NCBI GenBank assembly: GCA_018268595.1
Contig: JAFDWH010000008.1
Location: 1 to 64,000, forward strand
DNA: 64,000 nucleotides
Direction of reading: 5' to 3'
Source: Actinomycetota bacterium
GTDB taxonomy: Bacteria; Actinomycetota; Thermoleophilia; Solirubrobacterales; Solirubrobacteraceae
The notes under the pieces were generated by a model. The model was not told the origin of the DNA, did no database searches, and was given only the letters and a program-made list of their open reading frames with translations. Shown here in pieces: positions 1-64,000 of the stretch. The position numbers were made by a program, and so were the translations under genes. Position 1 is the stretch's first letter; the number at the start of each line of letters is the position of its first letter.

Positions 1-138
1 CCCGCCGCCTCGGCGCCCGCGCCGGCCGCGTCGGCTCCGGCCCCGTCGGCGCCGCCGCCGGCCGCCTCCGCGCCCGCGCCTGCGCCCGCGCCGGCTCCCG
101 TCCCGCCGCCTGCCCCCGTCGTCACGCGCGCCTCGTGA
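1..138 (+). CDS. C-terminal tail of an upstream protein (partial)
   Basis: The window opens inside a frame of 45 codons, almost only Ala, Pro, Ser and Val, that ends with TGA at 136-138. Its stop overlaps the GTG of the next gene (GTGA), which suggests translational coupling. No domain is visible. Genes next to apbE often encode the small extracytoplasmic FMN-binding protein that ApbE modifies, so a Pro/Ala tail of such a protein is a reasonable guess. Low-complexity open frames also arise by chance in DNA this GC-rich, so confidence is limited. Confidence 0.45.
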   Translation, partial: PAASAPAPAASAPAPSAPPPAASAPAPAPAPAPVPPPAPVVTRAS

Positions 139-1175
139 CGCGCACGATCCACCTCGTCGCCGAGCACGACGTGACGTTCCCCTGCATGGGGTGCGAGTTC
201 CGCCTGCTCGTCGGCGCGCCCGGCGCCGCCGCCGCGGCCGTCGCCGCGCGGACGCGGCTGGAGGCGCTCGACGCGCGCCTCTCGCGCTTCCGCCCCGACA
301 GCGAGCTGAGCCGCCTCAACGCCGACCCGCGCGAGACGGTCCCGGCCTCGCCGCCGCTGCGCGCGACCGTGCGCGCCGCCCTGCTTGCGGCCGAGCGCAC
401 GGGCGGCCTGCTCGACCCCACGCTCGTCGGCGCGCTCGAGCGCGCCGGCTACGCCAGCTCGCTCGCAGGAGCGACACCCGGGCCGGTCGCGGAGGCGCTC
501 CACAGCGCGCCGCCGCGCCGGCCCGCGCGTGCCTGCCCGCAGGCGCCGTGGCGCGCCGTGCGCGTCGACGACGAGGCCGGCACGATCGTGCGCCCGCCGG
601 GGCTGCGGCTCGACAGCGGCGGGGTGGGGAAGGGGCTCGCCGCCGACCTCGTCGCCGCCGGGCTCGCGCGTGCCGGCCACGCCCGCTTCGCGGTCGACGC
701 GGCCGGCGACATCCGCGTCGGCGGCAGCCGCACGGCCGTGCGCCCGCACGAGGTCGAGGTCGCGCACCCCTGGCGCGAGGAGCCGCTCGGCACGCTGCGG
801 ATCGCCGCCGGCGCGGTCGCGACGTCCGGGATCGGCTCGCGCCTGTGGCGGACGCCCGACGGCCGCTGGGCGCACCACCTGCTCGACCCGTCGAGCGGCG
901 CGCCGGCGTGGACCGGCCTCGTCGCCGCGACCGCGCTCGCGCCGACGGCGCTCGAGGCCGAGACGCGCGCGAAGGCCGCGCTGCTGAGCGGGCCGCTGGG
1001 CGCGCGCCGCTGGCTCGTCGAGCACGGCGGGATCGTCGTCCACGACGACGGCGCGGCCGAGTGGATCGGCCCCGCGCGCGACCATCTGCGGGCGGCCGCG
1101 CCGCCGCGGTCGCCGCGGCTGCGCCTCACGCTCCCGGCCCCGGCGGGCCCCGCGCGCGGAGGCCGGCCCGCGTGA
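135..1175 (+). CDS. apbE: ApbE-family FAD:protein FMN transferase
   Basis: A 346-residue protein with the ApbE pattern: an N-terminal MG motif (CMGCEFRLLV), then SRFRPDSELSRLN near residues 50-65, DSGGVGKG near 160 followed by DAAGDI, and SGIGSRLW with HHLLDPSSG near 250. The family moves FMN from FAD onto a Thr of target redox proteins, using Mg2+. Length fits the family. The GTG start overlaps the upstream stop, and its own stop overlaps the next GTG. Family members are usually exported, but no clear signal peptide or lipobox is seen, so either the true start lies elsewhere or this is a cytoplasmic form. With the next two genes it forms a membrane flavin/haem redox cluster. Confidence 0.85.
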   Translation: MTRTIHLVAEHDVTFPCMGCEFRLLVGAPGAAAAAVAARTRLEALDARLSRFRPDSELSRLNADPRETVPASPPLRATVRAALLAAERTGGLLDPTLVGALERAGYASSLAGATPGPVAEALHSAPPRRPARACPQAPWRAVRVDDEAGTIVRPPGLRLDSGGVGKGLAADLVAAGLARAGHARFAVDAAGDIRVGGSRTAVRPHEVEVAHPWREEPLGTLRIAAGAVATSGIGSRLWRTPDGRWAHHLLDPSSGAPAWTGLVAATALAPTALEAETRAKAALLSGPLGARRWLVEHGGIVVHDDGAAEWIGPARDHLRAAAPPRSPRLRLTLPAPAGPARGGRPA

Positions 1176-1807
1176 GCGTGCTCGCCGCCGCCCCGGACCC
1201 GCTCCAGCACGGCTGGTGGCTCGCGAGCCGCGCGGCCGGCGCGGTCGCGCTCGTGCTCGTGACCGGCTCGACGCTGCTGGGCCTCGCGATGGCGCTCAGA
1301 CCGGCGTGGGCCAGACGCCACGCCGCGCGCCTCGTGACGCTGCACGAGCAGCTCTCGCTCACGGGGCTCGCGGCGATCGCCGTGCACGGCGCCACGCTGC
1401 TGGGCGACCACTGGCTCAGACCCGGGCTCGCGGGCATCGTGCTGCCGGGCGCGCCGAGCTACCGTCCGGCGTTCACCTCGTTGGGGATCGTGGCCGGCTG
1501 GATGGCGGCCCTGCTCGGGCTCTCCTACTACGCGCGCGGACGCGTCGGCGTGGGACGCTGGCGTGCGCTGCACCGCCTCACGCCCGTCGCCTGGGCGCTG
1601 GTCGTCGCGCACACGCTCGGCGCCGGCACCGACGCCGGCTCGGCATGGCTGCGCTGGCCGCTGCTGGCCTCGATCCCGCTCGTCCTCGTCTTGCTCGCGC
1701 TGCGCGTCGCGCGCCGAGATCCCCCACCCCGCAAAGGAGTTCCGCTCGATGACCGCTCCACCCGCACCCGCTCCCGCCGACCGCTGCCGGCGACCCGTGC
1801 GAGCTGA
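1172..1807 (+). CDS. Ferric-reductase-like transmembrane protein
   Basis: A 211-residue, mostly hydrophobic protein with about five membrane segments. His residues sit inside or near helices (LHEQLSLTG and AVHGATLL, later LHRLTP and VVAHTLG), matching the paired haem-ligating His of the ferric reductase / YedZ (MsrQ) transmembrane family. Such proteins pass electrons through b-type haem across the membrane. The GTG start overlaps the apbE stop (GTGA). The C-terminus is Arg/Pro-rich and cytosolic-looking. Its last 59 bases overlap a small open frame that leads into the haem-binding gene. A role as electron donor or acceptor for the ApbE-flavinylated partner is inferred from context. Confidence 0.75.
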   Translation: MSVLAAAPDPLQHGWWLASRAAGAVALVLVTGSTLLGLAMALRPAWARRHAARLVTLHEQLSLTGLAAIAVHGATLLGDHWLRPGLAGIVLPGAPSYRPAFTSLGIVAGWMAALLGLSYYARGRVGVGRWRALHRLTPVAWALVVAHTLGAGTDAGSAWLRWPLLASIPLVLVLLALRVARRDPPPRKGVPLDDRSTRTRSRRPLPATRAS

Positions 1808-1820
1808 GGCGGCGCGATGA
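1749..1820 (+). CDS. Possible 23-residue leader peptide
   Basis: ATG at 1749 has an excellent Shine-Dalgarno site (AAAGGAG, 1733-1739) and opens a 23-codon frame, rich in Pro, Ala and Arg, that ends with TGA overlapping the ATG of the haem-binding gene (ATGA). It lies in another frame inside the end of the ferric-reductase-like gene. The strong site and exact overlap suggest it brings ribosomes to the next start. It could also be a chance frame, with the Shine-Dalgarno site serving nothing else. Confidence 0.4.
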   Translation: MTAPPAPAPADRCRRPVRAEAAR

Positions 1821-2329
1821 GCGGGGCCGTCACCGTCGCGCCGCGCCGCGCCGGCCTGCGCTGGTGGGCGCCGCGCGCCGCGTTCGCGCTCGTCGCGGCG
1901 TTCGCGTTGATCCAGCTCGTGCCGTACGGCCGTGCCCACGGCAACCCGCCGGTCCGCTCGGAGCCGAGATGGGACAGCCCGCGCACGAAGGCGCTGTTCG
2001 CGCAGGCCTGCGGCGCGTGCCACAGCAACCTCACGACATGGCCCTGGTACAGCAACGCCGCGCCGGTCTCGTGGCTCGTCCAGCACGACGTCGAGGACGG
2101 CCGCGCGCGCTTCGACGTGTCGGAGTGGCGCGAGCGCCCCCAGCCCGCAGCGGCCGAGGTGGCGGCGGTCGTGCGCGCGGGCGAGATGCCGCCGCTGCAG
2201 TACCGCCTGATCCACTCCGAGGCGCGCCTGTCGTCCGCGCAGCGGGCCGCGCTGGCGGCGGGGCTGGAGCGCACCTTCCGCGCCAGCCCGCCGCTGCACG
2301 TCGTCGCGCACGGCGGCGACGACGGCTAG
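1817..2329 (+). CDS. Haem-binding domain protein (CxxCH), membrane anchored
   Basis: A 170-residue protein with one N-terminal membrane segment (about residues 18-37), then CGACHS near 68-73, the CxxCH motif for covalent haem c. The following SNLTTWPWYSN and the GEMPP region fit the small haem-binding domain family found in many bacterial envelopes. The GEMPP Met could be the distal ligand. It overlaps the preceding small frame by ATGA and completes the redox cluster. Substrate and partner are unknown; electron transfer outside the membrane is the likely role. Confidence 0.75.
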   Translation: MSGAVTVAPRRAGLRWWAPRAAFALVAAFALIQLVPYGRAHGNPPVRSEPRWDSPRTKALFAQACGACHSNLTTWPWYSNAAPVSWLVQHDVEDGRARFDVSEWRERPQPAAAEVAAVVRAGEMPPLQYRLIHSEARLSSAQRAALAAGLERTFRASPPLHVVAHGGDDG

Positions 2330-2354
2330 CACCGGCTGATCGCCGCCGCCGGCC

Positions 2355-5126
2355 TCAGCTGCGCAGCGCCGGGGCCGGCGCGGCGGGCGCGACCGGCCGC
2401 ACGCGCACGCGCGCGTCGACCACGACGGCGCCGCCGGGATGCGCGATCACCGGGTTGCAGTCGAGCTCGGCGACCTCCGGGTGCGCGTCGACGAGCGCGC
2501 CGATCCGTAGCACGACCTGCTCCAGCGCCGGCAGGTCGACCGGCGGCTCGCCGCGGGCGCCGCGCAGCAGCGGCGCGATCGACAGCGACGCGACCATCTC
2601 GCGCGCGTCGCGGTCGGTCACCGGCGTCAGCCGCACGGCGACGTCGTGCAGCAGCTCGACGGCGCGCCCGCCGGCGCCGACCGCGAGCACCGGGCCGAAC
2701 AGCGGGTCCGACGTGGACCCCACGAGCAGCTCGGGGCCGGGCGGCGCCATCGCCTGCACGACGTAGCCCGCCAGCGCATGGCCCGCCGCCGCGAGCCGCT
2801 CGCGCATCTCCTGCGCGGCGCGGCGCGCCGCCGCCGGCGTGGCGAGCGCGAGCGCGACGCCGCCGACGTCGCTCTTGTGCAGCAGGCCGGGGGCGATCGC
2901 CTTCAGCGCGACCGGCCCGCCCAGCTCGGCCGCGGCGTGCGCGACGCCCGTCGGGCTGCGGGCGATCCGCTGCTCGGCGAGCGGCACGCCGTAGCAGCGC
3001 AGCAGCGTGTGCACGTCCTCGGCGCTCAGCCAGCAGCCGGCGTCGCCGTCGGCCGCGCCGCGCGCGCCGAGCGCCCGCGCGATCGTCGCGGCCGCCTCGT
3101 CGGGACGCAGGTCGGCGAACGCCGGGACCGCTCCGCGCGGCGTCGCGCGCCAGCGCGCATGCTCGACCGCGCGCCCGAGCGCGCGCGCCGCGTCCTCCGG
3201 GTAGCGGAACGACGGCAGCGGCGGCGCCCCTCCGCCGGGGACCTCCGCATGCAGCACCGCCGGCGCTCTGTCCGCCGTCATGAAGCACGTCAGCAGCGGC
3301 AGCCGGCCGGCGAGCGTCCGGCTCGCCTCCCGCACCGCTACCGCCACGTCCTCCGCCTCGGTCACGAGCGGCGGCACGAACACCGCCACGATCGCGTCGA
3401 CCGCGCCGCTCGTCCCGATCACCTCGACGGCCGCCGCGAACGCCGCCGGCGAGGCCGCCGCCAGCAGGTCGACCGGGTTGCCGAGCGCCGCGCCGGCCGG
3501 CACGTGCCGCGCGATCGCCGCCTGCACCTCGTCCGGCAGCGTGGGCAGCTCGAGGCCCGCCGCGACGCACGCGTCGGCGGCGAGGATCCCCGGGCCGCCT
3601 GCGTTCGTCACGATCGCGACGCGCGGCCCGGCCGGCAGCGGCTGGTGCTCCAGCAGCGCGGCGAGGTCGAACAGCTCGCCCAGCGTGTCGGCGCGCAGCA
3701 CGCCCGCCTGGCGGAACAGCGCGCCGACGGCCGCCTCGGAGCCGGCCAGCAGCGCGCCGGTGTGCGAGGCGGCGGCGCGCGCGCCGGCCGCCGAGCGACC
3801 GGCCTTGACGGCGACGATCGGCTTCACGCGCCCGACGCGCCGCGCGATCCGCGCGAACTTGCGCGGGTTGCCGAACGACTCGAGGTAGAGCAGCACCGCG
3901 CGCGTGCGCTCGTCCTGCTCGCACCACTCGAGGAAGTCGTTGCCCGACAGGTCGGCCTTGTTGCCGACCGACACGAACGCCGACAGCCCGATCCCGAGCG
4001 CGTGCGCCTGCTCCAGCAGCGCGATCCCGACGCCGCCGCTCTGCGACAGCAGCCCGAGGTGCCCGCGCGGCGGCGCGGTCGGCGCGAAGCTCGCGTCGAG
4101 CCGCACGTCCGGGTCGGTGTCGATCACGCCGAGGCAGTTCGGGCCGATCAGCCGCATGCGCCCGGCGCGGCAGACGGCCAGCAGCTCGCGCTGCAGCGCC
4201 GCGCCCTGCGGCCCGGTCTCCGAGAAGCCGGCCGCCAGCACGACCAGCGCCCGCACGCCGCGCGCCGCGCACGCCCGCGCGACCGCGACGCACTGCTCCG
4301 CCGGGACGGCCAGCACGGCCGCCTCCAGCTCGCCGGGCAGCTCGTCGACCGACGCGTACACGCGGTGGCCGAGCACCTCGCCGCCGTTGCGGTTGACGGC
4401 GTAGAGGTCGCCGGCGAAGTCGCCGTCCACGAGCTTGCGGAAGACCGCCCCGCCGATCGTCCCCGGCTTCGGCGAGGCGCCGACGACCGCCAGCGAGCGC
4501 GGCCGCAGCACGCTGTCCATCGCGGCGACGGCGGCGATCGAGTCGCGCCGCTCGAAGCGCTCGCGCGCCTCCTCCGTCAGCGCCGTCGGCATCTCGACGT
4601 GGAGCACGCCGGGCTGCGAGCGCACCTGCAGCGGCAGCCCGCTGTCGCGGAAGACCGCCAGCATCGCGTGGTTCTCCGGCAGCACCTCTGCCACGAACGT
4701 GTGGATCCCCTGCGCGCGGGCGCCGAACGCGAGGTGCGCGAGCAGGATCGTCGCGAGCCCGCGCCCCTGCATCGTGTCGGCCGTCTCGAACGCGACCTCG
4801 GCGCGCTCCGGCGCCAGCCGCACCCACGCGGCGTGGCCGACGATCGTCCCGCCGCTCCCGTCGCCGTCGCCCGCGCCGACGAGCGCGATCAGGCCGTCGC
4901 GCTCGCGCCGGTCGACGTCGGCCGCCCAGCGCGCCGCGGCGTCGGTGTCGGCCGCGCCGGTGAACCAGCGCAGCCGCCGCGAGCCGGGCGACAGCTGCCC
5001 GAGGAACGTCCGCAGCGCCGGCAGGTCGTCCGCCCGCACCGGGCGCACGTGCACCGGCGCGCCGTCGCGCAGCGCGACGTCGACCGCGCGCGCGGCGAGC
5101 GCCGCCTCGCTCGGGGTGCCGTCCAC
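2355..5126 (-). CDS. GNAT acetyltransferase fused to ADP-forming acyl-CoA synthetase
   Basis: A 923-residue fusion. A GNAT domain covers about residues 20-180 (TMQGRGLATILLAHL is its acetyl-CoA loop). It is followed by a CoA-binding Rossmann domain (SLAVVGASPKPGTIG, about 205-330), a succinyl-CoA-ligase-like region with SHTGALLAG near 453 (the usual phospho-His), and a C-terminal ATP-grasp domain (about 695-905, with LLHKSDVGGV). Homologues with this domain set, in various orders, include Pat-type protein lysine acetyltransferases that switch off acyl-CoA synthetases. Because the phospho-His is kept, the synthetase part may still be active. GTG start, with a -10-like box 7 nt before it. It follows the small membrane gene by 10 bases. 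Confidence 0.85.
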   Translation of the reverse strand: MDGTPSEAALAARAVDVALRDGAPVHVRPVRADDLPALRTFLGQLSPGSRRLRWFTGAADTDAAARWAADVDRRERDGLIALVGAGDGDGSGGTIVGHAAWVRLAPERAEVAFETADTMQGRGLATILLAHLAFGARAQGIHTFVAEVLPENHAMLAVFRDSGLPLQVRSQPGVLHVEMPTALTEEARERFERRDSIAAVAAMDSVLRPRSLAVVGASPKPGTIGGAVFRKLVDGDFAGDLYAVNRNGGEVLGHRVYASVDELPGELEAAVLAVPAEQCVAVARACAARGVRALVVLAAGFSETGPQGAALQRELLAVCRAGRMRLIGPNCLGVIDTDPDVRLDASFAPTAPPRGHLGLLSQSGGVGIALLEQAHALGIGLSAFVSVGNKADLSGNDFLEWCEQDERTRAVLLYLESFGNPRKFARIARRVGRVKPIVAVKAGRSAAGARAAASHTGALLAGSEAAVGALFRQAGVLRADTLGELFDLAALLEHQPLPAGPRVAIVTNAGGPGILAADACVAAGLELPTLPDEVQAAIARHVPAGAALGNPVDLLAAASPAAFAAAVEVIGTSGAVDAIVAVFVPPLVTEAEDVAVAVREASRTLAGRLPLLTCFMTADRAPAVLHAEVPGGGAPPLPSFRYPEDAARALGRAVEHARWRATPRGAVPAFADLRPDEAAATIARALGARGAADGDAGCWLSAEDVHTLLRCYGVPLAEQRIARSPTGVAHAAAELGGPVALKAIAPGLLHKSDVGGVALALATPAAARRAAQEMRERLAAAGHALAGYVVQAMAPPGPELLVGSTSDPLFGPVLAVGAGGRAVELLHDVAVRLTPVTDRDAREMVASLSIAPLLRGARGEPPVDLPALEQVVLRIGALVDAHPEVAELDCNPVIAHPGGAVVVDARVRVRPVAPAAPAPALRS

Positions 5127-5133
5127 GCCGGCG

Positions 5134-5139
5134 ACGCTA
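5134..5139 (-). promoter_or_regulatory. -10-like box 7 nt before the GNAT-synthetase start
   Basis: Minus-strand TAGCGT lies 7 nt before the GTG. There is no Shine-Dalgarno site, so a leaderless transcript is possible. It overlaps the stop codon of the upstream small membrane gene. One of a recurring set in this window. Confidence 0.4.
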
Positions 5140-5370
5140 GCGGTCGCCGTCCTCGTCGTTCAGCCGGCGCAGGAACACGAGCACGATCGCGGTCGTGAAG
5201 ACGGCGATCGCGACGAGCACCGCCGCGACGAGCCCCCACGTCGGCCCGGACGCGAGCCACACGACGAGCCCGACGACGGCGAGCAGCGGGATCAGGAACA
5301 GGAACAGCAGCGGCGCCGCGGTCGTGTCGCGGTGCGTGGCCGGATCGGTGAAGGCGTGGAAGGTCGACAT
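5137..5370 (-). CDS. Small membrane protein, unknown function
   Basis: A 77-residue protein with two predicted membrane helices (about residues 20-40 and 46-67) and a charged C-terminus (RRLNDEDGDR). The ATG at 5370 is preceded by a good Shine-Dalgarno site (AAGGAG 6 nt upstream), which fixes the start. I recognise no family. It lies 10 bases upstream of the GNAT-synthetase gene on the same strand, so the two may be cotranscribed, although the second gene also seems to have its own -10 box. Confidence 0.7.
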   Translation of the reverse strand: MSTFHAFTDPATHRDTTAAPLLFLFLIPLLAVVGLVVWLASGPTWGLVAAVLVAIAVFTTAIVLVFLRRLNDEDGDR

Positions 5371-5521
5371 CGTGCGCTCCTTGTCGGTGTGCCTGGCACG
5401 ATCGCGCGCTGCGGCCGCGCTCACAGCCGGGCGCCGCCGCAGCGCCCCGGCGGGGAACCACGGATCCGCGGCCGGTGATCTCCCGATGCCGCGCCGCTCG
5501 CGCGCGGGAAGAATCGGGCCG

Positions 5522-7366
5522 ATGGGCCTCCGCGTCCGCACGCTCGCCGCAGCCGTCGCGCTGCTCGGCACGCTCGCCGGCGGCGTCTGCCACCTGGCGG
5601 GCGCGCCCGCGGCCGGGGACGCGCTGTGGGTCGCGACGATCGCCGGCACGCTCGTCCCGGTCACGTGGTCGGTCGCGCGCAGCCTCGCGCACGGCGACGT
5701 CGGCGTCGACGTGATCGCGCTGCTCGCGATGGTCGCCGCGCTCGTCGGCGACGAGCTGCTGGCCGGCGCGGTCGTCGCGGTGATGCTGCTCGGCGGCAAC
5801 GCGCTGGAGGCGTACGCGGCCGGCCGCGCCGAGCGCGAGCTGACCGCCCTGCTGCGCCGTGCGCCGCGGATCGCGCACCGCCGCTCCGACCGCACCTGGG
5901 AGGAGGTCCCGGTCGAGGCGGTGGTGCCGGGCGACGTCGTGCTCGTGCGCGGCGGCGAGGTCGTGCCGGTCGACGGGACGCTCGCGAGCGAGCGCGCGGC
6001 GATCGACGCCTCCGCCGTCACGGGCGAGCCGCTGCCGGTCGAGCTGCGCCGCGGCGAGCCGCTGCGCAGCGGCGTCGCGAACGCGGGCGAGGCGTTCGAG
6101 CTGCGCGCCACGCGCGCCGCGGCCGACAGCGCCTACGCGGCGCTCGTCGCGCTGGTCGCCGCCGCGCGCGCGGAGCGCCCGCCGTTCACGCGGCTCGCGG
6201 ACCGCTACGCGGCGATCTTTCTGCCGCTGACGCTGCTCGTCGCGGGCGGCGCGTGGGCGGCGAGCGGCGACTTCGTGCGCGCGGTCGCGGTGCTCGTCGT
6301 CGCGACGCCGTGCCCGCTGATCCTGGCCGCGCCGATCGCGCTCGTCTCGGGCCTCTCGCGCTGCGCGGGGGAAGGGATCGTGCTGAAGGGCGGCAGCGCG
6401 CTCGAGGGCCTCGCGGCGGCCCGCACGGTGCTGTTCGACAAGACCGGGACGCTCACGCTGGGCCGCCCGGCGGTCGAGTTGGTCGTCCCGTTCGACGGCG
6501 CTCCCGGCGACGAGCTGTTGCGGCTCGCCGCCTCCGCCGAGCAGCTGTCCGCGCACGTGCTGGCCGAGGCGATCGTGCACGACGCGCAGGCGCGCGGGCT
6601 GGCGCTGCAGGCGCCGGCCGGCGCGCACGAGGACGCGGGCGACGGGATCGAGGCGACGGTCGGCGGCCACCGCGTCGGCGTCGGCGGCGAGCGCTGGCTG
6701 CACGCGCGCGGCTTCGCGCCGGCCGGCGGCGACGCGCGCCCGCCCGCGCTCGACGGCGCGGCGCCCGGCCGCGCGCTCGTGCACGTCGGCGTCGACGGCC
6801 GCGTCGCCGGCGCGCTCGTGATGGCGGACCGCCTGCGGCCCGACGCGGCGCGGCTCGCCGCCGAGCTGCGCGACGCGGGCGTGCGGCAGGTCGCGATGGT
6901 CACGGGCGACCGCGACGCGGTCGCGCGCGCGATCGCCGAGCAGGCCGGCGTCGACCGCGTCTACGCGGAGCGCACGCCCGAGCAGAAGCTGGCGGTCGTG
7001 CGGGCGGTGCGCGCGCGACCGGAGCTGCGCCCGGTCGTGATGGTGGGGGACGGCGTCAACGACGCGCCGGCGCTGGCGCTCGCGGACGTCGGCGTCGCGA
7101 TCGCGGGGGAGAGCGAGACGGTCTCCAGCGAGGCCGCCGATGCGGTCATCACGGTCGACCGCGTCGACCGCGTCGCGGCGGCGGTGCGGATCGGCCGCCG
7201 CACGCTGCGGATCGCGCGCCAGAGCGTGGTCGCCGGGATGGCGCTGAGCCTCGCCGCGATGGGCTTCGCCGCCGCTGGGCGCCTGCCGCCGGTCGCCGGC
7301 GCGCTGCTGCAGGAGGGCATCGACGTCGCCGTGATCCTCAACGCGCTGCGCGCGCTGCGGCCATGA
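5522..7366 (+). CDS. Heavy-metal-type P-type ATPase
   Basis: A 614-residue P-type ATPase. TGEPLPV lies in the actuator domain (about 167), TPCPL at 262-266 in the ion-binding helix, DKTGTLT with the phosphorylated Asp at 306, and GDGVNDAPALA near 510. There is no N-terminal metal-binding domain. The usual CPC of copper/cadmium pumps is TPC here, as in less studied P1B subgroups, so the metal cannot be named. The ATG at 5522 was chosen because the protein then begins directly with the first membrane segment; an in-frame ATG at 5486 is the alternative. The stop overlaps the next ATG (ATGA). Confidence 0.85.
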   Translation: MGLRVRTLAAAVALLGTLAGGVCHLAGAPAAGDALWVATIAGTLVPVTWSVARSLAHGDVGVDVIALLAMVAALVGDELLAGAVVAVMLLGGNALEAYAAGRAERELTALLRRAPRIAHRRSDRTWEEVPVEAVVPGDVVLVRGGEVVPVDGTLASERAAIDASAVTGEPLPVELRRGEPLRSGVANAGEAFELRATRAAADSAYAALVALVAAARAERPPFTRLADRYAAIFLPLTLLVAGGAWAASGDFVRAVAVLVVATPCPLILAAPIALVSGLSRCAGEGIVLKGGSALEGLAAARTVLFDKTGTLTLGRPAVELVVPFDGAPGDELLRLAASAEQLSAHVLAEAIVHDAQARGLALQAPAGAHEDAGDGIEATVGGHRVGVGGERWLHARGFAPAGGDARPPALDGAAPGRALVHVGVDGRVAGALVMADRLRPDAARLAAELRDAGVRQVAMVTGDRDAVARAIAEQAGVDRVYAERTPEQKLAVVRAVRARPELRPVVMVGDGVNDAPALALADVGVAIAGESETVSSEAADAVITVDRVDRVAAAVRIGRRTLRIARQSVVAGMALSLAAMGFAAAGRLPPVAGALLQEGIDVAVILNALRALRP

Positions 7367-9081
7367 GGCTGCTGCCGACCGCGCCGCCGGCCGAGCTGCG
7401 CGAGTCGAACACCTCGCGCGTGCTGTTGCACGGCGACCGCGCCTACAAGGTCAAGAAGCCGGTGCGCTTCGCGTTCCTCGACCAGCGCGCGCCGGAGCGC
7501 CGCCGCGAGCTGTGCGACGACGAGCTGCGCCTCAACCGCGAGCTGGCGCCCGACCTCTACCTCGCGGTGCGCGCGCTCGTCCCGGCCGGCGACGACGGGC
7601 GCCTGCGGCTCGCGGACGCGGACGACCCGGCGGCCGTCGACTACGCCGTCGAGATGCGCCGCTTCGACGAGCACGCGACGCTCGCCGCCCACGCGCGCGC
7701 CGGCACGCTGACCGACGACCAGCTCGTCGCCGTCGCCGAGCGCGTCGCCGCCTTCCACGCAACCGCGCGCGTCGTCCCAGCCCCCGCCGGCCCGCCCCCC
7801 GCCGCCCCCGCCGGCCCGCCACCCGCCGCCCCCGCCGGCCCGCCACCCGCCGCCCCCGCCGGCCCGCCACCTGCCGCCCCCGCCGGCCCGCCACCCGCCG
7901 TACCCGTCGGCCCGGCCCTCGCCGCCGCGCTCGCGCGCCTCGACCGCAACGCCGAGCAGCTGCTCGCGCTGCTGGCCGCGCCGGCCGACCGCACCCGCGT
8001 CGCCGCCGGCTGGCGCTGCGCCGCCGCGTTCGCGACCGGCCGCGCCGACCAGCTTGCCGCGCGCGCCGCCGCCGGCCGCGTGCGGGAGCTGCACGGCGAC
8101 CTGCGCGCCGAGCACGTGCTGCCCGGCCCGCCCGTGCGGATCGTCGACCGCCTCGAGTTCGACCGCGCGCTGCGCGAGGTCGACACGGGCGACGAGGTCG
8201 CCTTCCTCGCGATGGACCTGACCGCGCTCGGCCGGCCCGACGCCGCCCGCCGCTTCGTCGCCGCCTACCGCGCCGCCGGCGGCGACCCGGGCGACGACGA
8301 GCTGGTCGCCTGGCACATGCTCCACCGCGCCCTCGTCCGCGCGAAGGTCGCGCTGCTGACCGGCCCCGCCACTCCGGCGCCCGACCCTCTTTCGCCGACC
8401 GCCGCCTTGCCCGCCGCAACAACCGCCGCCGCCTCACCCGCCACCACCGTCCCGCCGGCCGCGTACGCCCTCCTGGCGCTCGCCGAGCGCTGCGCCTGGC
8501 GGTTGCGCCTGCCGCCCGTGCTCGTCGTCTGCGGCCCGGCCGCGTCCGGCAAGAGCACGCTCGCCGCGGAGCTGGCGCGGCGCAGCGGCCGCCCCGCGAT
8601 CGCCGCCGACGTCGTGCGCAAGCGGCTCGCCGGGCTCGCGCCGACCGAGCGCGCCCGCCCGGAGCACTACACGCCCGAGATGAGCCGCCGCACCTACGGC
8701 GAGCTGGGCCTGCTCGCGGTCGCCGCCGCCCGTCGCGACGGCGCGATCGTCGATGCGACGTTCCGCCACCGCGCCGACCGTGACGCCTTCCGCGCCGCGC
8801 TCGCGACCGTCGCGGGAAGCCCCCGCACGGACGCTCCGGACGTCTGCTACGTCGAGTGCCTCGCTCCGCCGGCGGTGCTCGCCGCGCGCGCGGTCGGCCG
8901 CCTCGGCGACCCGCAGCGGATCTCCGACGCGACGGCACCGCTCGCGCTCGATCAGCAGCAGCGCTGGCAGCCGCTCGACGAGGTGCCGGCCGAGCGCCAC
9001 CACCGCCTGCGCACCGACCGCCCCGCGAGCGCCATCGCCGACGCGCTCGCCGCGGCGCTCGACGGTGCGCTCGCCTCCTGA
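7363..9081 (+). CDS. Aminoglycoside-phosphotransferase-like / AAA ATP-binding fusion
   Basis: A 572-residue two-domain protein. The N-terminal half resembles the APH/choline-kinase fold: YKVKKPVRF has the ATP-binding Lys, and HGDLRAEH starts at H244 (the catalytic-loop HGD, with His where Asn is usual), followed by IVDRLEFD. The C-terminal half is a P-loop small-molecule kinase-like domain with GPAASGKST (K397). Such fusions are common in actinobacteria and proteobacteria, but the substrate is not established. A Pro/Ala repeat tract sits in the first domain. The ATG overlaps the stop of the P-type ATPase, so the genes are probably coupled. Confidence 0.8.
   Translation: MRLLPTAPPAELRESNTSRVLLHGDRAYKVKKPVRFAFLDQRAPERRRELCDDELRLNRELAPDLYLAVRALVPAGDDGRLRLADADDPAAVDYAVEMRRFDEHATLAAHARAGTLTDDQLVAVAERVAAFHATARVVPAPAGPPPAAPAGPPPAAPAGPPPAAPAGPPPAAPAGPPPAVPVGPALAAALARLDRNAEQLLALLAAPADRTRVAAGWRCAAAFATGRADQLAARAAAGRVRELHGDLRAEHVLPGPPVRIVDRLEFDRALREVDTGDEVAFLAMDLTALGRPDAARRFVAAYRAAGGDPGDDELVAWHMLHRALVRAKVALLTGPATPAPDPLSPTAALPAATTAAASPATTVPPAAYALLALAERCAWRLRLPPVLVVCGPAASGKSTLAAELARRSGRPAIAADVVRKRLAGLAPTERARPEHYTPEMSRRTYGELGLLAVAAARRDGAIVDATFRHRADRDAFRAALATVAGSPRTDAPDVCYVECLAPPAVLAARAVGRLGDPQRISDATAPLALDQQQRWQPLDEVPAERHHRLRTDRPASAIADALAAALDGALAS
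7780..7917 (+). repeat. 24-bp in-frame tandem repeat (APAGPPPA)
   Basis: Five near-identical 24-bp copies (7780-7803, 7804-7827, 7828-7851, 7852-7875, 7876-7899) and a decayed sixth encode APAGPPPA. Copies differ at single bases, which suggests recent slippage or unequal crossing-over. It lies in the APH-like domain, where it must form an exposed loop. Confidence 0.9.
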
Positions 9082-9095
9082 CTCCCGGCGCGCTC

Positions 9096-9101
9096 TAGCC
9101 T
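9096..9101 (+). promoter_or_regulatory. -10-like box 8 nt before the phosphatase start
   Basis: TAGCCT lies 8 nt before the ATG at 9110, in the short gap after the kinase stop. No Shine-Dalgarno site is present, which fits a leaderless start. Confidence 0.4.
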
Positions 9102-9109
9102 TCGCCACG

Positions 9110-9601
9110 ATGCCCCGCCTCCTGTTCGTCTGCCTCGGCAACATCTGCCGCTCGCCCACCGCGGAGGCGGTGATGGCGCGGCTCGTCGCCGACGCGCGGC
9201 TGGAGCACGCGATCGAGGTCGACAGCGCCGGCACGGGCGCGTGGCACGTCGGCAGCCCGCCCGACGAGCGCGCGACCGCCGCCGCCGCGGCGCGCGGCGT
9301 CGCGATGCGCGGCACCGCCCGGCAGGTGCGCCGCGAGGACTTCGACGCGTTCGACCTGCTGGTCGCGATGGACGACGAGAACCACCGCAACCTGCGCGCG
9401 CTCGCGCCCGACGCCGAGGCCGCCGCGAAAGTCCGCCTGCTGCGCGAGTTCGACCCCGCTGCGGCCGGCGCCGGCAGCCTCGACGTGCCCGACCCCTACT
9501 ACGGCGGGGCGGACGGCTTCGACCGCGTCCTCGACCTCGTCGAGGCCGCCTGCGCCGGCCTGCTCGACGAGCTGCGCGCCGCCGTCCCGTCCCGCGACTG
9601 A
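9110..9601 (+). CDS. Low-molecular-weight protein-tyrosine phosphatase
   Basis: A 163-residue protein with the signature loop CLGNICRS (nucleophile C8, Arg14) right after the first strand, and the general-acid loop DPYYGG with D128. Length and layout match the family, which dephosphorylates protein tyrosine (some relatives act on arsenate). Cytosolic. The start codon gives the canonical MPRLLFVCLGN N-terminus. The next gene begins 2 bases after its stop. Confidence 0.93.
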   Translation: MPRLLFVCLGNICRSPTAEAVMARLVADARLEHAIEVDSAGTGAWHVGSPPDERATAAAAARGVAMRGTARQVRREDFDAFDLLVAMDDENHRNLRALAPDAEAAAKVRLLREFDPAAAGAGSLDVPDPYYGGADGFDRVLDLVEAACAGLLDELRAAVPSRD

Positions 9602-9603
9602 GC

Positions 9604-10542
9604 GTGCAGGCGCCGCTCGCCGCCGCCCTCGCCACGGCGCTCGGCCGCCCCGTCGCCCGCCTCGACCCGGTCGCCGGCGGCGACCTCAACGACGCCTACG
9701 CCGCCACGCTCGCCGACGGCGCGCGCGTGTTCGTCAAGACGAGCGCCGACCGGGCCGCGGCCGGGTCGTTCGCTGCCGAGGCGGAGGGCCTGCGCTGGCT
9801 CGCCGAGCCCGCCGCACTGCCCGTCCCCGCCGTCCTCGCACTCGCCGACCCGCCTCCCGCCGAGCCCGCCCCACTCGCCGATCCGCCTCCCGCCGAGCCC
9901 GCCGCACTCGCCGCGTCCGACCCCACGCCCCGCTTCCTCGCGCTCCGCTGGATCGACGCCGGTCCCTCCACGCCGGCCGGCGACGAGGCGCTCGGCCGCG
10001 GCCTCGCCGCCCTCCACGCTGCCGGCGCGCCCGCCTTCGGCGGCCCCGCCGACACGCTCCGCATCGGCCCGCTCACGCTGCCCAACGCGCCGGCGCCGGA
10101 CTGGGCGTCCTTCTACGCGACCCGCCGCCTCGAGCCGCTCGCCCGCCGCGCGCACCACCGCGGTGCGCTGCCGCCCGAGGCACCGGCCCTGCTCGACCGC
10201 CTGATCGCGCGCCTCCCGCAGCTCGCCGGGCCGCCCGAGCCGCCCGCGCGCGTCCACGGCGACCTGTGGTCCGGCAACGTCCTGACCGACCGCGACGGCC
10301 GGCCCTGGCTGATCGATCCCGCCGCGCACGGCGGCCACCGCGAGCTCGACCTCGCGATGCTGCGCCTGTTCGGCGGTCCCTCCGAGCGCTGCTTCGAGGC
10401 CTACGACGAAGTCGCGCCGCTTGCCCCGGGCGCCTCCGAGCGCGTCGCCCTCTGGCAGCTCGCCCCGCTGTTGCTGCACGCCGTCCTCTTCGGATCGAGC
10501 TGGGGCGCCCGCGCGACGGACGTCCTGCGCCGTTATGCCTAG
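9604..10542 (+). CDS. Fructosamine-kinase-family protein
   Basis: A 312-residue kinase-fold protein: GGDLNDAY near 25-32, VFVKT with the ATP-binding Lys, HGDLWSGN at 218-225 (catalytic Asp 220) and LIDPAAHGG near 236, all typical of the fructosamine kinase / ketosamine-3-kinase family. Members phosphorylate sugar adducts on amines, starting deglycation. GTG at 9604 is the only start giving the canonical N-terminus, 2 bases after the phosphatase stop. Bacterial members are often encoded next to a low-molecular-weight phosphatase, so the pair may act together (inferred). A duplicated Pro-rich segment is inserted near residues 80-101. Confidence 0.85.
   Translation: MQAPLAAALATALGRPVARLDPVAGGDLNDAYAATLADGARVFVKTSADRAAAGSFAAEAEGLRWLAEPAALPVPAVLALADPPPAEPAPLADPPPAEPAALAASDPTPRFLALRWIDAGPSTPAGDEALGRGLAALHAAGAPAFGGPADTLRIGPLTLPNAPAPDWASFYATRRLEPLARRAHHRGALPPEAPALLDRLIARLPQLAGPPEPPARVHGDLWSGNVLTDRDGRPWLIDPAAHGGHRELDLAMLRLFGGPSERCFEAYDEVAPLAPGASERVALWQLAPLLLHAVLFGSSWGARATDVLRRYA
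9841..9906 (+). repeat. 33-bp in-frame duplication (LADPPPAEPA)
   Basis: Two 33-bp copies (9841-9873 and 9874-9906) differ at only three or so bases and encode LADPPPAEPA plus P or A. They form a Pro-rich insertion in the N-lobe of the kinase. Confidence 0.85.
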
Positions 10543-11813
10543 GAGCGCACCAGCGCCGGCCCGCCCGGCGCCTCCGCCGGGGCCGGGCCGCCGGGCAGCG
10601 CGGCGCGCACCTGGTAGATCCCGGTGAAGCCGGACAGGAAGCCGTTGCGCGCCGCGCGCAGGTACAGCCGCCACACGCGGATGCGCTCCTCGCCGGCGAG
10701 CCGCGTCGCCTCCTCGAGGTGCTCGTCGAGTCGCTCGGCCCAGTGCCGCAGCGTCTCCGCGTAGTCCGCTCCGAAGCCCTCGACGTGCTGCGTCACGAAG
10801 CCGGCGCGCTCGAGTGCCAGCAGCACCCGCGAGAGATGCAGCGGCTCGGCGTCGGGGAACACGTAGCGCTCGGAGAAGTCGCCCGCGTCCGGGTCGCTGT
10901 GGCGCTGGCGCGTGATGCCGTGGTTGAGCAGCCGCCCGCCCGGCTTCAGCAGCTCCGCGAGCCGCGCCGCGTACGCGTCGATCTGCACGTCGCCGACGTG
11001 CTCGACCATCCCGATCGAGGCGATCGCGTCGAACGGCTCGGTCTCCAGCTCGCGGTAGTCGGCCAGGCGGATGTCGACCTGCTCCGTCAGCCCGGCGGCC
11101 TCCACCCGCGCTCTCGCGAGCGACGCCTGCGCGGGCGAGAGCGTGATCCCGGTCACGTGCACGTCGTGCTTCGCCGCCGCGTGCAGCGCGAACGCGCCCC
11201 AGCCGCAGCCGACGTCGAGCACGCGCTCGCCGGCGCGGAGCCCGAGCTTCGCGCACACCAGCTCCAGCTTCGCCTCCTGTGCCTCCTCCAGCGTCTGCGC
11301 GCCGGAGCGCGCCCACACGCCGCACGAGTACGTCAGCGTCGGCCCGAGGAAGAGGCGGAAGAAGTCGTTCGAGACGTCGTAGTGGTGGCGCACCGCGCGC
11401 GCGTCGCGCTCGCGCGAGTGGCGCGTGCCGCGCGGCACAAGCTCCGACGCGGGCGGTCGCGGCGGCCGCGTCAGGCCCGCCGCGGCGATGGCGGCGAGCA
11501 GCAGGCGCACGCGGTCGCGCCCGTCGATCGGCGGCGGCTGCCACGTGTCGAGCAGCCGCATGACGGCGTCGATGTCGTCGACCGCCAGCTCGCCGCTCAC
11601 GTACGCGCGACCCAGCCCGAGCTGCCCGGGCGCGCGCAGCGCGTGCGCGATGGCGCGGGGCGAGCGCACGGTGAAGGTGGGAGCCGCGCCGGCGCCGTTC
11701 CCGTCGTCCGTCGCCGGCAGCTCGCTGCCGTCCCAGAAGCCCACCGCGAACGGCCGCGCCGGCAGCAGCCGGGCGACCTCCCTGCGCAGCGGACCGGTGA
11801 CCGCGAGCCCCAT
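10539..11813 (-). CDS. Cyclopropane-fatty-acid-synthase-like methyltransferase
   Basis: A 424-residue protein of the CFA synthase/mycolic acid methyltransferase family: [10 protein letters not shown] at 143-152, TYSCG at 161-165 and the SAM-binding VLDVGCGWG at 198-206. These enzymes transfer a methylene or methyl group from SAM to unsaturated acyl chains of membrane lipids. Length is close to E. coli Cfa. It converges on the fructosamine-kinase gene; the two stop codons share one CTAG at 10539-10542. The minus-strand ATG has a -10-like box 8 nt upstream and no Shine-Dalgarno site. Confidence 0.9.
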
Positions 11814-11821
11814 CGGCCGGC

Positions 11822-11827
11822 ACCCTA
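11822..11827 (-). promoter_or_regulatory. -10-like box 8 nt before the CFA-synthase-like start
   Basis: Minus-strand TAGGGT is 8 nt upstream of the ATG at 11813, consistent with a leaderless transcript. Confidence 0.4.
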
Positions 11828-11902
11828 GCGCGACGAAACGGCGTTCGCCCTCCGGTCATCGCAGGCGACGTCCCACCGGCCCGCCGGCCACTCGTTCCAC
11901 GC

Positions 11903-11908
11903 TACACT
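11903..11908 (+). promoter_or_regulatory. Possible -10 box for the rpmG-secE-nusG operon
   Basis: TACACT lies in the 176-bp spacer (11814-11989) between the divergent methyltransferase gene and rpmG. No good -35 is seen, and the leader would be about 80 nt. Nothing else is evident in the spacer. Confidence 0.3.
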
Positions 11909-11989
11909 GCGTGGCTCGCGCCGGCTGGCGGTCCGTTGTCTGTCCGCCACCGGTCGCGGTCACGTGCCCATACCGACCTTGGAACGCCC

Positions 11990-12154
11990 ATGGCCCGCGG
12001 AGACGTCCGGATCGCAGTCACGCTCGCGTGCGAAGACTGCAAGCGACGCAACTACCAGACGAACAAGAGCAAGCGCAACGATCCCGAGCGGATCCAGCTG
12101 CGCAAGTACTGCCGCTGGTGCAAGACGCACACGGCGCACCGGGAGACGCGCTAG
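11990..12154 (+). CDS. rpmG: 50S ribosomal protein L33
   Basis: A 54-residue basic protein with two Cys pairs (CEDC and CRWC), the zinc-binding C+ form of L33. It belongs to the large subunit near the E site. The ATG gives [17 protein letters not shown], the standard N-terminus. It is first in the rpmG-secE-nusG order usual in actinobacteria; no tRNA-Trp gene intervenes before secE, which starts 15 bases later. Confidence 0.95.
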
Positions 12155-12169
12155 CGCGAACCCGAAGCC

Positions 12170-12793
12170 ATGGCCCGCGACCGCAGACGAGCGAAGCAGC
12201 GCCGTGACCGCCAGGCCCGTGCGGCCGGCGGCGCGCAGCAACGCCATCCCGACGGCGCGGCGCCGATGCCCGAGGCGCCCCACGACGCGGAGCACGTCCA
12301 CGACCACGAGCCGGCCGAGCTGGCGAGCGGCGACCGCGACCTGATCGAGGCGCAGCTCGAGCTCGCGCGCCCGGAGCTGACGGACGCCGCTTCCACGAAC
12401 GTCCCCGACGTCGTCGACGACCCGGTCGACCTGCCCGAGCTGGCCGACGAGGAGCAGTTCGAGGAGCTCGAGGACCGCGTCGACGAGGCCGAGGAGCGTT
12501 TCGAGGAAGGCGAGCCCTACGACGAAGGCGCTCCGGGCGGCGAAGGCGCCGTGGCGGTCCGCAGCCGCCGCCGCGCGGGCGGGCGGGCGGCTTCGGAGAA
12601 GGAGCCGCGCGAGGGCAATCGCCTCGTCACGTTCCTGCGAGGAAGCTGGCGCGAGCTTCAGCGAGTACAGTGGCCGGATCGTCGGCAGGTCGGCCAGGCC
12701 ACAGCGGTCGTCATAGGCTTCGTGATCGTCGCCGGCGCGTTCCTCGGCCTGGCGGACTTCGTCGCCGGCAAGATCGTCGAACTCATCATCTAG
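12170..12793 (+). CDS. secE: Preprotein translocase subunit SecE with long N-terminal extension
   Basis: A 207-residue protein. The SecE core is the last ~53 residues (about 155-207): the amphipathic FLRGSWRELQRVQWPDRR followed by one membrane helix. SecE clamps SecY in the protein-export channel. Residues 1-154 form an unusual hydrophilic extension: Arg/Ala-rich at the start, then strongly acidic (Asp/Glu-rich about 45-125), then basic again. Most SecE proteins are 60-130 residues, so this is near the upper end. The extension would lie in the cytosol. Start supported by its position 15 bases after rpmG. Confidence 0.93.
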   Translation: MARDRRRAKQRRDRQARAAGGAQQRHPDGAAPMPEAPHDAEHVHDHEPAELASGDRDLIEAQLELARPELTDAASTNVPDVVDDPVDLPELADEEQFEELEDRVDEAEERFEEGEPYDEGAPGGEGAVAVRSRRRAGGRAASEKEPREGNRLVTFLRGSWRELQRVQWPDRRQVGQATAVVIGFVIVAGAFLGLADFVAGKIVELII

Positions 12794-12836
12794 AGCAGGC
12801 TTCGTCCCGCGCCCGACCCCGAAGGATTCCCCCGCA

Positions 12837-13358
12837 ATGTTCCGCTGGTACGTCGTCAACACCTACTCCGGTCACGAGAACAAGGTGAAGCACAACCTCG
12901 AGCACCGCGTCGTCTCGCTCGGTCAGAAGCGAGCGGTGCGTCAGGTGGTGGTGCCCACCGAGACCGTCTCGGAGATGAAGGACAACCAGAAGGTCGTGAC
13001 GGAGAAGCGCACGATGCCCGGCTACGTGCTCGTGAACATGGACCTCAACGAGGACTCGTGGGCGCTCGTGAAGGGGACGCCGGGCGTCACCGGGTTCGTC
13101 GGCGCGTCGAACGAGCCGGTCCCGCTGACGCAGGCCGAGGTCGACCGGCTGCTCCACCGCGAGACGGCGGAGCGCCCGCGCACGCGTGCGCAGTTCTCGA
13201 TCGGGGAGTCCGTCAAGGTCGTCTCCGGCCCGCTGTCCGACTTCTCCGGGGAGATCTCGGAGATCAACGAGGACGGCGCGCGCCTCAAGGTGCTGGTATC
13301 AATCTTCGGCCGCGAGACCCCCGTCGAGGTCGGCTTCGACCAGGTGAAGAAGATCTGA
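12837..13358 (+). CDS. nusG: Transcription termination/antitermination factor NusG
   Basis: A 173-residue protein with the NGN domain ([17 protein letters not shown] at the start, MPGYVLVNM in the middle) and a C-terminal KOW domain ([17 protein letters not shown], about residues 121-170). It binds RNA polymerase and couples it to ribosomes through S10. It is at the short end because the acidic N-terminal extension of many actinobacterial NusG proteins is missing. AAGGA about 10 nt upstream acts as ribosome binding site. One base separates it from rplK. Confidence 0.96.
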
Positions 13359-13359
13359 A

Positions 13360-13785
13360 ATGGCCAAGAAGGTTCTGACAGTCATCAAGCTCCAGGCTCC
13401 CGCCGGTCAGGCGAGCCCGGCCCCGCCGGTCGGTCCCGCCCTGGGTCAGCACGGCGTGAACATCATGGAGTTCGTCAAGGCGTTCAACGCCCAGACGGCC
13501 TCGCAGCAGGGCACCGTCGTGCCGGTCGAGATCACGGTCTTCGAGGACCGCTCGTTCACGTTCATCACCAAGAGCCCGCCGGCCGCCGTGCTGATCAAGA
13601 AGACGCTCGGCCTCGACAAGGGCTCCGCCGAGCCGAACCGCACGAAGGTCGCGAAGATCACGCAGGCGCAGCTGCGCGAGATCGCGCAGACGAAGCTCGA
13701 GGACCTGAGCGCCCACGACCTCGACGAGGCGGCGAAGATCATCGCGGGCACGGCCCGCTCGATGGGCGTGGAGGTGGCTGACTGA
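13360..13785 (+). CDS. rplK: 50S ribosomal protein L11
   Basis: A 141-residue L11 of canonical length. The N-terminal domain holds the Pro-rich loop ([19 protein letters not shown]) and the C-terminal rRNA-binding domain contains [10 protein letters not shown]. It forms the stalk base where EF-G and thiopeptides act. TGATG overlap with rplA indicates coupling. Confidence 0.97.
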
Positions 13786-14507
13786 TGGCTAAGCACGGCA
13801 AGGCCCACGTCGAGGCGCGCCAGCGCTACGACCGCGAACACGAGTACGCGCCCGCCGAGGCGATCGCGCTCGTCAAGCAGCTCAAGCACGGCAAGTTCGA
13901 CGAGTCGGTCGAGGTCCACATCCGCACCGGCCTGAACGTCCGCCACGCGGACGAGCAGCTGCGCGGCACGATCGCGCTCCCGCACGGCCTCGGCAAGAAC
14001 GTCAAGGTGGCCGTCTTCGCGCAGGGCGACAAGCAGCAGGAGGCGATCGACGCCGGCGCCGACCACGTCGGCGCGGAGGACCTCGCGAGACAGATCGAGG
14101 AGGGCTTCGACGACTTCGACGTCGCGATCGCCACGCCGGACCTGATGCCGGTCGTCGGCCGCCTCGGCCGCATCCTCGGCCCCTCGGGCAAGATGCCGAA
14201 CCCGAAGGTCGGCACGGTCACGATGGACGTCCGCAAGGCCGTCGAGGAGTCGAAGGCCGGCAAGGTCGAGTACCGCACCGACCGCACCGCGATCGTCCAC
14301 CTCGTGATCGGCAAGTCGAGCTTCGACGAGCAGCGCCTGTTGGAGAACTACGCGGCGGTGGTCGAGGAGATCGTCCGCGCCAAGCCGTCCGCGGCGAAGG
14401 GCAAGTACATCCACTCGATCACGCTCGCCTCGACGATGGGGCCGGGCGTCAAGGTCGATCCGGCGCGCACGCGCGACATCGTGGAGGAGGCGCCGCTCGC
14501 GGCGTAG
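13785..14507 (+). CDS. rplA: 50S ribosomal protein L1
   Basis: A 240-residue L1 of normal length. It includes the conserved GRLGRILGPSGKMPNPK stretch near residues 125-141 and KAGKVEYRTDR. L1 forms the mobile stalk near the E site and in many bacteria represses the L11-L1 mRNA. The start overlaps the rplK stop (TGATG). It is followed by the leader before rplJ. Confidence 0.97.
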   Translation: MAKHGKAHVEARQRYDREHEYAPAEAIALVKQLKHGKFDESVEVHIRTGLNVRHADEQLRGTIALPHGLGKNVKVAVFAQGDKQQEAIDAGADHVGAEDLARQIEEGFDDFDVAIATPDLMPVVGRLGRILGPSGKMPNPKVGTVTMDVRKAVEESKAGKVEYRTDRTAIVHLVIGKSSFDEQRLLENYAAVVEEIVRAKPSAAKGKYIHSITLASTMGPGVKVDPARTRDIVEEAPLAA

Positions 14508-14664
14508 CCTCGTCTGAAAGAGCGCCCTGCCCGAGACCCCCGGCGGTTCGTAAGTCCGGGGCAGGCGGTGCCTCGAAGGTCTGGCCGGCGGACTCCGCCG
14601 CCCGCTCCCTCGACGCCCGCCATGTGCGGGCGCTCCTCGTTTCGAGAGAGAGCGAACCAAGACC
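14508..14664 (+). ncRNA. Putative L10-type ribosomal protein leader with attenuator
   Basis: This 157-nt spacer holds a long hairpin whose base pairs CCTGCC (14526-14531) with GGCAGG (14560-14565), with GAGAC on the 5' side as expected for the kink-turn bound by L10(L12)4. Downstream, CGCCCGC (14614-14620) and GCGGGCG (14626-14632) form a 7-bp hairpin with loop CATGT, followed by CTCCTCGTTT, which resembles an attenuator. Known: L10 leaders control rplJ-rplL in many bacteria. Inferred: that this is one. A covariance-model search would settle it. Confidence 0.6.
14614..14640 (+). terminator. Attenuator-like hairpin before rplJ
   Basis: A 7-bp perfect stem (14614-14620 with 14626-14632) is followed by a modest T-rich tail, ending 25 nt before rplJ. 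It would reduce read-through from rplA into rplJ unless the L10 leader is in the permissive form. Confidence 0.5.
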
Positions 14665-15345
14665 ATGAACAGAGACGAGAAGGCCGCGGTCGTCGATCGC
14701 ATCGCCGGGGAGCTGGAGTCCTCCCAGGCGGTCTTCGCGGTCGACTATCGCGGGATCACGGTCAGCCAGGTCGCCGACCTGCGCGCGAAGCTGCGCGCGG
14801 TGGACGCGACCTTCGCGGTCGTGAAGAACTCGCTGACCGAGCGCGCCGCCGACAAGGCGGGCGCCGAGGCGCTGAAGGCGAGCCTCGAGGGCCCGACCGC
14901 GCTGACGTTCGTGCGCGGCGACGCCGCCGCGGCGGCGAAGGCGCTCAGCGACGCGCAGAGAGCGACCGACGTGCTGGCCTTCAAGGGCGGCCTGATGGAC
15001 GGCAAGGCCGTCTCGCCGGAGGACATCGGGGCGATAGCGAAGCTGCCGTCGCGCGAGGTGCTCTACGCGCAGCTCGTCGGCACCGTCGCGGCGCCGCTCA
15101 ACGGACTCGCGCGGACGCTGAACGCGCTGATCTCCGGCATCGCGGTCCAGCTCGGCCAGATCCGCGACCAGGGCCTCGTCGGCGGCAGCGCCGCGCCGGC
15201 GGCTGAGCCCGAGCCCGCCCCCGAGCCGGAGGCCGAGGCCGCCGCGCCCGCGGAGGTCGAGGCCACCACTGACACTGACACCACTGAGAACCAGACGGAC
15301 GCCGCGGCGGAAGCCGGCGACGCTTCCGACGCGAAGGAGGACTAG
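14665..15345 (+). CDS. rplJ: 50S ribosomal protein L10 with long acidic tail
   Basis: A 226-residue L10. The N-terminal globular domain (VDYRGITVSQVADLR) and the helix that holds L7/L12 dimers (PLNGLARTLNALISG, about 149-163) are followed by a ~50-residue tail of Ala, Glu, Pro and Thr absent from most L10 proteins (165-175 residues). The tail has Thr-Asp repeats and ends SDAKED. Purine-rich GAGAGAGAG upstream provides the ribosome binding site. rplL follows after 3 bases. Confidence 0.95.
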   Translation: MNRDEKAAVVDRIAGELESSQAVFAVDYRGITVSQVADLRAKLRAVDATFAVVKNSLTERAADKAGAEALKASLEGPTALTFVRGDAAAAAKALSDAQRATDVLAFKGGLMDGKAVSPEDIGAIAKLPSREVLYAQLVGTVAAPLNGLARTLNALISGIAVQLGQIRDQGLVGGSAAPAAEPEPAPEPEAEAAAPAEVEATTDTDTTENQTDAAAEAGDASDAKED

Positions 15346-15348
15346 ACC

Positions 15349-15738
15349 ATGGCGACCACTCAGGAGTGGATCGACGAGCTGAAGGGCATCTCGGTGCTCG
15401 AGCTGGCCGAGCGCATCAGAGCGCTCGAGGAGGAGTTCGGCGTGTCCGCGGCGGCCGTCGCCGCGGCGGCCCCGGCGGCCGGCGGCGGCGCGGCCGGTGG
15501 CGACAACGGCGGCGGGGACGATGAGTCCTCGACGGTCGACGTCGTCCTCACCGGCGCCGGCGACAAGAAGATCCAGGTCATCAAGGTCGTGCGCGCCGCG
15601 ACCGGTCTCGGCCTCAAGGAGGCCAAGGCGCTCGTCGACGAGGCCCCCAAGCCGGTCAAGGAGGGCATCGAGCGCGACGAGGCCGACAAGCTCAAGGCCG
15701 AGCTCGAGGAGGCCGGCGCCACCGTCGAGCTCAAGTAG
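15349..15738 (+). CDS. rplL: 50S ribosomal protein L7/L12
   Basis: A 129-residue L7/L12: an N-terminal dimerisation helix, a flexible Ala/Gly hinge (about 44-60) and a C-terminal factor-binding domain ([20 protein letters not shown]). Several copies bind L10 and recruit EF-G and EF-Tu. Length is normal. An intrinsic terminator follows directly. Confidence 0.97.
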
Positions 15739-15760
15739 CCGACCCGCGTCACCGCTTCAC

Positions 15761-15799
15761 CGAAGGGCCGGCCGCAGCGCCGGCCCTTCGTCGTTCTCG
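15761..15799 (+). terminator. Intrinsic terminator after rplL
   Basis: GAAGGGCCGGC (15762-15772) pairs with GCCGGCCCTTC (15779-15789) around a 6-nt loop, an 11-bp stem. The tail continues GTCGTTCTCG. The 13-nt TTCGTCGTTCTCG here is identical to the tail of the hairpin after rpsG (30803-30815). Confidence 0.8.
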
Positions 15800-16087
15800 G
15801 ACCAGTGCGGATCGCTACATCCCTGCGATGCACAAACCCGCACTGCTCCCACCGCCGCGCCCGCCGCGCTATCCAAAACCGCCGCAAACCGGTACGATCC
15901 GCCGGTCGGCCGATAGTCGTAGCCGCCCACCAGGCCGGAGCCCGCGCCACATACGCGGGTTTCCAGGGCGGGGTCCGTGAGCGCTGACAGCCCCCCGCAC
16001 AGGGCAGCGATGCCGTGTGCTATCTTCGCTGGTCGCGCTTTCGCGCCGCCTCTCTGCTCGCTCTCGACCGCTCGAGGAGTCGCCGTC
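15800..16087 (+). promoter_or_regulatory. rpoB upstream region with promoter-like boxes and a hairpin
   Basis: The 349-bp rplL-rpoB gap holds no gene I can support. It contains TACGAT (15893-15898), a possible -10; a hairpin CCCGCG (15941-15946) with CGCGGG (15954-15959) followed by TTT, which may be a weak terminator; and an extended -10 TGCTATCTT with TATCTT at 16021-16026. The last would give an rpoB leader of about 55 nt. No convincing -35 boxes. rpoBC may thus be transcribed both by read-through and from its own promoter. Confidence 0.45.
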
Positions 16088-19693
<3,606 letters not shown>

Positions 19694-19700
19694 GCATCAC

Positions 19701-23783
<4,083 letters not shown>

Positions 23784-23802
23784 CCTCGTTTCGCTTTGGC
23801 AG

Positions 23803-23910
23803 CCCGCCCGCTTCGGCGCTGACGCCGTGGCGGGCGGGTCCTGACCACCGGCTTCGCCGGCGGTGCCCCTCCGGGCGCGCGCACACCGGCCTTTCGGCCG
23901 GCGCACGTGC
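23803..23910 (+). terminator. Hairpin cluster after rpoC
   Basis: CCCGCCCGC (23803-23811) pairs with GCGGGCGGG (23830-23838), with an inner GGCGC/GACGCC arm. Two more hairpins follow: CCGGCTTCGCCGG (about 23848-23860) and ACCGGCCTTTCGGCCGGC (about 23885-23901). No long T run is present. Together they probably end rpoBC transcription or protect its 3' end. Confidence 0.6.
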
Positions 23911-23943
23911 GTCCTCAGCGCCACCCGCCCGATCGGCGCTGGC

Positions 23944-23949
23944 TAGGGT
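23944..23949 (+). promoter_or_regulatory. -10-like box 9 nt before the SRPBCC start
   Basis: TAGGGT lies 9 nt before the ATG at 23959, in the arrangement seen before several other genes here. No Shine-Dalgarno site. Confidence 0.4.
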
Positions 23950-23958
23950 TCGCGCTCG

Positions 23959-24429
23959 ATGTGGCGTACGTTGAGCACGTATGACGCTCCCGGAGTGACC
24001 GCTGCGGCCGTCTGGTCTTCGGCCTACTCCGACGCCTCGGCGTGGCCTGCGTGGAACGACGCGCTCGCGTCCGCCGAGCTGCTCGGCCCCTTCGCCGTCG
24101 GCTCCCGCGCACGCGTCCGCTTCAAGACCGGCCTGCGCCTGCGCTTCACGCTCGTCGAGGTCGAGTCGGAGCGTGTCTTCACGGACGAGTCGCGCCTGCC
24201 AGGCGCCCGCATGGGCCACCGCCACGAGCTGCAGCCGCTGCCGGCGGCCGGCGACGAGCCCGCCGGCGTCCGGCTCGTCAACACAATCTACATCCGCGGT
24301 CCGCTCGGCCGCCTCTGGGCGTCGATCCTCGGCCCGCAGGCGCAGAACGGTCTGCCCGGCTGGCAGCGCAGAGCCGCCGCGCTCGCGGCCGCAGCGCTGC
24401 CGTCCACCGCCCCCGCCGATGTCTCCTGA
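23959..24429 (+). CDS. SRPBCC (START-like) family protein
   Basis: A 156-residue protein with the SRPBCC pattern: WSSAYSDASAWPAWNDAL at 20-37 (an N-terminal W-x-x-y-sD-x-x-x-W-p-x-W motif), then a run of strands (FKTGLRLRFTLVEVE) and a C-terminal long helix. The family binds hydrophobic ligands in a cavity; the ligand is unknown. The stop overlaps the next start by 11 bases, so the two are probably expressed together. It opens the block inserted between rpoC and rpsG. Confidence 0.75.
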   Translation: MWRTLSTYDAPGVTAAAVWSSAYSDASAWPAWNDALASAELLGPFAVGSRARVRFKTGLRLRFTLVEVESERVFTDESRLPGARMGHRHELQPLPAAGDEPAGVRLVNTIYIRGPLGRLWASILGPQAQNGLPGWQRRAAALAAAALPSTAPADVS

Positions 24430-24718
24430 CTGGCTCGGCAGCCCGCAGCACGTCGTCGCCGGACTGCTCCTCGGGGCTGCCGGCGCCGCCTTCGCGCGCC
24501 GCCGCATGCGCTCGGCCTGGCTCGTCCTCGCCTTCGCCCTCGGGCTCGTCGCGCTCGCCGAGCTGCTGGTCGAGCTGGTCGAGTATCCGCTGCTCTACGG
24601 CGCTGCGGCCCACGCGCACGCGTACGACGACACGATCGCCGACATGGCGGCGACGCTCGTCGGCGGCGTGGTGTGTGGGCTCGCGGCGCTGGTCATGCCT
24701 TTCCCGCCGCTCCTCTGA
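24419..24718 (+). CDS. Small integral membrane protein
   Basis: A 99-residue protein with three hydrophobic segments (about residues 9-27, 32-52 and 73-93). A conserved-looking DDTIADMAATLVGG precedes the last. The layout resembles small VanZ-like or DUF-type membrane proteins, but I cannot assign a family. The start overlaps the end of the SRPBCC gene by 11 bases. Function unknown. Confidence 0.65.
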   Translation: MSPDWLGSPQHVVAGLLLGAAGAAFARRRMRSAWLVLAFALGLVALAELLVELVEYPLLYGAAAHAHAYDDTIADMAATLVGGVVCGLAALVMPFPPLL

Positions 24719-24719
24719 C

Positions 24720-24725
24720 TAGGTT
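24720..24725 (+). promoter_or_regulatory. -10-like box 7 nt before the 261-residue membrane protein
   Basis: TAGGTT begins in the last two bases of the upstream coding region and lies 7 nt before the ATG at 24733. No Shine-Dalgarno site. Confidence 0.4.
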
Positions 24726-24732
24726 TTCGCCG

Positions 24733-25518
24733 ATGCAGGAGGCGCCGGAGATCGATCTCGACGCGCATCGCGACGCGGGCGACCTGATCGCGACGACGCT
24801 CGTGCTGTTCGCTCGGCACGCCGCGCTGTTCCTGTCCGTGACGCTCGTGATCGTCGCGCCCGTCATGGTCCTGGTCACCGGCGTATGGGGCGGCCGCCTT
24901 GCCGGCGGGAGCGCAGCTGACATGCCGGTTGCGGCAGCGGCGGTGACCGCCGCTCTCGCCTTCGTGATGCCGGTGCTCGTCACCGCACTGCACGTGACGA
25001 TCGTGCGTGACCTCGGCGCGGGTCGGGTGCCGACCGTCGCGGAGGCGCCGCGCTTCCCGCTCGCGCTCGCGGCGGTCGTGGTCTACACAATCCTGGTCCT
25101 CGGCGGGGCGATCCTGTTGATCGTCCCCGGGATCTGGGTGTTCATCGCCGGCTACTTCGCGACGCAGACAGCCGTCATGGAACGCTGCGGGCCGCTGGCG
25201 GCGTTTCGCCGCAGCTCGCACCTGGTCGAGGGTCGCTGGTGGCGCACCGCCGGGACGCTGCTGCTCGGCTGGGTTCTCCTGACGATTGCGTCCTACCTGC
25301 CGGGACGGGCGATCGACGCGATCCCCTCCGGCGTCCTCTACATCGCGCTCTACATCCTGCTGCAGGTGCTCACGCTCTCGCTGACCGCCCTCTTCGGGAC
25401 GCTCCTGTACTTCTCGCTGCAGGCGCGGAACGAGCATCCGTTCGGCGCTGCGCCGGTCGGCGCGTATCTGCCTCCCGTGCCGCCCACGCCAACAGTCCGG
25501 TCACGTCGCGATCCGTGA
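24733..25518 (+). CDS. Multi-pass membrane protein, unknown function
   Basis: A 261-residue protein with about six membrane segments after a short N-terminal cytosolic stretch (MQEAPEIDLDAHRDAGDLI). It includes GGAILLIVPGIWVFIAGYFA and FRRSSHLVEGRWWRTAG, typical of membrane proteins often labelled as glycerophosphoryl-diester-phosphodiesterase membrane domain. The last 149 bases are antisense to the end of the HAD-like gene. No enzymatic residues are visible. Confidence 0.75.
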   Translation: MQEAPEIDLDAHRDAGDLIATTLVLFARHAALFLSVTLVIVAPVMVLVTGVWGGRLAGGSAADMPVAAAAVTAALAFVMPVLVTALHVTIVRDLGAGRVPTVAEAPRFPLALAAVVVYTILVLGGAILLIVPGIWVFIAGYFATQTAVMERCGPLAAFRRSSHLVEGRWWRTAGTLLLGWVLLTIASYLPGRAIDAIPSGVLYIALYILLQVLTLSLTALFGTLLYFSLQARNEHPFGAAPVGAYLPPVPPTPTVRSRRDP

Positions 25519-25975
25519 GCCCCACCGCGGGCTCCGTCGTCACCAGCAGCGTCGGCGCCCCGGTCGTCGCGCGCGCAAGCGCCCACGCCTCGCACGCCTC
25601 GCCGTGCGCGTCGTCGATCCACGCCAGCGCCCGGGCGCCGCACCAGGCGTCGATCGCGTCGAGCTTCCAGTGGCCCTGCATGCTCGCGCCCGGCCCTGCC
25701 GCGCGAGCGAACGAGACGTAGGGCCAAGGGCCGTCGAGCCCCAGCGCCGACGGCAGGTACTCGTTCGCCTTCTCCTCCCAGCCGGTGCACCAGACCGGTT
25801 CGAACGCGGACGACAGACGACGCAGGTGTTCGCCGGCGGTGGCCGAAAGGAAGTGGGCGATGCCGTCCACCATCTCGAAGCGTCCCGCCGGGCGCGCTCG
25901 GAGCGCGAACCCGAACAGGGAGATCACGCCGTCGACGTCGACGAGCAGCAGCGGCCGCTCCGGACTCGTGCGCAT
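25370..25975 (-). CDS. HAD-like hydrolase (HAD/SAK-type) with antisense-overlapping tail
   Basis: A 201-residue protein. VDVDGVIS near residues 12-19 is the HAD motif I (D13 and D15); HWKLDAIDAWCGARALAWIDD near 105-125 supplies the later motifs. It resembles the HAD domains of Swiss-army-knife RNA-repair proteins, which can stand alone in actinobacteria. The domain appears complete by about residue 160; the last ~40 residues are Arg/Ala-rich and antisense to the membrane gene, so they may be non-functional extension. ATG at 25975 or GTG at 25981 is the start. Phosphatase activity is inferred. Confidence 0.7.
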   Translation of the reverse strand: MRTSPERPLLLVDVDGVISLFGFALRARPAGRFEMVDGIAHFLSATAGEHLRRLSSAFEPVWCTGWEEKANEYLPSALGLDGPWPYVSFARAAGPGASMQGHWKLDAIDAWCGARALAWIDDAHGEACEAWALARATTGAPTLLVTTEPAVGLTDRDVTGLLAWAAREADTRRPAQRRTDARSAPAARSTGASRRGRSARA

Positions 25976-26137
25976 GCGCACAGTCTGCCGGCCGCGCCAA
26001 CCTTTATCCCCCGCGAAGCGCGACCGGTACTCTGTCCCGATCCAGGGGACGAACTCAAGCGGTCGCTCCGCGCTGCCGACGTACGTGGTGAGGAGCGGTT
26101 CGCTCGGGCCGCCGGAAGCGGACGCCCGCTGATCTTC

Positions 26138-27019
26138 ATGACCATCTACCTCGGCATCCTGCTCGCGCTCGCCTGCGCCTTCACGACGAACCTCGGGTTC
26201 CTCTACAAGCACCGCGGGGCGTGCGACGCGCCTGCCGTCCACGTCTCGCACCCGCTGCGCTCGGCGCGCGGCCTGTTCGCCTCGCGCTGGTTCGCGATCG
26301 GCATGCTCGTGGCCGTCGGCGCGTGGGCGCTGCACGTCAGCGCGCTCGCGCTCGCGCCGATGTCGGTGGTGCAGGCGGTCCTGGCAGGCGGGGTCGTGCT
26401 GTTGGCCGTGATGGCGGAGCGGATCTTCGGCTTCAAGGTCGGGCCGCGCCAGTGGGCGGGCCTCGGACTGACCGCGCTCGGCCTCGTCCTGCTCGGCTTC
26501 ACGCTCCCGCACGTCCACGGCGCCCAGTCGCAGTTCTCGCTGCCCGGGATGATCGCGTTCGAGGCCGGCTTCGTCGCGTTCGGCGCGTTGCTGATCATGG
26601 GCAAGCGGATCGGCGCGCCCGACCATCACCACGGCGTGATGCTCGGTGCCGCCGCCGGCGTCCTGTTCGGCGTCTCCGACGTCTCGATCAAGGCGATCAC
26701 GGGCCTCGTCGGCGACGTCGGCATCTTCTCCGCGCTGCTGAGCCCGTGGACGCTCGTCGCGCTCGCGGCCTCCGTCGCCGCGTTCTACGCCTCGGCGAAG
26801 GGCCTGCAGGAGGGCGACGCGGTGCCGGTCATCGCGCTCACCGGGACGGCGGCGAACGTCTCCGGCATCCTCGGCGGGATCGTCGTCTTCGGCGACCCGC
26901 TGCCCGGCTCCGCCGTCGGGATCGTGCTGCAGGGCGTCGCATTCGCGCTCGTCGTCGTGGCCGCGGCGCTCACGCCCGCGCCGGTCCGTGCGGTCGCTGC
27001 GCCCGCCGCGGCCCACTGA
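26138..27019 (+). CDS. DMT/NIPA-like transporter
   Basis: A 293-residue protein with nine or ten membrane segments in two similar halves, typical of the drug/metabolite transporter superfamily; the pattern near MSVVQAVLAGGVVLLAVMAER resembles EamA and eukaryotic NIPA magnesium transporters. HHHG in a loop after GAPD is a possible metal-binding feature. The ATG at 26138 begins directly with the first helix. It is divergent from the HAD gene. Substrate unknown. Confidence 0.7.
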   Translation: MTIYLGILLALACAFTTNLGFLYKHRGACDAPAVHVSHPLRSARGLFASRWFAIGMLVAVGAWALHVSALALAPMSVVQAVLAGGVVLLAVMAERIFGFKVGPRQWAGLGLTALGLVLLGFTLPHVHGAQSQFSLPGMIAFEAGFVAFGALLIMGKRIGAPDHHHGVMLGAAAGVLFGVSDVSIKAITGLVGDVGIFSALLSPWTLVALAASVAAFYASAKGLQEGDAVPVIALTGTAANVSGILGGIVVFGDPLPGSAVGIVLQGVAFALVVVAAALTPAPVRAVAAPAAAH

Positions 27020-27021
27020 GC

Positions 27022-27106
27022 TGTACGTCTTGTACAAGGCGTCCGCGGCGGATCTGCCCGCGGGATGGTTGCTCCGCAGTGCCATGGGGCAATACCGTTG
27101 TACGTC
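27022..27106 (+). promoter_or_regulatory. Aminotransferase upstream region: repeated TGTACGTC and TTGTACAA
   Basis: TGTACGTC occurs at 27022-27029 and again at 27099-27106, 77 bp apart. The palindrome TTGTACAA lies at 27030-27037, touching the first copy. Between them TTGCTC (27069-27074) and AATACC (27091-27096) form a possible promoter with 16-bp spacing. The arrangement looks like operator sites around a promoter. The PucR regulator encoded downstream is the natural candidate to bind it, but this is inference. Confidence 0.45.
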
Positions 27107-27133
27107 GAGGCGTAGACACGAGGAGATCGCGCG

Positions 27134-28552
27134 ATGGCGACGACCGGGCAGCCGACCACGGACGCCACGGCCACGCTGCAGGACCTGGCGAAGCGGCATC
27201 TGTGGATGGCGTTCACCCGTATGGGCGCCTACGCGGACGCCGAGGTCCCCGTCATCGTCCGCGGCGACGGCTGCTACGTGTGGGACGAGCACGGGAACCG
27301 CTACCTCGACGGCCTCTCCTCGCTCTTCTGCGCCAACCTCGGCCACGGCCGCGCCGACATCGCCCGCGCGGGCGCCGAGCAGGCGGAGCGGATCGACTAC
27401 TTCTCGACGTGGTCCTACGCGCACCCGCCCGCGATCGAGCTGGCGGCAAAGCTCGCCTCGCTCGCGCCCGGCGACCTCAACCGCGTCTTCTTCACCAGCG
27501 GCGGCAGCGAGTCGGTCGAGTCGGCGCTGAAGCTCGCACGCGCCTACCACAAGCTGACCGGCCATCCGAACAAGACGAAGGTCGTGGCGCGGGAGATCGC
27601 GTACCACGGCGCCTCGCTCGGAGCGCTCTCGGCGACCGGCATCCCGGCGCTGCGCACGCCGTTCGAGCCGTTCACGCCCGGCGGCGTCCACGTGCCGAGC
27701 ACGAACCTGTACCGCCGCGCCGACGGCTTCGACCCGCTGTCGCTCGCCGAGGCCGTTCGCGACCGCATCCTGTTCGAGGGACCCGAGACGGTCGGCGCGG
27801 TGATCATGGAGCCGGTCCAGAACGCGGGCGGCTGCTTCACGCCCCCCGACGGCTACTTCCAGCGGATCCGCGAGATCTGCGACGAGTTCGACGTGCTGAT
27901 GATCTCCGACGACGTGATCTGCTCGTTCGGACGGCTCGGCACGTGGTTCGGCGCGCAGCGCTACGACTACGTGCCGGACGTCATCACGACCGCGAAGGGC
28001 ATCACCGGCGCGATCGCTCCCCTCGGCGCGCTGATCGTCTCCGACCGCGTCGCGGCCCCCTTCATGGAGGGGACCGAGATGTTCCTGCACGGCTTCACCT
28101 TCGCCGGCCACCCGATCTGCGCGACCGTCGCGCTGGCCGCGATCGACGCCTACGAGCGGGAGGGGATCCTCGAGCATGTGCGCGCGAACGAGGCGCCGTT
28201 CCGCGCCATGCTCGAGTCGCTGCGGGACATCCCGATCGTCGGCGACGTGCGCGGCGCCGGCTATTTCCAGGCGATCGAGCTGGTGAAGGACCGCGACACG
28301 AAGGAGACGTTCGACGACGACGAGGCCGAGACGCTGCTGCGCGGCTTCCTCTCGGGCGAGCTGTTCCGGCGCGGCCTCGTCTGCCGCGCCGACGACCGCG
28401 GCGACCCGGTGATCCAGCTGTCGCCGCCGCTGATCGCCGGGCCCGAGCAGTTCGCCGAGATCGAGGCGGTGCTGCGGCCCGTGCTCGAGGAGGCGACGCG
28501 CCGCATGCACCTGCGCGGCGCCGTCCCGCGCGTGGGAGTGCGCAGAGCGTGA
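27134..28552 (+). CDS. Class III PLP-dependent aminotransferase
   Basis: A 472-residue enzyme of the omega-amino-acid/polyamine aminotransferase group. TSGGSESVESALKLAR binds the cofactor phosphate, DDVICSFGR carries the conserved Asp, and TTAKGITGA has the Schiff-base Lys (K288). These enzymes move an amino group from a terminal amine such as beta-alanine, GABA or putrescine to pyruvate or 2-oxoglutarate. GAGGAGA 8 nt upstream is a strong ribosome binding site. The PucR gene starts 13 bases after its stop, so nitrogen-compound catabolism under PucR control is likely. Confidence 0.9.
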   Translation: MATTGQPTTDATATLQDLAKRHLWMAFTRMGAYADAEVPVIVRGDGCYVWDEHGNRYLDGLSSLFCANLGHGRADIARAGAEQAERIDYFSTWSYAHPPAIELAAKLASLAPGDLNRVFFTSGGSESVESALKLARAYHKLTGHPNKTKVVAREIAYHGASLGALSATGIPALRTPFEPFTPGGVHVPSTNLYRRADGFDPLSLAEAVRDRILFEGPETVGAVIMEPVQNAGGCFTPPDGYFQRIREICDEFDVLMISDDVICSFGRLGTWFGAQRYDYVPDVITTAKGITGAIAPLGALIVSDRVAAPFMEGTEMFLHGFTFAGHPICATVALAAIDAYEREGILEHVRANEAPFRAMLESLRDIPIVGDVRGAGYFQAIELVKDRDTKETFDDDEAETLLRGFLSGELFRRGLVCRADDRGDPVIQLSPPLIAGPEQFAEIEAVLRPVLEEATRRMHLRGAVPRVGVRRA

Positions 28553-28565
28553 TCGCGAGCCGCGC

Positions 28566-30215
28566 ATGTTGACGGTGGGGGAGCTGGTCCGCAGCCTCGA
28601 CCTGCGTCTCGTCGCGGGGGAGCCGGGCCTCGAAGCGCCGATCCGCTGGGTCCACATCTCTGAGCTGGAGGACCCGACGCCGTGGATGTCGGGGGGCGAG
28701 CTGCTGTTGACGACCGGCCTCCAGCTCGACACGCCCAAGCGCCAGCGCGCGTTCGTCGATCGCCTCGCCGACCACCAGCTCGCAGGTCTCGGCTTCGGCA
28801 CCGGCTTCTCGCACAGAGCCGTGCCGGAGGCTGTCGCCGCCGCTGCCCGCGAGCGCGACCTGCCGCTCGTCGAGGTGCCCTACGAGGTGCCGTTCATCGC
28901 CGTCACGGAGGCGGCCTTCAGCCGCCTCGTCAACGAGCAGTACGCCGTGCTGCGGCGCGCGATCGCGGCCCACGAGCGGCTGGAGCGAATCGTGCTCGCC
29001 GAGCGCGGCCTCGACACGGTCGTCGCGGCGCTCGCGACGTTGATCGGCGGCACCGTGCTGGCGTATGACGCGCGCGGCGCGCTGCTCGTGCGACGCGCCT
29101 TCCGTCAGGAGCTCGACGACGTCGCGCTCGCCGAGCTGGGCGCCGAGCTGGCGGTGCGCGCCCGCGCCGGCGAGCGCCAGAGCTTCGCCCCCAGCGCGGC
29201 CGCGCTCGCCGGGCGCGCGCTCGTGCTGCCGGTGCGCGCGAGTGGCGCGCGCGAGCTGGGCGAGAGCGAAGGCGGCGCACCGCTGCAGGCGTGGCTGGTC
29301 GCGGTCAAGGACGAGGACGGCTTCTCCGAGCTCGACCGCCTCACCTTGCACCAGGCGGTCACGATCGTCGCGCTCGAGCTGCTGCGCCGGCGGATCGCCG
29401 AGGACACGGAGCGGCGGCTGGCCGGGGACGTGCTGAACGCGATCGTCAGCGGCGACCTCGCCGGCCCCGAGCTGGTGCGGCGGCTGGAGCCGTTCGGGCT
29501 GTCCGAGCACGTCGGCGCGATCGTGCTCGCGTCGCCGCGGCCGGGCGGCGCGGCGCTCGGCGACGCCGAGGCCGCGCTCGCGACGGCGCTGCGCGGCGAG
29601 GCGACCCAGGGGCTCGTCGCGCGCTCGGAAGGGCTCGCGTGCGCGCTCGTGCCCGGGCTCGACGAGGAGGAGCTGTTCGCGCTCGCCGAGCGCGTCGGCG
29701 GGCGCGCCGCGCGCGCGCTCGACGCGCACGTCAGGCTGGGCGCCGGCCGCGCGGTCGGCGGCGCGCAGGCGCGCCGCTCCTTCCACGAGGCGCGCTGCGC
29801 GCTGGAGGCGCGCGCGCTGGCGGTGATGGACGGGGCCCTGAGCGTCGGCAACGGGAACGGCGCCGTCGTCGGCGAGGCGGCCGGCGCGAGTGTCGCGACG
29901 TACCGCGACCTCGGCTCCTTCCAGCTGCTGCTGGCGTTGCAGGACGACGACGCGCTGCGCCTGTTCTGCGACTCGATCCTCGCGCCGATCGAGCAGAGCG
30001 AGGGCGCCTACGGCGGCGAGCTGATGCGCTCGCTGGAGGCGTTCATCGAGGAGAACGGCCAGTGGGAGCGCGCCGCGAAGCGGCTCTACTGCCACCGTCA
30101 CACGCTGCGGTACCGCATGCGCCGCGTGGAGGAGCTGACCGGCCGCAGCCTCGCCAACGCGCGCGACCGGATCGAGTTCTGGCTCGCCCTGCGCGGGCGC
30201 GAGCTGGTGCACTGA
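28566..30215 (+). CDS. PucR-family transcriptional regulator
   Basis: A 549-residue regulator with the three-part PucR layout: an N-terminal PucR domain ([18 protein letters not shown], with [10 protein letters not shown]), a GGDEF-like middle region (about 290-400), and a C-terminal helix-turn-helix ([20 protein letters not shown], about 505-530). Relatives control purine, polyamine or amino acid catabolism, usually sensing a metabolite with the N-terminal part. Its place directly after the aminotransferase suggests it regulates that gene. Length fits the family. It ends 41 bases before the rpsL-like fragment. Confidence 0.9.
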
Positions 30216-30240
30216 GGCGCCGCGTCCCGCCGCACGCTGC

Positions 30241-30246
30241 TACGAT
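30241..30246 (+). promoter_or_regulatory. -10-like box 10 nt before the rpsL-like start
   Basis: TACGAT is followed 10 nt later by the ATG at 30257. It probably starts the rpsG transcript, with the short rpsL-like frame as its first codons. No clear -35. Confidence 0.45.
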
Positions 30247-30256
30247 CCCGCGCCAC

Positions 30257-30280
30257 ATGCCTACGACCAGCCAGCCGTAA
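30257..30280 (+). pseudogene. rpsL: Remnant of rpsL (S12): MPTTSQP then stop
   Basis: ATG at 30257 opens a seven-residue frame, MPTTSQP, ending TAA at 30278-30280; the final A is the first base of the rpsG ATG (TAATG). Bacterial S12 typically begins MPT-x-x-Q (MPTINQL, MPTIQQL and similar), and rpsL always precedes rpsG in this operon type. The simplest reading is that the rpsL gene lost its interior, keeping its first six codons and stop. Since S12 is essential, a full copy must exist elsewhere, or the deletion is an assembly error. A chance leader peptide that resembles S12 is the alternative. Confidence 0.6.
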
Positions 30281-30750
30281 TGCCGCGCCGCGCCGCAGCC
30301 GCCGTCCGAGCGATCGAGCCGGACGCCATCCATCGCTCCCGCCTCGTCCAGCAGGTCATCAACCGCGTGATGCTGGACGGCAAGAAGTCCACCGCCGAGC
30401 GGATCGTCTACGACGCGCTCGCGATCATCGGCGAGCGCACGGGCAAGGATCCGATCGAGCAGCTCGAGGCGTCCCTCAAGGCGCTGACGCCGCAGCTCGA
30501 GGTCCGCTCCCGCCGCGTCGGCGGCGCGACCTACCAGGTTCCCGTCGAGGTGCCCGCGCGTCGCGCCCGCACGCTCGCCGTCCGCTGGTTGGTCCAGTTC
30601 GCGCGCCAGCGTCGCGAGAAGACGATGGCGCAGCGGCTCGCCAACGAGCTGATGGACGCGCTGTCGCAGCAGGGCGCCGCGTACAAGCGCAAGGACGACA
30701 TCTACCGCATGGCGCAGGCCAACAAGGCCTTCGCGCACTACCGCTGGTAG
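30280..30750 (+). CDS. rpsG: 30S ribosomal protein S7
   Basis: A 156-residue S7 of standard length: MPRR start, then [26 protein letters not shown] near 22-47 and [18 protein letters not shown] near 106-125, ending AFAHYRW. S7 nucleates assembly of the small-subunit head and contacts E-site tRNA. The start overlaps the stop of the rpsL-like fragment (TAATG), so translation may be coupled to that seven-codon frame. A terminator-like hairpin follows. Confidence 0.96.
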
Positions 30751-30782
30751 CGCTCGTCCGAGCCACCGCCGAACCGCCTGGA

Positions 30783-30815
30783 GCGCCGCCGTCGAGCGGC
30801 GCTTCGTCGTTCTCG
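30783..30815 (+). terminator. Terminator-like hairpin after rpsG
   Basis: GCGCCGC (30783-30789) pairs with GCGGCGC (30796-30802) around CGTCGA, followed by TTCGTCGTTCTCG. The same 13-nt tail is found after rplL. It would separate rpsG from fusA, which has its own promoter downstream. Confidence 0.7.
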
Positions 30816-30889
30816 ATCGAATCGCCCGAGGTCCGAGCCGGCCGGGGAATCGGCGGCGGCGGCGGCCGATCCGTCCGCAGTTCCTCTGC

Positions 30890-30895
30890 TATATT
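30890..30895 (+). promoter_or_regulatory. fusA promoter (-10 TATATT)
   Basis: TATATT is the best -10 match in the window, in a local AT-rich patch of a GC-rich region. The -35 position (CGATCC, 30867-30872) is poor. Transcription would start near 30902, giving a leader of about 185 nt before fusA. Confidence 0.6.
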
Positions 30896-30959
30896 CCCTC
30901 GCCGCCTCCGGGGACTGCGCGTGCGTTTGCGCAGGTCGCCGCAACGGAGGTCACGAGCC

Positions 30960-30980
30960 ATGGAGACTTCCACTCGATAA
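30960..30980 (+). CDS. Six-codon leader peptide METSTR before fusA
   Basis: ATG at 30960 has a strong Shine-Dalgarno site (ACGGAGG, 30944-30950, 9 nt upstream) and encodes METSTR followed by TAA. Two Thr codons are ACT and the Arg codon is CGA, low-GC choices against the CGC/ACG preference of neighbouring genes. The frame ends 35 nt before the terminator stem. It is placed as expected for an attenuation leader peptide that senses translation speed or drug-stalled ribosomes. Confidence 0.6.
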
Positions 30981-31015
30981 GACGCCGGCCCCGGGACGAC
31001 ATTCCACGTCACGAC

Positions 31016-31037
31016 CGGGCCCACTGGGCCCGTTTTT
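31016..31037 (+). terminator. Intrinsic terminator/attenuator upstream of fusA
   Basis: CGGGCCC (31016-31022), loop ACT and GGGCCCG (31026-31032) form a perfect 7-bp GC stem followed by TTTTT (31033-31037). This is the cleanest rho-independent terminator in the window, and it sits between the promoter and the fusA start, 49 nt before the ATG. Confidence 0.85.
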
Positions 31038-31086
31038 GTGCCCGGCGCCACGACCGCCTGACAGCCAGAGAAGAGACCGCACCCAC

Positions 31087-33189
<2,103 letters not shown>

Positions 33190-33215
33190 AGCGGCGATTT
33201 CGCCCCGTCGCGTCG

Positions 33216-33250
33216 TTGAATCGGCGCGAGCGCGGCGGTTGAGATAGATT
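33216..33250 (+). promoter_or_regulatory. Possible tuf promoter
   Basis: The 118-bp fusA-tuf spacer contains TTGAAT (33216-33221) and, 17 bp later, TTGAGA; TAGATT (33245-33250) is another -10 candidate. A separate tuf promoter is common in bacteria; the boxes here are only fair. Confidence 0.3.
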
Positions 33251-33307
33251 TCCGAGGTTCGCCCGGCGAGGCGAGCCAGACCCGACTTCACAAGGAGCGA
33301 ACCCAAA

Positions 33308-34492
<1,185 letters not shown>

Positions 34493-34504
34493 CACCGTAG
34501 TTCC

Positions 34505-34527
34505 GGCGGCGGGCTCGTCCCGCCGCC
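34505..34527 (+). terminator. Hairpin after tuf
   Basis: GGCGGCGGG (34505-34513) pairs with CCCGCCGCC (34519-34527) around CTCGT, a 9-bp GC stem with no T run. It may partly terminate tuf mRNA or mark the 5' leader of the S10 operon; the rest of 34528-34653 shows nothing I recognise apart from AC-rich sequence. Confidence 0.5.
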
Positions 34528-34653
34528 ACCACGAAGTCAAGCCATACGACGAAGGGGCGGGTCCCAGCAGCACACCCGGGGCTCGCCTCACGCACGCAGA
34601 GAACCAGTCAACACGACACACCAGACACCGGACGGAAAGAACCAAAGGCTCCC

Positions 34654-34980
34654 GTGGCAACCCTGGCCCAGAACAAGATCCGCATTCGCCTCAAGTCCTA
34701 CGATCACTCGGCGATCGAGACTGCGGCGAGAGAGATCGTCGAGACGGCGACCCGCACCGGCGCGACCGTGTCCGGGCCCGTGCCGCTTCCGACCGAGAAG
34801 AACGTCTACTGCGTGATCCGCTCGCCGTTCAAGGACAAGGACTCGCGCGAGCACTTCGAGATCCGCACGCACAAGCGGCTGATCGACATCCACCAGCCGA
34901 CGCCGAAGACCGTTGACTCGCTCCAGCGGCTCGACCACCTGCCTGCCGGCGTCGACATCGAGATCCGGCTGGCGTCCTAG
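34654..34980 (+). CDS. rpsJ: 30S ribosomal protein S10
   Basis: A 108-residue S10 with [15 protein letters not shown] at the start and [18 protein letters not shown] in the middle, the canonical fold that also binds NusG/NusB. It is first in the S10 cluster. The GTG start at 34654 gives [25 protein letters not shown] lies upstream. rplC follows after 2 bases. Confidence 0.96.
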
Positions 34981-34982
34981 TC

Positions 34983-35600
34983 ATGGCTGCGATCCTCGCC
35001 AAGAAGCTCGGGATGACCCAGCGCTTCCTCGACGACGGCCGTGTCGAGCGCGTCACCGTGCTCGAGGCCGGCCCGTGCCCGGTCACCGGCATCCGCACGC
35101 CGGAGCGCGACGGCTACGAGGCCGTGCAGCTCGCGTTCGGCGCCTGCCGCGAGAAGCAGCTCACGAAGGCCGAGCTCGGCCATCTCAAGAAGGCGAGCGC
35201 CTCCGCGCACCGCCACCTCGTCGAGTTCCGCGACGAGGCCGGCGAGCTGCAGGTCGGCGAGACCGTCACCGTCGAGGCGTTCGAGGCCGGCCAGAAGGTC
35301 AAGATCTCGGGTACTTCAAAGGGCAAGGGCTTCCAGGGCACGATCAAGCGCCACAGATTCAACGCCGGCCCGAAGTCGCACGGCTCGCACAACGTGCGAG
35401 CCCCCGGCTCGATCGGCGCCTCCGCCTGGCCGGCGCGCGTGATGAAGGGCATCCGCGGCCCGGGTCAGATGGGCAGCAAGCGCGTGACCCAGAAGGGCCT
35501 CGAGATCGTCGAGGTGATCGCTAAGGACAACCTGATGCTCGTCCGCGGCGCCGTTCCCGGCCCGAAGGGCGGCACGGTGGAGGTGCGCACGGATGCCTAG
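34983..35600 (+). CDS. rplC: 50S ribosomal protein L3
   Basis: A 205-residue L3 of normal length: AKKLGMTQRFLDDGRVERVTVL at the N-terminus and the GSIGASAWPARVMKGIRGPGQ loop that reaches toward the peptidyl transferase centre. It is one of the first proteins in 50S assembly. The stop overlaps the rplD start by 8 bases. Confidence 0.96.
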   Translation: MAAILAKKLGMTQRFLDDGRVERVTVLEAGPCPVTGIRTPERDGYEAVQLAFGACREKQLTKAELGHLKKASASAHRHLVEFRDEAGELQVGETVTVEAFEAGQKVKISGTSKGKGFQGTIKRHRFNAGPKSHGSHNVRAPGSIGASAWPARVMKGIRGPGQMGSKRVTQKGLEIVEVIAKDNLMLVRGAVPGPKGGTVEVRTDA

Positions 35601-36231
35601 AGCTCCGAAGCTCGGCGGCGGCGACGTCGCGCTCGACGACGCGGCCTTCACGGCGAAGTTCAACGGCCCGCTCGTGCACGAGACCGTGCGCGCGGAGCTG
35701 AACGCGCTGCGGCAAGGCACGTCGGCCACGAAGACGCGCGGCCTCGTCAGCGGTGGCGGCTCCAAGCCGTGGCGCCAGAAGGGCACCGGCCGCGCCCGCG
35801 CCGGCTCCTCGCGCTCGCCGCTGTGGAAGGGCGGCGGCACGGTCTTCGGCCCGAGCCCGCGTCACTACACCTTCAAGGTCAACCGCAAGGCGCGCCGCGC
35901 CGCGCTGCGCAGCGCGCTGTCGGTCCACGCCGACCGCGGCTCGCTCGCCGTCTTCGACGCGGCGACGTTCGACGCGCCGGCGACGAGACAGGCCAAGCAG
36001 CTGCTCGCCGACTGGGGCCAGCCGCTCGCGACGCTCGTGCTGCTCGACGCGGAGGAGGCCAACGCCGGACTCTCGTTCCGCAACCTCGAGCGCGTGCTGG
36101 TCATGCCGGTCGAGGACGCGGGCGTCGCCGACGTGATCGGGGCGGCGTCCCTGCTCGTGTCGGAGGCTGCGCTCGGTCAGCTCACGGCCCGCGCGAACGG
36201 CGACAAGGTCGCCGAGGAGGTCGCCGCGTAG
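35593..36231 (+). CDS. rplD: 50S ribosomal protein L4
   Basis: A 212-residue L4. The exit-tunnel loop GGGSKPWRQKGTGRARAGSS and the RHYTFKVNRKARRAALRSALS helix are present. L4 lines the nascent-chain tunnel and in some bacteria represses the S10 operon. The ATG overlaps the end of rplC. rplW starts 2 bases after its stop. Confidence 0.96.
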   Translation: MPRAPKLGGGDVALDDAAFTAKFNGPLVHETVRAELNALRQGTSATKTRGLVSGGGSKPWRQKGTGRARAGSSRSPLWKGGGTVFGPSPRHYTFKVNRKARRAALRSALSVHADRGSLAVFDAATFDAPATRQAKQLLADWGQPLATLVLLDAEEANAGLSFRNLERVLVMPVEDAGVADVIGAASLLVSEAALGQLTARANGDKVAEEVAA

Positions 36232-36233
36232 CC

Positions 36234-36530
36234 ATGGACGCGAGCCAGGTCATCATCCGCCCCGTCGTCTCGGAGAAGTCCTTCGTGCAGGCGGAGATCG
36301 GGAAGTACACATTCCGTGTTCATGCCGACGCGCACAAGACACAGATCCGGCAGGCGATCGAGCAGCTCTTCGACGTGAGAGTCCGCGACGTCCGCACCGT
36401 GTCGGTCAAGAGCAAGCCGAAGCGCCGCGGCGTCCACGCGGGCCGCACGCGCACCTGGAAGAAGGCGATCGTGCAGCTCGCAGCGGGCGATTCGATCCCG
36501 ATCTTCCAGGGCCTGGAGGGGACTGAGTAA
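36234..36530 (+). CDS. rplW: 50S ribosomal protein L23
   Basis: A 98-residue L23: [11 protein letters not shown] at the start, [24 protein letters not shown] in the middle and a basic tail with [20 protein letters not shown]23 sits at the tunnel exit and docks trigger factor and SRP. The stop overlaps the rplB start (TAATG). Confidence 0.95.
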
Positions 36531-37369
36531 TGCCGATCCGCAAGCCGAAGCCGACGAGCCCGGGCCGGCGCTTCGTCACCTATCCCGACTTCGCCGAGAT
36601 CACCCGCAGCGAGCCCGAGAAGTCGCTCGTCGAGGGCCTCACGAAGTCCGGCGGCCGCAACGCGCGCGGGCGCAAGACCGCCCGCCACCGCGGCGGCGGC
36701 GCCAAGCGCCTGTACCGGCGCATCGACTTCAAGCGCCGCAAGGACGGCGTCCCGGCGAAGGTCGCGCACATCGAGTACGACCCGAACCGCTCCGCCTACA
36801 TCGCGCTGCTGCACTACGTCGACGGCGAGAAGCGCTACATCCTCGCGCCGAACAGACTCACCGTCGGGATGACCGTGCAGAGCGGCCCGGACGCGGAGAT
36901 CCGCGTCGGCAACTGCCTCCCGCTGGAGAACATCCCCGCGGGCACGGTCGTCCACAACGTGGAGCTGACCCCGGGGCGCGGCGGCCAGCTCGGCCGCTCG
37001 GCGGGAACCGGCATCCAGCTGCTCGCGAAGGATCAGGGCATGATCACGCTGCGCCTGCCGTCCGGCGAGATGCGGATGGTGCGCGCCGAGTGTCGCGCCA
37101 CGATCGGCACGATCGGCAACGCCGACCACCAGAACGTCAAGATCGGCAAGGCGGGCCGCAAGCGCCACCTCGGCGTGCGTCCGCAGACGCGCGGGACGGC
37201 GATGAACCCGGTCGACCACCCGCACGGTGGCGGCGAGGGCTCGACGACGCCCGGCCGTCACCCGGTCACCCCGTGGGGCGTGCCCACCCTCGGGTACCGC
37301 ACGCGCAAGAAGGGCAAGGCATCCGACCGCTACATCGTCCGCGGCCGTCGTCGCGGGAAGAAGCGCTGA
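36530..37369 (+). CDS. rplB: 50S ribosomal protein L2
   Basis: A 279-residue L2 of normal length. The RNA-binding domain and the conserved C-terminal loop [13 protein letters not shown] (about 225-237), next to the peptidyl transferase centre, are intact. L2 is needed for subunit joining. The start overlaps the rplW stop (TAATG), and rpsS follows after 11 bases. Confidence 0.97.
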
Positions 37370-37380
37370 GGGACTGACAG

Positions 37381-37653
37381 ATGAGCCGCTCGAGCAAGAA
37401 GGGCCCGTTCGTCGAGGAGCGCCTGATGGCGCGGATCGAGAGAATGAACGCGGCCAACACGAAGCAGATGATCAAGACCTGGTCGCGGACCTCGACGATC
37501 TTCCCGGAGATGGTCGGCCACACGATCGCCGTCCACGACGGTCGTAGACATGTTCCGGTCTTCATCAGCGAGTCGATGGTCGGACACAAGCTCGGCGAGT
37601 TCGCGCCGACCCGCCTCTACCGCGGCCACGCCCAGACCGGCAAGCGCCGCTAG
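37381..37653 (+). CDS. rpsS: 30S ribosomal protein S19
   Basis: A 90-residue S19: [15 protein letters not shown] start, then [19 protein letters not shown] and a [10 protein letters not shown]-terminal part, all canonical. It binds 16S rRNA in the head with S13. Placed between rplB and rplV as usual. Confidence 0.96.
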
Positions 37654-37663
37654 CACGAACTCC

Positions 37664-38257
37664 ATGGCAGACGAGAGAGACACCACCGAGAGAACGCAAG
37701 CCGAGCCGAGCGCCCCGGCGGCCGAGGCCGCGCCGAGAGCCGCTGCCAGAAGAGCGGCGAGAAGACCGGCGGCGAGAGCGAGAGCCGCGAGAAGAGCGGC
37801 TGACGCGAGCGCCGAGCAGCCGGCTGACGGCGCGGACGCCGAGCAGGCGCCGGCGAGCAGACCTGCCGCGAGAAGAGCCGCGCGCAGAGCTGCGGCGGCC
37901 GACGACGGCGCCGTCCGCCCGCTGGTCGTGCGCGCGCAGGCCAAGTACGTGCGCTCGTCCGCCCGCAAGGCGCGGCTCGTCTGCGACCACATCCGCGGCA
38001 AGTCGGTCGAGGAGGCGCGCGCGATCCTCGCGTTCACGCCCCGCGCCGTCGCGCGCGACTGGGCGAAGGTGCTCGAGTCCGCGGTCGCCAACGCCGAGCA
38101 CAACAACGAGCTCGACGGCGACGACCTGATCGTCAAGGCGGCGCACGCCGACGAAGGGCCGACCTTGAAGCGCTTCCGGCCGCGCGCGATGGGCCGCGCG
38201 ACGCCGATCCGCAAGCGCACCAGCCACCTCACGATCCTGCTCGCCCCGAAGGAGTAA
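37664..38257 (+). CDS. rplV: 50S ribosomal protein L22 with Ala/Arg N-terminal extension
   Basis: A 197-residue L22. The core (about 88-197) is typical, with [18 protein letters not shown] and [20 protein letters not shown], whose loop lines the exit tunnel. The first ~87 residues form a low-complexity extension of Ala, Arg, Glu and Pro ([18 protein letters not shown]). Of the first 16 Arg codons, all in the extension, 15 are AGA and one CGC, whereas the core uses CGC or CGG. Other actinobacterial L22 proteins have shorter tails, mostly C-terminal. ATG at 37664 follows the S19 stop by 10 bases. Confidence 0.94.
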
Positions 38258-38264
38258 CGACAGC

Positions 38265-39263
38265 ATGGGACAAAAGGTTCATCCCGAGTCGCTCCGCGTG
38301 GGCTACATCCACGACTGGAAGTCGAACTGGTTCAACGAGAAGCAGTTCGCCGACTACCTGCACGAGGACGTCCAGATCCGCAGACACATCGTCGGGCGGC
38401 TCTCGCACGCCGGCCTCTCGGACATCACGATCCGCAAGAACGCGAACGAGGTGGAGGTCAACATCCACACCGCGCGTCCGGGCATCGTGATCGGCAAGTC
38501 CGGCTCCGAGGTCGACGCGCTCCGCCGTGACCTGCACAAGATCACCAACAAGCAGGTCAAGGTCAACATCCTCGAGATCAAGCGCCCGGAGCTCGACGCG
38601 CGTCTCGTCGCGCAGTCGATCGCCGAGCAGCTGCAGAACCGCGTCGCCTTCCGCCGCGCGATGAAGCGCGCGCTCACGAGCGCGATGCGCTCGGGCGCGA
38701 AGGGCGTGAAGGTCCAGGTCTCCGGCCGCCTCGGCGGCGCCGAGATGGCGCGCACCGAGGGCTACTCGGACGGTCGCGTGCCGCTGCACACGCTGCGCGC
38801 GGACATCGACTACGGCTTCCACGAGGCGCGCACGACGTTCGGCCGCATCGGCGTCAAGTGCTGGATCAACAAGGGCGAGATCATGCCCGAGGGCTACACC
38901 GGCGCCGACCTGACGCAGATGGACGAGCCGCCGGCCCAGCCCGATCGCGGGCGGCGCGGTGAGCGCGGCGACGGTCGCGGTCGCGGTGGTCGCGGTGGCG
39001 GTCCGGGCGGCGGTCGCGGTGGTCGCGGTGGCGGTCCGGGCGGTCGCGGGCCCGGCGGGCCCGGTGGTCCGGGCGGGCGCGGCGGTCGCGGCGGCGGCCC
39101 GGGTGGTCCGGGCCGTGGCGGCCCGGGTGGCCGCGGTGGCGGTCCCGGCGGTCGCGGTGGCGGTCCCGGTGGTCCCGGCGGCGGTCGCGGTCCGGGCGGC
39201 GGGCGTGGGCCCGGCGGTCCGGGCGGGCGCAGTGGTCCCCGTGCTCCCGAGGTGACGCGCTGA
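38265..39263 (+). CDS. rpsC: 30S ribosomal protein S3 with RGG-like C-terminal tail
   Basis: A 332-residue S3. The N-terminal part, KH domain ([16 protein letters not shown], about 76-91) and C-terminal S3 domain ([30 protein letters not shown] region) end near residue 222. From about 225 to 332 there follows a tail almost wholly of Gly, Arg and Pro in GRGG/GGPGG units, absent from typical S3 (210-275 residues). S3 lies at the mRNA entry tunnel and has helicase activity with S4 and S5; an RGG-like tail could bind RNA. The stop overlaps the rplP start (TGATG). Confidence 0.94.
38965..39250 (+). repeat. Low-complexity Gly/Arg repeat tract in rpsC
   Basis: Imperfect short repeats built from GGTCGCGGTGGCGGTCC-like units encode the S3 tail. 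Copies vary at third positions and differ in order, which fits expansion followed by drift or selection on the protein. Confidence 0.85.
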
Positions 39264-39676
39264 TGCTCTCTCCCAAGCGTGTGAAGTTCCGCAAGCAGCA
39301 TCGCGGCCGGCGGCGCGGGCTCTCGCGCGGGCAGGTCAAGGTCCAGTTCGGCGAGTACGGCCTCAAGGCGCTCGACGAGGGCTGGCTGACGAACCGCCAG
39401 ATCGAGGCGGCCCGTATCGCGATGACGCGCAAGATCAAGCGTGGCGGCAAGGTCTGGATAAACGTCTATCCCGACAAGCCGTACACGAAGAAGCCGGCCG
39501 AGACGCGCATGGGCTCCGGCAAGGGCTCGCCCGAAGGGTGGGTCGCCGTCGTGAAGCCCGGCCGTGTGATGTTCGAGCTGGCGGGCGTGCCGGAGCCGCT
39601 TGCGCGCGAGGCGATGCGCCTCGCCGGCCACAAGCTCCCGGTCAAGACGAAGTTCGTCATGCGAGAGGACGGCTGA
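39263..39676 (+). CDS. rplP: 50S ribosomal protein L16
   Basis: A 137-residue L16: [19 protein letters not shown] at the start and [19 protein letters not shown] near 83-101. It organises the A-site tRNA elbow of the large subunit. The start overlaps the S3 stop and its stop overlaps the rpmC start (TGATG), so the three are coupled. Confidence 0.96.
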
Positions 39677-39897
39677 TGGCTGGCACCAAGGCGATCGAGC
39701 TGCGGGACATGGACGACACCGTCCTCGTGGAGCACCTGCGGACCGCGCGGCGAGAGCTGTTCGGGCTGCGCTTCCAGCACGCCACCGGCGAGCTGGAGAA
39801 CACCTCGCGTCTGCGCGACGCGAAGCGCGACGTCGCACGCGCGCTGACCGTCCTGCGCGAGCGGGGAGTCGATGTCAACAAGGAACTGAGCCGGTAA
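39676..39897 (+). CDS. rpmC: 50S ribosomal protein L29
   Basis: A 73-residue two-helix protein with [35 protein letters not shown], the L29 core. It lies by the tunnel exit next to L23. The start overlaps the rplP stop (TGATG). Confidence 0.94.
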
Positions 39898-39900
39898 GCG

Positions 39901-40512
39901 ATGGCCGACGAAGAGCAGAACGAGAACGTCGAGGAGACCACTCCCGCGGCTGAGGCCGAGGCGCCCGAGGCTGCCGCGGAGGCCGTCGAGGCCGAGGCTC
40001 CGGAGGTCGCTGAGGGTGGTGACGAGCAGGCCTCGCCGGCCGCTCCGTCCGCCAGCCCGAAGGAGCAGCGCCGTCAGGAGCGCGCCGCGAAGGTCGCGGC
40101 CGCTGCCGCCGCGCGTCCGCAGCGCAGCCCCGAGGAGCGTCAGGCCGAGCGCGACGCCGCCCGCAAGGCCAAGGCGGCGCGCCGCAGAGGCGCTCGCCTC
40201 AGAGAGCGCGCGCGCGTCAAGGCGACGCACACGGGCGAGGCGACGCCGCCGCGCGAGCACGGCGAGGGTCGTCAGAAGGTGCGCCAGGGCATCGTCGTCT
40301 CCGACAAGGCCGACAAGACGATCACGGTCCGCATCGACGTCGCCCGCCGGCACCGTCGCTACGAGAAGATCGTCCGTAGCTCCACCACGCTGCACGTGCA
40401 CGACGAGCGCAACGACGCGCACGTCGGCGACACCGTCGTCGTGCGCGAGTCGCGGCCGCTGTCGCGCCTGAAGCGCTGGCGCCTGGTCGAGGTCGTGGAG
40501 CGCGCCCGATGA
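39901..40512 (+). CDS. rpsQ: 30S ribosomal protein S17 with long N-terminal extension
   Basis: A 203-residue protein whose last ~80 residues (about 124-203) are S17: [16 protein letters not shown] and [19 protein letters not shown]. The preceding 123 residues are an extension that starts acidic ([20 protein letters not shown]) and becomes strongly basic after about residue 58. Typical S17 is 80-110 residues. The acidic-then-basic order is similar to the SecE extension in this window. Starts 3 bases after rpmC; the stop overlaps rplN (ATGA). Confidence 0.92.
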
Positions 40513-40877
40513 TCCAGAACGAGACCCGGCTGAAGGTCGCCGACAACACCGGCGCGCGCGAGATCCTCTGCATCCGCGTGCGCGGCGGCTCGCGCCGCCG
40601 CTACGCCGGCGTCGGCGACGTGATCGTCGCGACCGTCAAGCAGGCCGCCCCGCAGGGGTCGGTCAAGAAGGGCGAGGTCGTGACCGCGGTCGTCGTGCGC
40701 ACGAAGAAGGCGTACGGCCGCGAGGACGGCACGTACATCGGCTTCGACGAGAACGCCGCCGTGATCATCGACGCGCAGAACAACCCGCGCGGGACCCGCA
40801 TCTTCGGCCCCGTCGCGCGCGAGCTGCGCGAGCGCAACTTCATGAAGATCGTCTCGCTTGCCCCGGAGGTGCTCTAG
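40509..40877 (+). CDS. rplN: 50S ribosomal protein L14
   Basis: A 122-residue L14 of standard length, with [17 protein letters not shown] at the start and [23 protein letters not shown] near the end. It lies at the subunit interface, bridging to S12/h14 of the small subunit. The ATGA overlap ties it to rpsQ. Confidence 0.97.
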
Positions 40878-40879
40878 GC

Positions 40880-41200
40880 ATGCCCGCGCGCATTCGCAGA
40901 GACGACGAGGTGATCGTGATCTCGGGCAAGGACCGCGGCAAGACGGGCCGCGTCCTGCGCGTCGATCCGACCAAGCAGAAGGTCTTCGTCGAAGGCCTCA
41001 ACATCGTCAAGCGCCACCAGCGCCCGACGCCCGGCCGTCCCGACGCGGTCGCCGGCGTGATCGAGCGCGAGGGGCCGATCCACCTGTCCAACGTGATGCT
41101 GCTCGACCCCAAGGACGGCAAGCCGACGCGTGTCGGCGTCGAGGTCCGCGAGGGCAGACGCTTCCGCATCGCACGCCGCTCCGGCACCACCATCGACTGA
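40880..41200 (+). CDS. rplX: 50S ribosomal protein L24
   Basis: A 106-residue L24 with the KOW motif [18 protein letters not shown] (about 13-30) and INVVKRH-like [12 protein letters not shown]. It starts 50S assembly at the 5' end of 23S rRNA. Two bases after rplN, 4 before rplE. Confidence 0.96.
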
Positions 41201-41204
41201 GCAC

Positions 41205-41789
41205 ATGCCTGCACGACTGAAAGACCAATACCTGAAGGAGATCCGTCCGGCGCTGATCGAGCGCTTCGGCTACTCCAGCCCGATGCAGGCCCCGAAGATC
41301 GAGAAGATCACGGTCAACATGGGCGTCGGCGACGCCAAGCAGGACTCGAGAGTCCTGCAGGAGGCTACGACCCAGCTCGCGCGCATCACCGGCCAGCAGC
41401 CGAGCATCCGCAGAGCGCGCAAGTCGATCGCCGCCTTCAAGCTGCGCGAAGGGATGGCGGTCGGCGTCAGCGTCACGCTGCGCGGCGAGCGCGCCTACGA
41501 GTTCCTCGACCGCCTGATGTCGATAGCGATCCCGCGGATCCGCGACTTCCGCGGCCTGTCCCCGCGCGCCTTCGACGGTCGCGGCAACTACAACATGGGC
41601 GTCAAGGAGCAGATCATCTTCCCGGAGATCGACTACGACAAGGTCGACCAGGTCCGGGGGCTCGACATCGCGATCACGACGAGCGCCAGAAGCGACGAGG
41701 AGTCGTTCGCGCTGCTCGAGCTGTTCGGGATGCCGTTCTCGAGAGACCGCCGCGGCGCGCCCGGCGCGGCGACCAACGGAAACGCTTAA
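41205..41789 (+). CDS. rplE: 50S ribosomal protein L5
   Basis: A 194-residue L5: [21 protein letters not shown] near 28-48, [21 protein letters not shown] and [20 protein letters not shown] are the family blocks. It binds 5S rRNA and contacts P-site tRNA. The ATG at 41205 gives [17 protein letters not shown], the expected N-terminus; the C-terminus has a short Gly/Ala extra. Confidence 0.96.
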
Positions 41790-41799
41790 AGGAACCGCT

Positions 41800-41985
41800 A
41801 TGGCCAAGACCTCATTGCGTGTCCGCCAGCAGCGGACCCAGAAGTTCAGAACCCGCGAGTACACCCGCTGCCGTCGCTGCGGACGGCCGCGCTCGGTGTT
41901 CCGCAAGTTCGGGTTGTGCCGCATCTGCCTGCGCGAGCTGGCGCACAACGGCTACATCCCCGGCATGACCAAGAGCAGCTGGTGA
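41800..41985 (+). CDS. rpsN: 30S ribosomal protein S14 type Z
   Basis: A 61-residue zinc-type S14 with CRRCG and CRIC (C24, C27, C40, C43) and the C-terminus [23 protein letters not shown] upstream serves as ribosome binding site. The long zinc-free paralogue is not in the window. Confidence 0.96.
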
Positions 41986-41989
41986 CCGC

Positions 41990-42397
41990 ATGTCGATGAC
42001 GGACCCGATCGCCGACTTCCTCACACGCGTGCGCAACGGCGCGCACGCGTCGCACGACGTCGTCACGATCCCCTCCTCCAAGCTCAAGAAGGAGCTTGCC
42101 CGCATCCTCCAGGAGCAGGGCTACATCGAGGGCTACGACGTCGAGGCGCCGAACGCCGAGCACCCCGGCGAGGTCATCAAGGTCAAGCTCAAGTACTCCG
42201 GCAACCGCAAGCCGGTGATCCAGGGCATCCAGCGGGTGTCCCGGCCCGGCCAGCGCACGTACGTCGACCACGCCCACATCCCGAAGATCCAGGGCGGCCT
42301 CGGCACCGCGATCATCTCGACGTCCCACGGCGTCATGACCGGCCACGAGGCCCGCAGAGCGGGCGTCGGGGGCGAGGTCGTGGCGAAGGTGTGGTGA
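41990..42397 (+). CDS. rpsH: 30S ribosomal protein S8
   Basis: A 135-residue S8. [13 protein letters not shown] at the start and GIAII-like [19 protein letters not shown] near the end match the family. In E. coli S8 represses the spc operon. The frame has ATGs at 41990 and 41996; most S8 proteins begin MTDPIAD, so the second is as likely. Confidence 0.96.
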
Positions 42398-42404
42398 GGC
42401 AGGC

Positions 42405-42938
42405 ATGAGTCGCATCGGCCGCAAGCCAATCCCCGTCCCCGCCGGCGTCAGCGTCGCGATCGAGGCCGAGCGCGTCACGGTCAACGGCCCGAAGGGCGAG
42501 CTCTCCGAGCGCATCCACCGCGACATCACGGTCGCGCACGAGGGCGAGGAGCTGGTCGTCACGCGCCCGACCGACCGCGGCGAGCATCGCGCCCTGCACG
42601 GGCTCACGCGCTCGCTCGTGGCGAACATGGTCGAGGGCGTCACCACCGGCTTCGAGAAGCGCCTCGAGATCCAGGGCGTCGGCTACCGCGCGCAGCTCAA
42701 GGGCAAGGACCTCGAGCTGGCGCTCGGCTACTCGCATCCGGTGCCGATCAGAGCGCCGGACGGGATCGAGTTCGAGGTTCCCCAGCCGACGCGCATCGTC
42801 GTGAGGGGCATCTCGAAGCAGCTCGTCGGCGAGACCGCCGCCAACATCCGCAAGCAGCGCAAGCCGGAGCCGTACAAGGGCAAGGGCATTCGCTACGAGG
42901 GCGAGTACGTCGCCCGGAAGGTCGGGAAGCGCGCATGA
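42405..42938 (+). CDS. rplF: 50S ribosomal protein L6
   Basis: A 177-residue L6: [15 protein letters not shown] at the start and the C-terminal signature [23 protein letters not shown]. It lies near the sarcin-ricin loop. The stop overlaps the rplR start (ATGA). Confidence 0.97.
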
Positions 42939-43288
42939 CCGTTCTCACTGCTCCTGCGCGGCGCCTCAAGCGCCGCCGCCGCGTTCGCGCGAAGGTCCAC
43001 GGCACGGCCGAGCGGCCGCGCATCTCGGTCTTCCGCTCCAACCGCGGCATCAGCGCCCAGCTCATCGACGACGTCGCCGGTCGCACGCTCGCCGCGGTCA
43101 ACTGGACCGAGGCGGAGCTGCGCGGCCTCTCGCGCGCCGACCAGTCCAAGCGCGTCGGCACGCTGCTCGCCGAGCGGGCGAAGGCCGCCGGCATCGAGAC
43201 GGCCGTCTTCGACCGCGGCGGCTACCAGTACCACGGCCGCGTGCAGGCGCTCGCCGAGGGCGCCCGCGAGGGCGGCCTGGCGTTCTAA
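42935..43288 (+). CDS. rplR: 50S ribosomal protein L18
   Basis: A 117-residue L18 with a basic N-terminus ([15 protein letters not shown]), [18 protein letters not shown], and [26 protein letters not shown] at the end. It binds 5S rRNA with L5. Coupled to rplF by ATGA. A 42-base gap precedes rpsE. Confidence 0.96.
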
Positions 43289-43314
43289 CCACCGACCGAC
43301 CCGCTTCGAACCGC

Positions 43315-43320
43315 TACCCT
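43315..43320 (+). promoter_or_regulatory. -10-like box 10 nt before rpsE
   Basis: TACCCT lies 10 nt before the rpsE ATG, in the widest gap of this cluster. It may be an internal leaderless promoter, although CAGGAA in the same gap could also act as a ribosome binding site. Confidence 0.3.
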
Positions 43321-43330
43321 CAGGAACTTC

Positions 43331-43963
43331 ATGGCTCTCGGACTCGACCGATCTGTATCCGCCGCCGGCCTCGACCTGCAAGAGCGCGTCGTGGAGATCA
43401 ACCGCGTCGCGAAGGTCGTCAAGGGCGGCCGCCGCTTCTCGTTCACCGCCCTCGTGGTGGTCGGCGACGAGCGCGAGATCGTCGGCGTCGGCTACGGCAA
43501 GGCCAACGAGGTGCCCGTGGCGATCCAGAAGGGCGTGGAGCGCGCGAAGAAGAACCTCATCCGCGTGCCCAAGCACGGCTCGACGATCACGCACCAGACG
43601 CTCGGCATCTTCGGCTCCGGCCGCGTGCTGCTGAAGCCGGCCTCGCCGGGCACCGGCGTGATCGCCGGCGGCGGCGTGCGCGCGGTGCTGGAGCTGGCGG
43701 GGATCCACGACATCCTCTCCAAGAGCCTCGGCACGCAGAACCCGATCAACCTCGTGAAGGCGACGATGGCCGGGCTCGAGTCGCTGCGCAAGCCGGAGGA
43801 GGTCGCCGAGCTGCGCGGCCTGTCCATCGACGCGGTGCTCGGCCTGGACCCGAACCGAAACCAGGCGACGGCCGAGCTGACGTCCGAGAACGGCGACGCG
43901 CCCGCGGAAGGCGAGACGGCTGAGGAGCCGGTCGCCGTCGGCGCCACGGAGGACGAGGCGTGA
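43331..43963 (+). CDS. rpsE: 30S ribosomal protein S5
   Basis: A 210-residue S5: [24 protein letters not shown] near 23-46, [22 protein letters not shown] and [19 protein letters not shown] are typical. The last ~45 residues are an acidic Ala/Glu tail beyond the usual C-terminus. S5 shapes the mRNA entry channel with S3 and S4. Stop overlaps the rpmD GTG. Confidence 0.96.
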
Positions 43964-44142
43964 GCACCGTCAAGGTCACCCAGGTGAAGTCGCGCAACGG
44001 CTCCGACAAGCGCCAGCTCGACACGCTGCGCTCGCTCGGCCTGCGCAAGATCGGCCACACGGTCGAGCAGAGAGACACGCCCGCCCTGCGCGGCATGGTC
44101 CACGCGGTCCGTCATCTCGTGAAGGTCGAGGAGGCCGCATGA
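43960..44142 (+). CDS. rpmD: 50S ribosomal protein L30
   Basis: A 60-residue L30: [28 protein letters not shown] region with [16 protein letters not shown] at the end. GTG start overlapping rpsE (GTGA); stop overlapping rplO (ATGA). Confidence 0.95.
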
Positions 44143-44657
44143 GTCCTGCCAAGGCAGCCGACAGAGCCGAGGAGCGCGAGGAGCGCATCGGCCTGCACAA
44201 CCTGAGACCGGCCCCCGGCAGCCGCAAGCCGCGCAAGCGCGTCGGCCGCGGTGAGGGCTCCGGCACCGGCAAGACGTCCGGTCGCGGCCAGAAGGGCTAC
44301 GGCTCGCGCTCCGGCGCGAAGGACCGCGCCCGCTTCGAGGGCGGCCAGATGCCGATCCACATGCGGATGCGCAAGCTGCGCGGTCCGCACATGAAGAAGT
44401 CGATGCCGTTCGAGCCGTTCCGGACGCACACGCAGCCGGTCAACCTGCTCGACCTCGAGGCGCGCTTCGACGCCGGTGCCGAGGTCACGCTCGAGGCGCT
44501 CAACGCGAAGAACCTCGCGACGCGCAGAGGCATCCCGGTGAAGGTGCTCGCGAAGGGCGAGGTCACCAAGCCGCTGACCGTCCACGCCCATGCCTTCAGT
44601 GCGGCCGCGCGCGAGCGCATCGAGGCCGCCGGGGGAACCTGCCAGATCATCGAGTAG
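44139..44657 (+). CDS. rplO: 50S ribosomal protein L15
   Basis: A 172-residue L15. After ~17 extra N-terminal residues comes [20 protein letters not shown], then the Gly-rich [14 protein letters not shown] and [15 protein letters not shown]. It helps late 50S assembly. Coupled to rpmD by ATGA. secY follows after 22 bases. Confidence 0.96.
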
Positions 44658-44679
44658 ACGAGCCGAGGGGGACTCGAGC

Positions 44680-45948
44680 ATGCTCGCGACGATCCTGAGC
44701 GCCTTCACAGTCGCGGACATCCGCAAGAAGCTCGCGTTCACGGCCCTGCTGCTCGGGCTCTACCGGCTCGGCGCGCACATACCCGCTCCCGGCATCAACG
44801 CCGACGCGGTCAAGCAGATCGACCAGAACCTGAGCAGCGGGATCCTCGGGCTGCTCAACACCTTCTCCGGCGGGAGCCTCGCCCGGGTCGCGCTGTTCGC
44901 GCTCGGGATCATGCCGTACATCACCGCCTCGATCATCATGCAGCTCTTGACGGTCGTCGTGCCGTCGCTCGAGCAGCTGCAGAGAGAGGGCGAGGTCGGC
45001 ACGCAGCGGATCACGCAGTACACGCGCTACCTGACGGTCGGACTCGCCGGCGCGCAGTCCATAGCGTACGTCTACCTGTTCCGCTCGTTCGAGGCGCAGG
45101 CCGGCCTTCCGGTCGTCTCGAACTTCGGGGTGCCGAAGCTGATCCTGATCGCCGTCTCGCTCACGGCCGGCTGCATGCTCGTGATGTGGATGGGCGAGCT
45201 GATCACCCAACGCGGCATCGGCAACGGCATCTCGCTGATGATCTTCGCCTCGATCGTCACGCGCCTGCCGCACGGCGTGCAGGCGTGGTGGACGAGCCCC
45301 GACCCCGTCTTCAAGGTGATGATGCCGTTCCTCGCGCTCGGCGTGATCGCGGCGGTCGTGTTCGTGCAGGAGGGCCAGCGCCGCATCCCGGTGCAGTACG
45401 CGCGCCGCGTGATCGGCCAGCGCATGACCCAGGGCGGCCAGACCTACCTGCCGCTGCGCGTGAACATGGCGGGCGTGATCCCCGTCATCTTCGCCGCCTC
45501 GCTGATGGCGTTCCCGCCGACCGTCGGCCAGCTGATCAACCAGCCGTGGGCGCACAGCGTCGCGACCTTCTTCAACCCCGGCAACGCGCCCTACCTGATC
45601 GGCGAGACGGTGCTGATCATCGCCTTCACCTACTTCTACACGGCGGTCACGTTCAACCCGGTCGAGCAGGCCGACAACCTCAAGCGCTACGGCGGCTTCA
45701 TCCCCGGCGTGCGCCCGGGGCGCCCGACCGCCGAGTTCCTCGACCGCATCCTCGCCCGCCTGACATTCCCGGGCGCGCTGTTCCTCGCGGCCGTCGCCGC
45801 GCTGCCGACGCTGCTGATCAACTCGACGAGCGCGAACTTCTTCTTCGGCGGCACCTCGCTGCTGATCGTCGTCGCGGTCGCGCTCGACACGATGAAGCAG
45901 CTCGAGGCCCAGCTGATGATGCGCAACTACGAGGGCTTCCTGAAGTAG
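44680..45948 (+). CDS. secY: Preprotein translocase subunit SecY
   Basis: A 422-residue membrane protein with the ten-helix SecY layout: LAFTALLLGLYRLGAHIPAPG near 17-37, the plug region NTFSGGSLARVALFALGIMPYITASI, GNGISLMIF, and the C-terminal loops contacting ribosome and SecA. It forms the export channel with the SecE encoded at 12170. GAGGGGGAC upstream of ATG 44680 provides the ribosome binding site. Confidence 0.97.
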   Translation: MLATILSAFTVADIRKKLAFTALLLGLYRLGAHIPAPGINADAVKQIDQNLSSGILGLLNTFSGGSLARVALFALGIMPYITASIIMQLLTVVVPSLEQLQREGEVGTQRITQYTRYLTVGLAGAQSIAYVYLFRSFEAQAGLPVVSNFGVPKLILIAVSLTAGCMLVMWMGELITQRGIGNGISLMIFASIVTRLPHGVQAWWTSPDPVFKVMMPFLALGVIAAVVFVQEGQRRIPVQYARRVIGQRMTQGGQTYLPLRVNMAGVIPVIFAASLMAFPPTVGQLINQPWAHSVATFFNPGNAPYLIGETVLIIAFTYFYTAVTFNPVEQADNLKRYGGFIPGVRPGRPTAEFLDRILARLTFPGALFLAAVAALPTLLINSTSANFFFGGTSLLIVVAVALDTMKQLEAQLMMRNYEGFLK

Positions 45949-45977
45949 CCCGAGCGGCGCATGGCGCCCGGGTCTAG

Positions 45978-45983
45978 TACGTT
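45978..45983 (+). promoter_or_regulatory. -10-like box 9 nt before adk
   Basis: TACGTT is 9 nt before the GTG at 45993 in the 44-bp secY-adk gap. No Shine-Dalgarno site is present, so adk-map may start a leaderless transcript here. Confidence 0.4.
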
Positions 45984-45992
45984 TCGCTCTCC

Positions 45993-46667
45993 GTGAGCGA
46001 GCTGAACCTCATCCTCTTCGGGCCCCCCGGCGCCGGCAAGGGAACGCAGGCCGCGCGCCTTCAGGAAGACTTCCGTCTGCCCTACGTCGCGACGGGCGAC
46101 ATCCTGCGTGCCGCCGTCAAGGAGGGGACCGAGCTGGGGCAGAAGGCGAAGGGCTTCATGGACGCCGGCGCGCTGGTGCCCGACGAGCTGCTGATCGACC
46201 TCGTCGTCGACCGCATCGGCGCGGAGGACGCGCGCGACGGCTTCATCCTCGACGGCTTCCCGCGCACGCGCGCGCAGGCCGACGCGCTGGCCGCGGCGTT
46301 CGAGGGCCTCGGCCGCCGCATCACGGCCGTGCTGCTGTTCGACGTGCCCGACGAGGAGCTGATCCGCCGCATCTCCGGCCGGCGCGTGAGCGTCAAGACC
46401 GGACGTGTGTACCACGTCGAGAGCGATCCGCCGAAGCACGAGGGTCGCTGCGACGTCGACGGCTCGCGGCTCGTGCAGCGCGACGACGACAAGCCCGAGG
46501 TGGTCAAGCAGCGCCTCGACGTCTACCACGACCAGACCGAGCCGCTCGTCTCCTACTACGACGAGCGCGGCCTGCTGCGGCGCATCGACGGAACCCGCAG
46601 CCCCACCGAGGTGCACGACCACGTCCGCGCGGTGCTGGCGACGCTGCGCCTCGAAGAGACGCTGTGA
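45993..46667 (+). CDS. adk: Adenylate kinase
   Basis: A 224-residue long-form adenylate kinase: [12 protein letters not shown]-loop at 10-20, [13 protein letters not shown] near 86-98, and a LID region with RCDVDGSRL in which the four zinc Cys of Gram-positive forms are lost (only one Cys remains). It interconverts 2 ADP with ATP and AMP. The GTG start gives [13 protein letters not shown]. The stop overlaps the map GTG. Confidence 0.96.
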
Positions 46668-47437
46668 TCGTCAAGAAGACGCCAGACCAGATCGACAAGA
46701 TGGCCGCGGCGGGCGACATCCTCGTCCGCACGCTGGAGCTGGTGGAGGGCAAGATCCGCCCGGGCGTCACGACGCAGGAGCTCGACGAGGCCGCCGAGCG
46801 CTTCATCCGCTCGCAGGGCGCCGTGCCCGCGTTCAAGGGCTACCGCGGCTTCCCCGGCTCGATCTGCGCGTCGCCGAACGCGATGGTCGTGCACGGGATC
46901 CCCGGCAAGTACAAGCTCGAGCGCGGCGACATCCTGTCGGTCGACGTCGGCGTCGTGCTCGACGGCTGGGTCGCCGACGCGGCGCGGACGTTCCCCGTCG
47001 GCCCGATCACGCCGGTCGCGCAGAAGCTGCTCGACACGACCGAGGGGGCGCTGTTCGCGGCGGTCTCGCAGTGCGTGGCCGGCAACCGGCTCGGCGACGT
47101 CTCGCACGCGATCCAGCAGCACGTCGAGGCCGAGGGCTTCTCGATCATCCGCTCGCTCGTCGGCCACGGCATCGGCCGCGACATGCACGAGGACCCACAG
47201 ATCCCCAACTACGGGCCGCCCGGCCGCGGGCCGCGACTGGAGGAGGGGATGGTCCTGGCGATCGAGCCGATGGTCACGGCCGGGCGCCACCAGGTGCGGA
47301 TGGCCGACGACAACTGGTCGATCTTCACGCAGGACGGCTCGCTGGCCGCCCACTTCGAGTTCACGATCGCGGTCACGCCGCAGGGGCCGCGCGTGCTGAC
47401 GCCCTGGCACCAGCACGGCACCCGCGCGGCGGCGTAG
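46664..47437 (+). CDS. map: Methionine aminopeptidase, type I
   Basis: A 257-residue enzyme with the pita-bread metal ligands: [17 protein letters not shown] (two Asp), [12 protein letters not shown] (His), and IEPMVTAG plus the late Glu of FEFTIAVT. It removes the initiator Met from new proteins at the ribosome. GTG start overlaps the adk stop. No N-terminal zinc extension. Confidence 0.96.
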
Positions 47438-47598
47438 CAGGCAGCCCGGTCGTACGCCGCGCCTCGTGGACGTCCTTTGCTACTCTTCACCGTCGCGCCC
47501 GGAGTCGCCCGGCTCCCCGTGCGCTCTGTCCTCGACGTGGTAGCGGCAGCCGCTCCGGCAGCCAGAGCCGAGTCGACCGGAATCAGCCGAAAGGGATC
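47438..47598 (+). promoter_or_regulatory. map-rpmJ spacer: possible promoter, no infA
   Basis: This 161-bp gap is where infA (IF-1) lies in most actinobacteria; no IF-1-like frame is present. TGCTACTCT contains an extended -10 candidate (TACTCT, 47481-47486), and GGAG/CTCC arms around 47511-47526 form a small hairpin. It may supply a separate promoter for rpmJ-rpsM-rpsK-rpsD. Confidence 0.4.
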
Positions 47599-47712
47599 AT
47601 GAAGGTACGACCGTCGGTCAAGCCGATGTGCGAGAAGTGCAAGATCATCCGCCGCCACGGGCGCGTGCTGGTCATCTGCTCGAACCCCCGTCACAAGCAG
47701 CGGCAGGGGTAG
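47599..47712 (+). CDS. rpmJ: 50S ribosomal protein L36
   Basis: A 37-residue zinc-form L36, [19 protein letters not shown] and a second part with C and H ligands ([10 protein letters not shown]). GAAAGGGAT upstream gives a ribosome binding site. Directly before rpsM. Confidence 0.96.
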
Positions 47713-47721
47713 GGCGCTTCC

Positions 47722-48105
47722 ATGGCTCGCATAGCAGGCATCAACATCCCGCTGAACAAGCGCGTCGAGATCGGTCTGACGTACATCTACGGGATCGGCC
47801 GATCGCAGTCGAACAAGCTCCTCGCCGAACTGGGCATCTCGCCGGACACCTACGTGCGCGACCTCACCGAGGACGAGGTCAGCAAGCTCCGCGACCAGAT
47901 CGACAGAGACCTCACCGTCGAGGGCGACCTGCGCCGCGAGCGCTCCCAGAACGTCAAGCGCCTGATGGAGATCGGCTGCTACCGCGGCCTGCGCCACCGC
48001 CGCGGCCTCCCCGTGCGCGGCCAGAAGACGAAGACCAACGCCCGCACGCGCAAGGGCCCGAAGCGCATGCAGGTCGCCGGCAAGAAGAAGGCGGGGAAGA
48101 AGTAA
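47722..48105 (+). CDS. rpsM: 30S ribosomal protein S13
   Basis: A 127-residue S13: [21 protein letters not shown] start and [21 protein letters not shown] near the end, with a Lys-rich tail reaching P-site tRNA. The rpsK GTG follows its TAA with no gap. Confidence 0.97.
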
Positions 48106-48504
48106 GTGAGCCCAGCACCGAAGCGCCCACAGCGCGGTCGCCGCAGAGTCCGCAAGAACATCCCGGTCGGCCAGGCGCACATCAAGACCAGCTTCAACAA
48201 CACGATCGTCTCGCTGACCGACCGCGAGGGGAACGTGATCGCGTGGGAGTCCGCCGGCGGCGCCGGCTTCAAGGGCTCGCGCAAGTCGACCCCCTTCGCC
48301 GCGCAGGTGACCGCCGACGCGGCCGCCCGCAAGGGCATCGAGCACGGCCTGCAGAAGGTCGAGGTCTTCGTCAAGGGTCCCGGCTCCGGCCGGGAGACCG
48401 CGATCCGCTCGCTCCAGGCCGCCGGCCTCGAGGTGACGGCGGTTCGCGACGTGACCCCGCAGGCCCACAACGGCTGCCGCCCGCGCAAGCGGCGGCGCGT
48501 CTAG
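48106..48504 (+). CDS. rpsK: 30S ribosomal protein S11
   Basis: A 132-residue S11: [36 protein letters not shown] and the C-terminal [15 protein letters not shown]. It lies on the platform near the E site. GTG start, directly after rpsM. Confidence 0.96.
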
Positions 48505-48516
48505 GGAGTCGCCGCC

Positions 48517-49137
48517 ATGGCACGAGACACCAGCCCCCAGTGCAAGCAGTGCCGGCGGGAGGGCCAGAAGCTCTTCCTCAAGGGTGAGCGCTGCCTCACC
48601 GACAAGTGCGGCGTCGAGCGTCGCGCGTACCCGCCGGGCGACCACGGTCGCGGTCGCCAGAGACAGAGCGAGTACCGCGTCCAGCTGCGCGAGAAGCAGA
48701 AGGCGCGCCGCTACTACGGCGTGCTCGAGCGCCAGTTCCGCGCGTACTACGAGAAGGCCAGCCGGCAGCCGGGCATCACCGGCGAGAACCTGCTGCGCAT
48801 GCTCGAGTGCCGCTTCGACAACGTGCTCGTGCGCCTCGGCTTCGCCGCCTCGCGCCGTCAGGCGCGCCAGCTGATCCGCCACGGCCACTGGACGATCAAC
48901 GGCCGCCGCGTCGACATCCCGAGCTACCAGCTCCGCGACGGCGACCTGATCGCGGTCAAGGCCTCCAGCGGCGCGGCGCAGGTGATCCGCGACGCGACGG
49001 AGCTGACCGGCCAGGTCCCTGCCTGGCTGCAGGCGGACCACGACGCGCTGACGGCGAAGGTGCTGCGCAAGCCCGAGCGGCGCGAGATCGCCGCGCCGGT
49101 GCTGGAGCAGCTCATCGTCGAGCTCTACTCGAAGTAA
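48517..49137 (+). CDS. rpsD: 30S ribosomal protein S4
   Basis: A 206-residue S4 of the zinc (C+) form: CKQC near 9-12 and CLTDKCG near 27-33 are the four ligands. The S4 RNA-binding domain (RLGFAASRRQARQLIRHGHW) follows. It starts 30S assembly and in some bacteria represses its own operon. The rpoA leader after it is rich in hairpins. Confidence 0.97.
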   Translation: MARDTSPQCKQCRREGQKLFLKGERCLTDKCGVERRAYPPGDHGRGRQRQSEYRVQLREKQKARRYYGVLERQFRAYYEKASRQPGITGENLLRMLECRFDNVLVRLGFAASRRQARQLIRHGHWTINGRRVDIPSYQLRDGDLIAVKASSGAAQVIRDATELTGQVPAWLQADHDALTAKVLRKPERREIAAPVLEQLIVELYSK

Positions 49138-49150
49138 GCCGCATCGCGCG

Positions 49151-49207
49151 CGCAGCGGCCGGCTCGACCGACGGCCGCGCGCCGCGCCCATGACCGCCCG
49201 CGGGCGG
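49151..49207 (+). other. Hairpins in the rpsD-rpoA spacer
   Basis: GCGGCCG (49155-49161) pairs with CGGCCGC (49172-49178), extended by GCGC arms, and CCGCCCGCGGGCGG (49194-49207) is a perfect palindrome. They lie in the 104-bp gap before rpoA and may be an S4-type control site or mRNA stabiliser; no known motif is recognised. Confidence 0.4.
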
Positions 49208-49241
49208 CGCTCATGACACGACGACGTTAGGACCGACCCCG

Positions 49242-50231
49242 ATGCTCGATTTCCAAGTCCCCCGAATCACCACTGAGACCGTCGAGGAGAACCGCGGTTC
49301 CTTCACGATCGAGCCGCTCGACCGCGGGTTCGGCTACACGTTCGGCAACTCGCTGCGGCGCGTGCTGCTGAGCTCGCTCGCCGGCGCCGCCGTCACGAGC
49401 GTCCGGATCGAGGGCGTCGCGCACGAGTTCTCGACGATCGCGGGCGTCAAGGAGGACGTGACCGACATCGTCCTCAACCTCAAGGGCGTCGTCTGCCGCA
49501 TGCACTCCGACGCGACGGAGATCGAGGCGCCGCTCGTCGTCACGGGTCCGGGCGAGATCACCGCGAAGGACATCGACCTGCCGTCGGGCGTCGAGATCCT
49601 CAACCCGGACGCGCACATCGCGACGCTCGAGAGAAGAACGAAGCTCGAGGTCTACCTGACGATCGGGCGCGGCCGCGGCTACCGGCCGGCGGAGGAGAAC
49701 AAGTCCGCCGACCAGCCGATCGGCGTGATCCCGATCGACTCGATCTTCTCGCCGGTGCGCCGCGTGGCGTACGCGGTCGAGCAGGCGCGCGTCGGCCAGA
49801 AGACCGACTTCGACAAGCTGACGCTCGACATCGAGACGGACGGCTCGATCGACCCGCACGCCGCGCTGCGCGAGGCGGCCGAGATCCTGATCTCGCAGCT
49901 GGCGATCTTCACCGACGCGGACCGCGTCGTCGAGCTGCGCGACACGGGCGGCCTCGGCGCGCTCGAGGCGGGCCTCGTCGGCGGTCCGGGCGCGGTCGGC
50001 GGTCAGCCGGGCGGCCGGCCCGCGAACGCGATGGACGACATCCTGATCGAGGAGCTGGAGCTGGGCGTGCGCTCGTACAACTGCCTCAAGCGCGCGGGCA
50101 TCCAGACGGTCGGCGACCTGATCTCGAAGACCGAGAACGAGCTGAACGCGATCCCGAACTTCGGCAAGAAGTCGATCGACGAGGTCATCGAGACGCTCGA
50201 GGGCCGCGGCCTCTCGCTGCGCCAGGACTGA
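49242..50231 (+). CDS. rpoA: DNA-directed RNA polymerase subunit alpha
   Basis: A 329-residue alpha subunit. The N-terminal domain (RGFGYTFGNSLRRVLLSSL near 28-46) forms the dimer that nucleates RNA polymerase; a Gly/Pro linker (about 245-265) leads to the C-terminal domain (EELELGVRSYNCLKRAGI), which contacts UP elements and activators. The start is ATG at 49242. rplQ follows after 24 bases. Confidence 0.97.
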   Translation: MLDFQVPRITTETVEENRGSFTIEPLDRGFGYTFGNSLRRVLLSSLAGAAVTSVRIEGVAHEFSTIAGVKEDVTDIVLNLKGVVCRMHSDATEIEAPLVVTGPGEITAKDIDLPSGVEILNPDAHIATLERRTKLEVYLTIGRGRGYRPAEENKSADQPIGVIPIDSIFSPVRRVAYAVEQARVGQKTDFDKLTLDIETDGSIDPHAALREAAEILISQLAIFTDADRVVELRDTGGLGALEAGLVGGPGAVGGQPGGRPANAMDDILIEELELGVRSYNCLKRAGIQTVGDLISKTENELNAIPNFGKKSIDEVIETLEGRGLSLRQD

Positions 50232-50239
50232 GCGTCCGG

Positions 50240-50245
50240 TACCCT
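50240..50245 (+). promoter_or_regulatory. -10-like box 10 nt before rplQ
   Basis: TACCCT lies 10 nt before the rplQ ATG at 50256, with no Shine-Dalgarno site in the gap. A leaderless transcript for rplQ is possible in addition to read-through from rpoA. Confidence 0.4.
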
Positions 50246-50255
50246 CTCCCAGCCC

Positions 50256-50609
50256 ATGCGCCATCAACGCAACCGCTACCAGCTCTCGCGCAGCGCCTCG
50301 CACCGCAAGGCGCTGCTGGCGAACCTCTGCAAGGAGGTCATCGAGCACGAGCGGATCAGAACGTCCGAGACGAAGGCGAAGGCCGTCAAGCCCGAGCTGG
50401 AGAAGCTGATCACGCTCGCGAAGCGGGGCGACCTGCACGCGCGCCGGCAGGCGCTGTCGGCGCTCGGGCAGGACAAGTTCATGGTCTACAAGCTGTTCGA
50501 GGAGATCGCGCCGCGCTACGCGGAGCGACCGGGCGGCTACACCCGCATCCTCAAGCTCGGCCCGCGCCGCTCGGACGCGACCGAGATGGTCTTCCTCGAG
50601 CTGGTCTAG
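50256..50609 (+). CDS. rplQ: 50S ribosomal protein L17
   Basis: A 117-residue L17: [24 protein letters not shown] start and [20 protein letters not shown] near the end. No C-terminal extension, unlike many actinobacterial L17 proteins. It closes the ribosomal cluster. Confidence 0.96.
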
Positions 50610-50633
50610 ACCTGCGGCGCGCCGCCGCGTGCG

Positions 50634-51436
50634 ATGAGCGCGCCGCTGGTCACCAAGCTCACGCTCGAGTACGACGGCCGCGACTTCGCCGGCTGGGCGC
50701 GCCAGCCCGGCAGACGCACCGTCCAGGAGGAGCTGGAGCGGGCGCTCGCGGTCGTGCTGCGGCGGCCGCCCGACGGGGTCGCGCTCACGGTCGCGGGCCG
50801 CACGGACGCCGGTGTGCACGCGTGGGCCCAGGTGGCCTCGTACGAGGGCCCGCCGGCCCCGGCGCGCGGCCTCAACGCGCTGCTGCCCGACGACGTGGCC
50901 GTGCTCGCCAGCGAGGCGGCGGCGCCCGGCTTCAGCGCGCGCCACGATGCGACCAGCCGCGCCTACTGCTACCGCGTGCTTGTACGGGGCGAGCGGGGCG
51001 TCTTCGAGCGCGGGCGGGCGCTGTGGTGGCCGCACCCGCTCGACCGTGCCGCGCTCGACGCGTGCGCGGGGGCGCTCGTCGGGACGCACGACTTCACGGC
51101 GTTCACCCCGACCGAGACCGAGCACGTGCGCTTCGAGCGCGACGTGCGGCACGCGGCGTGGCGGGGGGAGCCGGACGGCGCGGTGCTGGAGTTCTGGATC
51201 GAGGCGGACGCGTTCATGCGCAACATGAACCGCGTGCTCGTCGGGACGATGCTGGAGGTCGCGGGCGGGCGGCGCGCGGTCGAGGACTTCGTCGCGCTGC
51301 TGGACGGCGTGCCGCGGGCGCGGGCCGGCAAGACGGCGCCGCCGGAGGGGCTGTACCTGGCCGGCGTCGGCTACGACGGGCGCTCGGCGCTGGCGGGGCG
51401 GCTGGCCGCGGGTGCGCCGACTACCATCCGGGGCCG

Positions 51437-51452
<16 letters not shown>
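50634..51452 (+). CDS. truA: tRNA pseudouridine synthase A
   Basis: A 272-residue TruA: LEYDGRDFAGWARQPGRRTVQ near 9-29 and AGRTDAGVHAWAQV near 55-68, whose Asp is the catalytic nucleophile. It makes pseudouridine at positions 38-40 of the tRNA anticodon arm. It commonly follows rplQ. The stop overlaps surE by 16 bases. Confidence 0.95.
51422..51427 (+). promoter_or_regulatory. -10-like box 9 nt before surE
   Basis: TACCAT lies inside the truA coding region, 9 nt before the surE ATG at 51437. Another case of the leaderless-type arrangement. Confidence 0.35.
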
Positions 51453-55605
<4,153 letters not shown>

Positions 55606-55609
<4 letters not shown>

Positions 55610-56937
55610 CGCCCGGTGCTCGCGGGCGCGGCGCCGCCGCCGGCGGGGCCCGGAGCGGGCGTCGGCTGTGCGACCGGCGTCGTGAGCGGCGCGTCGGCCG
55701 GGCGCGTGCGCGCGAGCGCGACCGTGAGGCGGTCCTCGGCGGCCTTGGCGGTCGGCGTGTAGACGAGGTTCTCGATGAATGCGAACGCGAGCAGGTGCCC
55801 GTTGCGCGTCGTGCAGTAGCCGGCGAGCGCGGAGACGTTCGAGAGCGTGCCGGTCTTCGCCTGGCAGCGGTCCTGCGCGGTCGTGCGCCGCATGCGCGCG
55901 GCGAGCGTGCCGGAGCGGCCGGCGACCGGCAGCGCCGCGCGCAGGGAAGCGTTCGCGCGCAGCGCGCTCAGCAGCAGCACGACCTGTCGCGGCGACGTGC
56001 GGTCCGCGCGCGAGAGCCCCGATCCGTCGGCGATCCGCGGGTGGATCCCGAAGCGCCGGATCGTACGCTTGACGACCGCGACGCCGGCCGCGGTCGAGCC
56101 GGCCGAGCCGAAGCGCGCGCCGACGTCCTTCACGAGCATCTCCGCGAACAGGTTGTCGGACGGCACGAGCGTCAGGCGCACGAGCGTCGCCACCGTCGGC
56201 GAGTCGACCGCGGCCAGCTGCTGCGCGCCGGCCGGCGTCGCGCCGGTCGCCGCGTTGCGCGACACGCGCGTGCCGTCGCGGCGCAGCTCGAGCGTGAGCT
56301 GCTGGGCGGCGAACTTCGCCGGGCGGCGCTGCAGCGCGCTGCCGTCCTCGCGCGCGAGGCCGCGGTTGAACAGCAGGCCGCCGAGCGGGCCGCCGACGTC
56401 GAGGTCGAGCGCGTAGCCGCTCGCCGGCCCGCCGCGCAGCTGGTCGAGGAACGACTCGTCGCCGTACACACGCCCGGTCACGCGCACGATCCCGGCGGCG
56501 CGCACGCGCGCGGCGAGCGCCGCGACGGTCGTGCCGAGGCCGTACGCGAGCCGGTCGAAGCTGGCCGTGCCGAAGGTCGGGTCGCCGCCGCCGCGCAGGT
56601 ACAGGTCGCCGTGCCAGGTGCCGGCGTCGTCGAGCGTGCCGACGCCGAGGACGCCGGTCGTCAGCGTCGCGTCGGGGCCGAAGCGCAGCAGCGCGGTCGA
56701 GGTCGTGTAGAGCTTGTTGACGGAGGCCGGGATGCGCGGCGTGTCGGCGCGCACCGCGGCGAGCGTGCGGCCGGTCGTCGTGTCGAGCACGTAGCCGCCG
56801 GAGACGCCGCCGGCGCGTGCGAGCCCGCTCGCGACGAGGCGGTCGAGCGGCGCCGCCGCCGCGGGCCCCGCGGACGCCGCCGGCGCGAGCAGGGCCAGCA
56901 GGAGCAGCGGCAGGACGGAGCGGCGCACGCGCTTCAC
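55606..56937 (-). CDS. dacB: D-alanyl-D-alanine carboxypeptidase/endopeptidase (PBP4)
   Basis: A 443-residue DacB-type penicillin-binding protein with an N-terminal signal peptide (about 1-24). The active-site motifs are SVNK at 72-75, SDN near 302 and KTGT near 386. It trims or cleaves peptidoglycan cross-links outside the membrane. GTG at 56937 gives the signal-peptide start; longer in-frame starts exist. It ends with a Pro/Ala/Gly tail. Convergent with the glycosyltransferase gene. Confidence 0.92.
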
Positions 56938-56987
56938 AACAGCGCGCCGGGGCGGAAGTCGCGGTCGAAGACGCCCGAACGGCGCCG

Positions 56988-56993
56988 TACAAT
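56988..56993 (+). promoter_or_regulatory. -10 box 8 nt before the patatin gene
   Basis: TACAAT, a good -10 match, is 8 nt before the ATG at 57002, in the gap divergent from dacB. No Shine-Dalgarno site. A leaderless transcript is likely. Confidence 0.5.
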
Positions 56994-57001
56994 TCGATTG
57001 C

Positions 57002-58267
57002 ATGGGCAAGGTTGTCAGCCTGGAGACGTCGGCCGGCGCGCGCAGAGCGGCGACATCGTCGCAGGGCGCCCGGGCGGCTTCGCGGCGGGCCAAGCCGTCG
57101 AAGACGGCGCTCGTGCTCGGCGGCGGCGGCTTCACCGGCGCCGTCTACGAGATCGGCGCGCTGCGCGCGCTCGACCTGCTGTCGGTCAACCGCTCGGTGA
57201 CCGACTTCGACATCTACGTCGGCACCAGCGCCGGCTCGTTCGTCGCCGCGATGACGGCGAACGGGGTGTCTCCGGAGGAGATGATGCGGGTGCTCGACCG
57301 GCAGGCGCCGACGCCCTTCCCGGAGATCGCGCTCGGCACGCTGCTGTCGCTCAACCTGCGCGAGCTGGCGAGCAAGGCGGTCGCGTTCCCGTGGCGGATG
57401 GCGAGGCTCGGCTGGACGCTCGCCCGTCACGTCGGCCAGGTCTCCGCGCTCGACGTCGTGCTGGGGATCGCCGAGGGGCTGCCGTCCGGGCTCTACTCGG
57501 GCGATGGGATCGAGGACTACGTGCGCCGCGTGCTGGCCGACGAGGGCCGCACCGACGACTTCCGGCAGCTCGAGCGCAAGCTGTTCGTGACCGCGACCGA
57601 CCTCGACACGTGCGAACGCGTCGTGCTCGGCGGCGAGGGCTTCGAGGACGTGCCGATCTCGACGGCCGTGCGCGCCTCGACGGCGCTGCCGATGGTCTAC
57701 GAGCCGGTGTGCGTGGGGGACCGCGAGCTGGTCGACGGCGGGCTGATCTCGACGACGAACCTCGACCTGGCCGTCGAGGCGGGCGCGAGACTCGTCGTGA
57801 TCGTCAACCCGCTCGTGCCGTACGTGAACGAGGCGCGGCGCGCCAACCCGCTGCACCCGCGCGTCTCCGACATGGGCTTCCCGCAGATCGGCTACCAGGC
57901 GTTCAAGCTGATGACCTACCAGCGCCTGCACGACATCCGGCAGCGCTGGGAGGACCGCTATCCGGGCGTCGACTTCGTGCTGATCGAGCCGGACGCCTCC
58001 GACGAGCTGATGTTCCGCACGAGCGTGATGGACTACAGCTCGCGCGTGCAGATCGCCAGCCACGGCTTCCGCTCCGTCACGGTGAAGCTGGCGGAGGACT
58101 ACCCGCACCTCAAGCAGGTCGCGGCCAAGCACGGGATCGAGATCTCCGCGACGCGCGTACGCAAGGTCGTCAAGCACTTTGCGACCGAGCCCGAGCAGAC
58201 GGCGCGCTGGCGCAAGATCCTCGAGCAGACGACCGGCACGCTGCTGCGCCAGTCGGCCTCGGAGTAG
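57002..58267 (+). CDS. Patatin-like phospholipase
   Basis: A 421-residue patatin protein. GGGGFTG at 40-46 forms the oxyanion loop, GTSAGS at 74-79 has the nucleophile S76, and DGG at 245-247 completes the Ser-Asp dyad. It would hydrolyse acyl esters of lipids. The first ~33 residues are a basic leader without a clear signal peptide. It converges on the aminotransferase gene, one base from it. Confidence 0.9.
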   Translation: MGKVVSLETSAGARRAATSSQGARAASRRAKPSKTALVLGGGGFTGAVYEIGALRALDLLSVNRSVTDFDIYVGTSAGSFVAAMTANGVSPEEMMRVLDRQAPTPFPEIALGTLLSLNLRELASKAVAFPWRMARLGWTLARHVGQVSALDVVLGIAEGLPSGLYSGDGIEDYVRRVLADEGRTDDFRQLERKLFVTATDLDTCERVVLGGEGFEDVPISTAVRASTALPMVYEPVCVGDRELVDGGLISTTNLDLAVEAGARLVVIVNPLVPYVNEARRANPLHPRVSDMGFPQIGYQAFKLMTYQRLHDIRQRWEDRYPGVDFVLIEPDASDELMFRTSVMDYSSRVQIASHGFRSVTVKLAEDYPHLKQVAAKHGIEISATRVRKVVKHFATEPEQTARWRKILEQTTGTLLRQSASE

Positions 58268-58268
58268 C

Positions 58269-59381
58269 TCAGCCCGCGCCGAGCGCGCTGCGCAGCGCGT
58301 CGAGCAGGCGGTCGCTCGCCGCGGCGCTCTGCACGGTCACGCGCACGTGCTGCTCGTCGCCGAGGCTCGCGCCGCTCATCACGCGCACGCCGCTGCGCAG
58401 CAGGCGCTGCGCCAGCTCGCCGCCGGACAGCCCTGTCGGGCGGATCCACAGCACGTTCGCCTCGCTCGGGCGCGCGTCGAGCGGCAGCTCGTGCAGCGCG
58501 TCGAGCAGGCGCGCGCGCTCACTCGCGACGAGCGCGCGCCGCTGCGCGAGCTGGCCGTCGCATCTTCTGAGTGCCTCGAGCGCGCCGAACTGGACCGGCA
58601 GGCCGATCCCCAGCACGGGCGCGATCCGCGCCAGCAGCGGCTCCGCGCCGGGCCCGCCGAGCGCGTAGCCGGCGCGCAGGCCGGCCAGCCCGTAGGCCTT
58701 CGAGAAGGTGCGGAAGACGAGCAGGCGCGGGTGGTCGTCGAGCAGCGCGAGGCTCGCGCCGGCCGGCTCCGCGGTGACGAAGTCGGCGAGCGCCTCGTCG
58801 AGCAGCAGCGTCACGCGCTCGGGCAGCGCGTCGAGCAGCGCGCGCAGCGCGTCGGCGCCGAGGTGCTCGCCGGTCGGGTCGTTCGGGTTGCACAGCGCGA
58901 TCGCGCGCGTGGCCGGCGTGATCGCCGCGAGCAGGCGCTCCGGGTCGTGGCCGCCGGGCACCGGCGTCGCGCGCGCGCCGGCGCGCTGCGCCATCACGGG
59001 GTAGAGGCCGTAGGAGGGCCACGGCGTCAGCAGCTCGTCGCCGGACTCGAGCAGCGCCCGCGCGGCGGCGCTCAGCAGCTCGGCCGCGCCGTGGCCGACG
59101 GCGACGCGGTCGGGCTCGACGCCGTTGCGGCGGCCCAGCTCGCGCCGCAGCTCCTCGGCGGTCGGGTCGGGCGCGAGGTTGAGCGCGCCGCGCGCGGCGA
59201 ACGTGACGGCGTTGACGACGTCCGGGTGCGGCAGCTCGTGCCACGTCGTGCGCGAGAGGTCCAGCTCCTCGATCCGCGCGAGCGCGAGGCGGCGCTGCTC
59301 GTCGGCCTGCTCGCGCAGCTGCGCCGAGACCTCTTCGTCGGTCATGCCGGCGAACTGCCGGTAGTAGTCGAGCAGGCCCAT
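58269..59381 (-). CDS. Histidinol-phosphate-aminotransferase-like enzyme
   Basis: A 370-residue fold-type I PLP enzyme: NPNDPTG at 165-171, DEALADF near 195 and SKAYGLAGLRAGYA with the Schiff-base K228. It resembles HisC and the threonine-phosphate decarboxylase CobD; no neighbouring his or cobalamin genes point to one. Extra N-terminal ~45 residues precede the catalytic domain. It lies 12 bases downstream of the small membrane gene on the same strand. Confidence 0.85.
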   Translation of the reverse strand: MGLLDYYRQFAGMTDEEVSAQLREQADEQRRLALARIEELDLSRTTWHELPHPDVVNAVTFAARGALNLAPDPTAEELRRELGRRNGVEPDRVAVGHGAAELLSAAARALLESGDELLTPWPSYGLYPVMAQRAGARATPVPGGHDPERLLAAITPATRAIALCNPNDPTGEHLGADALRALLDALPERVTLLLDEALADFVTAEPAGASLALLDDHPRLLVFRTFSKAYGLAGLRAGYALGGPGAEPLLARIAPVLGIGLPVQFGALEALRRCDGQLAQRRALVASERARLLDALHELPLDARPSEANVLWIRPTGLSGGELAQRLLRSGVRVMSGASLGDEQHVRVTVQSAAASDRLLDALRSALGAG

Positions 59382-59393
59382 CGCGGCGCGGCG

Positions 59394-59882
59394 TCAGCCG
59401 CCGAGCATGCTCTGGACGTCGACGCCGGACAGCGACGCGCCGCTGAAGAACGTGAACCAGATGCCGAAGATCGGCACGCCGATCATGCAGCAGATCATGA
59501 AGATCTTGCCGATCACGCCCTCGCGCTGGTCATGGCCGGCGGCGCGCCGCACGAGCAGCCACGCGTAGTCGAGTCGCTTCAGCGTCATCAGGCCGAGCAG
59601 CAGCCCGCCGCCGAGCGTCACGAACGCCGCCAGCAGGCCGGCCCCGACGCTGTCGGTCCACCACTGCACGCGGCCGCCGATCCACAGGCAGGCGAGCGGC
59701 AGCGGTCCCCAGAAGCACAGGTTCACGACGACCATCACGGCGAGCAGCGCCGCCGCGACGAGCCCGTCGAGCCGCTGGCGTCTGTCGCCGCCCCGTCTCG
59801 GCGGCGTGCGGAACCGCACCGGCCGCGTGCCGGGACGGCGCGTGACGAAGAGGCCGCCGGTGTCGGTGGGATCCGTACGCAT
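59394..59882 (-). CDS. Membrane protein, unknown function
   Basis: A 162-residue protein with a basic cytosolic N-terminus (~36 residues) and three hydrophobic segments (about 40-58, 75-97 and 122-148). No known domain recognised. It is directly upstream of the HisC-like gene. TACCCT lies 12 nt before its start. Confidence 0.65.
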   Translation of the reverse strand: MRTDPTDTGGLFVTRRPGTRPVRFRTPPRRGGDRRQRLDGLVAAALLAVMVVVNLCFWGPLPLACLWIGGRVQWWTDSVGAGLLAAFVTLGGGLLLGLMTLKRLDYAWLLVRRAAGHDQREGVIGKIFMICCMIGVPIFGIWFTFFSGASLSGVDVQSMLGG

Positions 59883-59894
59883 GCGTCTTCAAGC

Positions 59895-59900
59895 AGGGTA
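59895..59900 (-). promoter_or_regulatory. -10-like box 12 nt before the 162-residue membrane gene
   Basis: Minus-strand TACCCT, 12 nt upstream of the ATG at 59882; the loosest member of the leaderless-type set. Confidence 0.3.
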
Positions 59901-59953
59901 GAGGCTGCGCCGCGTCCGCTGCGGCGCATCGCCCCTGAGATCGACCCTGAGAT

Positions 59954-61753
59954 TCAGCTCGCGTACAGCTCGTCGAAGACGGCTCTGTACTTCTCGTTGA
60001 CGACGTTGCGCTTGACCTTCAGCGTCGGCGTCAGCTCGCCCGTCTCCTGCGAGAGGTCGTGACCGAGGATCGCGAGCTTCTTGACCTTCTCGACCTGCGC
60101 GTACTTGTCGTTCGCCCTGTCGAGGTGCGCCTGGATCATCGCGTGCACGTCGGGATGTCTCGCGAGCTGCTCGACGTCGCCCGGCAGGCCGTTCTGCTGG
60201 GCCCACGGCACGATCTCTTCGGCGTCGAGCGTCACCAGGATCACCGGGTAGGGGCGGCGGTCCCCGTACATGACGGCCTGCGAGACCCAGCGGCACTGCT
60301 TCATGTCGTTCTCGATGTTCGCCGGCGTCAGGTTCTTGCCGCCCGCGGTGATGATGATGTCCTTCTTGCGGCCGGTGATCGTCAGGAACCCGTCCGCGTC
60401 GAGCGAGCCGAGGTCGCCGGTGTGCAGCCAGCCGTCCTCGACGGCGCCGAACGAGGCGTCGGCGTTGTTGTGGTACCCGGCGAAGATGTTCGCGCCCCTG
60501 ATCAGGACCTCGCCGTCGTCGGCGATCCGCAGCTCGACGCCGGGGAACGGCTTGCCGACCGTCCCGAACTTGTAGTCGTCGAGCGACTGGAAGGTGGCGG
60601 CGGTGGCCGTCTCGGTCATGCCGTAGCCCTCGAACACCGGAACGCCGCAGGCGAAGAAGAACTCGAGGATCTCTCTTGCGATCGGCGCCGCGCCGGAGAC
60701 CGCCTGGCGCATGCGGCCGCCGAAGGCGGCGCGGACCTTGGAGAACAGCTCCTCCTCGGCGCGCTCGAAGTGCGCCTGCAGCTCGTCGGGGACCGGCCGG
60801 CCCGCCAGCTCCAGCTCGCGTACCGTCATGCCGACCTGCACGGCCTTCCCGATCAGCTCCGGGTCGCCGTTGGACGTGACGAGCGTGTAGATCTTCTCGA
60901 AGATGCGGGGGACCGACGGGAAGTTCGTCGGCCGCACCTCGTTCAGCTCCATCACGAGCTGCTGCGGGTCGTTCGACCAGTACGCGATGCAGGCGCCGAC
61001 GTCGAAGCTCAGCAGCTGGATCAGCAGCGCGAACGAGTGCGCGAGCGGCAGGTAGAGGTACGTCAGCTCGTCGCCCTCGACCGCGCGCGTCGACTGCGCC
61101 ATCGTGAGGATCGCGCGGTAGTTGCCGTGCGTCAGGACACAGCCCTTCGGCGGCCCGGTCGTGCCGGACGTGTAGATGATCGTGAAGGGGTCCGCGGGCT
61201 GGACGGCGGCGATGCGGCGGGCGAGCTGCTGACGGTCTGCGCCGCGGCCGCGCGCGCGCAGGTCCTGGAGGGTGATCGCGTCGGCGGGCACGCCGTCGGG
61301 GTCGATCACGACGACGTGCTGGAGTGCGGGAAGCCGCTCGCGCACCTCGGCGACCTTCGCGACCTGAGACGCGTCCTCGCAGATCACGACGCGCGCGCCG
61401 GAGTCGGCCAGCACCCACTCGCACTCCTCAGGCGCGTTCGTCGGGTAGATCGGCACGACGCAGGCGCCCGCCTCGGTCGCGCCGAAGTCGCAGTAGGTCC
61501 ACTCCGGGCGGGTGCGGCAGAGGATCGAGACGCGGTCGCCCGGCTGGACGCCGAGGTCGACGAGGCCGAGGCCGATCTCCTGTGCGATCGCCGCGACCCC
61601 CGCGACGGTCACCTCGTGCCAGGCGCCGTCCTGCTTGAACTGCACGGCGACGCGGTCGCCGTAGCGCTCGGCGGCCAGCGGCAGCAGGTCGGCGATCGTC
61701 TTCGAGCCGGTCGATGCCTCGGCGCCGCTCGGGGCGCTGGCGCTGGCGTCCAT
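59954..61753 (-). CDS. Long-chain acyl-CoA synthetase
   Basis: A 599-residue AMP-forming ligase. IIYTSGTTGPPKG at 192-204 is the ATP-binding P-loop, followed by FEGYGMTETAT, and a C-terminal HTGDLGSLDADGF with a catalytic-type Lys later. It resembles FadD15-like enzymes of actinobacteria, which activate fatty acids by AMP. GAGGAGG 10 nt upstream of the ATG at 61753 is a strong ribosome binding site, with a TAGAAT -10 box further up. Confidence 0.92.
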   Translation of the reverse strand: MDASASAPSGAEASTGSKTIADLLPLAAERYGDRVAVQFKQDGAWHEVTVAGVAAIAQEIGLGLVDLGVQPGDRVSILCRTRPEWTYCDFGATEAGACVVPIYPTNAPEECEWVLADSGARVVICEDASQVAKVAEVRERLPALQHVVVIDPDGVPADAITLQDLRARGRGADRQQLARRIAAVQPADPFTIIYTSGTTGPPKGCVLTHGNYRAILTMAQSTRAVEGDELTYLYLPLAHSFALLIQLLSFDVGACIAYWSNDPQQLVMELNEVRPTNFPSVPRIFEKIYTLVTSNGDPELIGKAVQVGMTVRELELAGRPVPDELQAHFERAEEELFSKVRAAFGGRMRQAVSGAAPIAREILEFFFACGVPVFEGYGMTETATAATFQSLDDYKFGTVGKPFPGVELRIADDGEVLIRGANIFAGYHNNADASFGAVEDGWLHTGDLGSLDADGFLTITGRKKDIIITAGGKNLTPANIENDMKQCRWVSQAVMYGDRRPYPVILVTLDAEEIVPWAQQNGLPGDVEQLARHPDVHAMIQAHLDRANDKYAQVEKVKKLAILGHDLSQETGELTPTLKVKRNVVNEKYRAVFDELYAS

Positions 61754-61792
61754 CTGGGCGTCCTCCTCGTGCCGGAAATGCGGAGGTTTTCG

Positions 61793-61798
61793 ATTCTA
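61793..61798 (-). promoter_or_regulatory. -10 box for the acyl-CoA synthetase
   Basis: Minus-strand TAGAAT lies about 40 nt upstream of the start. Unlike the leaderless set, this gene has a leader and a Shine-Dalgarno site. Confidence 0.45.
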
Positions 61799-61868
61799 GG
61801 CACGAGGGTCCGACGGCGCGCGGGTTGGGCGCGAGGCGCGCCGGGCCCGGGCCCGGCGCGGGTGCGAC

Positions 61869-62060
61869 CTATCCGGTCGCGAGGCGGGGCGGCGGGACGG
61901 CCGGCGCCGCGTGCTCGTGGCGCAGGGTCGTCAGGAAGAGCGTCTTGTCGATCCGTCCCTGGAAGATCGGCACGCCCATCTCCAGGCACTTGGAGATGAC
62001 GTCGCGGCGTTCGAGTCCTGCCTCACGGGCGAGCTCCGTGGGCGTGAGGTGGATTGCCAT
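61869..62060 (-). CDS. 63-residue protein, unknown function
   Basis: Starts MAIHLTPTELAREAGLERRD, with a helix-turn-helix-like first half (TPTELAREAGLERRDVISKC) and VPIFQGRIDKTLF in the middle. The ATG at 62060 has a very good Shine-Dalgarno site (GAGGAGG, 9 nt upstream) and a possible TAGCGT -10 box further up, so it is very likely a real gene. The sequence recalls small DNA-binding modules that read repeated promoter elements. I cannot name the family. Confidence 0.6.
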   Translation of the reverse strand: MAIHLTPTELAREAGLERRDVISKCLEMGVPIFQGRIDKTLFLTTLRHEHAAPAVPPPRLATG

Positions 62061-62173
62061 CGGACTGGACCTCCTCGTCGGGGAGAACGCTACATGTTGT
62101 CACTTATACCGCCGGCGTTGGACGGAGTGCAACGGGCGCGGTGCGTTCCCGGGAGCTTTTGCCAGCTCTGGCG

Positions 62174-62944
62174 TCAGATGGGGTTGGGGATGTCCGCGAA
62201 CACGTGGCGGACGCCGAAGCGCTGCGCGACCAGCTCGCCGAGGCGGCGGATCCCGAACGTCTCGGTCGCGTAGTGGCCGGCGGCGATGAAGTGGATGCCG
62301 CTCTCGCGCGCCTGCGCCATCACGTGCTCCTTCGGCTCGCCGGTGAGGAACGCGTCGAGCCGGAGGTCGACCGCCTCGCTCAGGGTGTTGGCGGCGGAGC
62401 CGGAGACGATCCCGAGCGTGCGGATCTCCGGTGGGCCGGCGTCGAACACGAGCGGCTCGCGTCCGGTGGCTGTGGCGACGCGGGCGAACAGCTCGGCGGC
62501 GTGGAGCGGGTGCGGGTCGAAGCGGGCGATCGCGCCGATCGGCTCGCCCTTGAAGGGGAAGGCGCGCACGTGGCTGGTGGCTCCGAGCCGCTCCGCGAGG
62601 ATCGCGTTGTTGCCGTGCAGCGGATGCGCGTCGAGCGGCAGGTGATAGCCGGCGAGCGCGACGTCGTTGGCCAGCAGCAGTCTCAGGCGGGCCGCCTGCG
62701 CGGGGCCGATGCGGCGCGGCTCGAAGTCCCACAGGATGCCGTGGTGGGCGAGGATCAGCTGGGCGTCGTGCTCAAGCGCGCGCTCGAACAGCTCGCGCTG
62801 GGCGCTGACGCCGGTGAGGACGGTCGTGACGGTGTCGGCGCCGGGCACCTGGAGCCCGTTCGGCCCGAGGTCCTGGAAGCGGTGGATCTCGAGCAGCTCG
62901 TCGACGAAGGCGACGATCTCGGCTGTCTTGGCGGCGGTGCCCAT
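62174..62944 (-). CDS. NIF3-like dinuclear metal-centre protein
   Basis: A 256-residue NIF3/GTP-cyclohydrolase-1-type-2-like protein: NGLQVPG near 29, AHHGILWDF near 65-73 (metal-binding His pair) and GHYATETFG near 222 near the second half of the site. Members form hexamers with two metals per subunit; the substrate is uncertain. A TAGGTT box is 9 nt upstream of the ATG. Between it and the 63-residue gene nothing else is seen. Confidence 0.9.
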   Translation of the reverse strand: MGTAAKTAEIVAFVDELLEIHRFQDLGPNGLQVPGADTVTTVLTGVSAQRELFERALEHDAQLILAHHGILWDFEPRRIGPAQAARLRLLLANDVALAGYHLPLDAHPLHGNNAILAERLGATSHVRAFPFKGEPIGAIARFDPHPLHAAELFARVATATGREPLVFDAGPPEIRTLGIVSGSAANTLSEAVDLRLDAFLTGEPKEHVMAQARESGIHFIAAGHYATETFGIRRLGELVAQRFGVRHVFADIPNPI

Positions 62945-62953
62945 GGCGGCGCC

Positions 62954-62959
62954 AACCTA
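62954..62959 (-). promoter_or_regulatory. -10-like box 9 nt before the NIF3 gene
   Basis: Minus-strand TAGGTT, 9 nt before the ATG at 62944, without a Shine-Dalgarno site. Confidence 0.4.
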
Positions 62960-63013
62960 CCACCGGGCGGTCCGCCGGATCGGCGACCCGTGTGGAATAC
63001 TGGACAGCTCAGT

Positions 63014-63087
63014 CGGGGCGTGGCGCAGCCTGGTAGCGCGCACCGTTCGGGTCGGTGAGGTCCCCGGTTCAAATCCGGGCGCCCCGA
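63014..63087 (+). tRNA. tRNA-Pro (CGG)
   Basis: A 74-nt cloverleaf: the acceptor arm pairs CGGGGCG (63014-63020) with CGCCCCG (63080-63086) and A as discriminator; the anticodon arm is CACCG-TTCGGGT-CGGTG with anticodon CGG; the T arm is CCGGG-TTCAAAT-CCGGG. The CCA end is not encoded directly after it. The recombinase of an integrated element runs into it from the right, so its 3' half is probably the attachment site. Confidence 0.95.
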
Positions 63088-63104
63088 CTACCAAGGTCTC
63101 TTTT

Positions 63105-63137
63105 GAACCGCCGCCTGGAAGGGCGGCGGTTCTTGTT
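63105..63137 (+). terminator. Terminator after tRNA-Pro
   Basis: GAACCGCCGCC (63105-63115) pairs with GGCGGCGGTTC (63122-63132) around TGGAAG, followed by TTGTT. An 11-bp stem about 18 nt after the tRNA. Confidence 0.8.
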
Positions 63138-64000
63138 GGTGGGGTCGGTGCCGGGTGGCCGTTCTCGGCGGTCGCGGTGGCGTCGGCGAGCTGGGCCGGG
63201 AGGTTGGGGCCGGCGAGCGTCGCGAACGGCTCTGCGAGCGGTGCGTCGGCGATCTCGTCGTCGGTGACGAGGAGCTGCTGGAAGAGGGCTTGGTTCCATT
63301 GGCGGCGCAGGTGCCCCGGCGCTTGCTCGTAGGCAGTCTGTGGGTCGGCGAGCAGGTCGAGGGCCTTGTCGAGCGTGTCGCGGATGTCGCCGAACGATGC
63401 CTCGGCTTGGGAGGCGTGGTGTTCGGCGTGGGCGATCTCGCCGGCGAGGCGGTCTTGCTCGGTGCGCAGGAGGTCGGTGGGGATGGCGCCGGCGTAGTAG
63501 GCGTGCAGCAGCTTCTCGCGCTGCTCTCTGAGTGAGAGCAGGCGGCGGCGCTGCCGGGTCGCCTCCTGTTCGGCTTGTTCGCGCATGCCGTCGAGCGCGC
63601 GGTCGAGGAGTTCGCGGATCTCGGCGAGCTGGCGTGCGGGCATGCGGACGGTGGCGTAGATGCGCTCGACGGCTCGCTCGACGCGATCGACTGGCACGTA
63701 GGGTTGTTGGCAGCCGGTGCGTTTCATGCGGCCGATGCAGAAGAAGTAGCGGTAGATGCCACCGTTGCCTCTGGCGTGGATCAAGCTCATCCGCGACCCG
63801 CAGCGGCCGCAGAACAGGCTGCCTTGAGGTAGTGGTGGTGCTTGCGGTCCTTTTCTGCGGCGTGGTTGTGCGCGGCAAGGACGGCTCTGACTCTGGCGAA
63901 GGTGTCGCGGTCGATCAGCGGCTCGTGCCGGCCGTCGTAGTCGACACCGGAATAGCGGACGACGCCGACGTAGTACGGGTTCGCCAAGAGCGCGGCGAGC

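What the first reader, a model, noticed from the sequence alone, without database searches (positions are those of the whole stretch)
30890..31086. Putative translation-sensing attenuator controlling fusA (EF-G)
Seen: TATATT -10; Shine-Dalgarno ACGGAGG; leader frame METSTR with ACT, ACT and CGA codons (rare against the neighbouring CGC/ACG habit); a bulged pairing option between GGCCCCGGG (30987-30995) and the terminator's 5' arm; duplicated GTCACGA; and a perfect 7-bp GC terminator with five T before the fusA ATG. Known: such order (leader peptide, alternative hairpin, terminator) marks ribosome-mediated attenuation in amino acid biosynthesis and antibiotic-response genes. Inferred: EF-G supply is tied to translation speed or to drugs that stall ribosomes; I know of no described fusA attenuator of this type.
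Basis: partly seen in the sequence, partly recalled or inferred. Interest (0 to 1): 0.8.

Follow-up and report, generated by a model that had tools for sequence, protein, structure and literature searches.

The report
Tiny-ORF attenuator before EF-G gene
Before the genes for the two main translation elongation factors (EF-G and EF-Tu), a whole order of soil bacteria keeps a short RNA leader with a six-codon mini-gene and a transcription stop signal, which most likely lets the state of the ribosomes decide how much elongation factor is made.

Summary
The sequence features are real, and the element is far more than local. A covariance model of the uORF-to-terminator stretch hits 129 of 201 Solirubrobacterales genomes, normally once each and next to fusA, and essentially nothing outside the order. 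All 129 full-length hits have a start codon and an in-frame stop; 116 are exactly six codons long. The peptide varies freely: 84 distinct peptides, no excess of synonymous change. Yet codon 6 ends in A in 96 of 116, against 2.4% A in host genes, and the stop lies about 50 nt before the U-tract. The operon is fusA-tuf-rpsJ. In four species without a native fusA there, the leader sits directly on tuf. This fits a general translation-state attenuator, like the whiB7/wblC uORF, not an amino-acid or peptide sensor. An antiterminator is convincing only in some clades, so the sign of regulation is inferred. No fusA/tuf uORF attenuator was found in the library searched.

The parts
30887..30895 (+). 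extended -10 promoter element TGC-TATATT
   Evidence: Seen directly; a TGCTAnnnT-type motif in 113 of 114 oriented leaders. No -35 consensus was detected. Transcription start near 30901 is inferred.
30901..30951 (+). 5' hairpin region P1
   Evidence: Mean folding z -1.73 over 126 leaders; compensatory changes at 6 of 9 pairs in family f3. Borders in the window are approximate.
30944..30950 (+). Shine-Dalgarno-like ACGGAGG of the uORF
   Evidence: Seen directly; common in this genus only
30960..30980 (+). six-codon uORF METSTR, stop TAA
   Evidence: 129 of 129 full-length hits have a start codon and in-frame stop, 116 exactly six codons; last codon A-ending in 96 of 116
30987..30993 (+). antiterminator 5' strand (GGCCCCG), pairing with 31012-31013 and 31017-31021 inside the terminator's 5' arm
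   Evidence: Predicted fold of the pre-terminator transcript; counterparts conserved in f2 and f3; supported in g1 and g34
31016..31037 (+). intrinsic terminator: 7-bp GC stem, 3-nt loop, T5
   Evidence: terminator found in all but one of the oriented relatives by script and covered by every full-length model hit
31087..33189 (+). fusA, elongation factor G
   Evidence: NCBIfam TIGR00484, 1107.9 bits
33308..34492 (+). tuf, elongation factor Tu, second gene of the controlled operon
   Evidence: NCBIfam TIGR00485; order leader-fusA-tuf kept in relatives

Best explanation
The element is a ribosome-mediated transcription attenuator for the elongation-factor operon fusA-tuf. RNA polymerase starts at an extended -10 promoter and makes a 5' hairpin, a six-codon uORF, a spacer of about 33 nt and an intrinsic terminator about 50 nt beyond the uORF stop. 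What counts is where the ribosome stands, not the peptide. When translation runs well, the leading ribosome reaches the uORF stop, perhaps helped to dwell there by a rare A-ending codon just before it. Its front edge covers roughly the first 10 nt after the stop, so the strand that would sequester the terminator's 5' arm cannot pair, the terminator forms, and fusA-tuf is damped. When initiation or elongation is limiting (too little EF-G or EF-Tu, starvation, a ribosome-targeting drug), the ribosome is absent or held near the AUG. Six codons are about the length at which a ribosome at the AUG leaves the post-stop strand free, so the antiterminator can form and the polymerase reads through. Shown: the parts, their conservation, the ORF constraint, the operon. 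Inferred: translation of the uORF, the switch and its sign.
For: Order-wide conservation with fusA. ORF constraint without peptide constraint. Rare A-ending last codon. Fixed stop-to-U-tract distance. Antiterminator core conserved in f2 and f3; masking the first 10 nt after the stop frees the terminator arm in g1, g34, f2 and, less so, f3. Leader kept on tuf where fusA is gone. Same logic published for whiB7/wblC and for ilvB1 of M. tuberculosis (PMC11550727, PMC13236596).
Against: Over all elements the spacer-to-terminator pairing is not above shuffles, and in g8, g9, g12 and g14 the predicted effect of masking is the opposite. In f4 the antiterminator strand begins too far from the stop for a stop-bound ribosome to cover it. 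Most uORFs lack a Shine-Dalgarno site. Several lineages lost the uORF or the whole element. No expression data.
Confidence: 0.6

Rival explanations
1. Opposite sign: a ribosome held at or just past the uORF stop, for example unrecycled because EF-G is short, hinders terminator formation, so a slow or unrecycled ribosome gives read-through and rapid clearance gives termination. This is also negative feedback on EF-G.
For: Masking the first 10 nt after the stop is predicted to pair, not free, the terminator arm in g8, g9, g12 and g14. The rare last codon would prolong the stay at the stop. EF-G acts in ribosome recycling (established knowledge).
Against: Predicted effect is the reverse in g1, g34, f2 and f3. 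The best studied actinobacterial relatives work the other way.
Confidence: 0.17
2. Fixed-level leader: the terminator is simply leaky and sets a constant fraction of read-through; the uORF only keeps the leader RNA translated or protected and does not switch anything.
For: Some species keep promoter and terminator but no uORF (G042, G035). The antiterminator is not demonstrable everywhere.
Against: It does not explain the fixed six-codon length, the rare last codon or the fixed stop-to-terminator distance.
Confidence: 0.12
3. Amino-acid or nascent-peptide sensor: the peptide (Thr, Ser, Arg) or a drug-dependent arrest sequence stalls the ribosome.
For: Thr, Ser and Arg codons are common in the uORF; short uORFs elsewhere sense drugs (PMC12121999).
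Against: 84 distinct peptides among 116 and no excess of synonymous change; no run of one amino acid.
Confidence: 0.06
4. Leader bound by a protein such as S7, EF-G or EF-Tu; the uORF is incidental.
For: S7 controls the str operon in E. coli (discussed in PMC2965389); P1 is a conserved hairpin.
Against: P1 has no conserved sequence motif, while the uORF is the best conserved part in form; leader persists on tuf alone.
Confidence: 0.05

Closest known systems
whiB7/wblC uORF attenuator of Actinobacteria
   Same: Short uORF, intrinsic terminator and proposed antiterminator; translation of the uORF promotes termination; responds to general translation stress (PMC11550727)
   Different: Controls a stress regulator, not elongation factors; no shared sequence was tested here; fixed six-codon length and rare last codon are features of the element here
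ilvB1 attenuator of M. tuberculosis
   Same: Ribosome at the uORF stop masks mRNA and prevents the antiterminator, so the terminator forms (PMC13236596)
   Different: Senses branched-chain amino acids through regulatory codons; the element here has no conserved amino acids
lmo0919 (rli53) and toiL uORFs
   Same: A very short uORF reports ribosome state to a downstream structure (PMC11550727, PMC12121999)
   Different: They control resistance or accessory genes, not core elongation factors; toiL acts on translation and Rho
Predicted rpsG-fusA terminator of streptococci (rpsL-leader family)
   Same: Predicted transcription attenuator just upstream of fusA (PMC2965389)
   Different: No leader ORF described there; other phylum; no shared sequence shown

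Membership tests
Ribosome-mediated (leader-peptide) transcription attenuator | Short ORF in the leader under selection to be an ORF | tested here: met
   129 of 129 full-length hits with start codon and in-frame stop, 116 of six codons
Ribosome-mediated (leader-peptide) transcription attenuator | Intrinsic terminator between leader ORF and structural gene | tested here: met
   for the window; for relatives
Ribosome-mediated (leader-peptide) transcription attenuator | Antiterminator mutually exclusive with the terminator, placed so that a ribosome on the ORF affects it | tested here: inconclusive
   Supported in g1, g34, f2, f3; not above shuffles overall and opposite in other genera
Ribosome-mediated (leader-peptide) transcription attenuator | Read-through depends on translation of the ORF | not testable with these tools
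   Needs term-seq or reporter fusions
Amino-acid-sensing leader (trp/ilv type) | Conserved regulatory codons for the sensed amino acid | tested here: not met
   84 distinct peptides, synonymous share as in random placement
Nascent-peptide arrest leader (ermCL type) | Conserved arrest peptide sequence | tested here: not met
   Peptide free to vary
Known Rfam leader family (ribosomal-protein leaders, riboswitches) | Match to a curated covariance model | tested here: not met
   Only a tRNA hit in the whole window at gathering thresholds
whiB7/wblC uORF attenuator | Linked to a WhiB7 gene and sharing its leader | tested here: not met
   Linked to fusA-tuf; leader sequences were not compared directly

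The most novel reading that the evidence does not exclude
A homeostatic device in which EF-G and EF-Tu supply is set by how far a ribosome gets on a peptide-independent six-codon ruler: the ORF length is tuned to the ribosome footprint so that a ribosome at the start codon permits, and a ribosome at the stop codon forbids, read-through of the elongation-factor operon.
Probability: 0.45. Interest if true: 0.8.

Novelty: new variant of a known kind. Interest (0 to 1): 0.68.

Why it matters
How bacteria match elongation-factor supply to demand outside the E. coli str operon model is largely open. A conserved uORF attenuator on fusA-tuf would be a direct, testable feedback from ribosome progress to elongation-factor transcription. 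It would also widen translation-sensing attenuation from resistance and biosynthesis genes to the core translation machinery.

Tried and rejected
Peptide or amino-acid sensing was rejected from the lack of peptide constraint. The GTCACGA repeat was rejected as not conserved. A trp-style protector pairing between the uORF or upstream region and the antiterminator strand was looked for by eye in the alignments, and no general one was found. Whole-leader and spacer folding energies gave no general support. An ungapped column-pair scan of one clade gave no clean covariation. An Rfam match was looked for and not found. A known fusA leader-peptide system was looked for in the paper library and not found. 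Correction: the fusA query began one base late (31088 instead of 31087) and so was read in the wrong frame. fusA was then identified by in-frame motifs and by in-frame searches.

Full report
What is in the sequence. Between rpsG (stop at 30750) and fusA (ATG at 31087) the window carries an extended -10 element TGC-TATATT (30887-30895), a GC-rich 5' hairpin region (about 30901-30951), ACGGAGG (30944-30950), a six-codon ORF METSTR with TAA stop (30960-30980), a 35-nt spacer with GGCCCCGGG (30987-30995), and a terminator with a perfect 7-bp stem and T5 (31016-31037). The gene products were checked in frame: EF-G, EF-Tu and S7. No Rfam family matches the region. On energy alone the leader is unremarkable (z -1.03), so the case rests on comparison.

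Conservation. The window's genome shares its genus with Conexibacter sp. CPCC 205762 (locus L040 has the contig length and coordinates of G006); Conexibacter belongs to Solirubrobacterales, Thermoleophilia. In 30 of 30 relatives whose fusA locus was first fetched (the window's own included), a short ORF followed by a terminator precedes fusA. A covariance model (R1) built from these finds the element in 129 of 201 genomes of the order at E up to 0.1, two or three of them only as weak partial hits (82 of 112 of high quality; 38 of 51 genera), almost always once per genome. Beyond the order there are only five marginal hits (E 0.01-0.1) in the class sample and none in the phylum sample. There fusA mostly sits close behind rpsG with no such leader. 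A TGCTAnnnT-type -10 is present in 113 of 114 oriented leaders.

The uORF is a real, constrained ORF. The model knows nothing of reading frames, yet all 129 full-length hits examined begin with a start codon (124 ATG, 3 GTG, 2 TTG) and have an in-frame stop: 116 after six codons, eight after seven, three after five, one after eight, one after nine; the other two frames show no such peak. Thirty of these sequences trained the model; the rest did not. In two of the five-codon cases the aligned old stop has become CAA while codon 6 has become a stop; in the nine-codon case the stop became CAG and the next in-frame stop is three codons on. The amino acids are not conserved: 84 distinct peptides among 116, and in 47 independent close pairs the synonymous share of codon changes (0.18) is what random placement gives (0.22 +/- 0.04). 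One codon is special. Codon 6 ends in A in 96 of 116, whereas A is 2.4% of third positions and 2 of 86 bases before a stop in host genes. The codons are chiefly ACA and AGA, which make up 0.7% of Thr and 0.2% of Arg codons in relatives' fusA and tuf. The distance from the stop to the U-tract is tightly kept (median 50, quartiles 49-52). So ORF length, stop position and a rare last codon are selected, not the peptide.

Structures. The 5' hairpin P1 is more stable than shuffles (mean z -1.73 over 126 leaders) and shows compensatory changes in family f3 (6 of 9 pairs). An antiterminator is clear in parts of the tree. In families f2 and f3 a CGGGC island at about +8 after the stop is conserved in an otherwise variable spacer and pairs with the terminator's GCCCG (97% of cells); because it hardly varies, this is conservation and not covariation. 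In f2 the next bases, in the terminator loop, match it more often than when shuffled (94% against 82%, p 0.007, not corrected for relatedness). In genera g1 (the window's own) and g34 the post-stop region folds better than shuffles, and masking its first 10 nt frees the terminator arm. In genera such as g8, g9 and g14 the post-stop hairpin overlaps the terminator only slightly and the predicted effect of masking is the opposite. Over all elements the pairing is not above shuffled spacers. The existence of an attenuator is therefore well supported; the exact switch is not proven.

What it controls. The order uORF-terminator-fusA-tuf, with rpsJ after tuf wherever the fetched stretch reaches it, is seen in the window and in relatives from four families (the uORF of G014/L255 was missed by the pattern there but is recorded). 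In genus g8, two species keep the native fusA behind the leader (76-78% identical to the window's), but in four (G013, G149, G167, G172) the leader is followed directly by tuf (in G172 the order rpsL-rpsG-leader-tuf was read directly), while a 61-62% identical fusA lies elsewhere without such a leader in the upstream sequence available. The leader thus kept its form after losing fusA, which points to control of the elongation-factor unit rather than of EF-G alone.

How it most likely works (inference). A ribosome at the uORF stop covers about 10 nt beyond it and so blocks the antiterminator strand, and the terminator forms. A ribosome held at the AUG, or none at all, leaves that strand free and allows read-through. 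Six codons are about the length at which the front edge of an initiating ribosome still ends before the stop codon. The rare last codon may prolong the ribosome's stay there. The same logic is published for whiB7/wblC (PMC11550727) and for M. tuberculosis ilvB1 (PMC13236596). The opposite sign, with an unrecycled ribosome at the stop favouring read-through, remains possible.

Limits. Several lineages of the order lack the element or its uORF (g32, g33, G042, G130, G035), so it is dispensable over evolutionary time. Most uORFs have no Shine-Dalgarno site. No expression data were available. Searches used a fusA query one base out of frame; the identifications were repeated in frame. Only part of the literature is held; no fusA or tuf uORF attenuator was found there, and the nearest fusA report is a predicted terminator without a described leader ORF in streptococci (PMC2965389).

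Noticed in passing
L266 (G172), L173 (G013), L183 (G149), L230 (G167): Four species of one genus have the leader directly on tuf and carry a 61-62% identical fusA elsewhere, without this leader: a replaced EF-G gene.
   Followed up: partly
L145, L146, L171 (genus g32): The promoter is kept but the leader lacks the six-codon uORF and has a different conserved stretch with GGGACC/GGTCCC repeats; possibly another kind of leader.
   Followed up: no
L154 (G035) and L143 (G042), upstream of fusA: Promoter and terminator present but no uORF; in L154 the terminator follows the promoter almost at once.
   Followed up: no
30783-30810: Hairpin GCGCCGC-CGTCGA-GCGGCGC followed by TTCGTCGTT just after rpsG, with counterparts in sister species; a likely end signal of the rpsL-rpsG unit.
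   Followed up: no
G000:C10:137202-139250 (outside the window): The same genome encodes a second EF-G-like protein, 41% identical to the first.
   Followed up: no
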